Assembly: GCA_025093555.1 (NCBI GenBank)
Contig: JAIWNF010000054.1
Location: forward strand, 232,929 to 296,928
Length of the DNA stretch: 64,000 nucleotides
Direction: 5' to 3'
Origin: Circinella umbellata
Taxonomy: Eukaryota > Mucoromycota > Mucoromycetes > Mucorales > Lichtheimiaceae
Shown here: piece after piece, positions 1-64,000 of the stretch
How positions within the stretch are numbered: the first letter of the stretch is position 1
Layout: each line of letters opens with the position of its first letter
Notes under the pieces: generated by a model
The model's database searches: none
Seen by the model: the letters and a program-made list of their open reading frames with translations, nothing else
What the model was told of the DNA's origin: nothing
Program-made: the position numbers and the translations under genes

Positions 1-3731
<3,731 letters not shown>

Positions 3732-5471
3732 GGTTTTTTTTTGCTGCGTAAAAACAATCGAAAAAAAAAAAAAAAAGGAACAAGAGAACGCGTCCACTAG
3801 ATTATACGCGCCAGACCTTTTTTCTATTTTATATATAACGCGAAACAAACATCAATAGAAATATACTCCGATTCGTTACTTTCTATCGTTATTGTTGGGA
3901 GTGTTATACTTCTAATTTCCACTGTAGTAACATTTACTCTTGAATTATCTTCTTTATGAAGAAGTAACTACTATTCATGAATTTTTGAATTTACCGGATA
4001 ATAAGCCCTGGGTTATTCTTGAGTTATCACATTTATAAAAGAGTAATATTTATTGATGAATTTCTAGACGTATCGAGAATAAACATTATTCTTGGATTAC
4101 TCGTTCAGTTCTTAAATAAGAATAAGGCTAGAAAATAAACTCAATCCATGTTTTTATTTTCATGAATTAAAAACACAGAATACTTCTATCATTATATTTC
4201 CCAAGGTGTGCATATATTTTAGAATCGAAATTTTTATAAGTAATGTTTCAATTTTATATTGTAAGACACTGCCGCTATACTAATTTTTATTGGGTGACAG
4301 AAAAGAAAAATTGTATGAAAGGTTATATTTGTTCGGTAACTCTAGAGTGAGATTTTTTAATTCCTAAAAAATATGGTTCAATATATCTTTAACATCTGTT
4401 ATATTGATTTCTAATCTTTTTTATATTACTAGTAGTTTTGAAAAATCCATGAATATTTTTTTGTAAAGAAACTTGATGATACCAATATCATATCTTCCAT
4501 TCATTTTGTTTTAGCACATATATCTTCTTTCAGTCAGACTCAAAATGAAAATAAGAATGAACTGTTATGGTAAAAATAAATGAGCTTAACAAACAATCAT
4601 ACTTTAGCTATTATACAGGCTTTCTTTTCTTTAATCTTTAAACTTTTGAAGACAAATTTGCCTGACATATATTTTTTCTTTTTGCTTAGTGATTGCACAT
4701 ATTTTTATTTACTCTTCCTTTTTTATGACAAACATAGAACACCTCTTCCTGATTTAAATCGATATATAAATATATATCACTTTTGGCATAAATCGAGTTC
4801 ATAACATGAATAATGTTATATGTATTAACACATAATTTTCTATACCAGCGCTACATTTTACCCTTCTTCAATACTCCCTTTTACAACAGAAGGCAATAAT
4901 ATCACATCATGAATAAAAAGTCTAGTAGGCCACCGAGTAACCTCAGCGCTGCGCTCCTTAAGGATACTTCATCTTTCCCTCCTCATAAACAAATATCATA
5001 TAGTTCTTATGCCCAAGTAACAAAAGGGCAGTGTATTTAAGATCTAGTAATGGAAATCACGATAGGGATATCAACCTAATGCATAAGGTACCTTGGGGTT
5101 CAAGTATCGAAGTCGCTGCTATATCTTTACTGTCAGTTTCTGTTCTACTAATATAACAAATAAAACATATTGATGAAATAAAACAAAGAACATCAAAGGT
5201 TGACTGTTTTAATCTTATTAGACATGTACTAAATGTTTCTCTACTATGACGTTTTATATTAAGCTATTTAACTCCTTTAAAAATGTATATGTACTTTCGG
5301 ATATTCACTACAAGTATATAATTCGTATATATTTTTATCTTTACATGGAATGGCAGGATTTGTTGTGCTATATATGAGAATTAATAATTTTGTTATTATT
5401 CCTCTTGTTCCTTGTTTCTGTCATATCTTTGCTATTGGCTTCTCTTTTTACAAATACGTTCAAGTGCCTTT
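3732..5471. other. Non-coding AT-rich stretch upstream of SMC3
   Basis: Holds the SMC3 5' flank with long A/T runs near 3738-3775 and a short GC patch (cgcgtccactag) near 3789. Short open frames at 4580-4804 have no recognisable domain and base composition like the surrounding non-coding DNA. I see no gene, RNA or element boundary here. Confidence 0.5.
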
Positions 5472-6253
5472 TCATGCTGTGCAGGCATATAAGATATAAT
5501 TGACCTCAAAATACAGCTCAAAGTAATTTCGTACATAATCATAGACTTCATTCAAACTGATATATTCTTGATCACTATCTTTGAAGTGCTTTTTAATGTG
5601 AAGTAAGTGGGTCCTCTGTGGTGTACATTCGTTATTGTACACTTTATTACAGATTGGACATAATAGAACATTTGAGACTGGATTTCGATGAAACGCGTAT
5701 GTCGATATGTGCGTTCAAATACTTTATTATTCGCGTGGATGCCGGGTCGAGTCGAGCCATACTCTCCCCAGTGTTCAGTAGACAAGGAGGTTACCAGATG
5801 GTATGCATGTTGAATCGGACCATTAAATAATGCGCTCTGTTGTACAGTTACGTCTTCTACATACCATTGGCATTTATGGCGACCATATAATACTTTCAAA
5901 GGTTGAATAAAACTTTGAATCTATTCAAATCGTGCAATTTGTTGCATTTGGGAAATTACAACAGCTTCCTCTATGTTCTCCTCATCTTGCATATGTGCTA
6001 CTGAATTCTCAGTAGGTACCAAAGAAAGATCTATGGATATAAAATATAAATAACCCAGCTTAGTGATCATATAAATATATATAACTATATATTTAAAAAA
6101 TTTGTAATGACTTATTGTTTCAACAATATAAAAAAAGAGAATATATTTACTGCTCGATTTTTCAATCTTTTCTTGTAATTCTTGCTTGTTAAACTGTTTA
6201 TAGCTACTTCCTTCACTTACTCCAACTTTCTTGCTGTTTCTTGTTGATGGCAA
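5472..6253 (-). pseudogene. Broken zinc-finger-like gene, family unknown
   Basis: Pieces read in order on the minus strand: a basic N-terminal segment (6150-6253), an intron with GT-AG ends (about 6032-6150), an acidic segment ending at an in-frame TAG (5921-5923), then open frame again to about 5700. After a frame change near 5700 the last 75 codons to TGA at 5472-5474 encode CPICNKVYNNEC...HLLHIKKHF, a Cys2-His-type finger (C-x2-C-x13-H-x2-H-x3-H). At least one nonsense codon and one shift make it non-functional as read. The finger resembles those of DNA-binding or transposon-encoded proteins, but I do not recognise the family. Role unknown. Confidence 0.4.
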
Positions 6254-6666
6254 CTCTTGTCAAATAAAGCATCGATTTCATTTCTGCTTCATTCATGGTG
6301 ACTAAATACTAATATCCATAATTCTCCTTTATGTTTGCCTTGAACTGCTTTATTCATTTATTTCTTCAGTACACTCTTTGTCAATCTTACGTGATACTTT
6401 TCTTTGACATTCGACATTGAGAAGGAAGCATACCAATATTGATGGCAGTAAGAAATGGGCTATGTTGTTGAATGTTGATGAATTTTTCATTTATTAAAAT
6501 ATGAACAATATCAGCATCTTGAAAAGATAATTGATATAAGGTAAATTGAATGCTCAACGTCAGTTTGTGCCCCTCAAGCAGGGCGAGATTTTCTTTTGCT
6601 GCAGTCTTTCGTAATGTTTGAATAAAATATCGATGAAGTGAATATGAGGTGTTACCTTCTTACTAT

Positions 6667-6895
6667 TGTAACGCTTACATAAACAGCTTTTCTTATTTAC
6701 TATTTTATTATTTATACACAAATATTCAGAATAATTATTCATATAAGAATGTTCTCATTTCTATTATTTTTTACTCGAAATCAACCCATTGTACAACAAT
6801 TTAATCTAAATATCCCCCCAATTAGTTAATTAAACAATTACAAGTAATAACTGCGTGACATTAAACAGTTGCTGCGAATTGCGTCTGTTGTATCC
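6667..6895 (+). repeat. Dispersed repeat R2, copy 1
   Basis: Starts TGTAACGCTTACATAAACAG and continues through a run with atatccccccaattagttaa and gacattaaacagttgctgcg. The same sequence, somewhat diverged, lies at 62874-63110. Similarity may resume near 7265-7300 (ttattttaaatttctattgat) against 63190-63220. The TGTAAC start suggests an LTR or element terminus, but I cannot find a matched end or target duplication. Confidence 0.6.
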
Positions 6896-7289
6896 AACAT
6901 ATATTATTCATAAAGATAAATATTTGTCATTCTAATCATTAAAGTATAGCGTATCTTTAATTATGCTTTGCTGACATTTCGTGTATTTCCCTATTTGGAC
7001 TATGATTTATAAGAACACAGAAGTCCGTCTTTTATAATGATATAAGATAACAGCTGTGTAGCTATATCATATCGTCAACCGCTCAAAGTCTAATCTTAAT
7101 ATTATTAATCTTATATTCATAATTCACACGGCCATGACAAATATAAATCTTACGTATACACATATCAATATATCCTACTGATAATAAGATCCACATAAAT
7201 AGAGATAATATTTTATTTTAATAAGCTTCAGTTAAATTATTGTTCTTTTGGGTCTTGTTGACTTATTTACGTCTCCATTTATTTTAAAT

Positions 7290-7410
7290 TTCTATTGATA
7301 TAACAGTGTCAGTTGACGCAGACGAAGACAAAAATGTAATAATAAGCTCTATGATCCGCGCTTTATTTTCCTTTTTTAGTAACAAAATAAAATATAAAAC
7401 AAAATAAACT
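7290..7410 (+). pseudogene. Tail fragment of a tyrosine-recombinase gene
   Basis: The plus strand reads TVSVDADEDKNVIIS, almost the same as the C-terminal tail VSVDADEDKNVVIT of the tyrosine recombinase on the minus strand at 13378-13860. The catalytic part is missing. It lies just outside the Ty3 element, so copies in opposite orientation flank that insertion. Call rests on this shared tail only. Confidence 0.45.
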
Positions 7411-7483
7411 TTGTAATTCCTCACTTTTCCCTTTATACCTTCAAAAGCTGAAGCCAATTTCTTCTTGTTTTGATAAAGGGGAG

Positions 7484-7735
7484 TGTAATAGTCTAACGGT
7501 ACTTCAATAATGTCTTTAGTCAAGAATTATTCTCTAAAAGAACTGATCTTTATTATATTATAATTATGGGTTTTTTATCTTTTTTATATTCTCTCTAATT
7601 ATCTGTAATACATAATTTGTAATATAATATTGTAATCATTTATAATTATATTCGATATTATTTTCTATACTATATTTTTGTGTTACTTCGTTATCTTGTG
7701 ATATCATGTGATTGTACTGATTGATTCATATTACA
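7484..7735 (-). repeat. 3' LTR of the Ty3 element
   Basis: 252 bp, TGTAATAG...ATTACA, aligning along its whole length with 13038-13291 with scattered substitutions (for example taacggtacttc against taatggtacttt). The divergence indicates an old insertion. Confidence 0.92.
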
Positions 7736-7752
7736 TTATTCTCCCCTCAATT
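7736..7752 (-). other. Polypurine tract of the Ty3 element
   Basis: On the minus strand AATTGAGGGGAGAATAA abuts the 3' LTR directly, the position and composition expected for the plus-strand primer of reverse transcription. Confidence 0.75.
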
Positions 7753-7756
7753 GTTG

Positions 7757-8900
7757 TTAGTTTATTTCTTTGCGTTCATGCCATGGATGTAAGTGTTTTA
7801 CATTACATGTTGTAGTTTGTAAGTGTCCATTTATTTCGCGTTTGATGTGGTACGCCGATTCATTCATATTGCTTGGTGATGTGATGGTCCAAGGTCCTGT
7901 CCATTTAACTTTAGGAAAAGGTGTTTTTTCCATGATTCGTCGTTTTACCAGGTCGCCTGTTTTATAATATTTAGGTGTCTTGTGATTTCGATCATATATT
8001 TGTTTTTGTCGCTGTTGTGCTTTGTGCAGATTTTCTTTTGCTTGTTGTTGAATTATTGGTAGATGATCATTTAAGTACACTAGCCATTCTGCTGCTTCAT
8101 ATGTCTTTGTTGGTAATTCCATTTCTTTGCCCATTGGTATATAATTGCTTGATGTCCATACATGGCTTCAAATGGTGAGAATCCTGTTGAGGTTTGTCAT
8201 GCGGTATTATAAGCGAATGTTACAAATGGTAATACTTCATCCCATCCTTGATTTGATTCTGGTGTTGTATATGCAGCTAATGCTACTTTTAACGAGCGGT
8301 TATATTTCTCAACTAGTCTGTCTGACTGGGGGAACTCCACACTGGTATATGATCTTGTTATACCAAGACACTTGGCTATGAGTTTCATGGCGTCTGATAC
8401 GAAATTGCTACCATTATCTGTGATCCATCTTGATGGGGTACCAAATTTCAATACTATTTTATATAAGAGTACTTGTGCTGTAGCGTTTGTATCAAAAGTT
8501 GGTAGTACTGCTGTTACTGCCCATCGAGTAAGGTATTCCATAAAAACGAGAATATATTGATTATTTTTACTTGTTCGTGGTAATATGGCAATGTTGGCGG
8601 CCCATATTTCTCCTGGTTTTGATGGTAAAATTGGTGTATATGGATGCGCAACTCGATTATTTGCTGCTTTTAATTTTTGGCATTGTTCGCAAGAGTTTAC
8701 CTATTGTTCTACATCTTCCTTCATTCGCGGCCACCATGCTATCTTATTGGCCTTGTCTAGCGTCTTGTACCTTCCAAAGTATCCTCCAATTGGTGAATCA
8801 TGTGCGGCGTATAATACTGTTGCTATCATTTTGCGTGGTAATACTGGAACCTGTTTTTGATTCGTCTTGTTGTTACAGTATAATATGGAATTAATCAAAC
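7757..8900 (-). pseudogene. Integrase part of Ty3 pol, broken
   Basis: Read on the minus strand: an HHCC-type zinc motif (HDSPIGGYFG...CEQCQK, with the usual second His replaced by Tyr), then the integrase core with ITDNGSNF and LVEKYNRSLK (the second Asp and the Glu of DDE), then a C-terminal GPY/F-type module around WTGPWTITSP. Stops at about 8700 and 8196 split it into three open pieces (8701-8898, 8197-8541, 7757-8134). It would insert the cDNA copy into chromosomes; as read it is inactive. Confidence 0.85.
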
Positions 8901-9111
8901 GATATGGTTCTTTAGGCGATGTTAATAACGGCTCTTATAATTGATCTTCTTTTTGATATTGTTGAAAATTTGTTGGTGTTAACTCGATATGTTCTTGATT
9001 ATTATTTTGTAAACAACTAAGGGAGTCAGCGTCAATGTTTTTCTCGCCTTTACGATGAATAATTGAAAATCTGTAAGCTTATAAGTCTAATATCCAGCAT
9101 GCAATTCTATC

Positions 9112-10390
9112 TCAAGGCATCTTTGTGGACATATTTGACTTAAGTGCGTGGTGGTCTGTATAAATGGTGAGAGTGGCTCCATATATATAAGCAAGAAAAG
9201 ATTTAAGGCTCCAGACAATTGCCAATGCTTCTTTTTCAGTGGTGGTGTAGTTTGTTTCAGCTGGGGTCAATGTTTTGCTTGCAAACGCCACAGGTCGACC
9301 ATGTTGTATTAGTGCAGCTCCAAGTCCAAAATTACTTGCATCAGTTTGTAAATAATAAGGTGCATTCAGGTCCAGGTAAGCCAATGTTGGAAGAGCTATC
9401 ATTTGTTGTTTTAATGTATTAAAAGCAGATTGTGCCTTGTTATCCCAGTTGAAATCTTGGTCTTTGCATAAAAGTTTATATAATGGTGCAGCTGTTTCGG
9501 AAAGGTTTGATAAAAAACGATAGTAAAATGCGCAAAATCCCAAAAGCTTTTGAACTTCCTTAGTATTAGTCAGAGTACGCCAATTTGTAATAGCTATTGT
9601 CTTTTGTGGATCAGGTTTAATACCTTCATTGGTGATCACAAATCCCAAATACTTGACTTGCTTTTGTAAAAATTGACATTTCTTTAGTGATAATCGAAGG
9701 TTATAAGTGTTAAGTAACACTAGTAGTTCATTCAATCGTTTTAAATGATGTTGAAACTCTCTTGTGTGTATTAATACGTCATCTAAGTAAACCATACAAT
9801 CTTGTTGTCCTTGTAGTGTATCTCGCATACATCATTGAAAAGATGCTGGTCCATTCGTGCATCTATACAGTAAACATGTGAATTGATATAATGATTCATT
9901 AGCTGTGAATGCTGTCTTACAAGCATCATCAGGATGTATGGGAATTTGCCAGTAGCCTGATCGTAAGTCTAATGTTGTAAAATAACGGCTGCCATGTAGT
10001 TGGTCAAGTAGTTCGGTGATATTTGGTAATGGATATACATCCTTTCGTGTGATTTAATTTAATTTGTGGAAATCAAGGCAAAAACGATATTGACCATTAA
10101 GTTTTTGTATGAGAACAATTGGTGATGACCACAAACTGTCGCTTGGTTGAATAACTTTTTTCTTAAACATGTCTTGAATTAAAGTTTCTATAATTTGATT
10201 TTCTTTTGGCGATCTTCTATAATCACGTACGACGATCGGAGGGTGATCTCTAGTATCTATGCAGTGTTTACATGGTGCTGTAGTAATATTCTGTATGGTT
10301 GTTTCAGAAACAAGCTGAGGATATTTATTTAATAATTGTTGTATTTCTGGCAGCTGTTCTTGTTGACTTGTATAATGTTGCTGTTGCTCT
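9112..10390 (-). pseudogene. Reverse transcriptase and RNase H part of Ty3 pol, broken
   Basis: The minus strand encodes the fingers-palm part near 9832-10080 (TTLDLRSGYWQIPIHPDDACKT type), the catalytic YLDD box (MVYLDDVLIH) near 9780, the connection region, then RNase H (TDASNFGLGAAL, TTTEKEALAIVW, YTDHHAL). An in-frame TGA near 9829 falls where relatives have Arg after FQ, which fits CGA to TGA change. The upstream part around 10050 has a further stop. It copies element RNA to DNA in cytoplasmic particles; not functional here. Confidence 0.9.
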
Positions 10391-10395
10391 TCTAT

Positions 10396-10960
10396 TTATA
10401 TGATGGTTTTTGTTTTGCGACGTAGTATGATATCTTCTTTTACCATCCAATCCATGCCTAGGATGATGTCTTCCTGTTGCTTTTCTACTATATATGCTGT
10501 TGCGGTTGTATTTTCAACATCATTTACGTGGAATGTTAATGTTGCTTTTGTGGTGCTGGTCTGTGTTGTACCATTACTATATGTAATATTCGTAATTTTA
10601 TCTTGATGTGTCAGCAAGTTGAGATGGCATACTATGAGTAACATCTCCTACTACTAGGAATACTAAGCATATAAGCATAATATTAGTGCTAAAAATAGAT
10701 ATTAAAATTGTTACACAATATTTCTATATAAATTAATATATTGATCGGACTTTCACAATATGTTTATTTTTAGAAATAATATTAAAAATAGAAAATAAAA
10801 AGAATTAATGAAATATTTTAATTTTAAAAGAATATTTAAATTTTTAATGTATAGAAATGTTACTCTATATCTTGTCGAATTGATGTTAGAGTTGATACCG
10901 TATCTATTAATGCTTGTTGTTGCTGTCCTGTAGTTAATGTAATAGTTGTATGAAAACACA
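10396..10960 (-). pseudogene. Aspartic protease part of Ty3 pol, interrupted
   Basis: The active-site region reads ALIDTVSTLTSIRQDI near 10870-10910, where the family has D-T/S-G, so the Gly is lost. The domain end reads EDIILGMDWM near 10440. Between them about 200 bp of very AT-rich DNA (roughly 10655-10855) interrupts the frame. This block shows no inverted ends that I can find, so it may be an insertion or a hypermutated segment. Confidence 0.7.
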
Positions 10961-11079
10961 ATGGCGTTGTTGTTGTCTGTTGATTATTCTGTAATAAGTG
11001 ACTGAATATATCATGCTCTTCTTGCTCGTCTGTGGTGTCAGTTGTTTGTATGTTTTGTTGAGCAATTTTGTTGTTTCAT

Positions 11080-13021
11080 TGGAAACAATCTTTTGCAATG
11101 TGACCAATCTTACCACACACATAATAATCTCTTGTTTCTTTCTTATATGCTGAGTGTCCTGATGTATGATGTTTATGCTGGAAAGGTCGTCGAGTCGAGT
11201 TGTTGTTGCAATGATGATTATTCTGATTTGCTGTTTTTCAATAATTTTTCTTATAATAGTGCTATTTCTGTTATGCATGTTGATGTTGTTGTTCTGTCTC
11301 ATTTGTGGTTGTATTTTCTTCTGACATAGTATTTTCGAACGTTGTTGGTTTTGTTATTTTGTTTTTCATTATATTTTTGGTTTTGATGCTTCTGTTCATC
11401 GTATATACAATTTCACTTCCAATCTGAATTGCTTCTTCTAATGTTTTTGGGCACCTTATAGTGAGAGCTTCTTGTAGTGGTTCTGAAATTCGATTCATGA
11501 ATTAATTGAGCTGTAATTCAGCTATAAATATATATGCGCGATGCAACAGTTCTGTAATTCTAGGACCAAATTGTCGCATTGGTATATTTTCTTGATAAAA
11601 GTGTTTGGGTTCTGCTAATGCTGTTCTCGATGGTTGGGAACTGCCCTCAAAATGATATAGAAAACTTCTTTTCGTTTTGTCCCAATCGTTACATACTTCG
11701 CTGGTTAGGGCAACCCCAGCAGCGGTTGTAAAATACATTTTTTGTAAATAGAACCTGCAATTCATCTCCAGCAGCGGTTGTAAACGGGGAGGCAAAATAG
11801 ATCTGCTGGAAAAAAATTGACAATCGTTTGTAAATTGCATATGCACACTCAGGGGATATAAAAAAAATTTCCCCTTCTTTTACTTAATTTTTTTTAGCTC
11901 CTCTAAATAGCAACTCACTGATGGAGAAAAATCATCTGGGTTGCTAAAACAAGTTTATTTTGATTCTAAAATAAAAACGATTATACCTCCACTGCTGGGG
12001 TTGCCCTTAGACCAGCTAACCAATTAATGGCACTTTCTTGCATACAGGCATCTAATTCTTCTAATTTTTCTTCTTCTGTGAAGCTGAGATATTTAGCCAT
12101 TCTGTCATACTGTTCAATCCATTGTTGAGCTTGTGTTAGTGTTCCATCCTTAAATGGTGTAATTTTATGTCGTCTGCGTCTTTCTTTATAGATTTCTTTA
12201 TTCTTTTTAATTTGTTCTGATATCTGTGTTTTTTGCATGTTTGGTGGGGGACGTAAATTATGGGATAGTTTTGTAGCTGATACTTGTGCTTGTAATTCTG
12301 CTAACTGACGTTGTTGGTTTTCTATTATCTTTATTAATTCTTGTTTATCATTTTGACTTGTTGTATGTAATGTTTCTTCATATGTAAAACAGCATGCATA
12401 TTTGCTTGTTGGTTTGATCTGTAAATCTCTACAAACTTCGAGTGTTGGCCATTGTAAATCATTCGCAGTCATATAGTAAAATTGTGTATTTGATTCTCCT
12501 TTGTCATGTAATGATATGAGTGTCTCCACTATTATTTTGAGTTCTTGTTGTAATCCTTGATTGTTATTTTCTAATTCTTGTTTTTGTTCCAAAAGCATCT
12601 GATTTTCTTATTTCCACAGTAATGTAATTTGATCTCTGATCCCAGGTGCAACTTGGTAAGTACTTATTTCTAACGCTTGAGCGGCAGCTTGGTGTTTTTG
12701 TATTTTCTGAATCATTTATGTTCTTCCCCATTCGCAAAAATCGACAGTCTTGTTATAACGAGCTTTTAATGCTAAAAACTGTTGTAAGAGTTCATCTTGA
12801 TCAAGAATTGAATGTAATTCGCCAATATGATCAAGTGCCATAGGACTGCCAAAAGAATGGGAGTTATGTCGCGAAGGTCGTATAGGTTGTTCTGTGTTCA
12901 CAACTTGAGGAACAGATTGAACAGTGTTTTGGTCAGTCAGTGAGGGAGTAGCAGTGTGTGTAGTAGTGACTGAACGGGTAGGAGGTGTAAACAAAGTTTC
13001 ACTTCGAGAGGTTGGATCCAT
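11080..13021 (-). pseudogene. Gag of the Ty3 element, broken
   Basis: Starts MDPTSRSETLF at 13021, only 16 bases inside the 5' LTR. A low-complexity Ser/Thr-rich start is followed by a Gln-rich coiled coil (12480-12600, 12280-12350) and the capsid core (QWIEQYDRMAKYL..SAINWLAGL near 12010-12140, continuing SEVCNDWDKTKRSF near 11650-11700). A zinc knuckle, YVCGKIGHIAKDC near 11085-11130, has lost its first Cys to Tyr. In-frame TAA codons lie at 12713 and near 12605, and a 299-bp MITE splits the capsid. Structural protein of the virus-like particle in its intact state. Confidence 0.85.
11708..12006. mobile_element. Harbinger-type MITE inserted in gag
   Basis: 299 bp with 15-bp perfect terminal inverted repeats, GGGCAACCCCAGCAG at 11708-11722 and its complement at 11992-12006. 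A TTA target duplication sits at 11705-11707 and 12007-12009. Taking out the insert and one TTA restores the gag reading frame across the junction, which is direct proof of insertion. TTA targets and GGG-starting ends point to PIF/Harbinger mobilisation. No coding capacity. It is younger than the Ty3 copy that carries it. Confidence 0.88.
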
Positions 13022-13024
13022 GAT

Positions 13025-13037
13025 GCTTCTCCACCAA
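13025..13037 (-). other. Primer binding site of the Ty3 element
   Basis: The minus strand reads TTGGTGGAGAAGC directly after the LTR. From TGG onward this is complementary to a tRNA 3' end (CCA preceded by discriminator A and an acceptor strand pairing with GGAGAAG). I cannot name the tRNA without a search. Confidence 0.65.
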
Positions 13038-13291
13038 TGTAATAGTCTAATGGTACTTTAATAATGTCTTTAGTCAAGAATTATTCTCTAAAAGAACTGA
13101 TCTTTATTATATTATAATTATGGGTTTTTTATATCTTTTTTATGTTCTCTCTAATTATCTGTAATACATGATCTGTAATATAATATTGTGATCATTTATA
13201 ATTATATTTTATATTATTTTCTATACTATATTTTTGTGTTACTTCATTATCTTGTGATATCATGTTATTGTACTGATTGATTCCTGTTACA
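13038..13291 (-). repeat. 5' LTR of the Ty3 element
   Basis: 254 bp, pairs with 7484-7735. On the minus strand it precedes the primer site and the gag start, so it carries the element promoter. Confidence 0.92.
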
Positions 13292-13377
13292 GGGAGGAGT
13301 GAGCATAAAAATAAAAAATTTTACTAATAGTAAAAATGAAAATAATACTAAAATTAAGAATAATAATCCTGTATGTG

Positions 13378-13860
13378 TCATATCCATGAAAACCATGTCG
13401 GGTGGGTTATTACCACATTTTTGTCTTCATCTGCATCAACTGACACATTGTTGGTCATTCCTTCAACAATTCTTGTTGACTTCGCCTCAGACGTCAATGT
13501 GGTATTTTCTCTTGTTGTCGAAAAAATTGAATTAAGTAATTGTGTGCTATCATTTTGTTGAGCTGCTGGTTTGAGATTATATTTTTCGAACGTGTTTGAC
13601 CTAAGGCTCCAATTAGCATGTTGTTTAACTCTAATAATATCCATTCCTTTTTCTACTGTCTTTGTACTTGATGCAAATCTAATCGAATGGGCTTTGTACT
13701 TTGTGGTATCCACTCCTGCTCCAGCCATTATTTTTTGAACCCATAAGGCTACAGTAGAATCCTTCACCGAGTCAACCTTTCGATGATCATGTATATAAGC
13801 TAGAAAAAAAGTATGCTCTTCTGGTAAATCTCTTCATAGTGGTTTTAATGTTTTCATAGG
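13378..13860 (-). pseudogene. Tyrosine recombinase C-terminal half (Crypton/DIRS type)
   Basis: The open frame contains AHSIRFASSTKTVEKG and KQHANWSLRSNTFEKYNLKP: the H-x-x-R box, the later His/Trp and the Tyr nucleophile of tyrosine recombinases, in the spacing typical of Crypton- or DIRS-derived enzymes of fungi. Upstream of 13767 the same frame continues (RDLPEEHTFFLAYIHDHRKV) but a TGA near 13832 breaks it, and the N-terminal half with the first catalytic Arg is absent. An acidic tail ends at TGA 13378. Such enzymes insert circular DNA by site-specific exchange. Which of the two classes cannot be told without the rest of the element. Confidence 0.75.
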
Positions 13861-13940
13861 AGACCAGTTGTTATAATTGAAACTCAGAAAAAAGTAGTAA
13901 CTGACAAAAAAATGGCTTTCTGGCCATAGGTGGGGGATTT

Positions 13941-13975
13941 TTTTTTTATGTGCGCCTTAGACGCACATTAAAAAA
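13941..13975. repeat. Hairpin ATGTGCG-(7 nt)-CGCACAT in A/T flanks
   Basis: Perfect arms tttttATGTGCG and CGCACATtaaaaa surround ccttaga, making a stem of about 12-14 pairs. It stands between the recombinase fragment and the 3' end of the exonuclease element, so it may be an element terminus. Sequence evidence for the hairpin is clear; its role is unknown. Confidence 0.55.
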
Positions 13976-14126
13976 ATTAATAAAATTAATAAAAATGGGA
14001 AAAACAATTTATTAAAGATATAATTTGCATAATGAAAAAGACATAGAGAGTGTGGAGAAAGTGTAGATAAGTATAATTAAATAAAGAATATATATATATA
14101 GTAAAGTAGTAAACTACTTAGAGAGT

Positions 14127-17100
14127 TTAATTTCTTTTTTCGCATTTTAATGGCCAAAACCGACCACGATATTTTTTTCTTTTGCAAGTATTGCATTGAT
14201 TGGGACAATGTGGACATTCTTTTGGTGCGTATCTGCCTCTACATTCTTCTTTTCTACAATGAATGCACTTTTCCAGCACATTTTTACAATAGCGTGTTTT
14301 TGAACGGCCTGGACACTCACTACAGTCACAAATAGAACAGTGTCTTATTTGGCGCTGGTTTATATTTGTTGCATTTATTGGTGGGATGGGAGTTAGAGCA
14401 GTTGGGTTATTAGATGATATATAGCTTGTATTTGTATAAAACGGTAACGGAGTATTGTTAAGTACAGTATATATTGACTGTGGTGGTGTATATTCATATT
14501 GGTGATTGGTGATATGATTGTCAGAAAATATGTTATCAGAAGGTCTTAGTGCAATCAATAATGGTGCTCGTGGTGGTAATGGTAAACTGATGTCAGAATT
14601 GGGGTTGGTATTAGCGTTATTCAAAGTACATATTACAGGTTGTCGTTCAGATAAAGGTAGTATTGTATTTGAATTATTGTTGGTATTATTAGGGCTTGTG
14701 ATTATTACAGCGGCTTGTTCCATTCGAGGAATCTTTAATGGTGATAACAATAATGCTGATTCAGCTGTTCGCTTTCAAGTTGAAGATTGAACTGTTTCAC
14801 ACATGTTTTCGCAAATTGTATAATTAATATTGACAGTGTTTATATATGTACTTCTATCCTTTCGAATATTTTTGTATGTTTTTAATTGTTCTGGCGTCTT
14901 ATAGTAAATCGTCTCTCCATTGGCTTTAGCTGACCAAAGTTTTGCCATTAGATTCCAATCTGGCTCCTTTGCTGTTGCAAACTGTACATCTTTTTCCAGA
15001 TAATCTAAAAAGGCTAAGACTTCTTGCTTTGTATGGATGGGTGTCACCGCATATTTTGTGCCTTGTTTTTCTTTTAAATGGTCATATTGAGTTTTGAGAT
15101 TATTTTTTTTACTTTAATAAATGGTGTTGCACTAATTTCCAGAGCATGTTTTATACTTGTCATACTACTGGCACTTTCTTGTTGTTGGCTGTTGCTGATA
15201 TCAAATTTATCCATTTCTAAATACTCAACTAAAGTATCGGGAAGAGGACAAATTCCAAAAGTTTCACCAGATTCATTGAAGTCAATAGCGTTACCATGTG
15301 GGTCCGAATAAATGTATAATGGTTCATGACCAATGGCAATTCTAAGCTTGTTTATACTATGGGTTATCCATAGACAATAATGTCCAGTGTGTACTCTGCC
15401 ATATCGATTTAATGTACCGACCTATTATTATTTTATTAGTGTTTGGTTAATAAATGCAAGTTGACCAAAAGGGAGAATAATAATTGTAATATATTTTTTT
15501 AAGTGTTAAACATGATATTACCTTTGTGTTATGCCACAAAATATAATCTGCTAGAATTGTATCAGTCAATTGAGGTCCAGCGTTAAAAGAGGTGAAGTTA
15601 TGAATAACATTCTGATGTATACCACCTTCGACAAAATTCGTTACTCTGAAGCATTTGTAAATAGGTAAATTATTTTTACCAGTGGCAATATAAAGATATA
15701 GCGAGAGACCTGGAGGATCTGATACATGCCCAAGGCAAATGGCTTCAAGTACATTGGCAGCTTGTTTCTGATTAGCACATGTGAATAGTGTATGTCCAGT
15801 CTTTGAACATTTTAAAGGACCATAATTTTCAAACAACTTTCGAACAACTGGTATTAATTCTTGAGGTGGTGGAACAACTCGTTTTACACGTTTAAGCAAC
15901 CAATCCGAATTTCTCTCCATTTCTTGTTTCCATGTTCGTCCATTTGAATTTAAGAAAGTTTCCATCTTTTTAGAGTCTTCTTTATTGGCAACAAACAAAG
16001 AGTCTCTAAAGCACCTTTTAAACTCTTTTGATAGTCCATGTTTCAATGAAACCTTTACAGAATCAATTAAATGAAAGACATCTTTGAGAACACAAGAGTG
16101 GACTTGATCGTTATTTGTGTTGGAATCATTGGTTGATCTTTGTAGTGCTTGATCTATTTGCTCATTGCCAAATTCCATGCTTTCCTCATCAATTCCTAGT
16201 ACAGGATTGTCATTATTATCTGAATTACTTTCTGTATCATTTTCCTGTTCTTCTTCTACTTCTACTGCTATTCCATTATATTCTTCAATATTATTGACAG
16301 TGTTTGTCGAATTATTATTGCTCAGGCTGTTTAATAATAATGATGATGGCGATCCTTCCTGATTTTGCTCTTGATTAATCTCTATATGTTGATTTACTAC
16401 TACTGTTGCTATTGATTCGGTAGTCGTTTTTATCTGTGTTATGTCGATAACTGCAAGAAAAGGTACATTGCCAAATGTCTCTAATGGTTTTGAAGTGTTG
16501 TATGAATCAATTAATGCTGCAGGAATTGTAACACTGATAATGTTGATTAATAATTTGCTGTTGTCGATAATTATGTTATTATATGATTGTGGTTGATCTT
16601 CTGAAATAACACCATATGCTGCTGGTCGCCTTGAAGATCCTAGATGAAAACTAACATATGTTCCATGAGGTATGGTTTTAGTGACAGGTTTATTAATCAC
16701 TGGTCTGCTGTGTACTGTGTTATATATCTGTAATGATACTAAAGCGTCGAGTGCTGCATATCTTATTTATGCTGTCGACAATGTTGTTGTATTCCAATTG
16801 CTTAAACGAACAGCATCTTCTTTTGGTAACTTATGACCCAAGATTACTTCACACATACGGGATAGATTCATTCTGCCATCTGATATCACACCACGGTCAT
16901 GACAAAAGCTTCCAAGCTCTAAACCTCCCTGGCAATATTCTTGTTCTTCTCCATTCCTTGTAAAACTGCTAATATAATCCCAAGTAATTTTGCTAAGGTC
17001 ACCATTAACCATTTTCCCTGTCTTCAAGATACGATCGCTTTTCAATAATGCTGCCAATGATATAGGTAATGTTGAATTATTATTGTTGAGATGAAATACA

Positions 17101-19292
17101 TAAACAATATCTTTATAGGCAAGCTGAATAACGGAAACTTTGCCTTTTATTTTTGTCATCTTATCAAAGTTCCACTCAGCATCTAAGCCAATAATGATTG
17201 TTTCGTCCATCGATTTTCGAATAAGTCTGTCACAATGTCTGTTGATAATGGTAGCGTCTTTAATGTAAAAATACATTGTAGATTCTGGAATAGTCATAGT
17301 TGGAATATTGGTGTTAATTGTGTTGCTGTTGTTATTGATGGTAGTTGCTTGTTCAACATCTTTAACATTATTACATAATGATGTAATACGTGATTCAAGG
17401 AAATGCTTGTCTTCTTTAACATTATCCGTAAAAAATGCCTTAACTTTAGAATGACTATAGTAATCATACGATTTCATCATAGCATCAAATTGGGGCACAA
17501 GATGATTGAAAGACTTTGTTGGAACAAGTTGAAGAAGTCGTATTTCCCTAAACTCATTTACAACAGTATACATCGCTGTGAAGGTTGGTTGTCCATTGAT
17601 CGTACTCATGTTTTTGATAATTTTAAAAGAGTGATCTCCTTTAAGAATTTCTCCTCCAAGCATCATCACTAATTTATCCATAAATGGCCGGTATATGTCA
17701 ATCATTGCTGTGTATATTCCGCGCAAATATTTTGTTGATGGGATATAGCCGGAATACTGAGTTTTGTCATTAAAATTGGAAAACTCCGGGTACACAGTTG
17801 GACTCTTATTTAATGCTGTCATGATGCTCATTTGTTGTTTTTGTTGCTTTTGTCGATTATCCACTGCATCAAGATATTGAAGTTCAAGTGTGTCATGTTT
17901 TTGGGTATGCAACTCTGCTAAAATATTACAAAAGCATTCCGGTCCTGCTCCGTTTTGTATGCAAGATCATAGCAAGTTTGTGAGATCTCTTGACACACCC
18001 GACTTATGAGTTAAATGAGCAGGGAAGTCAGCTTGTATACGTAGTGGAAGTTGTCTGAAAAAATCCTTATTAAAACCAGAAAAGCTTTTTCTGCAAATCT
18101 TGTCATTATCCGATTTTTTCTCTTGCAAGCACTGGTACTGAGAAGACATAATCTAAAAGCAGCTATAGTATATTTGATAATATGGTCATATTGAATATAA
18201 GTAACTTTTTCCTCATACGTAATTAATACAAAGAATCAGCATAAATAACTATTATATATACCTGGTCAAATCAATTACACGTCTAGACTTATTATGACCT
18301 TTTACTTCAATCTTGGATTTGCAGTAAGGACAGTGAAGGTTTTGAGTCCCCACAAGATAGTGAGGGTACCATAAAAACACATGAGGATAATATAGCTTTT
18401 TGGATCAAGAACCACATTCTCCAAAGCAAATGAAGGCATTGTTGGTGTAACCCAATAAGTTCCTGCGTCATACTCTTTTGGTTGTTTTCTTTTTTTAAAT
18501 CTACTATAAATACTGCTCAAATATTGATCAATCACGCTTCCTGGGGGACAGTTAGGTTCATCCGCATTTTCAGCTGCATTTATATGTTAATTGCAGCATT
18601 CATATCAGCTGATTCTTCAGATCCCAAAAACAAGGATCTCATCTTCTTCATTGTCATTGCTATCTATTAGATCGTTTCGATGAGAAATATTTGAATTTAA
18701 ACTCTCTACAGCAGCAGGAGGCAAATAACTATAGCAACCGAAGTAGGACTGATAATGACTACAAATGGACCCATAATTATAATATTTTTTTAGTAAATTT
18801 TTTATTTTTCAAACAATTTTTATACTAATATATTATAATATTTTATTAGTAAATTAATAATACTCTACCTCCTCTTCAGTAACCTCTGTAACAGAAGACG
18901 ATGGAGTAACACTGATAGCTGATCTAGCAGGTAATAGTGACTACAAGTATGTCAATCATAATAATATGCCCTTTTTAGTAAACTTTTCAATTTTTGATAA
19001 CATAGGAATTTTTTTAATATTGGTATCTATAATTGCTGATATTATAAGTAATAATCTACCTCTTGTTCATGTTGTTGCTGCAAATTTGGCTCCACATTTA
19101 TTTCAGAAGTAGTGTGCTCTGATGATTCTGTGGTTACAGAAGCTAAAGATGTAGAACCTGCTGCATTACTACCGAAACAACTTGGTACAAAGTTGGTTGA
19201 TCTGGTCCGAGCGATTTACAGGGTCGTCCCTTTTCTCTGGCTTATTACTGCTCTTGTTATTTTTATTATTGTTATTGGTTTTGGTCATTTTT
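14127..19292 (-). pseudogene. Multi-domain transposon gene: zinc domain, DEDD exonuclease, DDE-like domain, Cys repeats
   Basis: Exons run from an ATG near 19290 to TAA at 14127. In order: low-complexity N-terminus (18.5-19.3 kb); a zinc domain with PHVFLWYPHYL...CPYC and RRVIDLT (18.25-18.4 kb), matching from memory the domain called DUF6729; FFRQLPLRIQADFPAHL (18.0-18.1 kb); a DEDD 3'-5' exonuclease (16.77-17.3 kb: GLDAEW, VSVIQLA, LKTGKMVNGD, NLSRMCEVILGHKLPK); a DDE-like domain (15.54-16.1 kb: LKDVFHLIDS, GHVSDPPGL, NFVEGGIHQN); and three Cys repeats of the form C-x2-C...C-x-GR...C (14127-14330). Breaks: a shift near 18390, one missing A in an A-run near 15107, a TGA at 14775. Such fusions occur in fungal transposable elements; the exonuclease role there is unproven. 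Element ends not identified. Confidence 0.78.
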
Positions 19293-19310
19293 AATTGCAA
19301 TAGAGAAAAA

Positions 19311-19645
19311 AAGTGAATGCTGAGAATATATGGGTAGTAAAAATAGAAAGATTGGATATAGTTGAAATCTGTTTATTTTTAAAATAAAATAACTACTCTT
19401 TTATATCTTTTCTAAACTATCATGTTATCCTATTTTATCCGATCATGGCTGAACTATGTTTTATAGTAATGTATGAAAGGACCTATTATATTCAATCATT
19501 AGATAAATACGTATTAATTCTGTGTCATGCCCTGAAACCGTTTACAGCATTTGTTTCTTTTTTTGATGCTCTTTTTTTTTTTATCCGGATTATTAATAAG
19601 AACGAATCAAAATAGATGATAATATTCAATTAGTTTTATCTTTTG
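19311..19645 (-). promoter_or_regulatory. Repeat module A with TATA box, upstream of the exonuclease gene
   Basis: Reverse complement is about three-quarters identical by eye to module B (20470-20800) and module C (32208-32540). All share ATATAAAAGAGTAG, a good TATA box, about 110 bp before the module's inner end, and AAACGGTTTCAG further out. In this copy the module ends about 20-25 bp before the putative ATG of the exonuclease element, so it is likely its promoter and 5' leader. Confidence 0.6.
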
Positions 19646-19845
19646 AAATTGGCGGGGTTATATTTAGCCGATTATTATGAATAAAAGATATATATATTTT
19701 TATAGTAGTTTACTACAAATGTAAGTGTAAAAATATAAGAAAGAAAGAGAGAGTCAAAGAAAAGGGTATAAATAAATGTGCTTGAAGTACGCATTAATGT
19801 TCTGTGTATAAGAAGACCGATATCCAAATTAGGGATGGCGTAATT

Positions 19846-19930
19846 CTGTAATCCAGAATAACACATTCTCATTCGCCAATTACAAAAGGATTACAGAAAG
19901 GATTACAGAAGGGATTACAGTCTGTAATCC
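19846..19930. repeat. Cluster of GGATTACAG boxes in both orientations
   Basis: GGATTACAG occurs at 19888-19896, 19900-19908 and 19912-19920, and its complement at 19846-19854 and 19922-19930. The last pair forms a 19-bp palindrome around one base. Five copies of a 9-mer in 85 bp is far above chance in this AT-rich setting. Confidence 0.7.
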
Positions 19931-20392
19931 TCTTTTTCATCGATTTTATTGGCTGAAAACCTGAAAACCTTCCCCTAACTACCGCCAGTGAGCCAAAAAA
20001 TTAACAACTTAAAAATTAAATAAAAATTGAATTTCTATTTTATAAAAAAGATAACCTTCAAAAGATTCAATATTTTTTTAACAATGACTTTATTAAATAC
20101 TGAATTTTTAATAGACAGAAACTCTATGCAACACTCTATTAAACAGCTTATGAAAGAAGTAATAGTAGAATATTTTGATAAAGAAATATTAGTAGAAAAA
20201 ATAGAAAAAAAAAACAAAAAATGATGGCCAGTATTATAGAAAAAAAAGTTGAAGCTATAAAAACAAATTATTTTTGGTATTTGAATACAAGTAAAAATGT
20301 TTGTACATATCTACATATGGTGCATTCTGACTTTTTTTTTTTTGTATAGGAGTTGGTTGGACTCTGGAATAAAATTTTTATTAATACAAGTG
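19931..20392. other. AT-rich stretch without a clear gene
   Basis: Contains a short plus-strand frame (20083-20223) starting MTLLNTEFLIDRNSMQHSI with a Lys-rich end. No domain is recognisable and it sits between repeats, so I do not call it a gene. Confidence 0.4.
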
Positions 20393-20800
20393 TGGTGAAC
20401 CACCATAATAACACATATATTCCATCCATTCATGAATAATTGGCCAAACATCATTCCGTCAAGGATAAAAGATATAACCAATTATACACTATTATTTACT
20501 TTGATTCGTTCTTATTATTAATCTGGTTAAAAAAGGAACATCAAAGAAAGAATGAGATTAGTAACAACTGTTACAAACGGTTTCAGAGAATGATCTAGAA
20601 TTAATATTTATAATAGAACAAATATAATAGGTCCTCTCATCCATTCGTATAAAACATAGTATAGCCATGATCAGATAAAATAAGATAGTTACATAATTTA
20701 GAAAAGATATAAAAGAGTAGTTCTTTTATTTCAGGAATAAACAGATTCTCAACTATATTTTACTTTAGTCCCATCTTTCTATTTTTTACTACTCATATTT
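20393..20800 (+). promoter_or_regulatory. Repeat module B with TATA box
   Basis: About 408 bp starting with the small hairpin GTGGTGAACCACC and virtually identical to module C at 32131-32541. Carries ATATAAAAGAGTAG near 20707. The module ends shortly before an ATG at 20819 that opens a 21-codon frame (MFDGSDVNAATRDKDTEEKA) and then stops, so the gene it once served looks truncated. Confidence 0.7.
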
Positions 20801-21179
20801 ATCTCAACAAGAACATGTTCGATGGAAGTGATGTTAATGCTGCTACACGTGACAAGGATACAGAGGAGAAAGCTAATTAACTAGACTAAGGGAAGGGAAT
20901 TAAATAAAATACGGAGGTACTGGCTGTAGTTATTGATGGTTCAGTTGTTTAGTGACGATTGGTTATTGGTTATTTGGTTGTGGTGTTGTTTGTTGATTAT
21001 TTTGTTTGTAGTTTTTTTTTTTTATTAAGAGTAGTGTTATGTTTGCGATTGAGAAATGATGACAGGAGGTGAAGAGTTGTAAAAATGAGGAGTTATAGTT
21101 GAGCGTTATGAGTGATGGAGTTGATTGCAGTGTTGGCGATTAGGTGTGGGAGAAATGGGTTTTCATCAAAGAGTTAGGT

Positions 21180-21775
21180 GGTTTATCCTCTGAAGCAAGA
21201 ATTAAAAGAATGTAAGCATGTGGTAAACCTCATTTTTGAAACTCGACAGTATATATATGGCCTACAACAGTATCAAGTACTATGTTCTTTGTGAAATCAT
21301 GCATCAATTGTTTAAGTTTTTGGCAGAAAATTCGAGAAGTAATATCAGGACAGTCGGAAGTTGATTGGCCTGGCAAAAGAGCATTTTGGATTTCTGGCCA
21401 GCTTAGATTAGAGGTAAATGTGATGAATAAATCAGACTTCCCAAATCAACGAACTATGCTCATTGCATCTTGATATAACTGCTGCATGTGTTGAGGAGAG
21501 CTAGTAAAAGAAGAAGGTAAAATGTATTGACGATTAACATTACTCATATTATTATCACCCAAAGAACAGTATCAGCAACATTACTATAGAGGTCAGAATG
21601 TAATCGTGATTGGTTTAAGCGAATATACAGCAGGCGATTAGACTCCATTTTTGCATACATATCCACAATATATTGCTGGAAAAGTTTTCCAAAGTAGTGT
21701 AACTCATTTTCATTGTTAATTCCCCTGAACATAAAATGGTACTTATACTATTGCATTACTGTGATGGTTTTATTA
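21180..21775 (-). pseudogene. Helitron Rep fragment
   Basis: The minus strand aligns with the Helitron protein encoded at 26938-31822: FGKLFQQYIVDMYAKMES matches FGKLFQQYITDMYAKVES, followed by LYQDAMSIVRWFGKSDLF and HIYTVEFQ(stop)GLPHAYILLIL. The HUH region has lost its first His to Tyr context and carries a stop, and the helicase is absent. The copy ends within 10-15 bp of an inverted-repeat arm at 21786. Confidence 0.8.
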
Positions 21776-21785
21776 TTAGAATGGG

Positions 21786-21896
21786 ACGTAAAAAAGTTTT
21801 GGTGGAATTTAGAGGGACATAAGATTTTTCATATAGTCTCTTTTTTTATTATGATTATACTCTTCAACTTATAAATAATAAACTTGTGTTTTTTAC
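21786..21896 (+). repeat. Left arm of a 110-bp inverted repeat
   Basis: Aligns with the complement of 24706-24815: shared stretches include aatttagagggacat, atatagtct, ttttattatga and aacttataaataataaac. With the right arm it brackets 2.8 kb that includes a whole mariner-like element. Confidence 0.75.
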
Positions 21897-22800
21897 TATT
21901 ACTTTATTGTTTTGTTATATAAAAATGACAATACATTGCTATTATTACTACCACAGAAACTACCACAGAACATCAAGCACACAACGTTGTTACTATCTTT
22001 ATCCTGCTTCATCCTGTGTTATATATATATTAAGTATTTCTTTTATTTCATCCAACTTTTTACTTTATTATTGATATTACTTTTATATGTTATCTAGTCT
22101 GTTACAACAATTTATGCCTACTGTAACCTAGTTTATGTAAGAAAAAACAGGAACAAGACTAGTATAGATATATATATATATACACACTATTAGTATATCT
22201 ATTATTATAAATTTAGATTATGTATTATTATAAATGATAATTTACATTAATTTATAGCTTGATCCATTGAATAGTTGTAACAACTATATGATAGATTTGC
22301 GGTTATCTTATTATACGCCAGATAGATGGCTTTCCTTATCAGTAGTAGAATAAATAAAAAGATAAGTTGATGACGTTGTAGTGGTAAGTGATTATTTGTA
22401 CGCCTTGACAAATAAATATCTAACTGTGTTGATTGTTATGTTGTTGGATGGTAATAAAGAAATAACAAATGGCCTTGATCATTATATTCCATTATTATAA
22501 ATAGAATAACTGACCAACTGATGGTGTTGATGGTCATAATCAAATAGTATTCATGTCCGTAATAATAATATTTAGAGTGATAATGCACATATATAAGACT
22601 AAAAAAAATAACAGAAGTTATTATATCAATAATAATTGCCCATAAAAATATCACAGATACATCATATTCCTTGTTTACTATTTATCGAGCATTATCTCTT
22701 ATATGTACTAAAGATCCATTTAATAAGTCAATAGAGTAAATGTAACATGACACTACCAATGTCTCCTACCAGCTGGCATATAACAAACAAAAAAGTAATA

Positions 22801-22970
22801 CAGGATTTTTCCAAATTATTTGCGCTGAACTAAATTAATTTTGCACCAATGAGAAAGGAAATTTTGCGTCACATATAAAATTATTTTGCGTTGTCTGGGG
22901 AATAATTTTGCGCCAATGATTTTGCGTTCCTGTTTTTGCGCTTAATTTTTTTTTTTGCGTCAAAATATTT
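22801..22970 (+). repeat. Left terminal inverted repeat of the mariner-like element
   Basis: Pairs with 24535-24705 over about 170 bp with few differences. Holds at least seven TTTTGC or TTTGCG words, possible transposase binding sites. Confidence 0.9.
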
Positions 22971-23013
22971 ACTTCCTTGGTTCTTATAACTTTATCTTTA
23001 TTGTTCCTTTAAA

Positions 23014-24260
23014 ATGGCTCATATGGAATTTATTTATGAGTTTAATTGCATTGCTGATGAAATATTAGCTAACAGCTGCCCTGCTGAGCCGGTAGAAGAT
23101 GCTGATGTAGATCTTCTTCATTAAACAGAAATGGAATGGCAAGGAACTACTGGGGGGATTCAATCTCTGTATCACTTTGATTCCTCCGAGATTCAACCTG
23201 ATGAAGAGATGACAGAAGTAGCGGCAACGAATTATAAACTAGCAATAGTAAATCTCAGGAGAATTCAAAAAAAGTTGCAACCAAAAAAAAGAGAGACGGG
23301 CGCGGTCCATATAGAAAGTACAATGCTCTACAAATTCAACAGTTTTTTTGACTTTGTCATTGAAATGGGTATGACTGCAAAAGCAGCCTCACTTTCGGTT
23401 GGGATTAAGGTCAGAACTGGACAGCACTATGTACGTCAGTATAAGATTGAGAATGAGCTACCTGTCATTATGACTGAGGCGAAAAAGCCCCTTGGACGTC
23501 CACCCACATTAACCAGTGAACACACTGCGTTTCTTATTAAGTATTATGACAAAAATGTGGATGCAGTACTTTTTGAAGCACGAGATGCGTTGTATGAGCA
23601 ATTTACTGGCATATCAATCACTCTTAGTGGTCTTCATAAGCATCTTGTTGACAAAGCTGGTTTAACTTTAAAGAAATTGGATAAACTACCAATGGCTAGA
23701 GTGACTGAAAAAACTCTAGATAAATGAGCAGAGTTGATTACTCGATGGAACAACGATCCTGAATTTGACTTTGAGAAATGTTGTATGTTCATTGATAAAG
23801 CTGGATTTAATCTTCATATCCGCCGTAATTTTGGTCGATCCAAGAAAGGAACTCCTGCTCGACCTGTTGTTCCTACCCAACATGGTGTGTCTGTTACAAT
23901 CCTTGGTGCTATCTGTGAGCTTGGTGTCATCAATGTGTCGCTTAGAAAACCACAAGCTGTGCAAAGCAGTAAGAAGCGAAAGTGAAACAATGGTACCACA
24001 GTGTTGAATGGTCGAATTGGAACACGCACTGAACATTTTATCGAGTTTTTGAACAATGTCATAGATTTTCTTGATGAGAACAATATAAAAGGACGTTACT
24101 TGGTAATGGATAACGCACCCATTCATACAAATAAATCAATTGAACAACTTATAGATCACTGCGGCTATACGTGTGCTTACCTTGCCCTATATTCTCCCTT
24201 TTTAAACCCAATCGAAGAATTCTAGTCCAAAGTAAAGCAAAGTATGTATGAAACATGATC
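23014..24260 (+). pseudogene. IS630/Tc1-type DDE transposase with in-frame stops
   Basis: One reading frame from ATG 23014 holds the whole protein but is cut by TAA 23122, TGA 23725, TGA 23983 and TAG 24223. N-terminal helix-turn-helix region (ASLSVGIKVRTGQHYVRQYK, GRPPTLTSEH), then the DDE_3-type core: CCMFIDKAGFNLHIRR (first Asp), VMDNAPIHT (second Asp) and SPFLNPIEEF (Glu). The TAG falls exactly where the family has Trp in NPIEEFW. It would cut and paste the element into TA sites. There is no frame change along the gene, so only point nonsense changes separate it from an open gene. Confidence 0.9.
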
Positions 24261-24534
24261 AGTATTGTTGTTCTTAAGACTAATAGTATTATAATAATAG
24301 ATGTCCGAAGAGATAAGATGAGTGAAAATGATCAATTGACTCCAAGAATAACTGAAGTAGTTAAACGAGTAATGAAGAATGACTGTATTAGATAGATTAA
24401 GCATGCGCATTCATTTTTTGATGCTTGTCTTGAAAAAAAAGTTTTGTAACTACTTGTACTTTTATACGTAGCTTTTTAATAAAATGAACATTGATATAAG
24501 GAAAGTACAGTTAAAACTTATATACTCTGGCGCA

Positions 24535-24705
24535 AATATTTTGACGCAAAAAAAAAAAAATTAAGTGCAAAAACAGGAACGCAAAATCATTGGCGCAAAA
24601 TTATTCCCCAGACAACGCAAAATAATTTTATATGTGACGCAAAATTTCCTTTCTCATTGGTGCAAAATTAATTTAGTTCAGCGCAAATAATTTGGAAAAA
24701 TCCTG
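24535..24705 (-). repeat. Right terminal inverted repeat of the mariner-like element
   Basis: Complement of 22801-22970; ends ...GGAAAAATCCTG next to TA. Confidence 0.9.
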
Positions 24706-24815
24706 TAGTAAAAAACGCGAGTTTATTATTTATAAGTTGAAAACTATAGTCATAATAAAAAAAAAGACTATATAAAAATTCTCATGTCCCTCTAAATTTC
24801 ACCGAAACTTTTTTA
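24706..24815 (-). repeat. Right arm of the 110-bp inverted repeat
   Basis: Complement of 21786-21896. It begins immediately at the TA beside the mariner-like element, so that element inserted at or near the inner edge of this arm. Confidence 0.75.
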
Positions 24816-25304
24816 CCAACCTTTCTATACTTTTTTATACATGTTTTGAACATTAAATGAACAAGATGGCTAAGCAGATGTCGTGAGATGCTTTCGTCTT
24901 TGTTATATATCTTAATGCTTTTATAATAAAAAAAGGTTTTCTATAATTTTTTAGACTACTAATAACGATGTCTTTTTTTTTTCTCAATAGCATCTGCTGT
25001 ATAGAATGAATTTCTCTTTTTATCTTTTCCGTACTATTATGAGCAGTTTCGTAGATGTTGTCTGTTGATTTATTAGATTGGTGTCTGCCGATTTATTAAC
25101 GATTGTAAAGAAATAAAGAAAAAAAAGGTTTTTTTTTTACTCATACAAATACACCTGCTATTTTTTTAAAAAAGCCACTTGCTTGAATTTATTTCAAATC
25201 CAGTTGGGGTGAAATAAGGGCGTGTCTAAAGTTAAACCACCCTACTAAAAGTATCTAACATCCCACTGCTGGTCGGGAAGCTGGACCCCAAGTTGGACCC
25301 AATA

Positions 25305-25527
25305 GTCGCCGCGTTGAATCAGATGGCCGCAGTGTTTCGTTACAGGTCGCCGCGTTGAATCGGATGGCCGCAGTGTTTCGTTAATGTCGCCGCATTGAAT
25401 CGGGTGGCCGCGGTGTTCCGTTAAAAAGTCGCCGCATTGAATCGGGTGGCCGCGGTGTTCCGTTAAAAAGTCGCCGCATTGAATCGGGTGGCCGCGTTGT
25501 TTCGAGGAGCCGCGCTGTTTCGTTACT
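25305..25527. repeat. GC-rich tandem repeat, five units of 40-42 bp
   Basis: Units start with GTCGCCGC at 25305, 25346, 25386, 25428 and 25470 and share ATTGAATCGGGTGGCCGCGG or close variants. Units 3 and 4 are identical. The GC content contrasts sharply with the flanks. On the minus strand one frame reads RPPDSMRRLFNGT repeatedly, but the array has no start or context that makes it a gene. Confidence 0.85.
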
Positions 25528-26050
25528 TACCCAGAACATTTGAGGGGACATGTTATTAAACTCTGTGAAGACTGCCGCGTACACGCCCGTAACAACGCGG
25601 TAACAGTTAATTTGACAAATGCAAACTGTTTTTTTAAAATAAAATGGTACAATGCAAATTGTAAACGTTTGCTTTTTATGCAAACGCGGTTTTCATAATT
25701 ATGCGCCCGAAACAACGCGGGGCCATGAAGCGTTTCATTAAAAAAGTGAAAATTGGTCAGCGTTCCCAAAAAACTGTAGTTGTGCATACTCCTACAAACA
25801 TTTATTGTCATTGTGTATGCGCACACATATATATATTTTTATGGTGTTCACTTTTAATACTCAAAATATGCGTTTTTCGAAAACACATGATAGTTGAATG
25901 ATAGATATTGTTTTGAGCAGTAACAAAAAATGATTTTTACTCAAAATTCTGTAATGAGTACTTTAAAGAACATTACAACTAATTTGACAACAAAGCATAA
26001 AAATCGTTTTTTGTTGAAACAGCAATTTAAATAAAATGTAATATTTGTAA

Positions 26051-26341
26051 GTGCAATTTTATTCAGATAAAGTTGAAGTAGTTCACTGCAACTACCAATC
26101 TGAACTGATAGAGTGCTGGTTACAGAAAGAGCAAAGCACAAAAGTGGAAGATATGACTCAATGTGACAATGTGGAGGCTCCAATTCTCACTAAGTATTTC
26201 GAGAAGTTACAAAACCATATAGTTAAGGATGGCAAACAAGGTCCATAAGAATATGGATTACAACTACCTTCTCCATATTTTGCATTATACTCTGGGCCTA
26301 CTGATCCTAAAAAGTTATATCACCCTCATGTTTTTCTTTGG
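26051..26341 (+). pseudogene. Fragment of a second DUF6729-type gene
   Basis: The plus-strand frame ILTKYFEKLQNHIVKDGKQGP(stop)EYG...PSPYFALYS..DPKKLYHPHVFLWY lines up with the zinc-domain start of the exonuclease element at 18.4-18.5 kb (IDQYLSSIYSRFKK, PKEYD, PSFALENVVLDPKSY, HVFLWY). The stop TAA at 26246 sits where the other copy has Lys. The frame ends in TGA right after the motif, so the Cys pair and the exonuclease are missing. Confidence 0.65.
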
Positions 26342-26390
26342 TACATATGAAGGTGCTGTAATGTATATATACTTTTGTTATATGATTCTA

Positions 26391-26453
26391 TAGATAGATA
26401 AATAGATATATAGAAGGATGGATGGATGGATAGATAGGTAGAGGATTTTGTAA

Positions 26454-26483
<30 letters not shown>
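26391..26483. repeat. Microsatellites: GATA/GGAT then (AT)n
   Basis: ATAGATAGATAAATAGATAT, then GGATGGATGGATAGATAG, then about 14 AT pairs at 26456-26483, directly left of the GC-rich Helitron end. Confidence 0.85.
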
Positions 26484-26489
<6 letters not shown>

Positions 26490-26513
26490 CAGTATACTAA
26501 TATACTAGAATGC

Positions 26514-26705
26514 TATAGGCTCTTAGTAAATCACTAGTGGTCCCTGTCTCGCTTCGCTCGACTGAATGAGCCACTTCGCTTCGCTTCATGTCATTCAATG
26601 GGTCCACGTCGCAAGGGGGGTAAACCCCCCCTTGACCCCCCCCATTGGGGGCAAGCCCCCAAACCCCCATCCGGTACTCGCTCAAAGCTGCATTCGAGGA
26701 TATCA
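26514..26705 (-). other. GC-rich block, probable 3' end region of the Helitron
   Basis: Contains cgcttcgctcg-type words, runs of G and C that can fold on each other (ggggggtaaacccccc, cccattgggggcaagccccc), and on the minus strand ...GGACCACTAGT, which offers a CTAG end. Helitrons end in CTRR with a hairpin just before it. Lying 230 bp downstream of the helicase stop, this is the best candidate terminus, but the exact end is not proven. Confidence 0.4.
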
Positions 26706-26937
26706 TACAAAGATATATTTCTTCTTTTTACCTATCCAGTTAAAAGTATCTCTCTTTTGCTATACAAAAATACAATTCTACTTATAAGAACTTACCTTAT
26801 GTAACATACTAAGAATGAGATTTATTTAGGAGAGTAATGTTTATGGTTAAGGAAATATATAAAGAGTAAAGAGAGAACAAATAAAAATAGAAAAAGTGAT
26901 GTAAGAGTGATTAATTTGTAGAGACGTAATCGTAAAG

Positions 26938-29900
26938 CTAAAGTACTTCTGTGTATACAACATTCCTCGTGTATATACCTTCCTGACCATTAATGGTTGA
27001 TTCATCACGGTCTAATGTAATAAAGATCGAATTTGGTGTTCTTACTCGTGAAAAAGCGACATATAATAACCCATGAGTGAAGACAGGGTTTGGCAAATAA
27101 AGACCAATGGTGTCGAAAGTTTGTCCTTGAGCTTTGTTGATTGTCATTGAAAATGCAAGACGTATTGGGAATTGGGTGCGTTGGAATTCAATAGGACACT
27201 CACTTTTTTTTGATGTGATGGTAATGCGAGGCAATAAAACTATTTCACCTATATGTGTGCCAGTGGCAATTTGAGCTTCAATAACATTTCGACGAAAAGA
27301 TATACAAATTAGACGTGTTCCATTACAGAGACCTTGTGAAGTATTAAGATTACGCAAGAGCATGACAGGACATCCTGGTTTGAGTTTTAATGTATGTGGG
27401 GGAAGACCAGATGGAGAAAGAGAATTTAAAATTTCGGTTGGATATGACAAAGATTCTTCTGGATCAACCATGCTATCAGCACTTAAATATTCTTCAGTTG
27501 TTCCGGGAAATTTTGATTGTAAAATGGCTTCGTTAATTGTTGCTACGTCAACATTTTTTGGTGTGAGGATAGCTCGTGACATTAGAAATTCGCGAGAAGG
27601 AGTAGTAGAGAGCATATCACCATATATTGTGTCAATCAGAGTTAAAAGGTTGTATCCAGGCATTAACATGGAATTACGAAGCTTAATACGATCCTCAGTT
27701 TCTGGAGCAATTTGCTCTCTGTTTTCACCTATTCGTAATAAATACTCTGCAAATTCTCGTAGCTGTTCAGAGTTGTGAGTGTTGTTTGCTTGCTGGACAC
27801 GCATATTAGTTTGAAGACGACATACTTGCGTATGACGCCATATACTTGATCTTTTCAAACTTTGAGCAACAATTTGTGCGCGTGATGCATTGGGAATAAC
27901 AGGTAAAACCTAAGAGAAATATTGAAAATAAATTAGGTATAACAATATAATAGATATTATCAACCTAAATTTAAATGCTAATTAACTTATTATACCTGAC
28001 GAAAGTCACCGCCGAAAACAATTAGTTTTCCACCAAAAGGTACGTGTTCTAAGGCAAGGTCTACAGATTTCATCAAATCCTGCATACTGCGATTAACACA
28101 TTCAATAAGATCCTTACTGATCATTGAAGCTTCATCCCATATAATTAAAGTCGTTAATTTTAAAAGCTGTGCTGTGGCAGATCGCGGAGTAAATGAACAA
28201 AATGATGTATGATCAAGGTCAAGAGGAATCTTAAATAAAGAGTGAGCAGTTCTACCACCTTCCATTAAAAGTGCAGCAGTACCACTGGTTGCGACAGCAA
28301 GAGCAATGTCACCTTGACGTCTGACACGATCAAGAAGAGCATTAAATATATAAGTTTTTCCTGTGCCACCAGGACCATCAACAAAGTAAACTTTAGGCTC
28401 AGTATTTGGACGTTCTAAAGCGTTGCATACATTGTCGAATACATTTTGTTGATCATTGTTAAAATTGAGCACTGGTGCGGGATGACGATTTAATCTTTCA
28501 GCAATGTCGCGTTGTTAACGAATAAGAAAAGGTTCAGCTGGTTGTTGATTGTTATCATTTTGTTGAGTTCTATCAGGAAGAGTGAAACCATCGAATTCCG
28601 TGAGTGATCGTGATGTAGTTGCCATGATAGATTCAATTGCAAGTAGAGCTTGTCCGTATATATCATCAGATTCTGGTAAAGATTGGTCATTTGCTTCATT
28701 TCTTGCAGTATGTAAAAAATCCTCAGAAAGATTTGATCGATATGCCATCCATAGAGCATGTGGATCTTCTGGGCTACAATAAGTTAAGATCACGGAAAAA
28801 AGCTGTCTTAAAGCAGCAGGGAGCTGATATGATGCTGCTTGTTCCAGGCAACCTTCCCATTCTTGCTGTCCCGTAAGTAGTCCGCGCCTTCTTGCAGCAG
28901 CTTGAAATGATGGCATAAGCTCATTTTCAACGGTTTTAAGCTCATTGAAAGAAGTTGCTCCGGGAACATGATATAATAGTAATCTGAGATGGTATTTTTC
29001 TACTTGACTCGGAGAAACAGCATACATACGTCCAATAGTAGCACCATGTCCTCGTTCACGAATTTTCCAACGACGATCAGATTTTACAAAAACATAGTTC
29101 TCAGGAAAGTCAGGATACAATACCTGGCGGCCATCCTCATTTTCAATATTGTAATTGAACCAAGCTGTTAAACTCGTTTCATGTACACGATCAACAATAG
29201 TCGTCGGGTCATCATCTTCATTGAAATACGCCAGTTGTTCATCTTCAAGGTGTATAGCCAAGCGTTGGTGGTTTGGAAATTCCTTATGTAAAGAGAATGA
29301 GAAGAGACGCCAACAGCCTTCGCATGCAGAAATATATCTTGCATCAAGATATGTTTTGATTTCGTTCATAGATGGATCGGCTTGCTCGTTTGTTGTACTT
29401 TGAGCATTTGATTGTCGCTGATTTTGAGATACCACCACTGCTGCACGATCATGACCCTTATACACATATTTATAAACATACTTGATAGAAGCAATCGAAG
29501 TACATATCTCTACATTGATGTGAGCGTCATATTTAGTACATAAAAATATATTGTGAGGTACCACCCATCGATTATCCATCCGAACACCATTTTTATAAAC
29601 ATGATCATTGTTGTTTCTACGTCGCCTATAAACAGGATACCCATTTTCGCTCATATTTGTTTCATCTGAAAGCTGCTTGGGAAAACGTTTTGAACATGCA
29701 CCACCTTGCATACATGGCGATCGAGAATTAAGGTCTCCGCAAGGTCCATGCATCATTAACCTTTCTACTGTTGCACGTGCAGCTGGGTATTGGTCTGCAT
29801 TGGGCAGTTCGGCTGATACAATGTCATCGACATCTTCAGGTGTTCGCGGTTTATCACTTTGTGCCAAAATGAGCAAAATATGAGCATGTGGAAGACCACG

Positions 29901-31822
29901 CTTCTGAAATTCCACAGTATGTACATGTCCGACTACTTTACCGAGAACCATATTCTTTGTGAGATCATGCATCAATTCTTTCAGTTTCATTTTGAACACA
30001 CGAACACAAATGTCAGGTCGCTCTGCCGCCGTCTGTCCTGGGAGAAGGGAGTCTTGGATCTCATGCCATCTGGGATTGGTGGTCATAGTAACAAATATAT
30101 CTGGTTTTCCAAAGCGTCGTACAATACTCATGGCGTCCTGATAAAGTTGTTTCATATGACGTGGACCTCCAATAAAAGATGAGGGCAGTATAACTCGCTT
30201 ACCGACATTCGCCATATCATTATCACCAAGATCGACAGCATCTGCAACACTTTTATACAAATCCGAACGTAGTTTGTCCTGATTGCTCCTGATATAGTTA
30301 AGACGCTCAGACTCCACCTTGGCGTACATGTCGGTAATATACTGTTGAAACAGCTTACCAAAGCGATGCAAATCGTTCTGTCCTTCACTATTATCATTGT
30401 TGCTACGAATCATCAACCGATATTTATAGAAATCCATGCATGTTACACGACTGCCATCAATACATTGTGCTCCAATGTTCCAACCCTCATCGCCTAAATA
30501 TTGTATTTGTTAATAATCAGGTATTCTAAACTTTATACTAAATATTAAATACGGTAAATAATAATTCAAGCTACCTTGTGGAAACATCAACACATAGTGC
30601 ATGGCATCATAGAAACGATGGTTAACTGATATCCGTTGCATTTGATTTGATCGAGTTTGCACTACAATATCACGATCTCCACTCTGGCCTTCGTGAGCAC
30701 CATCCACAATTAATAGTCCAACCTCGTCTCCTGTTGGTCTATTGTAGCGTCGTTGATCCGGTGTACCTTCAGCACGAATTACCAGTGTAACATCACTTAC
30801 ATCTTCATTTCTCAACCGGGTAGCCATGTTATTAAAAGCTTGAGCAAACGGACATATACGATGCATCAAAGTTTGTAAAGTGTTTAAGACCTCCATGTCG
30901 ATTGAGGCGTTAGTATGATTGCGACGTATGTCTAATTGTCTCTCCATGGATGGATCATGAACATAGATTTGTGCAAAAGATGGTGTATCTTGATCCGTGT
31001 TTGGGAGCAAAGAACCAATCAGATGATACACCTCACCATGGATACGAAAATTATAAGCACCACCACGCGAATTTGCAACAGTATGATCGATACTGGCACC
31101 AAGTGACGCGAAGCTCAATGCATTGTTATATGCACGAATATTAGAACGGAAGTTCTTTGATGTAGTATCATTACCACGTAGTAGCTGTCCTATTTCTGTT
31201 GGAGTAGGACTTAATGGTGAAAGTCTAACAGCTCCTTTGTTACAGCATAAATGGAACTCAGGTGTTCTATTGGACGAACTTCCCACACGTTCCAGAACCC
31301 ACATATGTGCCTGACAATGGCTGCACTGACGATCCATTAATCCAAGTGAATGACGTTCAGGGATATGATTTGAGGAAACGCGCGCGAGAACAACAGGAGC
31401 CTATACAAATAAGGTCTTTTAAGTAAAAAAAACGAAAACATAATATGTAAAAAGCTTTCTAAAAACAGGTTATTATTATTACTTCCGTGTTTGCAGGGTT
31501 AGCTGTACAATGACGCGAAGTTCTTCGTGAATGGCCGAACTGGCCACAACTTGGGCATTGAGGTTCTGACTAATACCATTGTGGATCAAGAATTAATGAT
31601 TGCGTTCTTTCTTTTCTCTCTATCCCAACTAATATTACTTACGGATTGCTGTTGCAAAGAACCACTGTCATTACTTGAATGGTTTCTTTGTTCCTGATCA
31701 TTCACGAAAATTGTTTCATTCTCAGTACGAATGCTTAATCGAGCTGGATTCATTAAACAATCTCGGTGAGTTCTACGGGAATGACCGGGCTGATGGCATG
31801 AAGGACAAATTGGAGTGCTCAT
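26938..31822 (-). pseudogene. Helitron Rep-helicase, one nonsense codon
   Basis: Five exons join in frame: 31643-31822, 31483-31569, 30575-31400, 27996-30493 and 26938-27909 (1521 codons with stop). Exons 1-2 each hold a zinc knuckle (CPSCHQPGHSRRTHRDC, CPSCGQFGHSRRTSRHC). Exon 3 has a Cys-pair motif (CSHCQAHMW). Exon 4 holds the Rep nuclease: HTVEFQKRGLPHAHILL (HUH) and KYVYKYVYKGHDRA (Tyr), then RYISACEGCWRLF. Next comes a Pif1-type helicase: DGPGGTGKTYIFNALL (Walker A), LIIWDEASM (Walker B), GGDFRQV, and in exon 5 SMTINKAQGQTFD and YVAFSRV. The only fault is TAA at 28515, in the linker between Rep and helicase, where CAA is likely ancestral. It moves DNA by rolling-circle replication with host help. 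Confidence 0.93.
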
Positions 31823-32130
31823 TTTATAAATATGTTGTAGTTTGTAAAATAAAAATGTAAAAAACGTTAAGCAAAAAAAAAAAGAGCTTTATTGTAATAT
31901 TACTTATACAGGTCGGTGTTGTTAAGCTGACTCTAAGTATTTCCTTTTTTAGGTTTTATAAAATCTAAACTTTTTAGTAGTATAGATAATGTATTTAGTG
32001 ATCCTATGTTATATAATTGAAATAGTACTCAAATGCATATAATATGGCCACAAAGTAAAACATATCCAAGATGGCGTTGTACTAATAGCTGTTGTGGAAG
32101 GTCTACCAAATCACTTACACAGGGGTCATT
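31823..32130. other. Helitron 5' flank, non-coding
   Basis: AT-rich sequence upstream of the Helitron start; the element's 5' TC end should be here but cannot be fixed by eye. No other gene seen. Confidence 0.4.
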
Positions 32131-32541
32131 GTGGTGAACCACCATAATAACACATATATTCCATCCATTCATGAATAATTGGCCAAACATCATTCCGTCA
32201 AGGATAAAAGATATAACCAATTATACACTATTATTTACTTTGATTCGTTCTTATTATTAATCTGGTTAAAAAAGGAACATCAAAGAAAGAATGAGATTAG
32301 TAACAACTGTTACAAACGGTTTCAGAGAATGATCTAGAATTAATATTTATAATAGAACAAATATAATAGGTCCTCTCATCCATTCGTATAAAACATAGTA
32401 TAGCCATGATCAGATAAAATAAGATAGTTACATAATTTAGAAAAGATATAAAAGAGTAGTTCTTTTATTTCAGGAATAAACAGATTCTCAACTATATTTT
32501 ACTTTAGTCCCATCTTTCTATTTTTTACTACTTGTATTTAT
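32131..32541 (+). promoter_or_regulatory. Repeat module C with TATA box
   Basis: Near-identical to module B (20393-20800) over about 405 bp, including the GTGGTGAACCACC start and ATATAAAAGAGTAG near 32446. The two differ visibly only at the last few bases (actactcatattt against actacttgtattt). Here it runs straight into a Merlin-type transposase frame. Confidence 0.75.
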
Positions 32542-32990
32542 CTCAGTCATGTTCTTATAATAGGAAGGCTGATTTACATAAGATACTTTGGTCTATTTAT
32601 AGCTTTATTGCACAAAATATGTCTTTCTCCTTGACCAGACAAGTTGGGTTAGAGCACCATACTATTGCTCAAATTATTCATGATATTTATCAAGTAATGG
32701 ATAATGATATAACAGATGAAGATCTTCTCTTAGGTAATTTTTAAAACTTATTCTTTTCTTTTTTAATAATATATTTTCATTAATATTATATTTCTCTTAA
32801 AATTTAATAGGTGGTCCTGATGTAGATGAAGTTCAAATTGATGAAAGTAAATTTGGCAAAAATAAACATCATCGTGGGCATCCTGTCTTAGGTGTTTGGG
32901 TATTTGGTATAGTGGAAAAGAAGAATGGGAGAGCTGGCAAAGCATTTTTATGCATTGTTTGTACGTATAAAGGGAAGGGAAAAAAATAAT
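32542..32990 (+). pseudogene. Merlin (ISXO2-type) transposase, truncated
   Basis: Two exons around an intron at about 32739-32811. Exon 1 encodes the helix-turn-helix region (LTRQVGLEHHTIAQIIHDIYQ). Exon 2 encodes DEVQIDESKFGKNKHHRGHP and VLGVWVFGIVEKKNGR, the first catalytic Asp box of the ISXO2/Merlin DDE domain (IDESKFGKRKYNRG type). The frame ends about 40 codons later (LCIVCTYKGKGKK then TAA), so the later catalytic residues are gone. The intron argues against bacterial contamination. Confidence 0.82.
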
Positions 32991-33018
32991 GGGGGGTGTA
33001 ATCTTTTAACAAGGGCAG

Positions 33019-33160
33019 GTCTATTTGCACACCCCCTTCTAATGTCTGCCACTAGTGTTTTCACACCCCCAGCTGCCATTTGGCAGTAAATTTCTCTTTA
33101 TTAATATAAGTCGATGTCTATTTGCACACCCCCTCTGACACACCCCTTATCAGTTGATAC
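33019..33160. repeat. Duplicated GTCTATTTGCACACCCCC box
   Basis: The same 18 bp occurs at 33019-33036 and 33116-33133 among other CACACCCC words, with a small hairpin CTGCC-attt-GGCAG at 33073-33086. It resembles transposon end sequence, but I cannot assign it. Confidence 0.5.
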
Positions 33161-33289
33161 CCTGTCTAAAGTCCGCTACCCCATTGGATACATGCTCACT
33201 TACTATTTGAAATAATTTTTTTTTCTTATTTTGTGTATAAGCGAAAAGTAAAAGTAAAATGGAGAGAAGGAATATTATATTAAAAATGA

Positions 33290-33650
33290 GGAATGGAGGA
33301 GAAAAAATATATATTCAGTTTGAACGAATGCTTCCACATCAGATGAACAAATAACAGGAAGAACAGCATCATCGTGGATCTCACTATAAATCCGGAAAGA
33401 CCGGTCGAAGACGTTTTTGAACCTGGGATACCAAAGATCAATGGTTAATACTTCTAGTTTTCTGTCATGGTTTTCATAATAAAGCTTGTTCCATTATATA
33501 TGAGCACCGTGTTTGCCTTGTACAGGAATAATATGTGCATTAGCAAGACGCAGCGCTATCGGATACGTGTGTTTTGACTCAAGTGGATTAATTTGAAAGA
33601 GGAAGGAATATATTGGATTTATAGCCATAGAATGGGATTGGAGCTTTAAA
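33290..33650 (-). pseudogene. Conserved-looking coding remnant, probably transposase
   Basis: The minus strand keeps one frame for about 110 codons: NPLESKHTYPIALRLANAHI, IPVQGKHGAHI(stop)WNKLYY, LTIDLWYPRFKNVFDRSFRI. Codon use looks coding and the frame has a single TAA. The pattern of a short linker before a LWxP segment recalls large fungal transposases (Plavaka or CACTA group), but no catalytic motif is visible, so the family is not settled. Confidence 0.35.
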
Positions 33651-34724
33651 TTGTATCAGAAAGGAACGGAGCATGTTCAGGAACAGAAAACGTACCTTTA
33701 CTGTGTGGATGGAGGATAGCTTTAACACGATGTTGATTATTACATTTATAAACACCATGAATATTTTTGAAGTAGTGGCTCATCATTCGATTATGTCAAC
33801 ATATTTTTCTTGTTCATTCAACAGTTTGATTGCCAATGCACAAATACATCGTTTGTATCTACAAATGGGCTATATACAGTACCTGCATCAAAACAGGTGA
33901 TCAGAATATTGACTACCATATTTAGATTTGGAACATTGACGATTTTACAGGATGTGTGGCGGTTGATGATGATGATGATGATGAGTTTGATTGTAAGTTA
34001 CAGAAGATCCCCGTTAATTTTATAGTGTGGTTTTGAAAATAAGGTGGTGTGTAAAATGACGGATACTATCGGATTTTTTCATATATTGAATACTTCAGCT
34101 CACTAGTGTACTGTATATCTTTTAATGTACATACCAAAATAGGTATTAATTGATAAATTATTGTTATGTGCTTGTGTTCTTAATGAATTTTTGTAACTAT
34201 GTGTTTTTTTATATGAGCACGTCTATACAGAGCTGTTTTATTCTGAAAAAAAGCTATATATACTTCCAAGAGATGCAGAGATAATTGATCTTTTATATTA
34301 TTATATTTTTCATATTTTGCTTTATATACACTAGAACAAAATGATAGTAATCAAATCTAATGTGGGATTGTCATTAGGCTGAGAAGAAAAAACTTAATCC
34401 ATGAACCATGACAACCGATCGCTAGCATTATGGGCTAAAAATAAATATAAGCTGTTTATGGCAACTTGATGTTAGTACGATATCTAAAGGATTCAAGCGA
34501 GGAAAAGAAAAAGAATAACATACAAAAACTCTTATGAAAAACACCTAAGAGACATAATAGAAAACCAGCCAGTCCTGTATGTACAGTAGCCTAGATTTTT
34601 TTTTTAATTAAGAGAATCAGCTATAGACTCTTTTCTTTGTTGAAGGACTTTCAGTATTCTTATCTTCAATTTTCATATGTACTTTTAATAAATCATATCC
34701 CATACCTCCGCTGTTTAGATATAC

Positions 34725-35203
34725 TGTTACGTCCTATTCGGATCGTACGTAATTGATAAAATAAAGAGAAAATATAGAAAGTTCCGAGTAATAGACTTAA
34801 GGAACAAGGAAAGTTGAATCAATATGTAACTTATTCAATAGAAAGAAAAATATATAAAGGGTGGTTTTTATAACCAGCAAATTCAACCAATCAATTAGTT
34901 GGAAAAAGAGCCTATTTCAATAAAAATGAATGAGAGTGAACTAATAGTTATTTTGTGTGAAACGAAGAAGTTATCCTTTTTATACTAATTATTTGATTAT
35001 CTAACTCAATATGAATCTTATTTCAGTTGGAGTGGAATCATGTTCCAGGTAATATATCAAGTATAATTAATTCTTATTGGATAGAGGTAAAGATTATTAT
35101 TGATGGTAAAACTTCTGATATTTGTTTAGGTGATAATACTGATGGTACTGATAGTAATGATAATAATAATAAGAGACTGGAAACCCCGAAAAGAGGGGTA
35201 ACA
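34725..35203. repeat. Probable solo LTR
   Basis: 479 bp starting TGTTAC and ending GTAACA, a perfect 6-bp inverted end of the TG...CA type, with ATAC directly repeated on both sides (34721-34724 and 35204-35207). No coding sequence and no internal region nearby. A 4-bp duplication and the inverted ends fit an LTR left after recombination; no second copy in this window confirms it. Confidence 0.5.
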
Positions 35204-35689
35204 ATACATAAGTTGTACGTATGTACCCCTCTTACATATATTTTACATATATTTATCAGGTAATTTTTTTTTAATTTATCTGTTAAGAATTCAATGTTGC
35301 TTAGGTGCTATGAAAGTGAAATTAATGAAGATGTGAAAATTTTACTATGTTATTTTTACCATTCCTTGATTTTTGGTGAAGTTAATAAGGTGTGCAAATT
35401 TACTGATGTCAAATTAATGAGAATCCTCTGTATCAGTGGCTTTATGTTTTCCAACCTATGAATTTAATTAAAAAATATTAGATAATATGTCAAATAGTAT
35501 CAATTGTTCAAATAAGTTTAGAAATAAAAAAACAATACCAGGTTTCAGCAGCTTCACAACCAAAACTGGGGTTTGCATTCTTGTTCTTGGTATTCTGAAG
35601 CAATGAAGGCATGCTTTCGGCTGTTTTTCTCTTGATCTTTCCCACATTACCTTTTTTCAGAAAGGTTTTTGGTGGTTGCAATTCTTCAA

Positions 35690-37800
35690 GATTTATAAGT
35701 AAGTCGTCGCTAACTGCTTGTAAGTGTTGTAAGAGAGCTTGCAGCTGGTTTGGATATTTATGTAATAGGTTATTAATGTGTACGAGTTGATCATTAATCT
35801 TATCCTCAACAGTTGGGCAATATATGGCTCTGTTATGGAATTAATGGTGTTTTTCTTGTTGTAGTAGTGTTCTCTATATAATTTCATTAGAGTATGAATA
35901 TTGAGTTTACCCATTACTATTATTGATATTACCTTTGGTTGCAGTTTTTTCAGGATAGAGATGCTAGTGTCTTAGAACCAACGTTAAGGAATTTTACTAG
36001 TACGTAGTTGGTGAAATGTGGCAATATGGAAGGTAATAATGGGCTTTGGTATTACATTTACAATTATCGGTTTTCATAATATTACATACCATGTATAAAT
36101 TCTTTGCGAATGGCATAAAATGTAAATTTGGGCATTTTACGCTCTAATTGAGCTAGCTGTTGCCTATGGTTAGGTGGAAGATGAGAAACAACATCAAGGA
36201 TTCTTTATCCAGTTGTCTTTTCTATGCCAAATTCTGTTTTAAAAGATGATAAAATAATTAGCACAAAAATACATATATGACGCGAGGCTATTTCTACTTA
36301 CTTTTAATCTACAGTGTTCATCAATTTGCTCAAAAGTAGAGTATAGATGGCCACTCGATGTTTGAATTGATTTTTTCAAACTAGCATGTGATCCTTCAAC
36401 CCGGTTTATACTATTATTTCCAAAATGTGTGAAATATGCAATATCTCAGCCTACCTACTTTTCACCAAACTCGAGCTTTCTATATTGTTGACCAAATATA
36501 CGTAGATGAAAATAATAATAATTATGAATAGCTTATTGCACAAATAAAGATAGCGTTATAAGTTTACTTACTCGTTTAAATATTGGATGACTTCTTCAGG
36601 TTTCTTGGACCTCACTACTATGTCTTTGTATTTGGCCAAAGTGTTTGTCTCGAATTTTTAATTTGAAACAAGGCACATGTTCGAGAGATTGTCATCATAT
36701 TTATCAGCCCCAAAAAGTTGATGCATTTTTTAAGCTCTTCATAGTCACCCTTGGTATCAAAAAGCTTTTGTAGTGTTGTTCAAAATTACGCCGGACGTGA
36801 ACTTCGCATGATAACTTTTTCAATCAGGAAATATTTTGTCCAAGGCCACTATCAAAGGATTATTACTATCAGTAACAAACGTTAGGGAGACACGGGTTGG
36901 TCAAGTGATCAAACTATATGTTGAAGTTTTTGAATAATCCAAGCATAAATCTCGTTTGTTTCCCAAGATATCAATCCACCAGAAATCCAAAATGTTTTTA
37001 AACTAAAATAGCCAATGTTTCCTATGCCTACAACATTGACAACAGGCATTCGATGCTTGTTCATTTTATATGTATGTTGCGTTAAAATCACTTTCACTGG
37101 AAATTGCGTGCCCGATCAATAGCTGATTGATGTGCCCAAATAAGTGAGATCAGGAACCATTTTTCTCCTTCTTGCTTTGAATCAAACGCGACTTGATATC
37201 CACTCTCGTGGAGCTTCGTAATCAATTGAATTACTATATTATTAGCATCGTTATTGAATACTGCTTGCCGCAAATTAGTAATATCCTTTGGAACAACGAT
37301 CTTGCTCCTACTAGCAAGAAACGACTTGATATCCATTTGATGCATCACTCTTAATCATGTTTATAACAAATACTTAATCATCAGTAGCAAGTTGACGCAG
37401 CATTGGATACAATAATGGTTCCTGTGTTAGTTCATGATTATGTTCCCCCTTACATATAAAAGGAGACAACATGCATCGCTGACGATCGTATTTAATGAGC
37501 GAAAAGTCATACGGAATGAACGTCCAAAACGTTGCGAAAATTCTTTGTGCTGCTCGCTCTGCTTGTTGTCGACAGGATCGATAATTTTACGGTTGTCATT
37601 GGCAACAAATATTTTTGATTTGATGGTATCCTGGTGAATACTGTTGTTAGTTGGCTGGCCATCATGTTTATATTCAAGAATCATTTTTCTTTTATCATCT
37701 TTTTTTTTCCACGGGAAATATTGCTTCTCGTTGTATAAAAAGCAATTCCATTTTTTTCGCCCCATGCAAAGCATGCATTTTCTAACAGCATTATAATTAT
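35690..37800 (-). pseudogene. MULE-type transposase, heavily broken
   Basis: Segments in order on the minus strand: N-terminal FAR1/WRKY-like part (37430-37780, EYKHDGQPTNNS); PKDITNLRQAVFNND and GEKWFLISLIWAHQSAIDRAR (37094-37300); HTYKMNKHRMPVVNVVGIGN with the first DDE Asp region changed (36910-37090); VTDSNNPLIVALDKIFPD, second Asp (about 36830-36890); NRVEGSHASLKKSIQTSSG with the Glu (about 36340-36410). Order and motifs match Mutator-like transposases. Many stops and shifts separate the pieces. I could not find long terminal inverted repeats around it. Confidence 0.82.
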
Positions 37801-40546
37801 CTCAAGTCTCCTGCAGCTCTTGAGGGATTGAGGTTGCAAATAGAGATTCAGATATTGCAATCAGTGAATATTAAAAAAAATGTCGTTTTTCGTTTAAAAA
37901 AACCAAATCTTTTATTGTCTGTGGTACTGTAACGGTGTTATTATTATGCTATTATTATTATATTACATTATTGATTGTTTATCACTATCACTATAATATT
38001 ACTGTATAATATGACTATCTTTATTATTATTTTCTAACTTAACCCTCGAACATATACGTAAAATCTGGAATTTACGGCTATATATATACACCTATTTTAT
38101 TATTATTAACAATATGTAAGTTACTTGATGATAAAGTTAACATGTTAATAGTGGCCTTTTTAATTTCAAATGCCAGGTGGGGTGGGTATAAAGTCTGGGA
38201 TGTCTGTTTTTTCTTCTCGTCAAAAAAAACACCAGACATAAGTTTTTTTAGTCCAGCACGAAATAATTTCCTTTGTTTTGAACTATCCCATACGTAATCC
38301 TCAACCTCCTCTTCGCAAAGATATTCATATAATATGTATTCAACAGGTCATGTCCTTGCCATTGCAATAGATCTCGGGAACGTTTTTCCCCCATGGATTA
38401 ATCACTTGTAGAAAAAATATATAATTCTTGGCCTCTTTTATTTATTTTTATATATCATCCATAATATTAGAAGAAATGTTCATCATTACTTGAAAAAAAT
38501 ACCAACGACAGAAGTATATAATATATTTATTATTATAAATTATCTTACCTTTATGTATAGCTTTAACTCCCAACGTATGGAAGCTATGGTATCGTGGATG
38601 TATAATTTTTTTCGTTGTTTATGAAATACACGGCGTCACGATATTTAATTAGCTAACTTCAACATGCCCTGAAGTGCTAAAAATCACGACTGTAGTAGTA
38701 ATAATGACATTAGTTAATAATGATCAAGAAAAGGATGATGTTGTTCGTGATGTTGAAGCATCGTGAATAAAATAACACGTAGTAGTATTGGATGGTGATA
38801 AAAAAAGATTGAGTATCGATCGTGATGTTGAAGGATGACGGATAAACTAATGGTTATCAGCATGGTGATATTGAATCATGATAAAGGAAAGAATTGTGTC
38901 TCAAGTTCAAAGATAACAAAGATGGTAGTGAAGATCAGAAATAAAAATAATTGATGGTATTAACTGGTAGTGTTGAAGAATAACGAATAAAATAAAATAA
39001 TAGCCACCGTAATAATGATATGCAATAATAATAAATTGTAATAAAATCATCATATATAAAAAACACCATCATCCTTTTTCTATTCGTACGTAACCCATTA
39101 TATACAACTAATCACCCATTAAATAACCCAAACCGTTTATGTTCCAACTCAACCGCTGTATAAAATAAAAGTTTATTATTACCAAGTTAGAACCGTCATA
39201 AAATAAAAGAACAACATACAAGTCTATCTTCATCTCAATTTCACAACAAGATTCCTACTAACCTTTTCATGACGATATAGAATTCGTTTAAATATTAAAA
39301 GATTAAATGATTAAGCAGATGTGTTGAGATCCATTCGTCCTTTGTTGGTGTATATATATATATATATATATATAGCTGTTTAGTTTATTACGGGACCGTA
39401 ATATTTTTTTTTCTTAGATTTTTCTGCTGCTATCCTTCATATAGACATTGTTCTCTTCTCGCTCATTTTCCATTGAAGATAAATAATATATGGAATGTAA
39501 TTTAACAGCTGACGATTGATTACAAATATAAAGAAAGAAAAAGAAAACGGTTGAAAAAAAGGAGGTTATTTTTATCAGAAATCATTTTTACGATTTTATA
39601 ATTTTCAGTAGCCGTGGGAATCTCAAAAAAAAGACTATTCTTTTTCTCAACACAAGCAGTTGGATGGATCACGGTGCATTTCAATGGAAAAGTGATCGAT
39701 TGAAATAAAACCAAGATGGATCTCAAGCTGAAGAATCAAGGAAAATGGATGAGTAAAAAAAATGATTTATGATATACAGTGAATGGGAGCAACTTTTATT
39801 CTATTTCTCTGATTGTTGATACGTACGTAAGATGCGGTAGCTAACATAATCGGCATAGAATGTATTAATAAGTAAATAGATCATGTTCTTGATAAGTAAA
39901 AGATGATCTTTAGTTTTACGCTAATAAAAAAAAGAATCATCGAGAATAAAAATAAACCAGTTGTGTTGGAAATAAACTGGAGCAGTAGTGTTTGATAATA
40001 TTAATAATGTTAGTCGTTATACATACTGAATAATATGGTGGTGACTAATTCTTTATTTTTACTGTATACTTCTTGCAATGCTCAGTAACTTTTGCTTGTA
40101 TTTTTATATGATATTGTTTTTGCTATCAAACTAGCAATTAAAAGTGAAAAGGGAAAATGTAATCAAGAAATAAAAAAGATAACATTTCGAAATTTGTTTT
40201 CTTTATTTATGTATCAGAAGAGCATATATATAAGATTGCCTCTTTACACTTTATTAAACTAAATACTGTATTTTTATATTTCATACGTACAGGAAGTAAC
40301 TGCTACATACCCAAAAAAAAGCAGTATAATACACATAAAAAAGTACATAAATCAAATTAAAATGGTTTCACTATGTAAAAAGATTCTATATCGCACATTA
40401 AGAAAGAGTGTAATTGTGCATAATACTGATATAGAAAATTAATATCTTACCCACAAAGGCCAACAGTAAGAAGTGAAAGTTCGCATTATATTCCTAGGCG
40501 CCGGCATAGTGAGCACTATTCCATTCCTTTGATATACCATGAATAA
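37801..40546. other. 2.7 kb of AT-rich DNA without a gene
   Basis: Holds degenerate gatgttga/gtgataa-type repeats around 38740-38960, a (TA)n run at 39350-39375, and no frame with a recognisable domain. It is the left flank of the KDZ element. Confidence 0.5.
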
Positions 40547-40754
40547 CACCTAATTTATAAAGATAGCTCGATCCTAAACCTAATATGCTCTCTGATTGAA
40601 TGGCGGGTTTGGGACCAGAAAAATTCAAAAAATTAACCGTCACTTTTGTTCCTGTCTGCATTACAATTTGGTTGCCCAGAATAAACTATAATTCTTTCTC
40701 CTTCTTCTTTTTTTTTTACTGCCATATTTTTTAAATCGCTCCATCTTCGAAATG
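40547..40754 (+). repeat. Left terminal inverted repeat of the KDZ element, with promoter role
   Basis: 208 bp matching the complement of 47796-48002. It ends exactly at TTCGAAATG, where ATG (40752-40754) starts the plus-strand gene; identity with the other repeat stops right after that ATG. A TTATAAAG box near 40555 is a possible TATA element. Confidence 0.93.
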
Positions 40755-41900
40755 AATGAACAAGTCGACCCTCAAACTATCCTAACACGCTACTCTGAGC
40801 TCAGAAGCAAAGCTGGAAATCTTTCATCTGATGAACAACTTGAGTTTGTACAGGTTGCGGACTGGTGTATTAAGATAGCAGTTCAGGGGTTTCAGCAACT
40901 TCAACGGCCAACGGTGGAAACGGGAACAGAAGCACAAACAGGAGGAAGTATGCTTAATAACGAAGAAGAGGATATCCATAACCCAGAGATGGATAAAAAC
41001 CAAGAATTAGCTGACAATCTTGTTGAGCAAGCTAAAGAAAAACTTGAAAATGCAAAATGGGACATTGTGGATAGATGTAGTTTTCCAATCGAAAAGGTCG
41101 AGAGAATGTTTGGGAGTACGGTTGTGAAGCTATTCTCCCATTCAAAAGCTCATAATACATGGACTCACTTTGTTTATGAAAAGCGAAAAGAGCTTGCAGG
41201 TAAATGAAACGAAGTAATATATGACGAGTTTTCATAATATCAGATAATTAATGTACTAACGTTTGAAATGAAAAGCCAAATATGATGTTGATAATCCAGA
41301 TATATCAAAATCTCACCAAAATGATAAGATAAAGGTAGCTTGGGTAAATAAAGAAGTTGGAAGAGCTTATAATGCAGTCAAAGCAGATAAAAATGAGTTC
41401 AAGGCACTGGAAGATCGAACAAAATCCTATAATAAGGCAAACGGGATGTCTGGTAAAGTTGATGATATGACAGAGAAGCAGAAGAAGATGATGGCAGAGG
41501 ATACGATTGAAATTTTACGCAAAAATGTTCAACGTGTTAAGGAATTGACAGGACTTGAATCTCTAGTCATATTTGGTTCTCCAAAATACCGCAGCGGTTG
41601 GAAACTGCGTCGCGTCGCAACAGGTAAGCACTGTTTATAATATAAAGTGCATTATTTTGATATATGCGTATGTACATGTACTTTTTAGATCTTGGAATTC
41701 AATTTATGGATGAAATGAATGCAAAGAGCAACTCTGATAGTAACTTATATGCGTTGCAAGAACGATTTGACTATTTTTGCAAACCCCCGGCTTTTGACAC
41801 ATCCGTGTTAAGCAACAAAAGGACACGTATGTGTAATTATAAAAAAATAGGAAATGATGATATTATTCTGACACATGTTTTATTTTAGGCACGTCCCAAT
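40752..41900 (+). CDS. KDZ-associated accessory protein, possible HMG-like domain
   Basis: Four exons with GT-AG introns join in frame to a 315-residue protein: 40752-41199, 41276-41623, 41689-41826 and 41887-41900 (TAA). No stop or shift, so it looks intact. The first 80 residues are helical and acidic. Around residues 135-215, AHNTWTHFVYEKRKELA, DNPDIS, IKVAWVNKEVGRAYNAVK and NEFKALEDR have the spacing of an HMG box (N-x-F-x-x-F, W, Y), though weakly. The rest is charged and helical (VDDMTEKQKKMMAEDTIEIL). Its ATG lies on the inner edge of the inverted repeat. A DNA-binding helper for transposition is a guess from context; the family is unknown to me. Confidence 0.75.
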
Positions 41901-44460
41901 AAATCGTAACCTTGGTTGATATTTTGATAACCAATATATTTCTTTACATCCTTTCACATTTTTATTTATTTATACGTATTTAGTTTGTAATTTCATGATG
42001 AAGTTAGTTCAGTAGTAACAAATCCTATATTTTTAATGTTGAAGTATATATCTAGCAAGTGACGCTAAACTGTTTTGGAATTACAGAACAATGTTCTTCT
42101 TTTTGCATCTATAAGATAAGTATACACGTGTTCCACCGTAAAGACACCCATAGCGTTTATGTAGACCGAATATGTATTGATAGATAGATGTAATATTACA
42201 ATATGATGGAAAATAGGAAAAACGGTATTAGATGATGCTTTTTTTTCAACACTTTGAATAAAAATTATAAATACAACTACAATGTTTTTGTGATCTATTA
42301 TTGTTTAGTATCTGAATTTGTATCAATATATTATATGATACATTGCAAAATAAACACACCATAACCATTTTAAATTGTCAATCACCAGTTTATTACGCAT
42401 TTACGTAGTGTAATATACCAACAATGTATTAGAGATGTTCTCTATTATTGAATAACACTCCTGTATTTTTATTTATAATTATCATGATGCTACTTATAAA
42501 ATAACAAAATTTATTAAAGTATTACTTAAGGCGATACATAGAATCGTATTCTATTAGACTTTATTTTTTATGTATCCACTGATACATACATGAAAGCAGA
42601 TACGTAAACAGTTTGTGCGGTATTATATCCTAGATAAGACACTGAAGATAGTGTAAGCTGTATGTTGTAACATTATAGCTGTCATACGTATCGATAGAAA
42701 ATAAACATGAAAGAACAAGAGTGTAGATAACAAAGCAATTTTTATGAGAACGGATAGTTTCATATAACGTAGCGTAATAAAAGATACTTTTCTAATCAGA
42801 AACAAGTCTGTGTTAATATTCTTTAATACAAAATTCTTTTTCTGCTGTATTTTTTATTTATTATATACGTAATATCAGTATTGTAATTATCTAAGGATAA
42901 AATCCATTTATGATATCACAATTATTATGTTCCAATAGGACCAACAGAACCAGTTATCAAAAATAGATAGATCAAGTGTTACAATGTGCAGGTAAATTTA
43001 ACTTGGATACCTAAGAGCCCACGTAGAAATTATAAAAAAAACATTGATTACATGTAATTATCAATTAGAATATAAAATAGATATAAACAAGAAACCTTTC
43101 TTTCTTGAGTAAATATTCAGTTGTCTAATACAATATTTTAGTTCACTTACTCTTATTTTCCATTTCTTCCCACAGCAACAGGATTGCTTATTCATTGCTT
43201 TATTGATTATCAACTTAGCCAGATTCTCTTATTCTTATATTTTTCTTATAAGTTACGTATTTAGTATAACTTATTCCTTTTCCTGTAGTCATATCATTAT
43301 TGATTATTTTTCTAACATGATATGGACAGATGCATATGCCGGACAGATTCTATCGACAAGAATATATATTTATTTTTCTATACAAAAGAGATATATTTGA
43401 AAGTTGTTTGACTTAGAGTATGTCTACACACTGAAATATTATTATATCGGCTTTATTCGATGTATTTTGAAGAAAAGCAATTGATGTATTTATTGTATTT
43501 GGTTTAAGTCAGTAAATAATTATCCATGAGCCATGGTTATAACAATAAAATTACTGTAGTAATAATTATGATAAAAGAATATTTATTATAGATGAAATAC
43601 ACGCGTAGTTCTGAATAATGATTCATAAAGAAAAGAAACTGATATATGTTCACATAATACATAGCAACAAAAATTAGGCTACACACTATTACATATTCTT
43701 GGATTAATAATAATATACTCTCCTGGAATGGTACGTAATAGTAATAAATAGTATATATAACACAGTTTGATTGAATTATAATAATATACGTACCATCAGG
43801 CATACTATTTATATTTAATTGGCTTCTAAAATTATAGATACGTACGATGCATAAAGATAGCTTTTATCGAGACACATGTATGACAGCTGTTGCTCTATAA
43901 ATAAGTTAATTAAATGTTTAGATACATAATGGATAGAAATAAGTATAATTTGATCTATAAAAAAAAGAAACCCTACTGTTCAAGTTTCTACATATTTATA
44001 CGTGACGTCTGATAAATTCTCGCTAGCATTCTAATATGTATCTCAAAATTGTTATTATTTCTAGGTATGTTAATTGGTTTATATATATTCCTTCACATTA
44101 AATATTACAGTAGACGACTGTAAGTTAGATACATCCAATTTGATTTGTATATAACATTAAGTACACTAAATTAGCATATTTAATTTATTGTCTTTTAAAA
44201 GCGTAGTAATTATTCTATCAAGTTATATAAAGAAAACGGAAGAGCAATAATTAAAAAAAAGTATTGAGAATAATATTGAATAATAATATTAAATAGTAAT
44301 AATAAATAATAATAGTATGTATGTTGTAAAATGAAACAGTAATTGAGAAGTGAAATAGGGGTAGAGTTGGTACAGAATAAGAATATGTAAAATTAACAAC
44401 AGATACTTTTATATGTTTAATTTGAAGAATTGTATTCATGAGGTAGCATTTGTACCCACA
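41901..44460. other. Non-coding middle of the KDZ element, rich in ACGTA words
   Basis: 2.56 kb with no supported gene. TACGTA, ACGTA or TACGT words recur (for example near 41974, 42397, 42601, 42683, 42768, 42866, 43018, 43253, 43732, 43789, 43842). Both genes end facing this stretch. Confidence 0.5.
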
Positions 44461-47400
44461 TTATTCCATATCTTCATTTTCGGTAAGTTGTTCTGGTTGG
44501 GCGAGTAAACTAATTATTGAAGCTATATCATCATCATCGTCATCATCTGTGGTCGTATTCAAATCGACTTCAGAAGTTTCCATATCAATATTGACATGAT
44601 CGACCTCCACAGGCAATTGTTGTTCGTTATCAATGCCGTTTGCATCTATATAGTATTTTTCAAATACTTTAACATCAACAGCCACATCGTCAGGTTCCCC
44701 ATCCGATACCACCTGGAAAAGTAGATCACTTTGTCTTATAAACAGGTGGTGAACATTTTCCACTTTATGCTTCAACAACGTTTTTACACCTCGTTCCTCA
44801 AATTCGTTATTGTAACTATGCATATTATTCATTGCAAAACGTAATGCTGTAATTTGTTCTGAAAAAAACCGAGTGACATTTATGGCATCTTTCTATTAAA
44901 TATCAAAGATGTTAAAAGATGTACAATATATACATATAAAGACATAAAAAGTAATATCAAAACAAACCTTAAGCATGTACAACTCTTCAGTTGCTCTTTC
45001 ACGAAGATGCATTGCAAGGTATGGGCGTCCTTCATTACCTAAAATATTGCACTCTCGACGAAAGGCGCTCTCTTTTTTCAAAATATCTTTTGTGATAAGT
45101 GCTATGTAAAGAACAATTGTAATAATAAGTATCTAGACTGTGATATTTAATTTAAGTAGCTTTCATGTAAGTACTAGATACTATACGTGATGTAGGATTA
45201 TTGTTGTTGTATTCCTGGACAATATTGTCCACTTTCTTTAAAGCTTTACTAAGCTGTACTTGCATCTCCATTGCCCGTTTATTACCTATCAAAGGTAAAC
45301 AAAAAGTATTATTACATATTCTTTAGGTCTTGCTCTTATAAGATAAAACGTATAATATGTACCTAACCGTCCTCCATGCATGACTTCATTAAAACAATCA
45401 TATGCTAAAACTGCTGCGCGTAATTTATCTTTTTCGTTCATTCTTCGGCTTCTCATATTCGAACTTCTACCTTCAATAGTACCATACTTAAATTCTTCCC
45501 AATGGCGGGCTAATTCTTCAACGTCAATTCTGCGTAGCTTGTCATTCGAATCTTTAAGTATGTTTTTAGCTTTACCATACTTTTTGAAAATAATTCGTCC
45601 TATAAAATTTAAAAGAGTCAGTATTAAATTTTACTTCATTGTGGTAGAAGCAGATCATAATAATTACCAAGTGATTCAATTTTTGCTCGTGATAATGATC
45701 CGTAAGAATAGTAAAAAAAAGATGACGATTATATTCTGTCATATATCGAGTTGCAGTCACAAATGGAGAGCAAACACTCCAGTACCTGTAGCATCAAAAG
45801 GATAGTTTAGTTAAACGAATAAAAAACTGCTTTAATAAAAATGAAAAAAAAAAAAGATTGAATATTCTATAAAACATGAAATCTAATTGTTGCGTTTTTT
45901 GCTTTTAATACCTCTCACAATCTTCACCATCCACTAATCCAATTCCTTTGACAACTTTTGGATTAAATGGCACCTGGCATGGAGCATCATGACCATAAAC
46001 GTGAAAGGCACCAATGGCACGAGGGACATTTGCTAGATCGGATAATTGAGGAGTGTGCTTTATACAATATATGTATTAGAATCATCAATCTTTATAAATA
46101 ACTACGATTAGTGATATTACCTTTAATCCTTTTCCCATTTTACATGCCACATCATATAATATTGCAATGTTATTTCCATATGTGTTTTTAATCTGATATA
46201 AAACACTCAATGAAAAGAATGACGGGAGCACATTGCCATGAATACACCAGTAGTAGGGACAGACTTTCTTTTTATACCAGTTTTCGATAATGACTTCCAT
46301 CCATCACAAGCAATATTATCATAGTTATATGATCTTTGTGTTGTAAGTTGAATCGAATCATTAGATAAACTAAATTCAGTCCTAACATTTGTAACAGATG
46401 ATTGTGGCTGCTTCATGAATAAGTATATTAGTCTTTTGACATACCCATTAAAAAATGTAATTACGTAGTAATAATCTTATTCGTCTTACTTTATTTCCAG
46501 GTGATAATATATTAGTATTTGCTTTCCACAAGGTATTCACAGTTTCTGCACATGGATCATTAACAAAAGAGTGCGAAGTTTGATCTAATCTTTTTAATTG
46601 GAAGTTTCCATCTAAAGAAACCGGAACCATTAGGCCCTCCGATGCCTTTACGATTTAGTTAGAATATATAAGATATTTGGTTTATAATATAACGAATCAA
46701 TAACTACCATGTAATCACAGAACGGGCATCTTCCCCGGGCTAATTTGCAAAATCCATTTATGTGGTCATCAACAAGCAGCTTAAACTTAGAGTAATTGAG
46801 TAATGCATGATACAGTGTATTTCTTAATGTAGCAGGGAGGTCCTAACATAAAACTTAAATGAGCTTTCGACCTTATGCAATTTACTCTCACTATACAAAT
46901 CTTACAGTCTGATCATAATCCGCCTTCATTAATTCAGCAATACTGTTAATAGGTGCACGAGCATATAATCTAACATTGTTATAGCAACGAAGTACATCAA
47001 TATGTATCGCAATCTTTGTATCAGTCGGTGTGGTCGGAAAAAGTTGTTTTTCGAGCAACACGACTGGAAGAGAGCGAGATCCATCTGGACAATTGTCACA
47101 AAACGAAATGTCATGTTTACGTACACCTGTATTCCAATTTTTTTATTATCCTTAATCTTATTGCCCTTGGCATACCCTACTATCTCTCTGTCCCATAACA
47201 TCTAATTTTTTATTGCTATTGTACTCCACAAATGCTTTATCCAATTCATTGAACTACACATACCACATTTGAAAATACACACAACAGTTGCGGTTTTTTT
47301 CACGATACAACTACACTCAAATGTCGCTGGAGGATCTAATGTAGTAATATCAATATCGTTTTGACCAATACCACGAAAATATGCGTCTCTTAGCTTTGGA

Positions 47401-47798
47401 AGCAATTTAGCCCATTCTTCATCCAAAATTGTCTTTCTATTGTAACGTCGTTGTGCCCTTGGGAGTCTCTGACGCGTCTGTTGAGGAGTTGAGTTATCCT
47501 CTACGTCAGCATATCCTTCTTGTTCATTATTATGGGTATTACCATCGCCATAATCATAATCGTCAGTTCCAAAATCTTCAAAATAACAATCAGAACGGCT
47601 GTTTTGGGATTCCAGGACCATTTCTCGTGAATGTTGAGACTCACGGTCCACAGTTAGAGGTTGCTGTTGTTGCTGTTGTCGTCTACGTCGCTGACGTTCC
47701 CGTTCTCTTTCGCGACTAGTGCTCCGCTTCATACGCTTCGACCCGTTGGCGACAATACTTATCTACTCAGCACTGCTATCCGAATTATATAAAGACAT
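44461..47798 (-). pseudogene. KDZ transposase, few disabling changes
   Basis: Eleven exons: 47264-47798, 46906-47126, 46708-46842, 46490-46645, 46121-46410, 45912-46057, 45668-45785, 45363-45599, about 45194-45285, 44968-45101 and 44461-44892. A Cys cluster (FECSCIVKKTATVVCIFKCG...ISFCDNC) is followed by PFCDYM and the RNase H-fold core: VPVSLDGNFQLKRL (Asp), VACKMGKGLK after ILYD (Asp), then YGHDAPCQVPFNP and GLVDGEDCERYWS (Glu). An Asp-rich tail ends it. Faults: TAG at 47763 between the repeat-edge ATG (47798) and an internal Met at 47732; one missing base in a T-run near 46208; another in a T-run near 45715. These are the signatures of Kyakuja-Dileera-Zisupton transposases. Starting at 47732 would avoid the TAG. 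Confidence 0.9.
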
Positions 47799-48002
47799 TT
47801 CGAAGATGGAGCGATTTAAAAAATATGGCAGTAAAAAAAAAGAAAAAGGAGAAAGAATTATAGTTTATTCTGGGCAACCAAATTGTAATGCAGACAGGAA
47901 CAAAAGTGACGGTTAATTTTTTGAATTTTTCTGGTCCCAAACCCGCCATTCGATCAGAGAGCATATTAGGTTTAGGATCGAGCTATCTTTATAAATTAGG
48001 TG
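47796..48002 (-). repeat. Right terminal inverted repeat of the KDZ element, with promoter role
   Basis: 207 bp, complement of the left repeat. On the minus strand it too ends in TTCGAAATG, and this ATG (47796-47798) is in frame with the transposase start at 47732 (22 codons apart, one TAG between). Confidence 0.93.
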
Positions 48003-49500
48003 GGATTTTGTAGCTCATGTGGTCTGACTTTGAAGTTTTGAAGTTCATGTAAGTAATCCTCATTTGTTTATGTAAGAACCACGCACACTCCCGTGGTCGT
48101 TTTAAAGTGATGTGTAGAATAAGAATATACGTACTATGATTCGGGAAGATAATAATAATTGTTTTAAGAAAGTAAATATACACGAGTATAATAATGGACA
48201 CGTAATAGATCTTTGATATAATATATAAAGTGAAACTAATAATAATAAATATGAGGTGATGATATAATGATTTTTGTGATTTCTTATGAGCTATATACAT
48301 ATTATTAACAACACATACAAGAGTTTTGATGCCACTTCCTTGGTGGGGTTTCTCTTAGTTGCCATTATCCTCCTTCCGCGCTGCGTCTACTTAATCCCCT
48401 GTCAAGTTTCTCTCTATTCTATGTTACTACTCCTATGGGTGCCACAAAGGCGTCAATTTGATAACTACTACCAGCAAATATCTACGTAGCTTAATGTCGT
48501 TCATTATTTCATTCATCTTATATTGTATACTTTCTCTTGTAATTTCAATCAAAGTACCGCAAATAGCCAGCCAATTTGCTTATAAGACACAGACCACTCC
48601 ATGCTATAAAAATAAAAAATGTTTGAACTATATACATATTATTGATATTAATATTACTGTTTTTATTACTGTTGGTGTTGGTGTTGATGTTGATGTTCTG
48701 GTTCTTGTTTGATCCACTCTTTCCATTCTTAATAATGTTTTTGTTTTTCTATTGCGTATGCCGCTTTTTATCCTTCTATCTATGTAAGAAGTGCCATTGG
48801 GCCAAGTGTAAGGATTAGCTTGATATTGAGATTGCATTGTGTTTGACAATCAAAATAAACTAAGTTTCAGTTTGTGCTGTTATTTGAAGAAAGCTTATTG
48901 GTACTGAGGAATTATTTTTGGTCGAGTTTTGTTGCCTTTTTATATATATTTTTTCTTGTTATTGTAAATTAGTAATGCTGATTTGTGCCGTTGAATTATA
49001 TCTTGATTTTGTAATACCTATTGTGACACCGAATAGTTGATTGATCGATTCATGGTGTAATTTTTATCGAGACTGTGTTGTTTGGTGTGATAATGTATAT
49101 TTTTTTGACGTGGTTTGTATTGTATTTTTGTATTATATTTGATGTACATATACGGTGTGTAATCGTGAGATTGTTTGATTAAATGTTGTGTTATATGCAT
49201 TTGATCGTGAAAATGCGTTCACAGGTATTTGTATATATGGTATGACTTGTTGTAGTTTGACGTTCTGTCTGCTTTTAGATGCATGATCTTAATGAACACT
49301 TCTTGTATTGTATTCTTCATTAACCGGTGTACATGTTTTGTTTTAGTTTTTGTGTGTTGGATCTTAATCGTGTGAATTTTTTGTTGTACTCGATCTATCA
49401 TCTTTATTTGATTCATTTAAGTTGTTGTCACTAGAATTCCTATCTTTTAAATTTGATGCACGTTCTTTTTGTTTAGAGTGCCTCTCTTGATTATTCGTAA
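48003..49500. other. Right flank of the KDZ element, no clear gene
   Basis: AT-rich sequence. Minus-strand frames at 49018-49558 are Lys/Asn/His-rich and might continue the retrotransposon remnant to their right, but show no domain. Confidence 0.4.
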
Positions 49501-49965
49501 TCATAAATGATGATGTTTGATAACTTGGCATTCGATTAAATCCATAATAGGCTTCCATGAATACTATGTCTCAGTACTTGACCATTTAATTCTTTAGTCT
49601 GTATGTTCCTCGTTTATTGACCTTGTATATCAGGAATATATCAGTCCATCTGTCAATGATTTTTTTACTCCAGGTGCTTGGTGCTCATAATTGGAGCATT
49701 TCGGCATAGCTCCAATCTTGAATGGTCGTTTGAATTCTTTTCCTTTCATGAAGATTTTTTGATCTACGTATTTGTTTCTTTTGTTTTTTTTGTTTTTCTT
49801 GTGCATGTTTCATTTCTATTGTCGCTTTATTTTGTACATTTTGTAACTTATCAATATATTTTAAGAATTCTTCTTAAACTGCTTGATCAAATTCTAATTC
49901 TGTCATTAGTATTTCCGTTCGATAATTGCTGTCAAATAGTATACGTAGATGTCGTTCTTAAATAA
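49501..49965 (-). pseudogene. Ty3 integrase C-terminal remnant
   Basis: One minus-strand frame reads RHLRILFDSNYRTEI, then KATIEMKHAQEKQKKQ, then YAEMLQL(stop)APSTWSKK, IIDRWTDIFLIYKV, NKRGTYRLKN(stop). This is the order at the end of Ty3 integrases: the F-D segment after the core, the Gln-Lys helix, then the GPY/F-type barrel with xGTYxLK. Stops are frequent. It shares orientation with the protease-RT fragment at 59.7-61.9 kb and may be the far end of the same element. Confidence 0.6.
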
Positions 49966-50914
49966 TTAAAAAAAGCCGATTGTTCTGTACTACGTAGCTT
50001 GTTTAATAATTTTTACGTATGCAAATAATAAACCATACAAATATAGATCTCAGTCTTGGTGGGTGATGCAATAATCATTAATTTTCAAAAAAAACTATTA
50101 AGTTTTTAAAAATAATTATATATGCATGAAAAGAAAGTTTGCTTTTTTTAAATATTTAAGTTTGTTTACAAATTAAATATTTGTTACCATTAAATTTATT
50201 TGTAAACAATAAATTTATAACTAGCTAGGACGAAGGACGACGCTCTTAAAAAAATAATTTTTTTAAGCTTGACCAGTTATACTGTATATTATTTATAAAT
50301 TTATTGCTTGCAATAATATTTATAAGTAATGTATTTTAGTGCCTTGTTTTCTTTTCATTTGGTAACCGTCTGAGTGTCATATTTTTAAACTTCTGTGTCA
50401 TCTTTCTATGCCTCTTTGTGAACGGCTGTTCTATGAACTTCCTTTTCGATGTTTGATGTTGTATAGTTTACAGACAGATTTTAGTATTGGATTTATGTTT
50501 TCGCATTGTCCGTCACTGGGTGCGATGGGGAATACCAAGCTGTTTTAACAGCTTGCTAATTCCTCTATGCATGAGTAATAGATTGGGGGGTCAACATACA
50601 TTATATCTAAAATAACAGTGATGTAGGTATTGCAATGAATATGGACTGGGAGCTTTGTGCCGATTGTACTTTACAGAGGTCTGCATATGTATTTTAACTT
50701 TTTTTTTTTTTTGGTGGTAGAATCATTATCAAAATTGAAAATAAAAATAATATATTTATATTCGATGGCAAAAAATAACGTTTTTATTATAGAATTTATA
50801 AAGTTTAATATGAGCAAAATAAAAGGAGGGGATGGTTTTTTCTATTTTATGTATAGCCCATTTTTATATGCAGTATTTATTAACTCTCTTCCACAGAGAC
50901 TTCGTATCTGACTA
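49966..50914. other. AT-rich stretch with two hairpins
   Basis: Perfect arms CTTAAAAAAA and TTTTTTTAAG around TAA at 50245-50267, and an imperfect 35-nt hairpin at 50529-50563 (GGAATacc, AAGCTGTT-tt-AACAGCTT, gctAATTCC). No gene seen. Confidence 0.5.
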
Positions 50915-52425
50915 ATGTCAAAAGGTACACACCCTCTTCTAATTCGTACAACACCAACAAAAAATCTTAATAAAAAACCAGCACAATGGCAATTATACCA
51001 AGGTGGGAAACATGGAAGGCCTACAAAATATAGACCAGACAAAGAACAAACTCTAGTTTCTTCTCTCTTATACGCAGACGGTGTCGTCCTTTTGAGATCG
51101 CCTAGTGATATAGTTCACTTGCTTTCAATTGTCAAACAACGTTCAAAGGAACTCGGGTATCGTTGGCACCTGGTAAATGTGCAATTATAAAACCCCCACA
51201 AGATGCAACAATCAATCATCAACACCAAAGACCCAGTAATTTTACATTGTATAACATACCACTCACTGAAGTCTCAATCTTTTAATACCTTGGCATACCC
51301 TTTAACTACAAAGGTATAGACATGACATGCTCATCAGCCAGTGCATCTCAAAAGCCATCAGCAATATGGCATTACTATGTCAACTTGGCATCCATCAATA
51401 TGGAGTAGGACTATGGCCCGCTCTATGCACCTATAAAACTTTTGTCCATCCTGTACTTGAGTATAGATAAGCAATAGTACCACTATTACCAACAAATCAA
51501 AAACAACTCAATAAAACACAAGAAGGATGTATTAAAATGGCATTGAATAGGAATGCAAGCAAACAATTTCCAACAATTATTCCTATAATGGTATTGGCTG
51601 ACCTCCCCTCTATGCAATCACGAAGTCACACCTTACAGCTTAAATTTCTAGTTCGACTCCAATTACTACCAGTAACAACCATGGCACGAGCCATCGAGCT
51701 ATCATCTTTATGGAACAAGGAACAACACGCTCATTGGAAAAAACTCACTATAAATAATCCTTACCTCAAGCTATATAAGCAACTAAAAAACAACCAGAAT
51801 CACCATAATGTTCAATCAAGGATACAGTCAAACAAAAACGAAGCAAAGAATATACTGACCAAGGCAAAAACAGGAAAAGAGCACAATGTCTTCGAACTGA
51901 CTGTCGCATTGACCCAACTCTTTATTTACCAGTTACCTCAATAGATCGACATCGTTTAATCAAATGGCGTATGCACTGGCTTCCTTCATACCCATTACAA
52001 GGCTGTTGTTGTGGTGCGCGAGCAGCTACCAGAGAACATTATACCACCTGCTCACTTCTGCAACATCATTTACAAAAACTACTCGAAGCGTTTGGCCCTA
52101 TTTCAAACTTGGTTTCATCTCAACAACCTACCGATCATATTCTCAATAAGTTACCACGCTCTGAAGTTGGACTTACGCTTGGTAAATGGCAATCCACTTG
52201 GCCTGCCTTACTTCATGTACTCTGGGAAATAGACAGACGCAGTCACCCTGCTGACACATATAATTATGTTGAAGAACCAGCTCTTAAAGAAGCCCTACAG
52301 GCAGCCATTTCAGTTACATCCCCTCCCAACATATACGCCTCTATTCATAACCCTTCCTTTAACATGTACATTGTCTTCTTATTTAATACCTTAGTTAGTC
52401 ATCTTCTCCTTACTCCCTGCTGACT
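50915..52425 (+). pseudogene. LINE (non-LTR retrotransposon) 3' fragment
   Basis: The plus strand gives the C-terminal half of a LINE reverse-transcriptase protein in broken pieces: SSLLYADGVVLLRSPSD (catalytic YADD with the second Asp changed to Gly), IKMALNRNASKQFPTIIP in the thumb region, DRHRLIKWRMHWLPSYPLQ-type segments and CCCGARAATREHYTTCSLL, which has the C-x-C...H...C pattern of the zinc motif near the end of fungal LINE ORF2, and LPRSEVGLTLGKWQSTWPALL to the end. Frame changes near 51190, 51300-51500 and 51940. The 5' part with endonuclease is missing, as usual for truncated insertion. I see no clean poly-A tail. Confidence 0.82.
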
Positions 52426-52671
52426 GTTCTTCCACCAAACTTTTTTCCCATTAAGGGTTTTTTTTAGTTATGGGGACCAGTCAAGGCTATAGTAACTACA
52501 CTATGGCCTGTTGGAACTAGCCGTAACAAAATGAGGTAGCCAAAATAATTTTTATTAAATTTATTTATGTATGAATGTCTTGGCATGTATACTTTTAAAA
52601 ATTTTGAAAAATAAAAATTTATTATATAAAATAACATCTCAAAATATTTGAAATAAAATAACAAGAGCAAC

Positions 52672-53595
52672 ATGGTCACACCTACACAAAACAAACTTTC
52701 ATTCAACAATGACAAGATTGTCATTGATACTAATAAGCTTCAAAGCTTATTAACAAAGCATAGCATCAATGTTATCAGTTTCTGTAAAGATACTGTTCAC
52801 TAAAAGTACGACGTTCAGTTTATAGAGAAGAAGGATAAGCTGAATATTAAAAGAAAAGCAACAGAAAAACAAAACGCAGCTTCAAAAGCAAGCCTGAAGT
52901 CTGCTAACACTGAACGTACAACGGAGTGTGTACGTCGAACAATCGAGAGGGTCAGAGAGGAGAATGCAGCGCTCAAGAAGAAGTGTCACATCTATGACAC
53001 TTACTATGAAAAGGTCGATGAAGAGGACCTTCAAAATAAATGATAACATTCATTCTGAAGATTTAAATTCTCAGTAAAATTCAAATCCTCAGGAAAATGT
53101 AAATTCTGAGGATAAATCCATGAAGAATCAAGATTCTCAGGATAAATTTCTTGAAAATAAAGATTCTCGGGAATCCTCAATTCCTCATATTTCCGATGCA
53201 ATGTTAGGGGGGAACACTTCCAGTGCGGCTACCTCGCAGGGCGGTTCTGACAGTGGTGATGAATGTGAATCAGGAGAAGGGGAATTCATGTCCATGATAG
53301 CATGCAAGCCTTGTATGAAGACTATATCTGAGACCTATGGCTGTCACTTTGTGGATGAGATAATAAATAAATTGAAGAAAAATTCAAGTATAAAAAGTTC
53401 TTTAAGAACTTCTTTGAGTATTCATTGAATACATTAATTGCATTTAAAGATAGAGACAATGAGCTAGTTGATCATATCAGTAAACTCAGAGCAAACCTGA
53501 TGAAGAAATGTCAGCAGATATATATCCAGGAAGAAATAAATAAGAATGAATCAGATTATTCGAATGATTCGGATGAATATAGTGATGATAATTAA
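52672..53595 (+). pseudogene. Coiled-coil ORF of unknown family, probably element-encoded
   Basis: Starts MVTPTQNKLSFNNDKIVIDT at 52672. A TAA at 52801 interrupts it; it continues in the same frame as a Lys/Glu-rich coiled coil (ERTTECVRRTIERVREENAA) to TGA 53041, then shifts frame to an Asn/Ser/Asp-rich part (53120-53425) and shifts again to KFKYKKFFKNFFEY...NDSDEYSDDN, ending at TAA near 53595. Acidic, helical, about 300 codons, no catalytic motif. It could be an ORF1/gag-type protein, but I cannot assign it. Confidence 0.4.
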
Positions 53596-54217
53596 ACAAT
53601 TTAAATTGGCCATTCGAGGCTATATCGACCATGGTAATTTTATTAATAGCAGCATGGATAATAGGTCACTTTTGACTAGACAGCGAATAACAGGACGCCT
53701 ATGGTAGCAGCGCTCTCACAACTATTCTTATCCCTTTGTACCGTAAGGAAGCGACTGTATGTCTATAGACGAATGTCACTTAGTCCTTCATAATAAATAA
53801 AAAAGAAATTCAACTATAGATCACAGCTAAAAAAAACGCGAAGACAGAGTTTCATTTCAGGATCTAAAGAAGGATTTTACCGAAGTAAGATTAATCCAAC
53901 AACACTTCTTCAGAGTTGATCATCATTACAAGCAAAGTGCTTAAAGGCTTGTCCTAACCGTTCGATTGCTTATATGGGTCAGACATGAGTTTTTAAGAAT
54001 TGACTGACTCCATATAGAACCCAAAAGTGAAAAAAAATCTTTATGTATGCTGTACAACAACTTGCTGCTGATATTTTTTAAGCTGTGAACATTGGCTGAA
54101 GTGGTGGACAAGAGGCAAAGTTGCATCAATAATCTTAATATCTAACGCCGTGTTGAAGAAAGAACTATACAAAGCTAATATTAGAACGACCGACGGTATT
54201 AAGGCACTACACTCTTG
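53596..54217 (-). pseudogene. Possible C-terminal part of the interrupted Tigger gene
   Basis: The minus strand left of the 4-kb element reads ALDIKIIDATLPLVHHFSQC, weakly like the DAI..W.. helix region near the end of Tigger/pogo transposases, and lies where the gene should resume after its interrupted intron. The similarity is weak and the expected left Tigger terminus (CAGTGAAACCCCG) was not found. Confidence 0.25.
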
Positions 54218-54240
54218 CCACTGCAAAAAAAATGGTGTAT

Positions 54241-54625
54241 TACAATTATGATATCCCATTGATACCCTATTGATATCCTGTTGATATTCCAGGTGTTGCA
54301 AGGATATCAAGTATTGATATCTCAGATATGCTTGGAATATCAATATTCTTTCTTTCCGCCTCTCAATATTCTTTCTTTCCGCCTCTCAATAGTCTTTTTT
54401 TCCACCTCTCAATAATCTGTCTTTCCCTCTATCAACATATTTATATTCCAAATGTCAATTGTTTGTTATTCCGTATATCAATTGTTTGCTTTTCCATCTA
54501 TCAACGTATTTATTTTTCAAATGTCAATATCTTTATATTTAAAATATCAGTTATTTATTTTTTCATATATCAATACATTCATATTACAAATATCAATTAT
54601 TTGTTCTTTTAAATATCTGTAGGAT
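54241..54625 (+). repeat. Left subterminal TATCAAT-type array
   Basis: After GATACCCTATTGATATCCTG, degenerate units of roughly 28-30 bp carry (T/A)xTCAATxxTxTTT words for about 300 bp (ctctcaatattctttctttc and relatives). Confidence 0.65.
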
Positions 54626-56151
54626 ATCAATATTATATTTTTTGGTACTCAATAGAATATCACACTATTATCTTCCAATAGGTTTGCTTATTTTTTATAT
54701 TGTTTTTACAGATCCAAAAAAGGGAACACGTTACAAAAATATTATTGGAAAAAAAAAACTTTTTATTTGACAATATAGTATGGAGGATTTCAAATAGAAC
54801 ATTTCTAAACTATTTATTATCTATCTTATTATCTATCTTACTATCTATATATATACACATAAACGTGCACGATGCTCCTCACTGGGATTATACCTACCTG
54901 TCATAATATAACTTTTGGTAAACATATTGATTAATTATATAAGCAATAGATGTACTTGGTATGAAAACAAGGCTAAAAAAATTAATGAAACTAGTTAGTC
55001 AATAATGGCAAAGAAGAAATATGATATTGAAAGTACTTACTGATATAATCAATTATTGAAAACGATAAAAAAAGCTCTTGTACCAAAATATATACTATAG
55101 AATAAAATATTAACAAAAAATCCGTAAGATATATAGCTTATAAAAATAGTAGAAGCAATGTAAGAATGTGGGAACCCTCACATGGTTTTGAAAAAGATAT
55201 TGAGAGTAGCAACATACCTTCAAAGTAAACCACACGTAAGCATATTGTTATGTTACACACCTTTACGGAACGATACCGAGAGTAAGCCCAATGACGTGGC
55301 CCTAACAGCTAGCTGTTACGAATGCAGTCCATTAGCTATGATGTTTGGTATATGAAAAAAATGTTTTCATATAAAGATTAAGCTCATAAAAGTCATAGTT
55401 GCTTACCTGAGCATAATAAACTAGAATATAGATGACCAATAAATATAAAAGAGTATAAGATGTAAAAGAAAAGGAAAGGAGATGCTTACTTGACACTACG
55501 GAATAGTATAAAAAAGAGTATACATTTAGTTTTTGATAAAAAAAATACACTAGATTGAGCAAGTGTCAAAATGCAAAAAAATAAAATAATAATAGTACTT
55601 TCTTACCGCTCCACAATAAAGCCAAAGGGGTCATACCAAGGCACCATATAATTATAGAACAAAATAGAAATAAGTCTTGTATTATGCCGTACTGGTTAAG
55701 TTCTTTATCCTAGACATGATATGTATAAATGTGTAAGAAAAATAAAAAGTAAATGAAGTAATGAGAAAGAAAAAGTGAAAGAAAAGAAAATAAGAGGGAT
55801 TTTTTTTCAAATAGAAAAAAAAAGAAGGAAAAGGCAATGTTTTTGATCAATTACCATTTTCAGATTTAAAGCAACAGCCGTCCAAATTTGTATTATTATT
55901 GATGTCTCAGGTATCAAAATAATGATACTTTTCAAGTATAACCCGTATAATACAAAAGTATAAATATAGGCAAGGAGACAACGATATATTTCGATAATAA
56001 CCTTTCTCTTCCTTAACATCAATCCTTTTCTATTTTTTTTTACCTTGGATCTAACGTATGTAGTAATTGATATATTTGTTTTAGTTGAGCAATATTTTTT
56101 TGTCATTATAATTATCAACACTGAATATTAACAACTTACCTTTTTTTAAGG

Positions 56152-57062
56152 ATGGATAACAATAACACTAATAACACCGATTTTATCGAGGGCGATCCTA
56201 TGCCATATTCCCGTTTAAACATACTTAGTGTAAGTAATTCAATATTTACCATATTCAATCAAGTAGTTCTTACTGTTTTTTTTCGCCCCTAATTCTGTTT
56301 AATATTTATAGCAATACATCCGTGATACATATGATGAGATCGTCCACGTTGACAAGCTCCAGTACGACTTCTCGTTGCCTGCTTTACAAGGTACCAACAA
56401 GGTTATTCAGAGTAGGATGCGCCTCGCCCTGTTGGGATATAAAGAAGAGTTTGCGGATGTACCCGGTTTTGCACAGAGATTGCGAAAAATGTGCAAGGAT
56501 CACTATTATAACAAACGGGCGCTTTCTTCCCGTGATCCTACCAAACAAGATACTATCAATCGCCGCAATCGCCGTAGGAATCGTAAAGAAAAAGTTAGTG
56601 TCATAATAATATAAATAATATTTATAGCCTTGAGATATTTTACAGTATCATTAATATGTTGATTAGAAACTTGCACGTCGGCGAAACATGTTGGATCGCC
56701 ACAAAAGATCCTTGGAAGAGGAATTCCCAACGGCTGGTATGGAAATGTTACTGAACCGAAAATACACGTCTGACGAAGAATCAGACGATGAAGATCCAAC
56801 AACAAGCCCTATTTCGGTACTTCGTCCATCATACAGATCTGATAATGTAAGTTACTATGTCGAAATTCTATTGTTAATTGTTTACTTGGAAAACAACATA
56901 TTGACAAAATGTCGATAGGCGAATCGGTTTTTAGAAAGATTGGACGAGCTGCATTTTGTGAGTAGCCGTATAAGACGGCACCAAAGTACTAGAATTCCTC
57001 GCTCGGTGATGTTGGTGGAACGAGCAGTTCCAGAGGAGTTGCCGCGGTGGATGAAGAAATAA
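56152..57062 (+). CDS. Intact four-exon gene inside the 4-kb element, function unknown
   Basis: Exons 56152-56229, 56312-56593, 56667-56846 and 56919-57062 (TAA) join in frame to 227 residues with consensus GT-AG introns of 72-82 bp. No faults. N-terminus MDNNNTNNTDFIEGDPMPYS, then a helical, strongly basic middle (DPTKQDTINRRNRRRNRKEK, LARRRNMLDRHKRSLEEEF), then an acidic patch with KYTSDEESDDEDP, then VLRPSYRSDNANRFLERLDE and a basic C-terminus. The middle looks DNA- or RNA-binding, likely nuclear. The M/T-S-D-E-E-S-D followed by P-x-x-RS layout recurs, from memory, in uncharacterised fungal transposon-linked proteins. Whether it is cargo or helps mobility cannot be told. Confidence 0.7.
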
Positions 57063-57239
57063 TTAAAAAACGGAGGGTGGTCGGGTTGAGCTTGGGTTTC
57101 TTTTAAAATAAAAAAAACTAATCGAAATTCGTTTAGTATTAAAAGTATAAATCTGAATATATGAATTTTTATATTGATGGATGAAAAAAAAAACAATATT
57201 GATGTTATAGGGTTAAAAAAAAGGAATGAAAAAAAAATA

Positions 57240-57370
57240 GTGAGTATATAAAAGAGATGGTGCATATAAAAAAAGAGCATATTAGATAGTGACATACAAA
57301 AAAAGAGGGTATAGAAAAAAGAAAGGAGTATATAAAAAAGGAGCATATAAAAAAAAGGCATATAAAAAAA
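57240..57370. repeat. Degenerate GCATATAAAAAAA-type repeats
   Basis: Several units of the form (g/a)g(c/a)(g/t)atataaaaaaa with 15-25 bp spacing follow the gene; similar A-rich words fill the stretch to 57400. No coding sense. Confidence 0.55.
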
Positions 57371-58109
57371 GTTCCGCTCCTCTCTCACAATTTTTTTTTC
57401 TAAGTAGCCACTTTATTTCAAAAGCTGTCTCTTTTTTGGGTCAATTAAAAACAACACACGGTTTTTTGAAAAATAATATTTTTTTATTTTTCTATTCCTT
57501 AATATCTTTTATTATACTTTTCCATTACTATAAATCACTGTGTTTCATTATTTGCACCAACACTCCCTTGAGTACCTAATAAATGCAGTTGTATTGATTG
57601 GAAGATTAAAACTCTGATTCTCGTTCTCGTTCTCATTTCCTTTCCTCTCCTCTTCATCCACTCTCTTGCTCTCCCTCCCTTCTATTATTGTTAAACAATT
57701 AGAAGAAAATGGCGATGACGATGGCGTGTGGAGTGTTAGTGATGTTACGCCAGAACAGATTTAAAGAGAGTTTGCAAAACGCGAATCCTTTATTTCTTTC
57801 ACTATTCGTATAAAAATATCAGTAAAATTATTTTCCACTCTTCATATAAAAAAGTAATATTGTATTATTCTCTTGAGTATATCGACTAAACATTATTTGT
57901 ACTTCACTTCGATTTACTACTTGTACATTCGTAAATTTAAACAAGAAAAAGTAATCTGCTAAAAAAGTATTAGTTTAATTTAGTCTTCCTATATGTAAAA
58001 AAAGCAAAAAAAAAAAAAAAAAGACTCCTTTTATCGTTTAGAGCTTAGATATTATTATTTTCAATGTAAAAAATATCACAGCTTCTATGCGTTTTGCCAA
58101 GGTGACCTA

Positions 58110-58246
58110 ATAGTTCACTATCAGGTTATTGATATCCTGTTGATACCCTTGTAATATATGAGATATCAAAAATTTATTGATACCCTATTGATATCCTATT
58201 GATATCTGAGATATAAATAACGATATCAGCCTGTTGAGACCCTTTT
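58110..58246 (-). repeat. Right subterminal TATCAAT-type array
   Basis: On the minus strand: ATATCAATAGGATATCAATA, GGGTATCAACAGG and similar words, mirroring the left end at 54255-54300. Confidence 0.7.
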
Positions 58247-58270
58247 GATACACCACTTTTTTTGCAGTGG

Positions 58271-59473
58271 TTTTTTAAACATTTTGAACTAAAACTTACT
58301 TAAAATGAATTTTGAATGTTCTAATAATGCCAGCATCTAGTGGCTGCATGATAGATGTCGTGTTTGGAGGTAAGTAAAGAAGCTCAACATTAGTTGGCTC
58401 ATATATTTCAGGGAAATGGCCAGAAAAATTATCAAGAAGTAGCAGAATATTTCTATTTTGCCTTTTCATGGCTCTGTCTAGCATTTGAAGGTATTTCGAG
58501 AAAATAGCCTTTGTCATCCAAGCATTATAATTGGCTTCATAGTGGGAAACGTCAACTTTTGTATTCTAAAAATCAAAAAAAAAAGAAATATAACGGCAAG
58601 TAAGTATATATTTTATCTAATAGTAATGAGTAATAATGCAGCTTGTTACCTTTTTAAAACATGTAGGTTTAGTAACTTTTCCAATAAACCATAATGGCCA
58701 TACATTTTGACCTAATGCATTTACAGTTACTACTACTGTAAGTCTGGACTTATCCTGCTTGATGCCCTTAAAAGATCTTGGAGCAATTGTAGTATTAGGT
58801 GCACTGGAATAAAACAAAGCTGTTTCATCCATATTAAATACATCTTTAGGGTCATACTGCTGTACTTTTTCTTGGATTTCTGGTAATTTTGCTGCTGCTA
58901 ATGCAACATCAGCTGAACTACTTTCACCATGAAGTCTTTTCACTCCTAAATGAAATCTCTTTCGAAAACGGTCAACCCATCCATTGGAAAACTCCAATTC
59001 CCCTTCAGAAACGCCAAGTAATGGGGCAAAATCTTTAGCACATTGCTTAATAATACCCCAATTGACTGGTATATTCTCATGGCAGCGCTGTTCAACCCAC
59101 ATATATACAGCATCTTCAAGAAGCTATATGTTTGAAAATGATTAGACTCTACAACTATCAAAATAAGCTTAAAATAATATATCTAAATACTTATTAATCA
59201 ACATACTGGGAACTTTACCTGAGCTTTTTGTTTTTTGCTTCTATCTATACCGCCTTCTAGCTCTTTTCTTCTAGTAGCAATCCATCGGCTAACTGTTGTC
59301 CTATTTGGAAAGGGCTCTTTCAACTGAAGGTTAATTTTTGCCCAAGTAATTAGCTCAGAAATACTGGGCGTTTTCTTTTTATCATTATTTTCAAGCTCCA
59401 AGTAGTGATCAACAATCTCTTCCTGTAAGCTAATGGGGATTTTTTGATATTCTGCTTTGCGCTTAAGGGACAT
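58271..59473 (-). pseudogene. Tigger/pogo transposase, interrupted in its third intron
   Basis: Exons 59219-59473, 58650-59123 and about 58300-58565 join without stops. N-terminal helix-turn-helix domains of CENP-B type (LQEEIVDHYLE, NRTTVSRWIATRRKELE; then WGIIKQCAKDFAPLLGVSE, FSNGWVDRFRKRFHLGVKRLHGES), then the DDE_1 core with FNMDETALFY, LLLLDNFSGHF and MQPLDAGIIRTFK, the three Asp residues. Right after KIHF a GTAAGT donor opens an intron that is cut at 58270 by the 4-kb element. The rest of the gene is displaced or lost. It would cut and paste the element at TA sites. Confidence 0.88.
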
Positions 59474-59635
59474 TATGAAAAAAAAAATCGAAATAGAAAG
59501 AAAACTAAAGAATACACTATCCTCTCAACGTAGCAATATATTAGTACCTTTATCTGGTACCTTTTTTTTAATTGTGTATAACTTTATTAGTAATAGTTGA
59601 TAGCTTAACAGTTATTCTATTTTCCTTCTTCGTGT

Positions 59636-59715
59636 CACCCCGATTTTTGCACACCCCTGCTTTTTGCACACTTTTTGGCCAAAATCCCATATGTGCAAAA
59701 AACGGGGTTTCACTG
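59636..59715 (-). repeat. Right terminus of the Tigger/pogo element
   Basis: On the minus strand TA is followed by CAGTGAAACCCCGTTTTTTG and then a TTGCACAC-rich segment (two more copies of TTTTGCACA). CAGT... next to TA is the pogo/Tigger end form. It interrupts the Ty3 reverse-transcriptase frame at 59716. Confidence 0.8.
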
Positions 59716-60261
59716 TAGCACTGGCGTTGAACTTGCATTTCTTTAGGTTTAATACAAGGCCTGATTTGAGTATACATGCAAATACTTTTGCTAGATCATG
59801 TAGATGTTGTTTTTGGTCAGGTGAATATGTGAATAAATCATCAATATATACTATGGCACACTTATTTAATAATGCTCGAAATGCTATGTCTGAAAGCATT
59901 TGGGCGCTGGCAGATGCATTAAGCATGCCCATTGGCATTCTTAGAAATTCGTATAATCCAAATTTACATGTAAATGCTGATTTTGGTATTGATTCAGGTG
60001 TTAATTTAATTGTAATAAAATGATGCACAATCAATGTTGAAAGACTTTTGCTTTGTTGCCTACTGCATCTAGTAATTCATCTGCTCTTTGAGTGTATAGG
60101 CAAAATGGTTGTAAAGCATTAAGTTTTCTGTAATCGATAACTAATCGTAAATTATCTGTGGCAGCCGGTTTTGAGGATGAGGACGATGTCGCTGCTGATG
60201 GTTTCTTGACTAACAATATGGGTAAGGCCCATGGACTTGTTGAGGGTTGTATAATTTTCAT
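59716..60261 (-). pseudogene. Second Ty3 element: reverse-transcriptase fragment
   Basis: Reads PSTSPWALPILLVKKP, RLVIDYRKLNALQPF, then after a shift near 60030 SAFTCKFGLYEFLRMPMGM and CAIVYIDDLFTYS (catalytic YIDD), to LVLNLKKCKFNASA where the Tigger end cuts it. The YIDD and PFGLxxxFxRMPFG-type boxes define Ty3 RT. Distinct from the first element, which has YLDD. Confidence 0.87.
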
Positions 60262-61067
60262 TTTGCAAAATCGGTCAAGTTCTTTTTCTAAAATTCTAAT
60301 TCTATTGGACTCATTCTATATGGTCTATGTCGAATTGGTGGATGGTTTCCTGTATTGATTTCATGCTTAACAGGTCAGTACATCCTGATTGTTTTTCTAT
60401 CCAATCAAAATATCTTGATATTGTTCTATAGGGCACGGAATTCTCTTAAGTTTTGGATCTAACTCTCCTTCGTTTATTTGTTCCAATTGTTCTTTCGCGA
60501 GAGGTTTTCTTGTATGGTAGGTTGTTGTCTAAATTCGAGGGTCTACTAATTCATATCCTTTGTCATTGGTAGTAACGGCTCTCATTTCGCCGAGTACCAA
60601 GTCTGTATTGATAGTGTATTCGGATTCGGTAGTAATATTGAGAATAGATACTCGATATATTTCATCTGCTGGATGTAGTATGCCTCCATAGATATTTATT
60701 TGTTCTGGCAGTTGTTATTGGGTTCAAAAATATATGTATTCGAATCCTTTAAGAATACTGGTCGAGGTATATCAAAAGTTCGGTAATTTGCATTGGGATG
60801 GTAATGCCCATGTTTGTTTTCATTATAATTTGATTATTGTCTTGTTTTAATTCGAGTGGTTGTATATCTTCAATTATAGGAAATAATATATCATCTGTCC
60901 ATGATTCATTTGTTAACATTTCTTCTGTATCGTTCTCGGAAGTTGACGAGTATTCACTGTATGACTCATCTGATGAAATGATTTCATCTTCGGTATATTG
61001 TTCAGACTTGAACTAATGGGGGTTTCCTGCATTATTAAACCAAGGTATACTACTGTCGATTTGTTTC

Positions 61068-61463
61068 TCATATCTTATTGGAATTGCTCGAGTGTCGTCG
61101 TGGTGAATCCACATTTTTTGTTTGATATTCAATTGTAGCTTTGGCCTTTTTCAACCAGTTATTTCCAATGATCAGATCAATAGGTGTGGTTGGCAACACT
61201 TCTAATGCTATTGGTACTGGCTCGGTTCCATTAGGCTGTAATTGGACATTACTAATTATGCCTAGTGATGCATGTCGGTCTCCGTTTCCTAGCATGAATA
61301 CTGCTGTGGAAGGTTTATCTATTTTTAATCCTAGATTTTGGGCTAATTTCTTTGATATGCAACTTTTGCTTGCTCCTGTGTCTAGTAAACTATTTATATG
61401 ATGCGAATTTATAACAAAATTTGTATATAGGGGTGGTACTTGGTGATGGAGCTGTTTCTTCAT
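61068..61463 (-). pseudogene. Second Ty3 element: aspartic protease fragment
   Basis: FVINSHHINSLLDTGASKSCISKKLA carries an intact D-T-G-A active site; PIDLIIGNNWLKK marks the domain end. The frame is open for 131 codons but is flanked by stops and shifts; the linker to RT (60262-61067) is broken. Confidence 0.82.
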
Positions 61464-61860
61464 CTAATACTGCGAGTGACGGGCAGTTTTACATACACTG
61501 AAAACTGTCTCTCATGGATGGACCAATTTTAAAAGTTGGGCAAACGTTATGTCTGCGTTTCTATTAAGGATGTCTGCTGAAACGTCGTATGGTTCCTTTT
61601 TTACGATTTTATGGGTGGAAAGGATTTTTTGTTTCTCCGAACTGATTTTCCTTTTTGAGACTTCTTTAAATTATTTTCTTGAGAATTTTTCTTTGGTTTA
61701 CTGGCTTTCTTCCTTCTACTTGTTTTTCCGCTATTTTTGTGTGGTAATATTTTTGGGGAAAAGGGGAAGAATTTTTATTTTCCGCTTTTTCTGATGGCGA
61801 ATCTAGGTCCATGTCGTCCAAAGTATTTCTCAGTTGTGTCCAGACTACAAGCACCATTTA
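61464..61860 (-). pseudogene. Second Ty3 element: gag C-terminal remnant
   Basis: Minus-strand pieces DLDSPSEKAENKNSSPF, RRFSRHP and VCPTFKIGPSMRDSFQCM resemble the end of gag in fungal Ty3 elements, just upstream of the protease. Several stops. LTRs were not found. Confidence 0.45.
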
Positions 61861-62873
61861 GGAGGGCAGCACGAAAATGGGTATGTTCAAGATCATCGAT
61901 TACTGGCTTGCGCTAATGATTACTTCGATGCGTCAAGGCTTCATACCGCCCAGGCATAATCAGACACAATTTTTACATCAGAGCTCAAGAGCCTCTCGTC
62001 TCTTGTCAAGGAATTGTTTATAAAATAACATGCACTGACAGAATATGATGCACTATATTCAAAAGATTTAAATCAATCAATATTCAATGCAAACATGATG
62101 GATCGATTATCACGAACAGAAGATTGTCCATCATAAATGTTGCTGTACATACCCTCTTTGGCTGTACGATTTCTCAAGACATGTCATTATTATTTTATCC
62201 TATAAAAACAACATCATTATTAGCATTCAAATTTCAGCATTAACAGGAAATAATATTTCAGCATTATTATTATTTATTATCACTTTTTTGTAATTGTATA
62301 ACTTGTAAATTAGATTCTTATTTACATGACGAGACTTGTTCAATAAATGGATTATTTTGTTCTTCGCGTAACACGAACTCTTTTTTGTATACGTCACACA
62401 AACAAATGACATCGTGTGATCAACTATTTTGATTAGCCCCTAGTGCACAAACCAAACATAAAGATTTATGTAAACCCTGCCTTTACCCTTTCTTTTGGAA
62501 ATATCAACAAAAAATAAGTAATATTGTTATTATTATTATTATTATAGAGCTATGTTTTATTTCTTTCATTACCTCGTTATTTATTATACATGGTCTTTTT
62601 CTTTTCTGTTTTATTCAGAGTAATCCAACATGACATGTGTTGATTTTCTTTCTCTCTATTTTTTCCCATAGTTTAACATTTGACCCCGTTGCCTTCATAA
62701 GATATTTCTCTTTATTTTAAGTAGATAAAAATGATTTATTTTAAAAAACATCTCTTTCAGTATTGTGTGTTGTTATCTTGTCATATATATATCGAGTCTT
62801 TATTTTGCTGCTTTTATTAAAAAAACTAGGGACTTTGTCACCTTCTCTTAAAGCTAAAATATTAATGTACTAG
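61861..62873. other. AT-rich stretch without a supported gene
   Basis: Short frames only; an (att)n run at 62526-62545. May include the decayed 5' part of the second Ty3 element. Confidence 0.4.
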
Positions 62874-63110
62874 TGTAACCCTTACATAAACAACTTTTCT
62901 TATTTTCTATTTTTATACACGAATATTCAGAATAATTATTCATATAAGAATATTCTCATTCTATTACCTTTTACACGAATCAATCTATTGTACAACAACT
63001 TAATATAAATATCCCCCCAATTAATTAATTAAACAATCACATGTAATAACTGCGCGACATTAAACAGTTGCTGCGGATTTAACTGCGTAACATTAGAAAG
63101 TTACTGCGGA
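62874..63110 (+). repeat. Dispersed repeat R2, copy 2
   Basis: TGTAACCCTTACATAAACAA onward matches 6667-6895. It contains two tandem variants of aactgcg(c/t)(g/a)acatta(a/g)a(c/a)agtt(g/a)ctgcg at 63047-63110. A TATA-like agatatataaacccc follows at 63120-63135, which would suit an LTR promoter. Confidence 0.6.
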
Positions 63111-63558
63111 ACAATTGTAAAAGATATATAAACCCCAACTTTTTAAACCAAATAAAAATTATCAATCTGTTATTCAGTCAATTTGACTTTATTTTAAATT
63201 TATTTCTATTGATCACTCAACACTGTATATTGGGTTGTTTTAATTATTTTATTTATCCAAGGGATTAGCTTAAGATCATTATCTTACTTATTTTATATAT
63301 TTATTTGTTGACTACATATTAAACGTAGTATTTGAATTTAATAACAACTGAATTCACATTATAAAGACTCAATACATACAGACATAATATCTCTGTACTA
63401 GATTTGATTATATTAAAAATCATTATCGCTTAACATATATTATCTCAAAAGAACTTGAGAAATCTTAATAAACAATTACGTTGTAATATACGATAATATT
63501 ACTGGTGCTCACTATAAAAATACATAAGCATCTGTTGTAGCTGAATAAATATATCTGC
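63111..63558. other. AT-rich stretch right of repeat R2
   Basis: Contains the TATA-like ATATATAAACCCC near 63125 and weak similarity to 7265-7300 near 63190. No gene seen. Confidence 0.4.
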
Positions 63559-63569
63559 TTATAAATTTA

Positions 63570-63986
63570 ATATAAAAACATCCACACCGGCTACATGGGC
63601 GCGTTTGATAGTGATTTCACACTTTTTGACTAGATGGCGGTATATCGTAGATGGTTGTAAAATTATTTGAAATTGCATATAGTACGCACGTACAAGTTGC
63701 TGAAGTGTAGCTGTATTTTCTTTTTCAAGTACTGTTTTGACGAGGAACTTGCTACTATCTTGGGAAATCTTTGACAATTTAGGACCCTTTTGCTTTATAG
63801 GGCGGTGTTACCACCTCTGGTTCTGTACCGCTTGTAATGGTCTGACATAGTGGATGTTGGTATATCCAACCTTCGCTCAATGTCTTTAAGAGTCCATCTA
63901 TATCCAAGTAACTTCAGTGCACGATCCCTTAATAAATCCGCTTCATAATTGACATACTTTCCACGAGGATTTTTAACAACTTTCAT
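63570..63986 (-). pseudogene. Tc1-like transposase, N-terminal DNA-binding half
   Basis: ATG at 63986. LLRDRALKLLGYRWTLKDIE and RRLDIPTSTMSDHYKRYRTR form a first helix-turn-helix; after a frame change near 63810, KGPKLSKISQDSSKFLVKTV, ENTATLQQLVRAYYM and STIYRHLVKKC form the second. This paired layout is that of Tc1/IS630 transposases. The catalytic domain is absent to the left. It differs in sequence from the mariner-like element at 22.8-24.7 kb. Confidence 0.75.
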
Positions 63987-64000
63987 TATGCGCTTTTTCT

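Follow-up and report, generated by a model that had tools for sequence, protein, structure and literature searches.

Among the described systems, the closest in design is MuDR of maize, an element of the Mutator superfamily. In the portions of the literature available for it, MuDR is presented as an element with two convergent genes and terminal inverted repeats (TIRs) of about 215 bp with the gene promoters, a site bound by the transposase and the transcription starts, about +165 and just internal to TIRA (PMC3440606, PMC3310237). The element analysed here, a KDZ DNA transposon from the fungus Circinella umbellata, shares the convergent genes and the long terminal repeats with MuDR, but its transposase belongs to a different superfamily. 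The start codons of MuDR lie outside the repeats and its target duplication measures 9 bp. In the KDZ element, by contrast, the repeat includes the start codon as its final triplet. MuDR is the precedent for expressing a pair of convergent genes from long terminal repeats.

Several KDZ families offer a second term of comparison. The Kyakuja families of Laccaria, as far as the accessible text describes them, have 7-bp target site duplications (TSDs) and 5'-CA..TG-3' termini, lack TIRs and encode a TET/JBP dioxygenase (PMC12730594). The Circinella element resembles them in its 7-bp TSD and CA..TG ends, but differs by its TIRs of 207–208 bp and by a partner protein without a Pfam match. Its placement in the Kyakuja subgroup is left open, because such TIRs are present here and absent from the two Laccaria families. 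In the consulted part of their description, the Cryptococcus elements KDZ1, KDZ2 and KDZ3 have TIRs of 241, 139 and 169 bp, with TSDs of 8 bp or 4–8 bp, and a CpG is mentioned some 900 bp ahead of the start of the KDZ1 transposase, which suggests that this start is away from the TIR edge (PMC12810828). Long TIRs are thus common to these elements and ours, but the TSD length differs, and the same part of that description mentions neither a TIR promoter nor a convergent second gene. Finally, Zisupton copies in Pristionchus are reported, in the excerpt available, to have TIRs and no detected TSD.

No account of KDZ TIRs ending on start codons was found in the literature listings searched or in the accessible text of PMC12730594, PMC9297572, PMC12810828 and PMC12477816. 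Within this scope, the statement in the preliminary description that no description of the layout is known for KDZ elements holds. What is new is a MuDR-like layout in a KDZ element with the start codon inside the repeat, the general design being already known from MuDR. KDZ elements thereby gain a concrete, testable model of expression control, and the locus offers a clear natural example of a DNA transposon whose two ends evolve in concert, up to an edge that is precise to the base and lies at a start codon. If the model is true, finding one design in two unrelated superfamilies, Mutator in maize and KDZ in a fungus, would suggest that selection has twice favoured the joint expression of transposase and partner, by convergence.

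Structure of the element

The window, that is the whole stretch of 64,000 nucleotides that was analysed, contains one copy of the transposon (C161; 40547–48002, 7.46 kb), in a genome of 50.8 Mb and 210 contigs. Its features are as follows.

40539..40546, no strand: left flank, without target duplication (comparison with the empty sites C189 and C33)
40547..40754, plus strand: left terminal inverted repeat, 208 bp, from CACCTAAT... to ...TTCGAAATG (alignment)
40547..40665, plus strand: left repeat, outer part, about 119 bp, common to element C192; proposed transposition end
40666..40754, plus strand: left repeat, inner part, 89 bp, with a 26-nt pyrimidine tract, leader and ATG; proposed promoter and leader
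40752..41199, plus strand: accessory gene, exon 1; its ATG (40752–40754) is the last codon of the repeat
41276..41623, plus strand: accessory gene, exon 2
41689..41826, plus strand: accessory gene, exon 3 (end read from the sequence, in agreement with P0001)
41889..41902, plus strand: accessory gene, exon 4 with the stop codon; whole protein 315 aa (read from the sequence, in agreement with P0001)
44461..47798, minus strand: KDZ transposase gene, 11 exons (47798–47264, 47126–46906, 46842–46708, 46645–46490, 46407–46121, 46057–45912, 45785–45668, 45599–45363, 45285–45182, 45132–44968, 44892–44461), broken in the window copy (GT-AG model built here from the sequence alone)
47763..47765, minus strand: TAG at transposase codon 12, unique to the window copy among the copies compared
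47796..48002, minus strand: right terminal inverted repeat, 207 bp; its last codon is the ATG 47798–47796 (alignment)

The two repeats differ by 2 mismatches and one 1-bp indel. Alignment reproduced both their coordinates and the edge that had been reported for them: identity reaches the G of TTCGAAATG at the left and at the right and goes no further. Over the first 30 bases after the ATG, 6 are matched in the window and C35 type and 7 in C168, which is the chance level. The element DNA located 5' of each ATG (204–205 bp) consists entirely of repeat. The subfamily carries the superfamily hallmarks, namely 7-bp target duplications and CACC...GGTG ends. At the two empty sites available for the window insertion (C189 and C33), 56 bp of target that are present between the sequences matching the left flank and the right flank (48003 on) are absent from the window. 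An assembly artefact is ruled out, since the structure is present at five places, on different contigs and with different flanks.

Other copies of the subfamily

Queried with the left end, the genome yielded 26 matches; with the right end it yielded 41, many of them being flanking repeat. Five copies with both ends were retrieved (C161, the window copy; C35; C135; C129; C168), and in all five the likeness of the ends halts at the ATG. As these copies are related, the shared edge counts as one inherited state and not as five events. Perfect 7-bp TSDs surround three of the five, C35 (TAATTTG), C135 (CTAAGAA) and C129 (CTAATAT); that of C168 is imperfect and the window copy has none. Four further sites have a single end with the ATG in place, on the right in C210 and C182 and on the left in C67 and C79, where the outermost part has been replaced. 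C127 retains the sequence around the right ATG, and C155 has lost leader and ATG. Inverted partners sought in the C24, C202, C127, C35:234k, C155, C79 and C67 regions, several of which are decayed or run off contig ends, amounted only to pairs of 25–37 nt at 70–80% identity, and these regions bear little on the question of the edge.

Related KDZ families in the genome

The KDZ transposase profile PF18758 has 73 matches in the genome, counted exon by exon and not as elements. Among the families concerned, a sister family (C206) has a homologous transposase and a homologous partner, likewise convergent; the element measures about 13 kb and has CACCTAAT ends and a perfect 7-bp TSD (CATTCAG), and one two-ended copy of it was seen. 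Its repeats are 168 bp long with 2 mismatches (169 bp in the raw alignment, which includes the last TSD base). Whereas it has the same two convergent genes as the window subfamily, its repeats end short of the start codons, leaving 32 bp to the partner start and 57 bp to the ATG of the transposase. Past a gap follows another shared block, of 15 bp, which ends about 19 and 12 bp before the starts. The partner start codon is ATA in C206, and ATG in C43 and C48.

A third family (C24, C6, C28, C45, C33) begins with CACCTAACC and has, by inspection, an ATG about 210 bp in. With its end as query, 6 matches were obtained, each on a different contig and none of them an inverted partner; C24, C6 and C28 run off their contigs 1.5–3 kb past the transposase matches, so that a TIR may have been missed in this family. 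The expectation that identity would stop at the ATG in every genome copy was thus borne out for the two-ended copies of the window subfamily, and it finds no support as a rule in the sister and third families. By these comparisons, repeats running towards both start codons recur, whereas the exact ATG edge is a trait of the window subfamily.

The transposase gene and its start codon

The C35 copy encodes a clean transposase of 861 aa, in a GT-AG model that was also built in this analysis from nothing but sequence. This protein contains the PF18758 domain (E 5e-45, 154.3 bits for a cut-off of 26.6), and the window copy also exceeds the PF18758 cut-off in the genome profile search. For the CxC cysteine cluster that would adjoin the domain, a CxC2 match (E 7.1e-5) stays, at 23.4 bits, under its cut-off of 27. 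The transposase has four Pfam matches at E up to 1, and none is a MULE transposase model. There is no public C. umbellata model of the window-type transposase among the 4 matches found; one of these, P0009 from C. umbellata, is another KDZ protein. Compared with C35, the window copy has a TAG at codon 12, a 49-bp gap in exon 5 and a 1-bp gap in exon 7. Codon 12 is open in the other copies compared; the C135 transposase has a stop in exon 1, at codon 40. The right ATG, which had been described as in frame with the transposase, is so for the family, as exemplified by C35, but it does not open a working gene in the window, where it is followed by 11 codons only. The window copy therefore cannot make a transposase from this ATG, nor can selection act through the transposase in this copy.

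The lesion at codon 12 and an in-frame ATG at codon 23 raise the alternative that translation of the transposase starts at Met23 or further in, the ATG of the repeat then mattering for the partner only. C155, devoid of leader and ATG, would also fit such a start. Codons 1–23, however, have a dN/dS near 0.2 in each of three comparisons, which cover 21–23 codons: dN 0.116 and dS 0.539 with C168, 0.164 and 0.692 with C155 (21 codons), and 0.079 and 0.425 with C127 (22 codons). The transposase is under purifying selection from its first codons onward. Moreover, the stretch before Met23 resembles the corresponding stretch of the sister family and of C. minor P0007, in both of which the frame starts upstream of it. 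The Met23 start is consequently regarded as improbable, and the ATG of the repeat is the likely start, because of the low dN/dS of codons 1–23.

A proposed two-part repeat

Another element, C192 (9.8 kb), has a perfect 7-bp TSD (TTAATCT) and ends that resemble those of the window copy over about 119 bp only. No KDZ match was found inside it in the PF18758 search of the genome, and its movement by the transposase of the window family is an assumption. Because it has the outer part only and yet a perfect TSD, insertion seems not to require the inner part of the repeat in cis. The outer part differs between C35 and C168 at 9/119 and 8/119 positions and the inner part at 9/80 and 8/54, with indels confined to the inner part. 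On the simplest reading, the outer part would be a transposition end and the inner part an expression part.

The repeat being the sole element DNA upstream, any upstream promoter borne by the element must lie in it, and must be the same for both genes. We infer that a promoter in the repeat serves the two convergent genes. A transcription start located within the inner part would bypass two earlier ATGs of the left repeat, at positions 39 and 54. Uninterrupted runs of pyrimidines or of purines of at least 20 nt, such as the tract of the inner part, number five in the whole window. This tract, along with TATA-like words, hints weakly at a promoter.

Concerted change between the two ends

The history of the repeats is best read from C168, whose ends were aligned to the left repeat of C35 with cheap gaps, 176 sites present in both ends being compared. 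Both have diverged from C35 by about 9% (18/202 at the left end and 16/176 at the right end), whereas they differ from each other at 2/178 positions only, apart from 37 bp that are missing from the right end in two blocks of the inner part. Fourteen substitutions and one 2-bp insertion are common to both ends, and 2 substitutions are private to each. In 20,000 trials in which 16 and 16 changes were placed at random, the mean number of shared changes was 0.48 and the maximum 4. The innermost change common to both ends lies at -2 relative to the ATG. The ends of C168 have thus changed in concert, as would follow from their being copied onto each other since the lineages split, up to two bases before the ATG. 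Seven of the 14 shared changes are also found at the right end of C129, which leaves open the lineage that changed at those sites; for the argument it is enough that the two ends changed jointly. Of the changes in C129 relative to C35, four occur at both ends and another four are limited to the right end, and homogenisation is accordingly patchy. One of the private substitutions of C168, at -75, sits at the edge of a gap.

These data bear on the idea that the likeness of the ends arises without any exchange between them, from recent transposition or functional constraint alone. The ends of C161, C35 and C135 are indeed nearly identical and young, but the many changes common to the C168 ends do not fit, and constraint alone would not produce identical letters in the leaders of both ends, where variation is greater. 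We judge this explanation very improbable. As for the claim that homogenisation stops at the ATG by reason of shared control, the joint change of the C168 ends upholds homogenisation itself, but shared control is not a needed cause of its edge: conversion requires homology, which the two unrelated coding regions do not offer. What has to be explained is why the repeat extends as far as the ATG in the first place, and not why homogenisation ends there.

One answer is passive: an ancestral duplication or end-to-end copying would have happened to stop at the ATG, homogenisation being real, the shared leader having no regulatory value and the long repeats being kept for transposase binding only. 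The inheritance of one edge by five copies, the different edge of the sister family and the restriction of conversion to homologous sequence all agree with it. It accounts poorly, however, for the inner part, which seems unneeded for the insertion of C192 and in which 6 substitutions (between -73 and -2) and the 2-bp insertion are nonetheless common to the two ends of C168, or for the lack of other element DNA upstream of the ATGs. It is therefore held to be rather unlikely, though the most credible of the alternatives considered.

Given the anatomy, its recurrence, the concerted change up to -2, the purifying selection and the comparison with the sister family, the explanation that we consider probable is a two-part KDZ end repeat that drives both genes, is kept alike by exchange and has its edge at the ATG. 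The outer part, of about 119 bp, would be the cis signal for transposition, and the inner part, of about 89 bp, a promoter and leader ending on the start codon. From its position as the sole upstream element DNA, the repeat would drive the transposase and the 315-aa partner alike. Recombination between the ends, either gene conversion or template switching in post-excision repair, would keep them alike in each copy, and both genes would thereby retain the same upstream control, with a possible benefit from co-expression. The copied tract would end at the ATG where homology ends, and copying into the unrelated coding sequence would be selected against. More tentatively, and with slightly less than even confidence, each repeat may be seen as a self-homogenising expression cassette of about 207 bp, present twice and composed of transposition end, promoter, leader and start codon; promoter changes would then reach both genes together and lock the dose ratio of transposase to partner over evolutionary time.

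The partner gene

The left ATG had been proposed to open a gene of 315 residues. This is corroborated by P0001, a public C. umbellata gene model that is 99% identical over the full length and has the same start and length. The MNEQVD start is found in P0001 and in three of the four C. minor partner proteins (P0002, P0003 and P0005, not P0006); P0004, the remaining C. umbellata match, starts further inside. For exon 1 of the partner, dN and dS are 0.079 and 0.283 in the comparison with C168, 0.090 and 0.336 with C67, and 0.062 and 0.180 with C79. In the C67 copy, this exon has stops at codons 38 and 51.

A Pfam search with the partner protein returned no family (best E 0.2). A resemblance to HMG boxes was considered and is rejected as a claim, no Pfam HMG model having matched. 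The AlphaFold2 prediction, made with 6 sequences, has a mean pLDDT of 44 and consists entirely of helices.

Insertion site and further copies of the window's subfamily

Two empty sites of the same target repeat, in contigs C189 and C33, served as the standard for the insertion in the window. Judged against them, the junction 40546/48003 shows no target duplication, and 56 bp of target are missing there. The two genes of this element converge, and their 3' ends lie about 2.5 kb apart; by eye, the AT-rich DNA of this interval (41903-44460) holds no evident gene.

Among the further copies, the ends of C129 (locus L012) are patchy: in alignment with copy C35, four changes are common to both ends, and four more are confined to the right end. 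A second copy is much longer:

C135:16348-29283, copy at loci L010 and L011, spanning 12.9 kb rather than 7.5 kb

This excess implies that about 5.4 kb of other DNA lie within the copy, whose transposase carries a stop at codon 40.

Other elements with KDZ features

A third KDZ family was also found:

C24:897476 onwards, locus L050, with ends CACCTAACC; copies also in C6, C28, C45, and C33

A search with this end turned up no inverted partner; three of the contigs stop 1.5-3 kb past the transposase matches.

KDZ-type ends also enclose a distinct interior:

C192:89359-99153, 9.8-kb element (L020 and L021) bounded by KDZ-type ends of 119 bp and flanked by a 7-bp target duplication without mismatch

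A search of this interior for a KDZ match found none. A 681-codon frame inside it matches the GCM motif profile (E 1.9e-5), and a 349-codon frame has a ubiquitin-hydrolase match scoring under that model's cut-off. This is perhaps a different kind of element, either nested within KDZ ends or carried by them.
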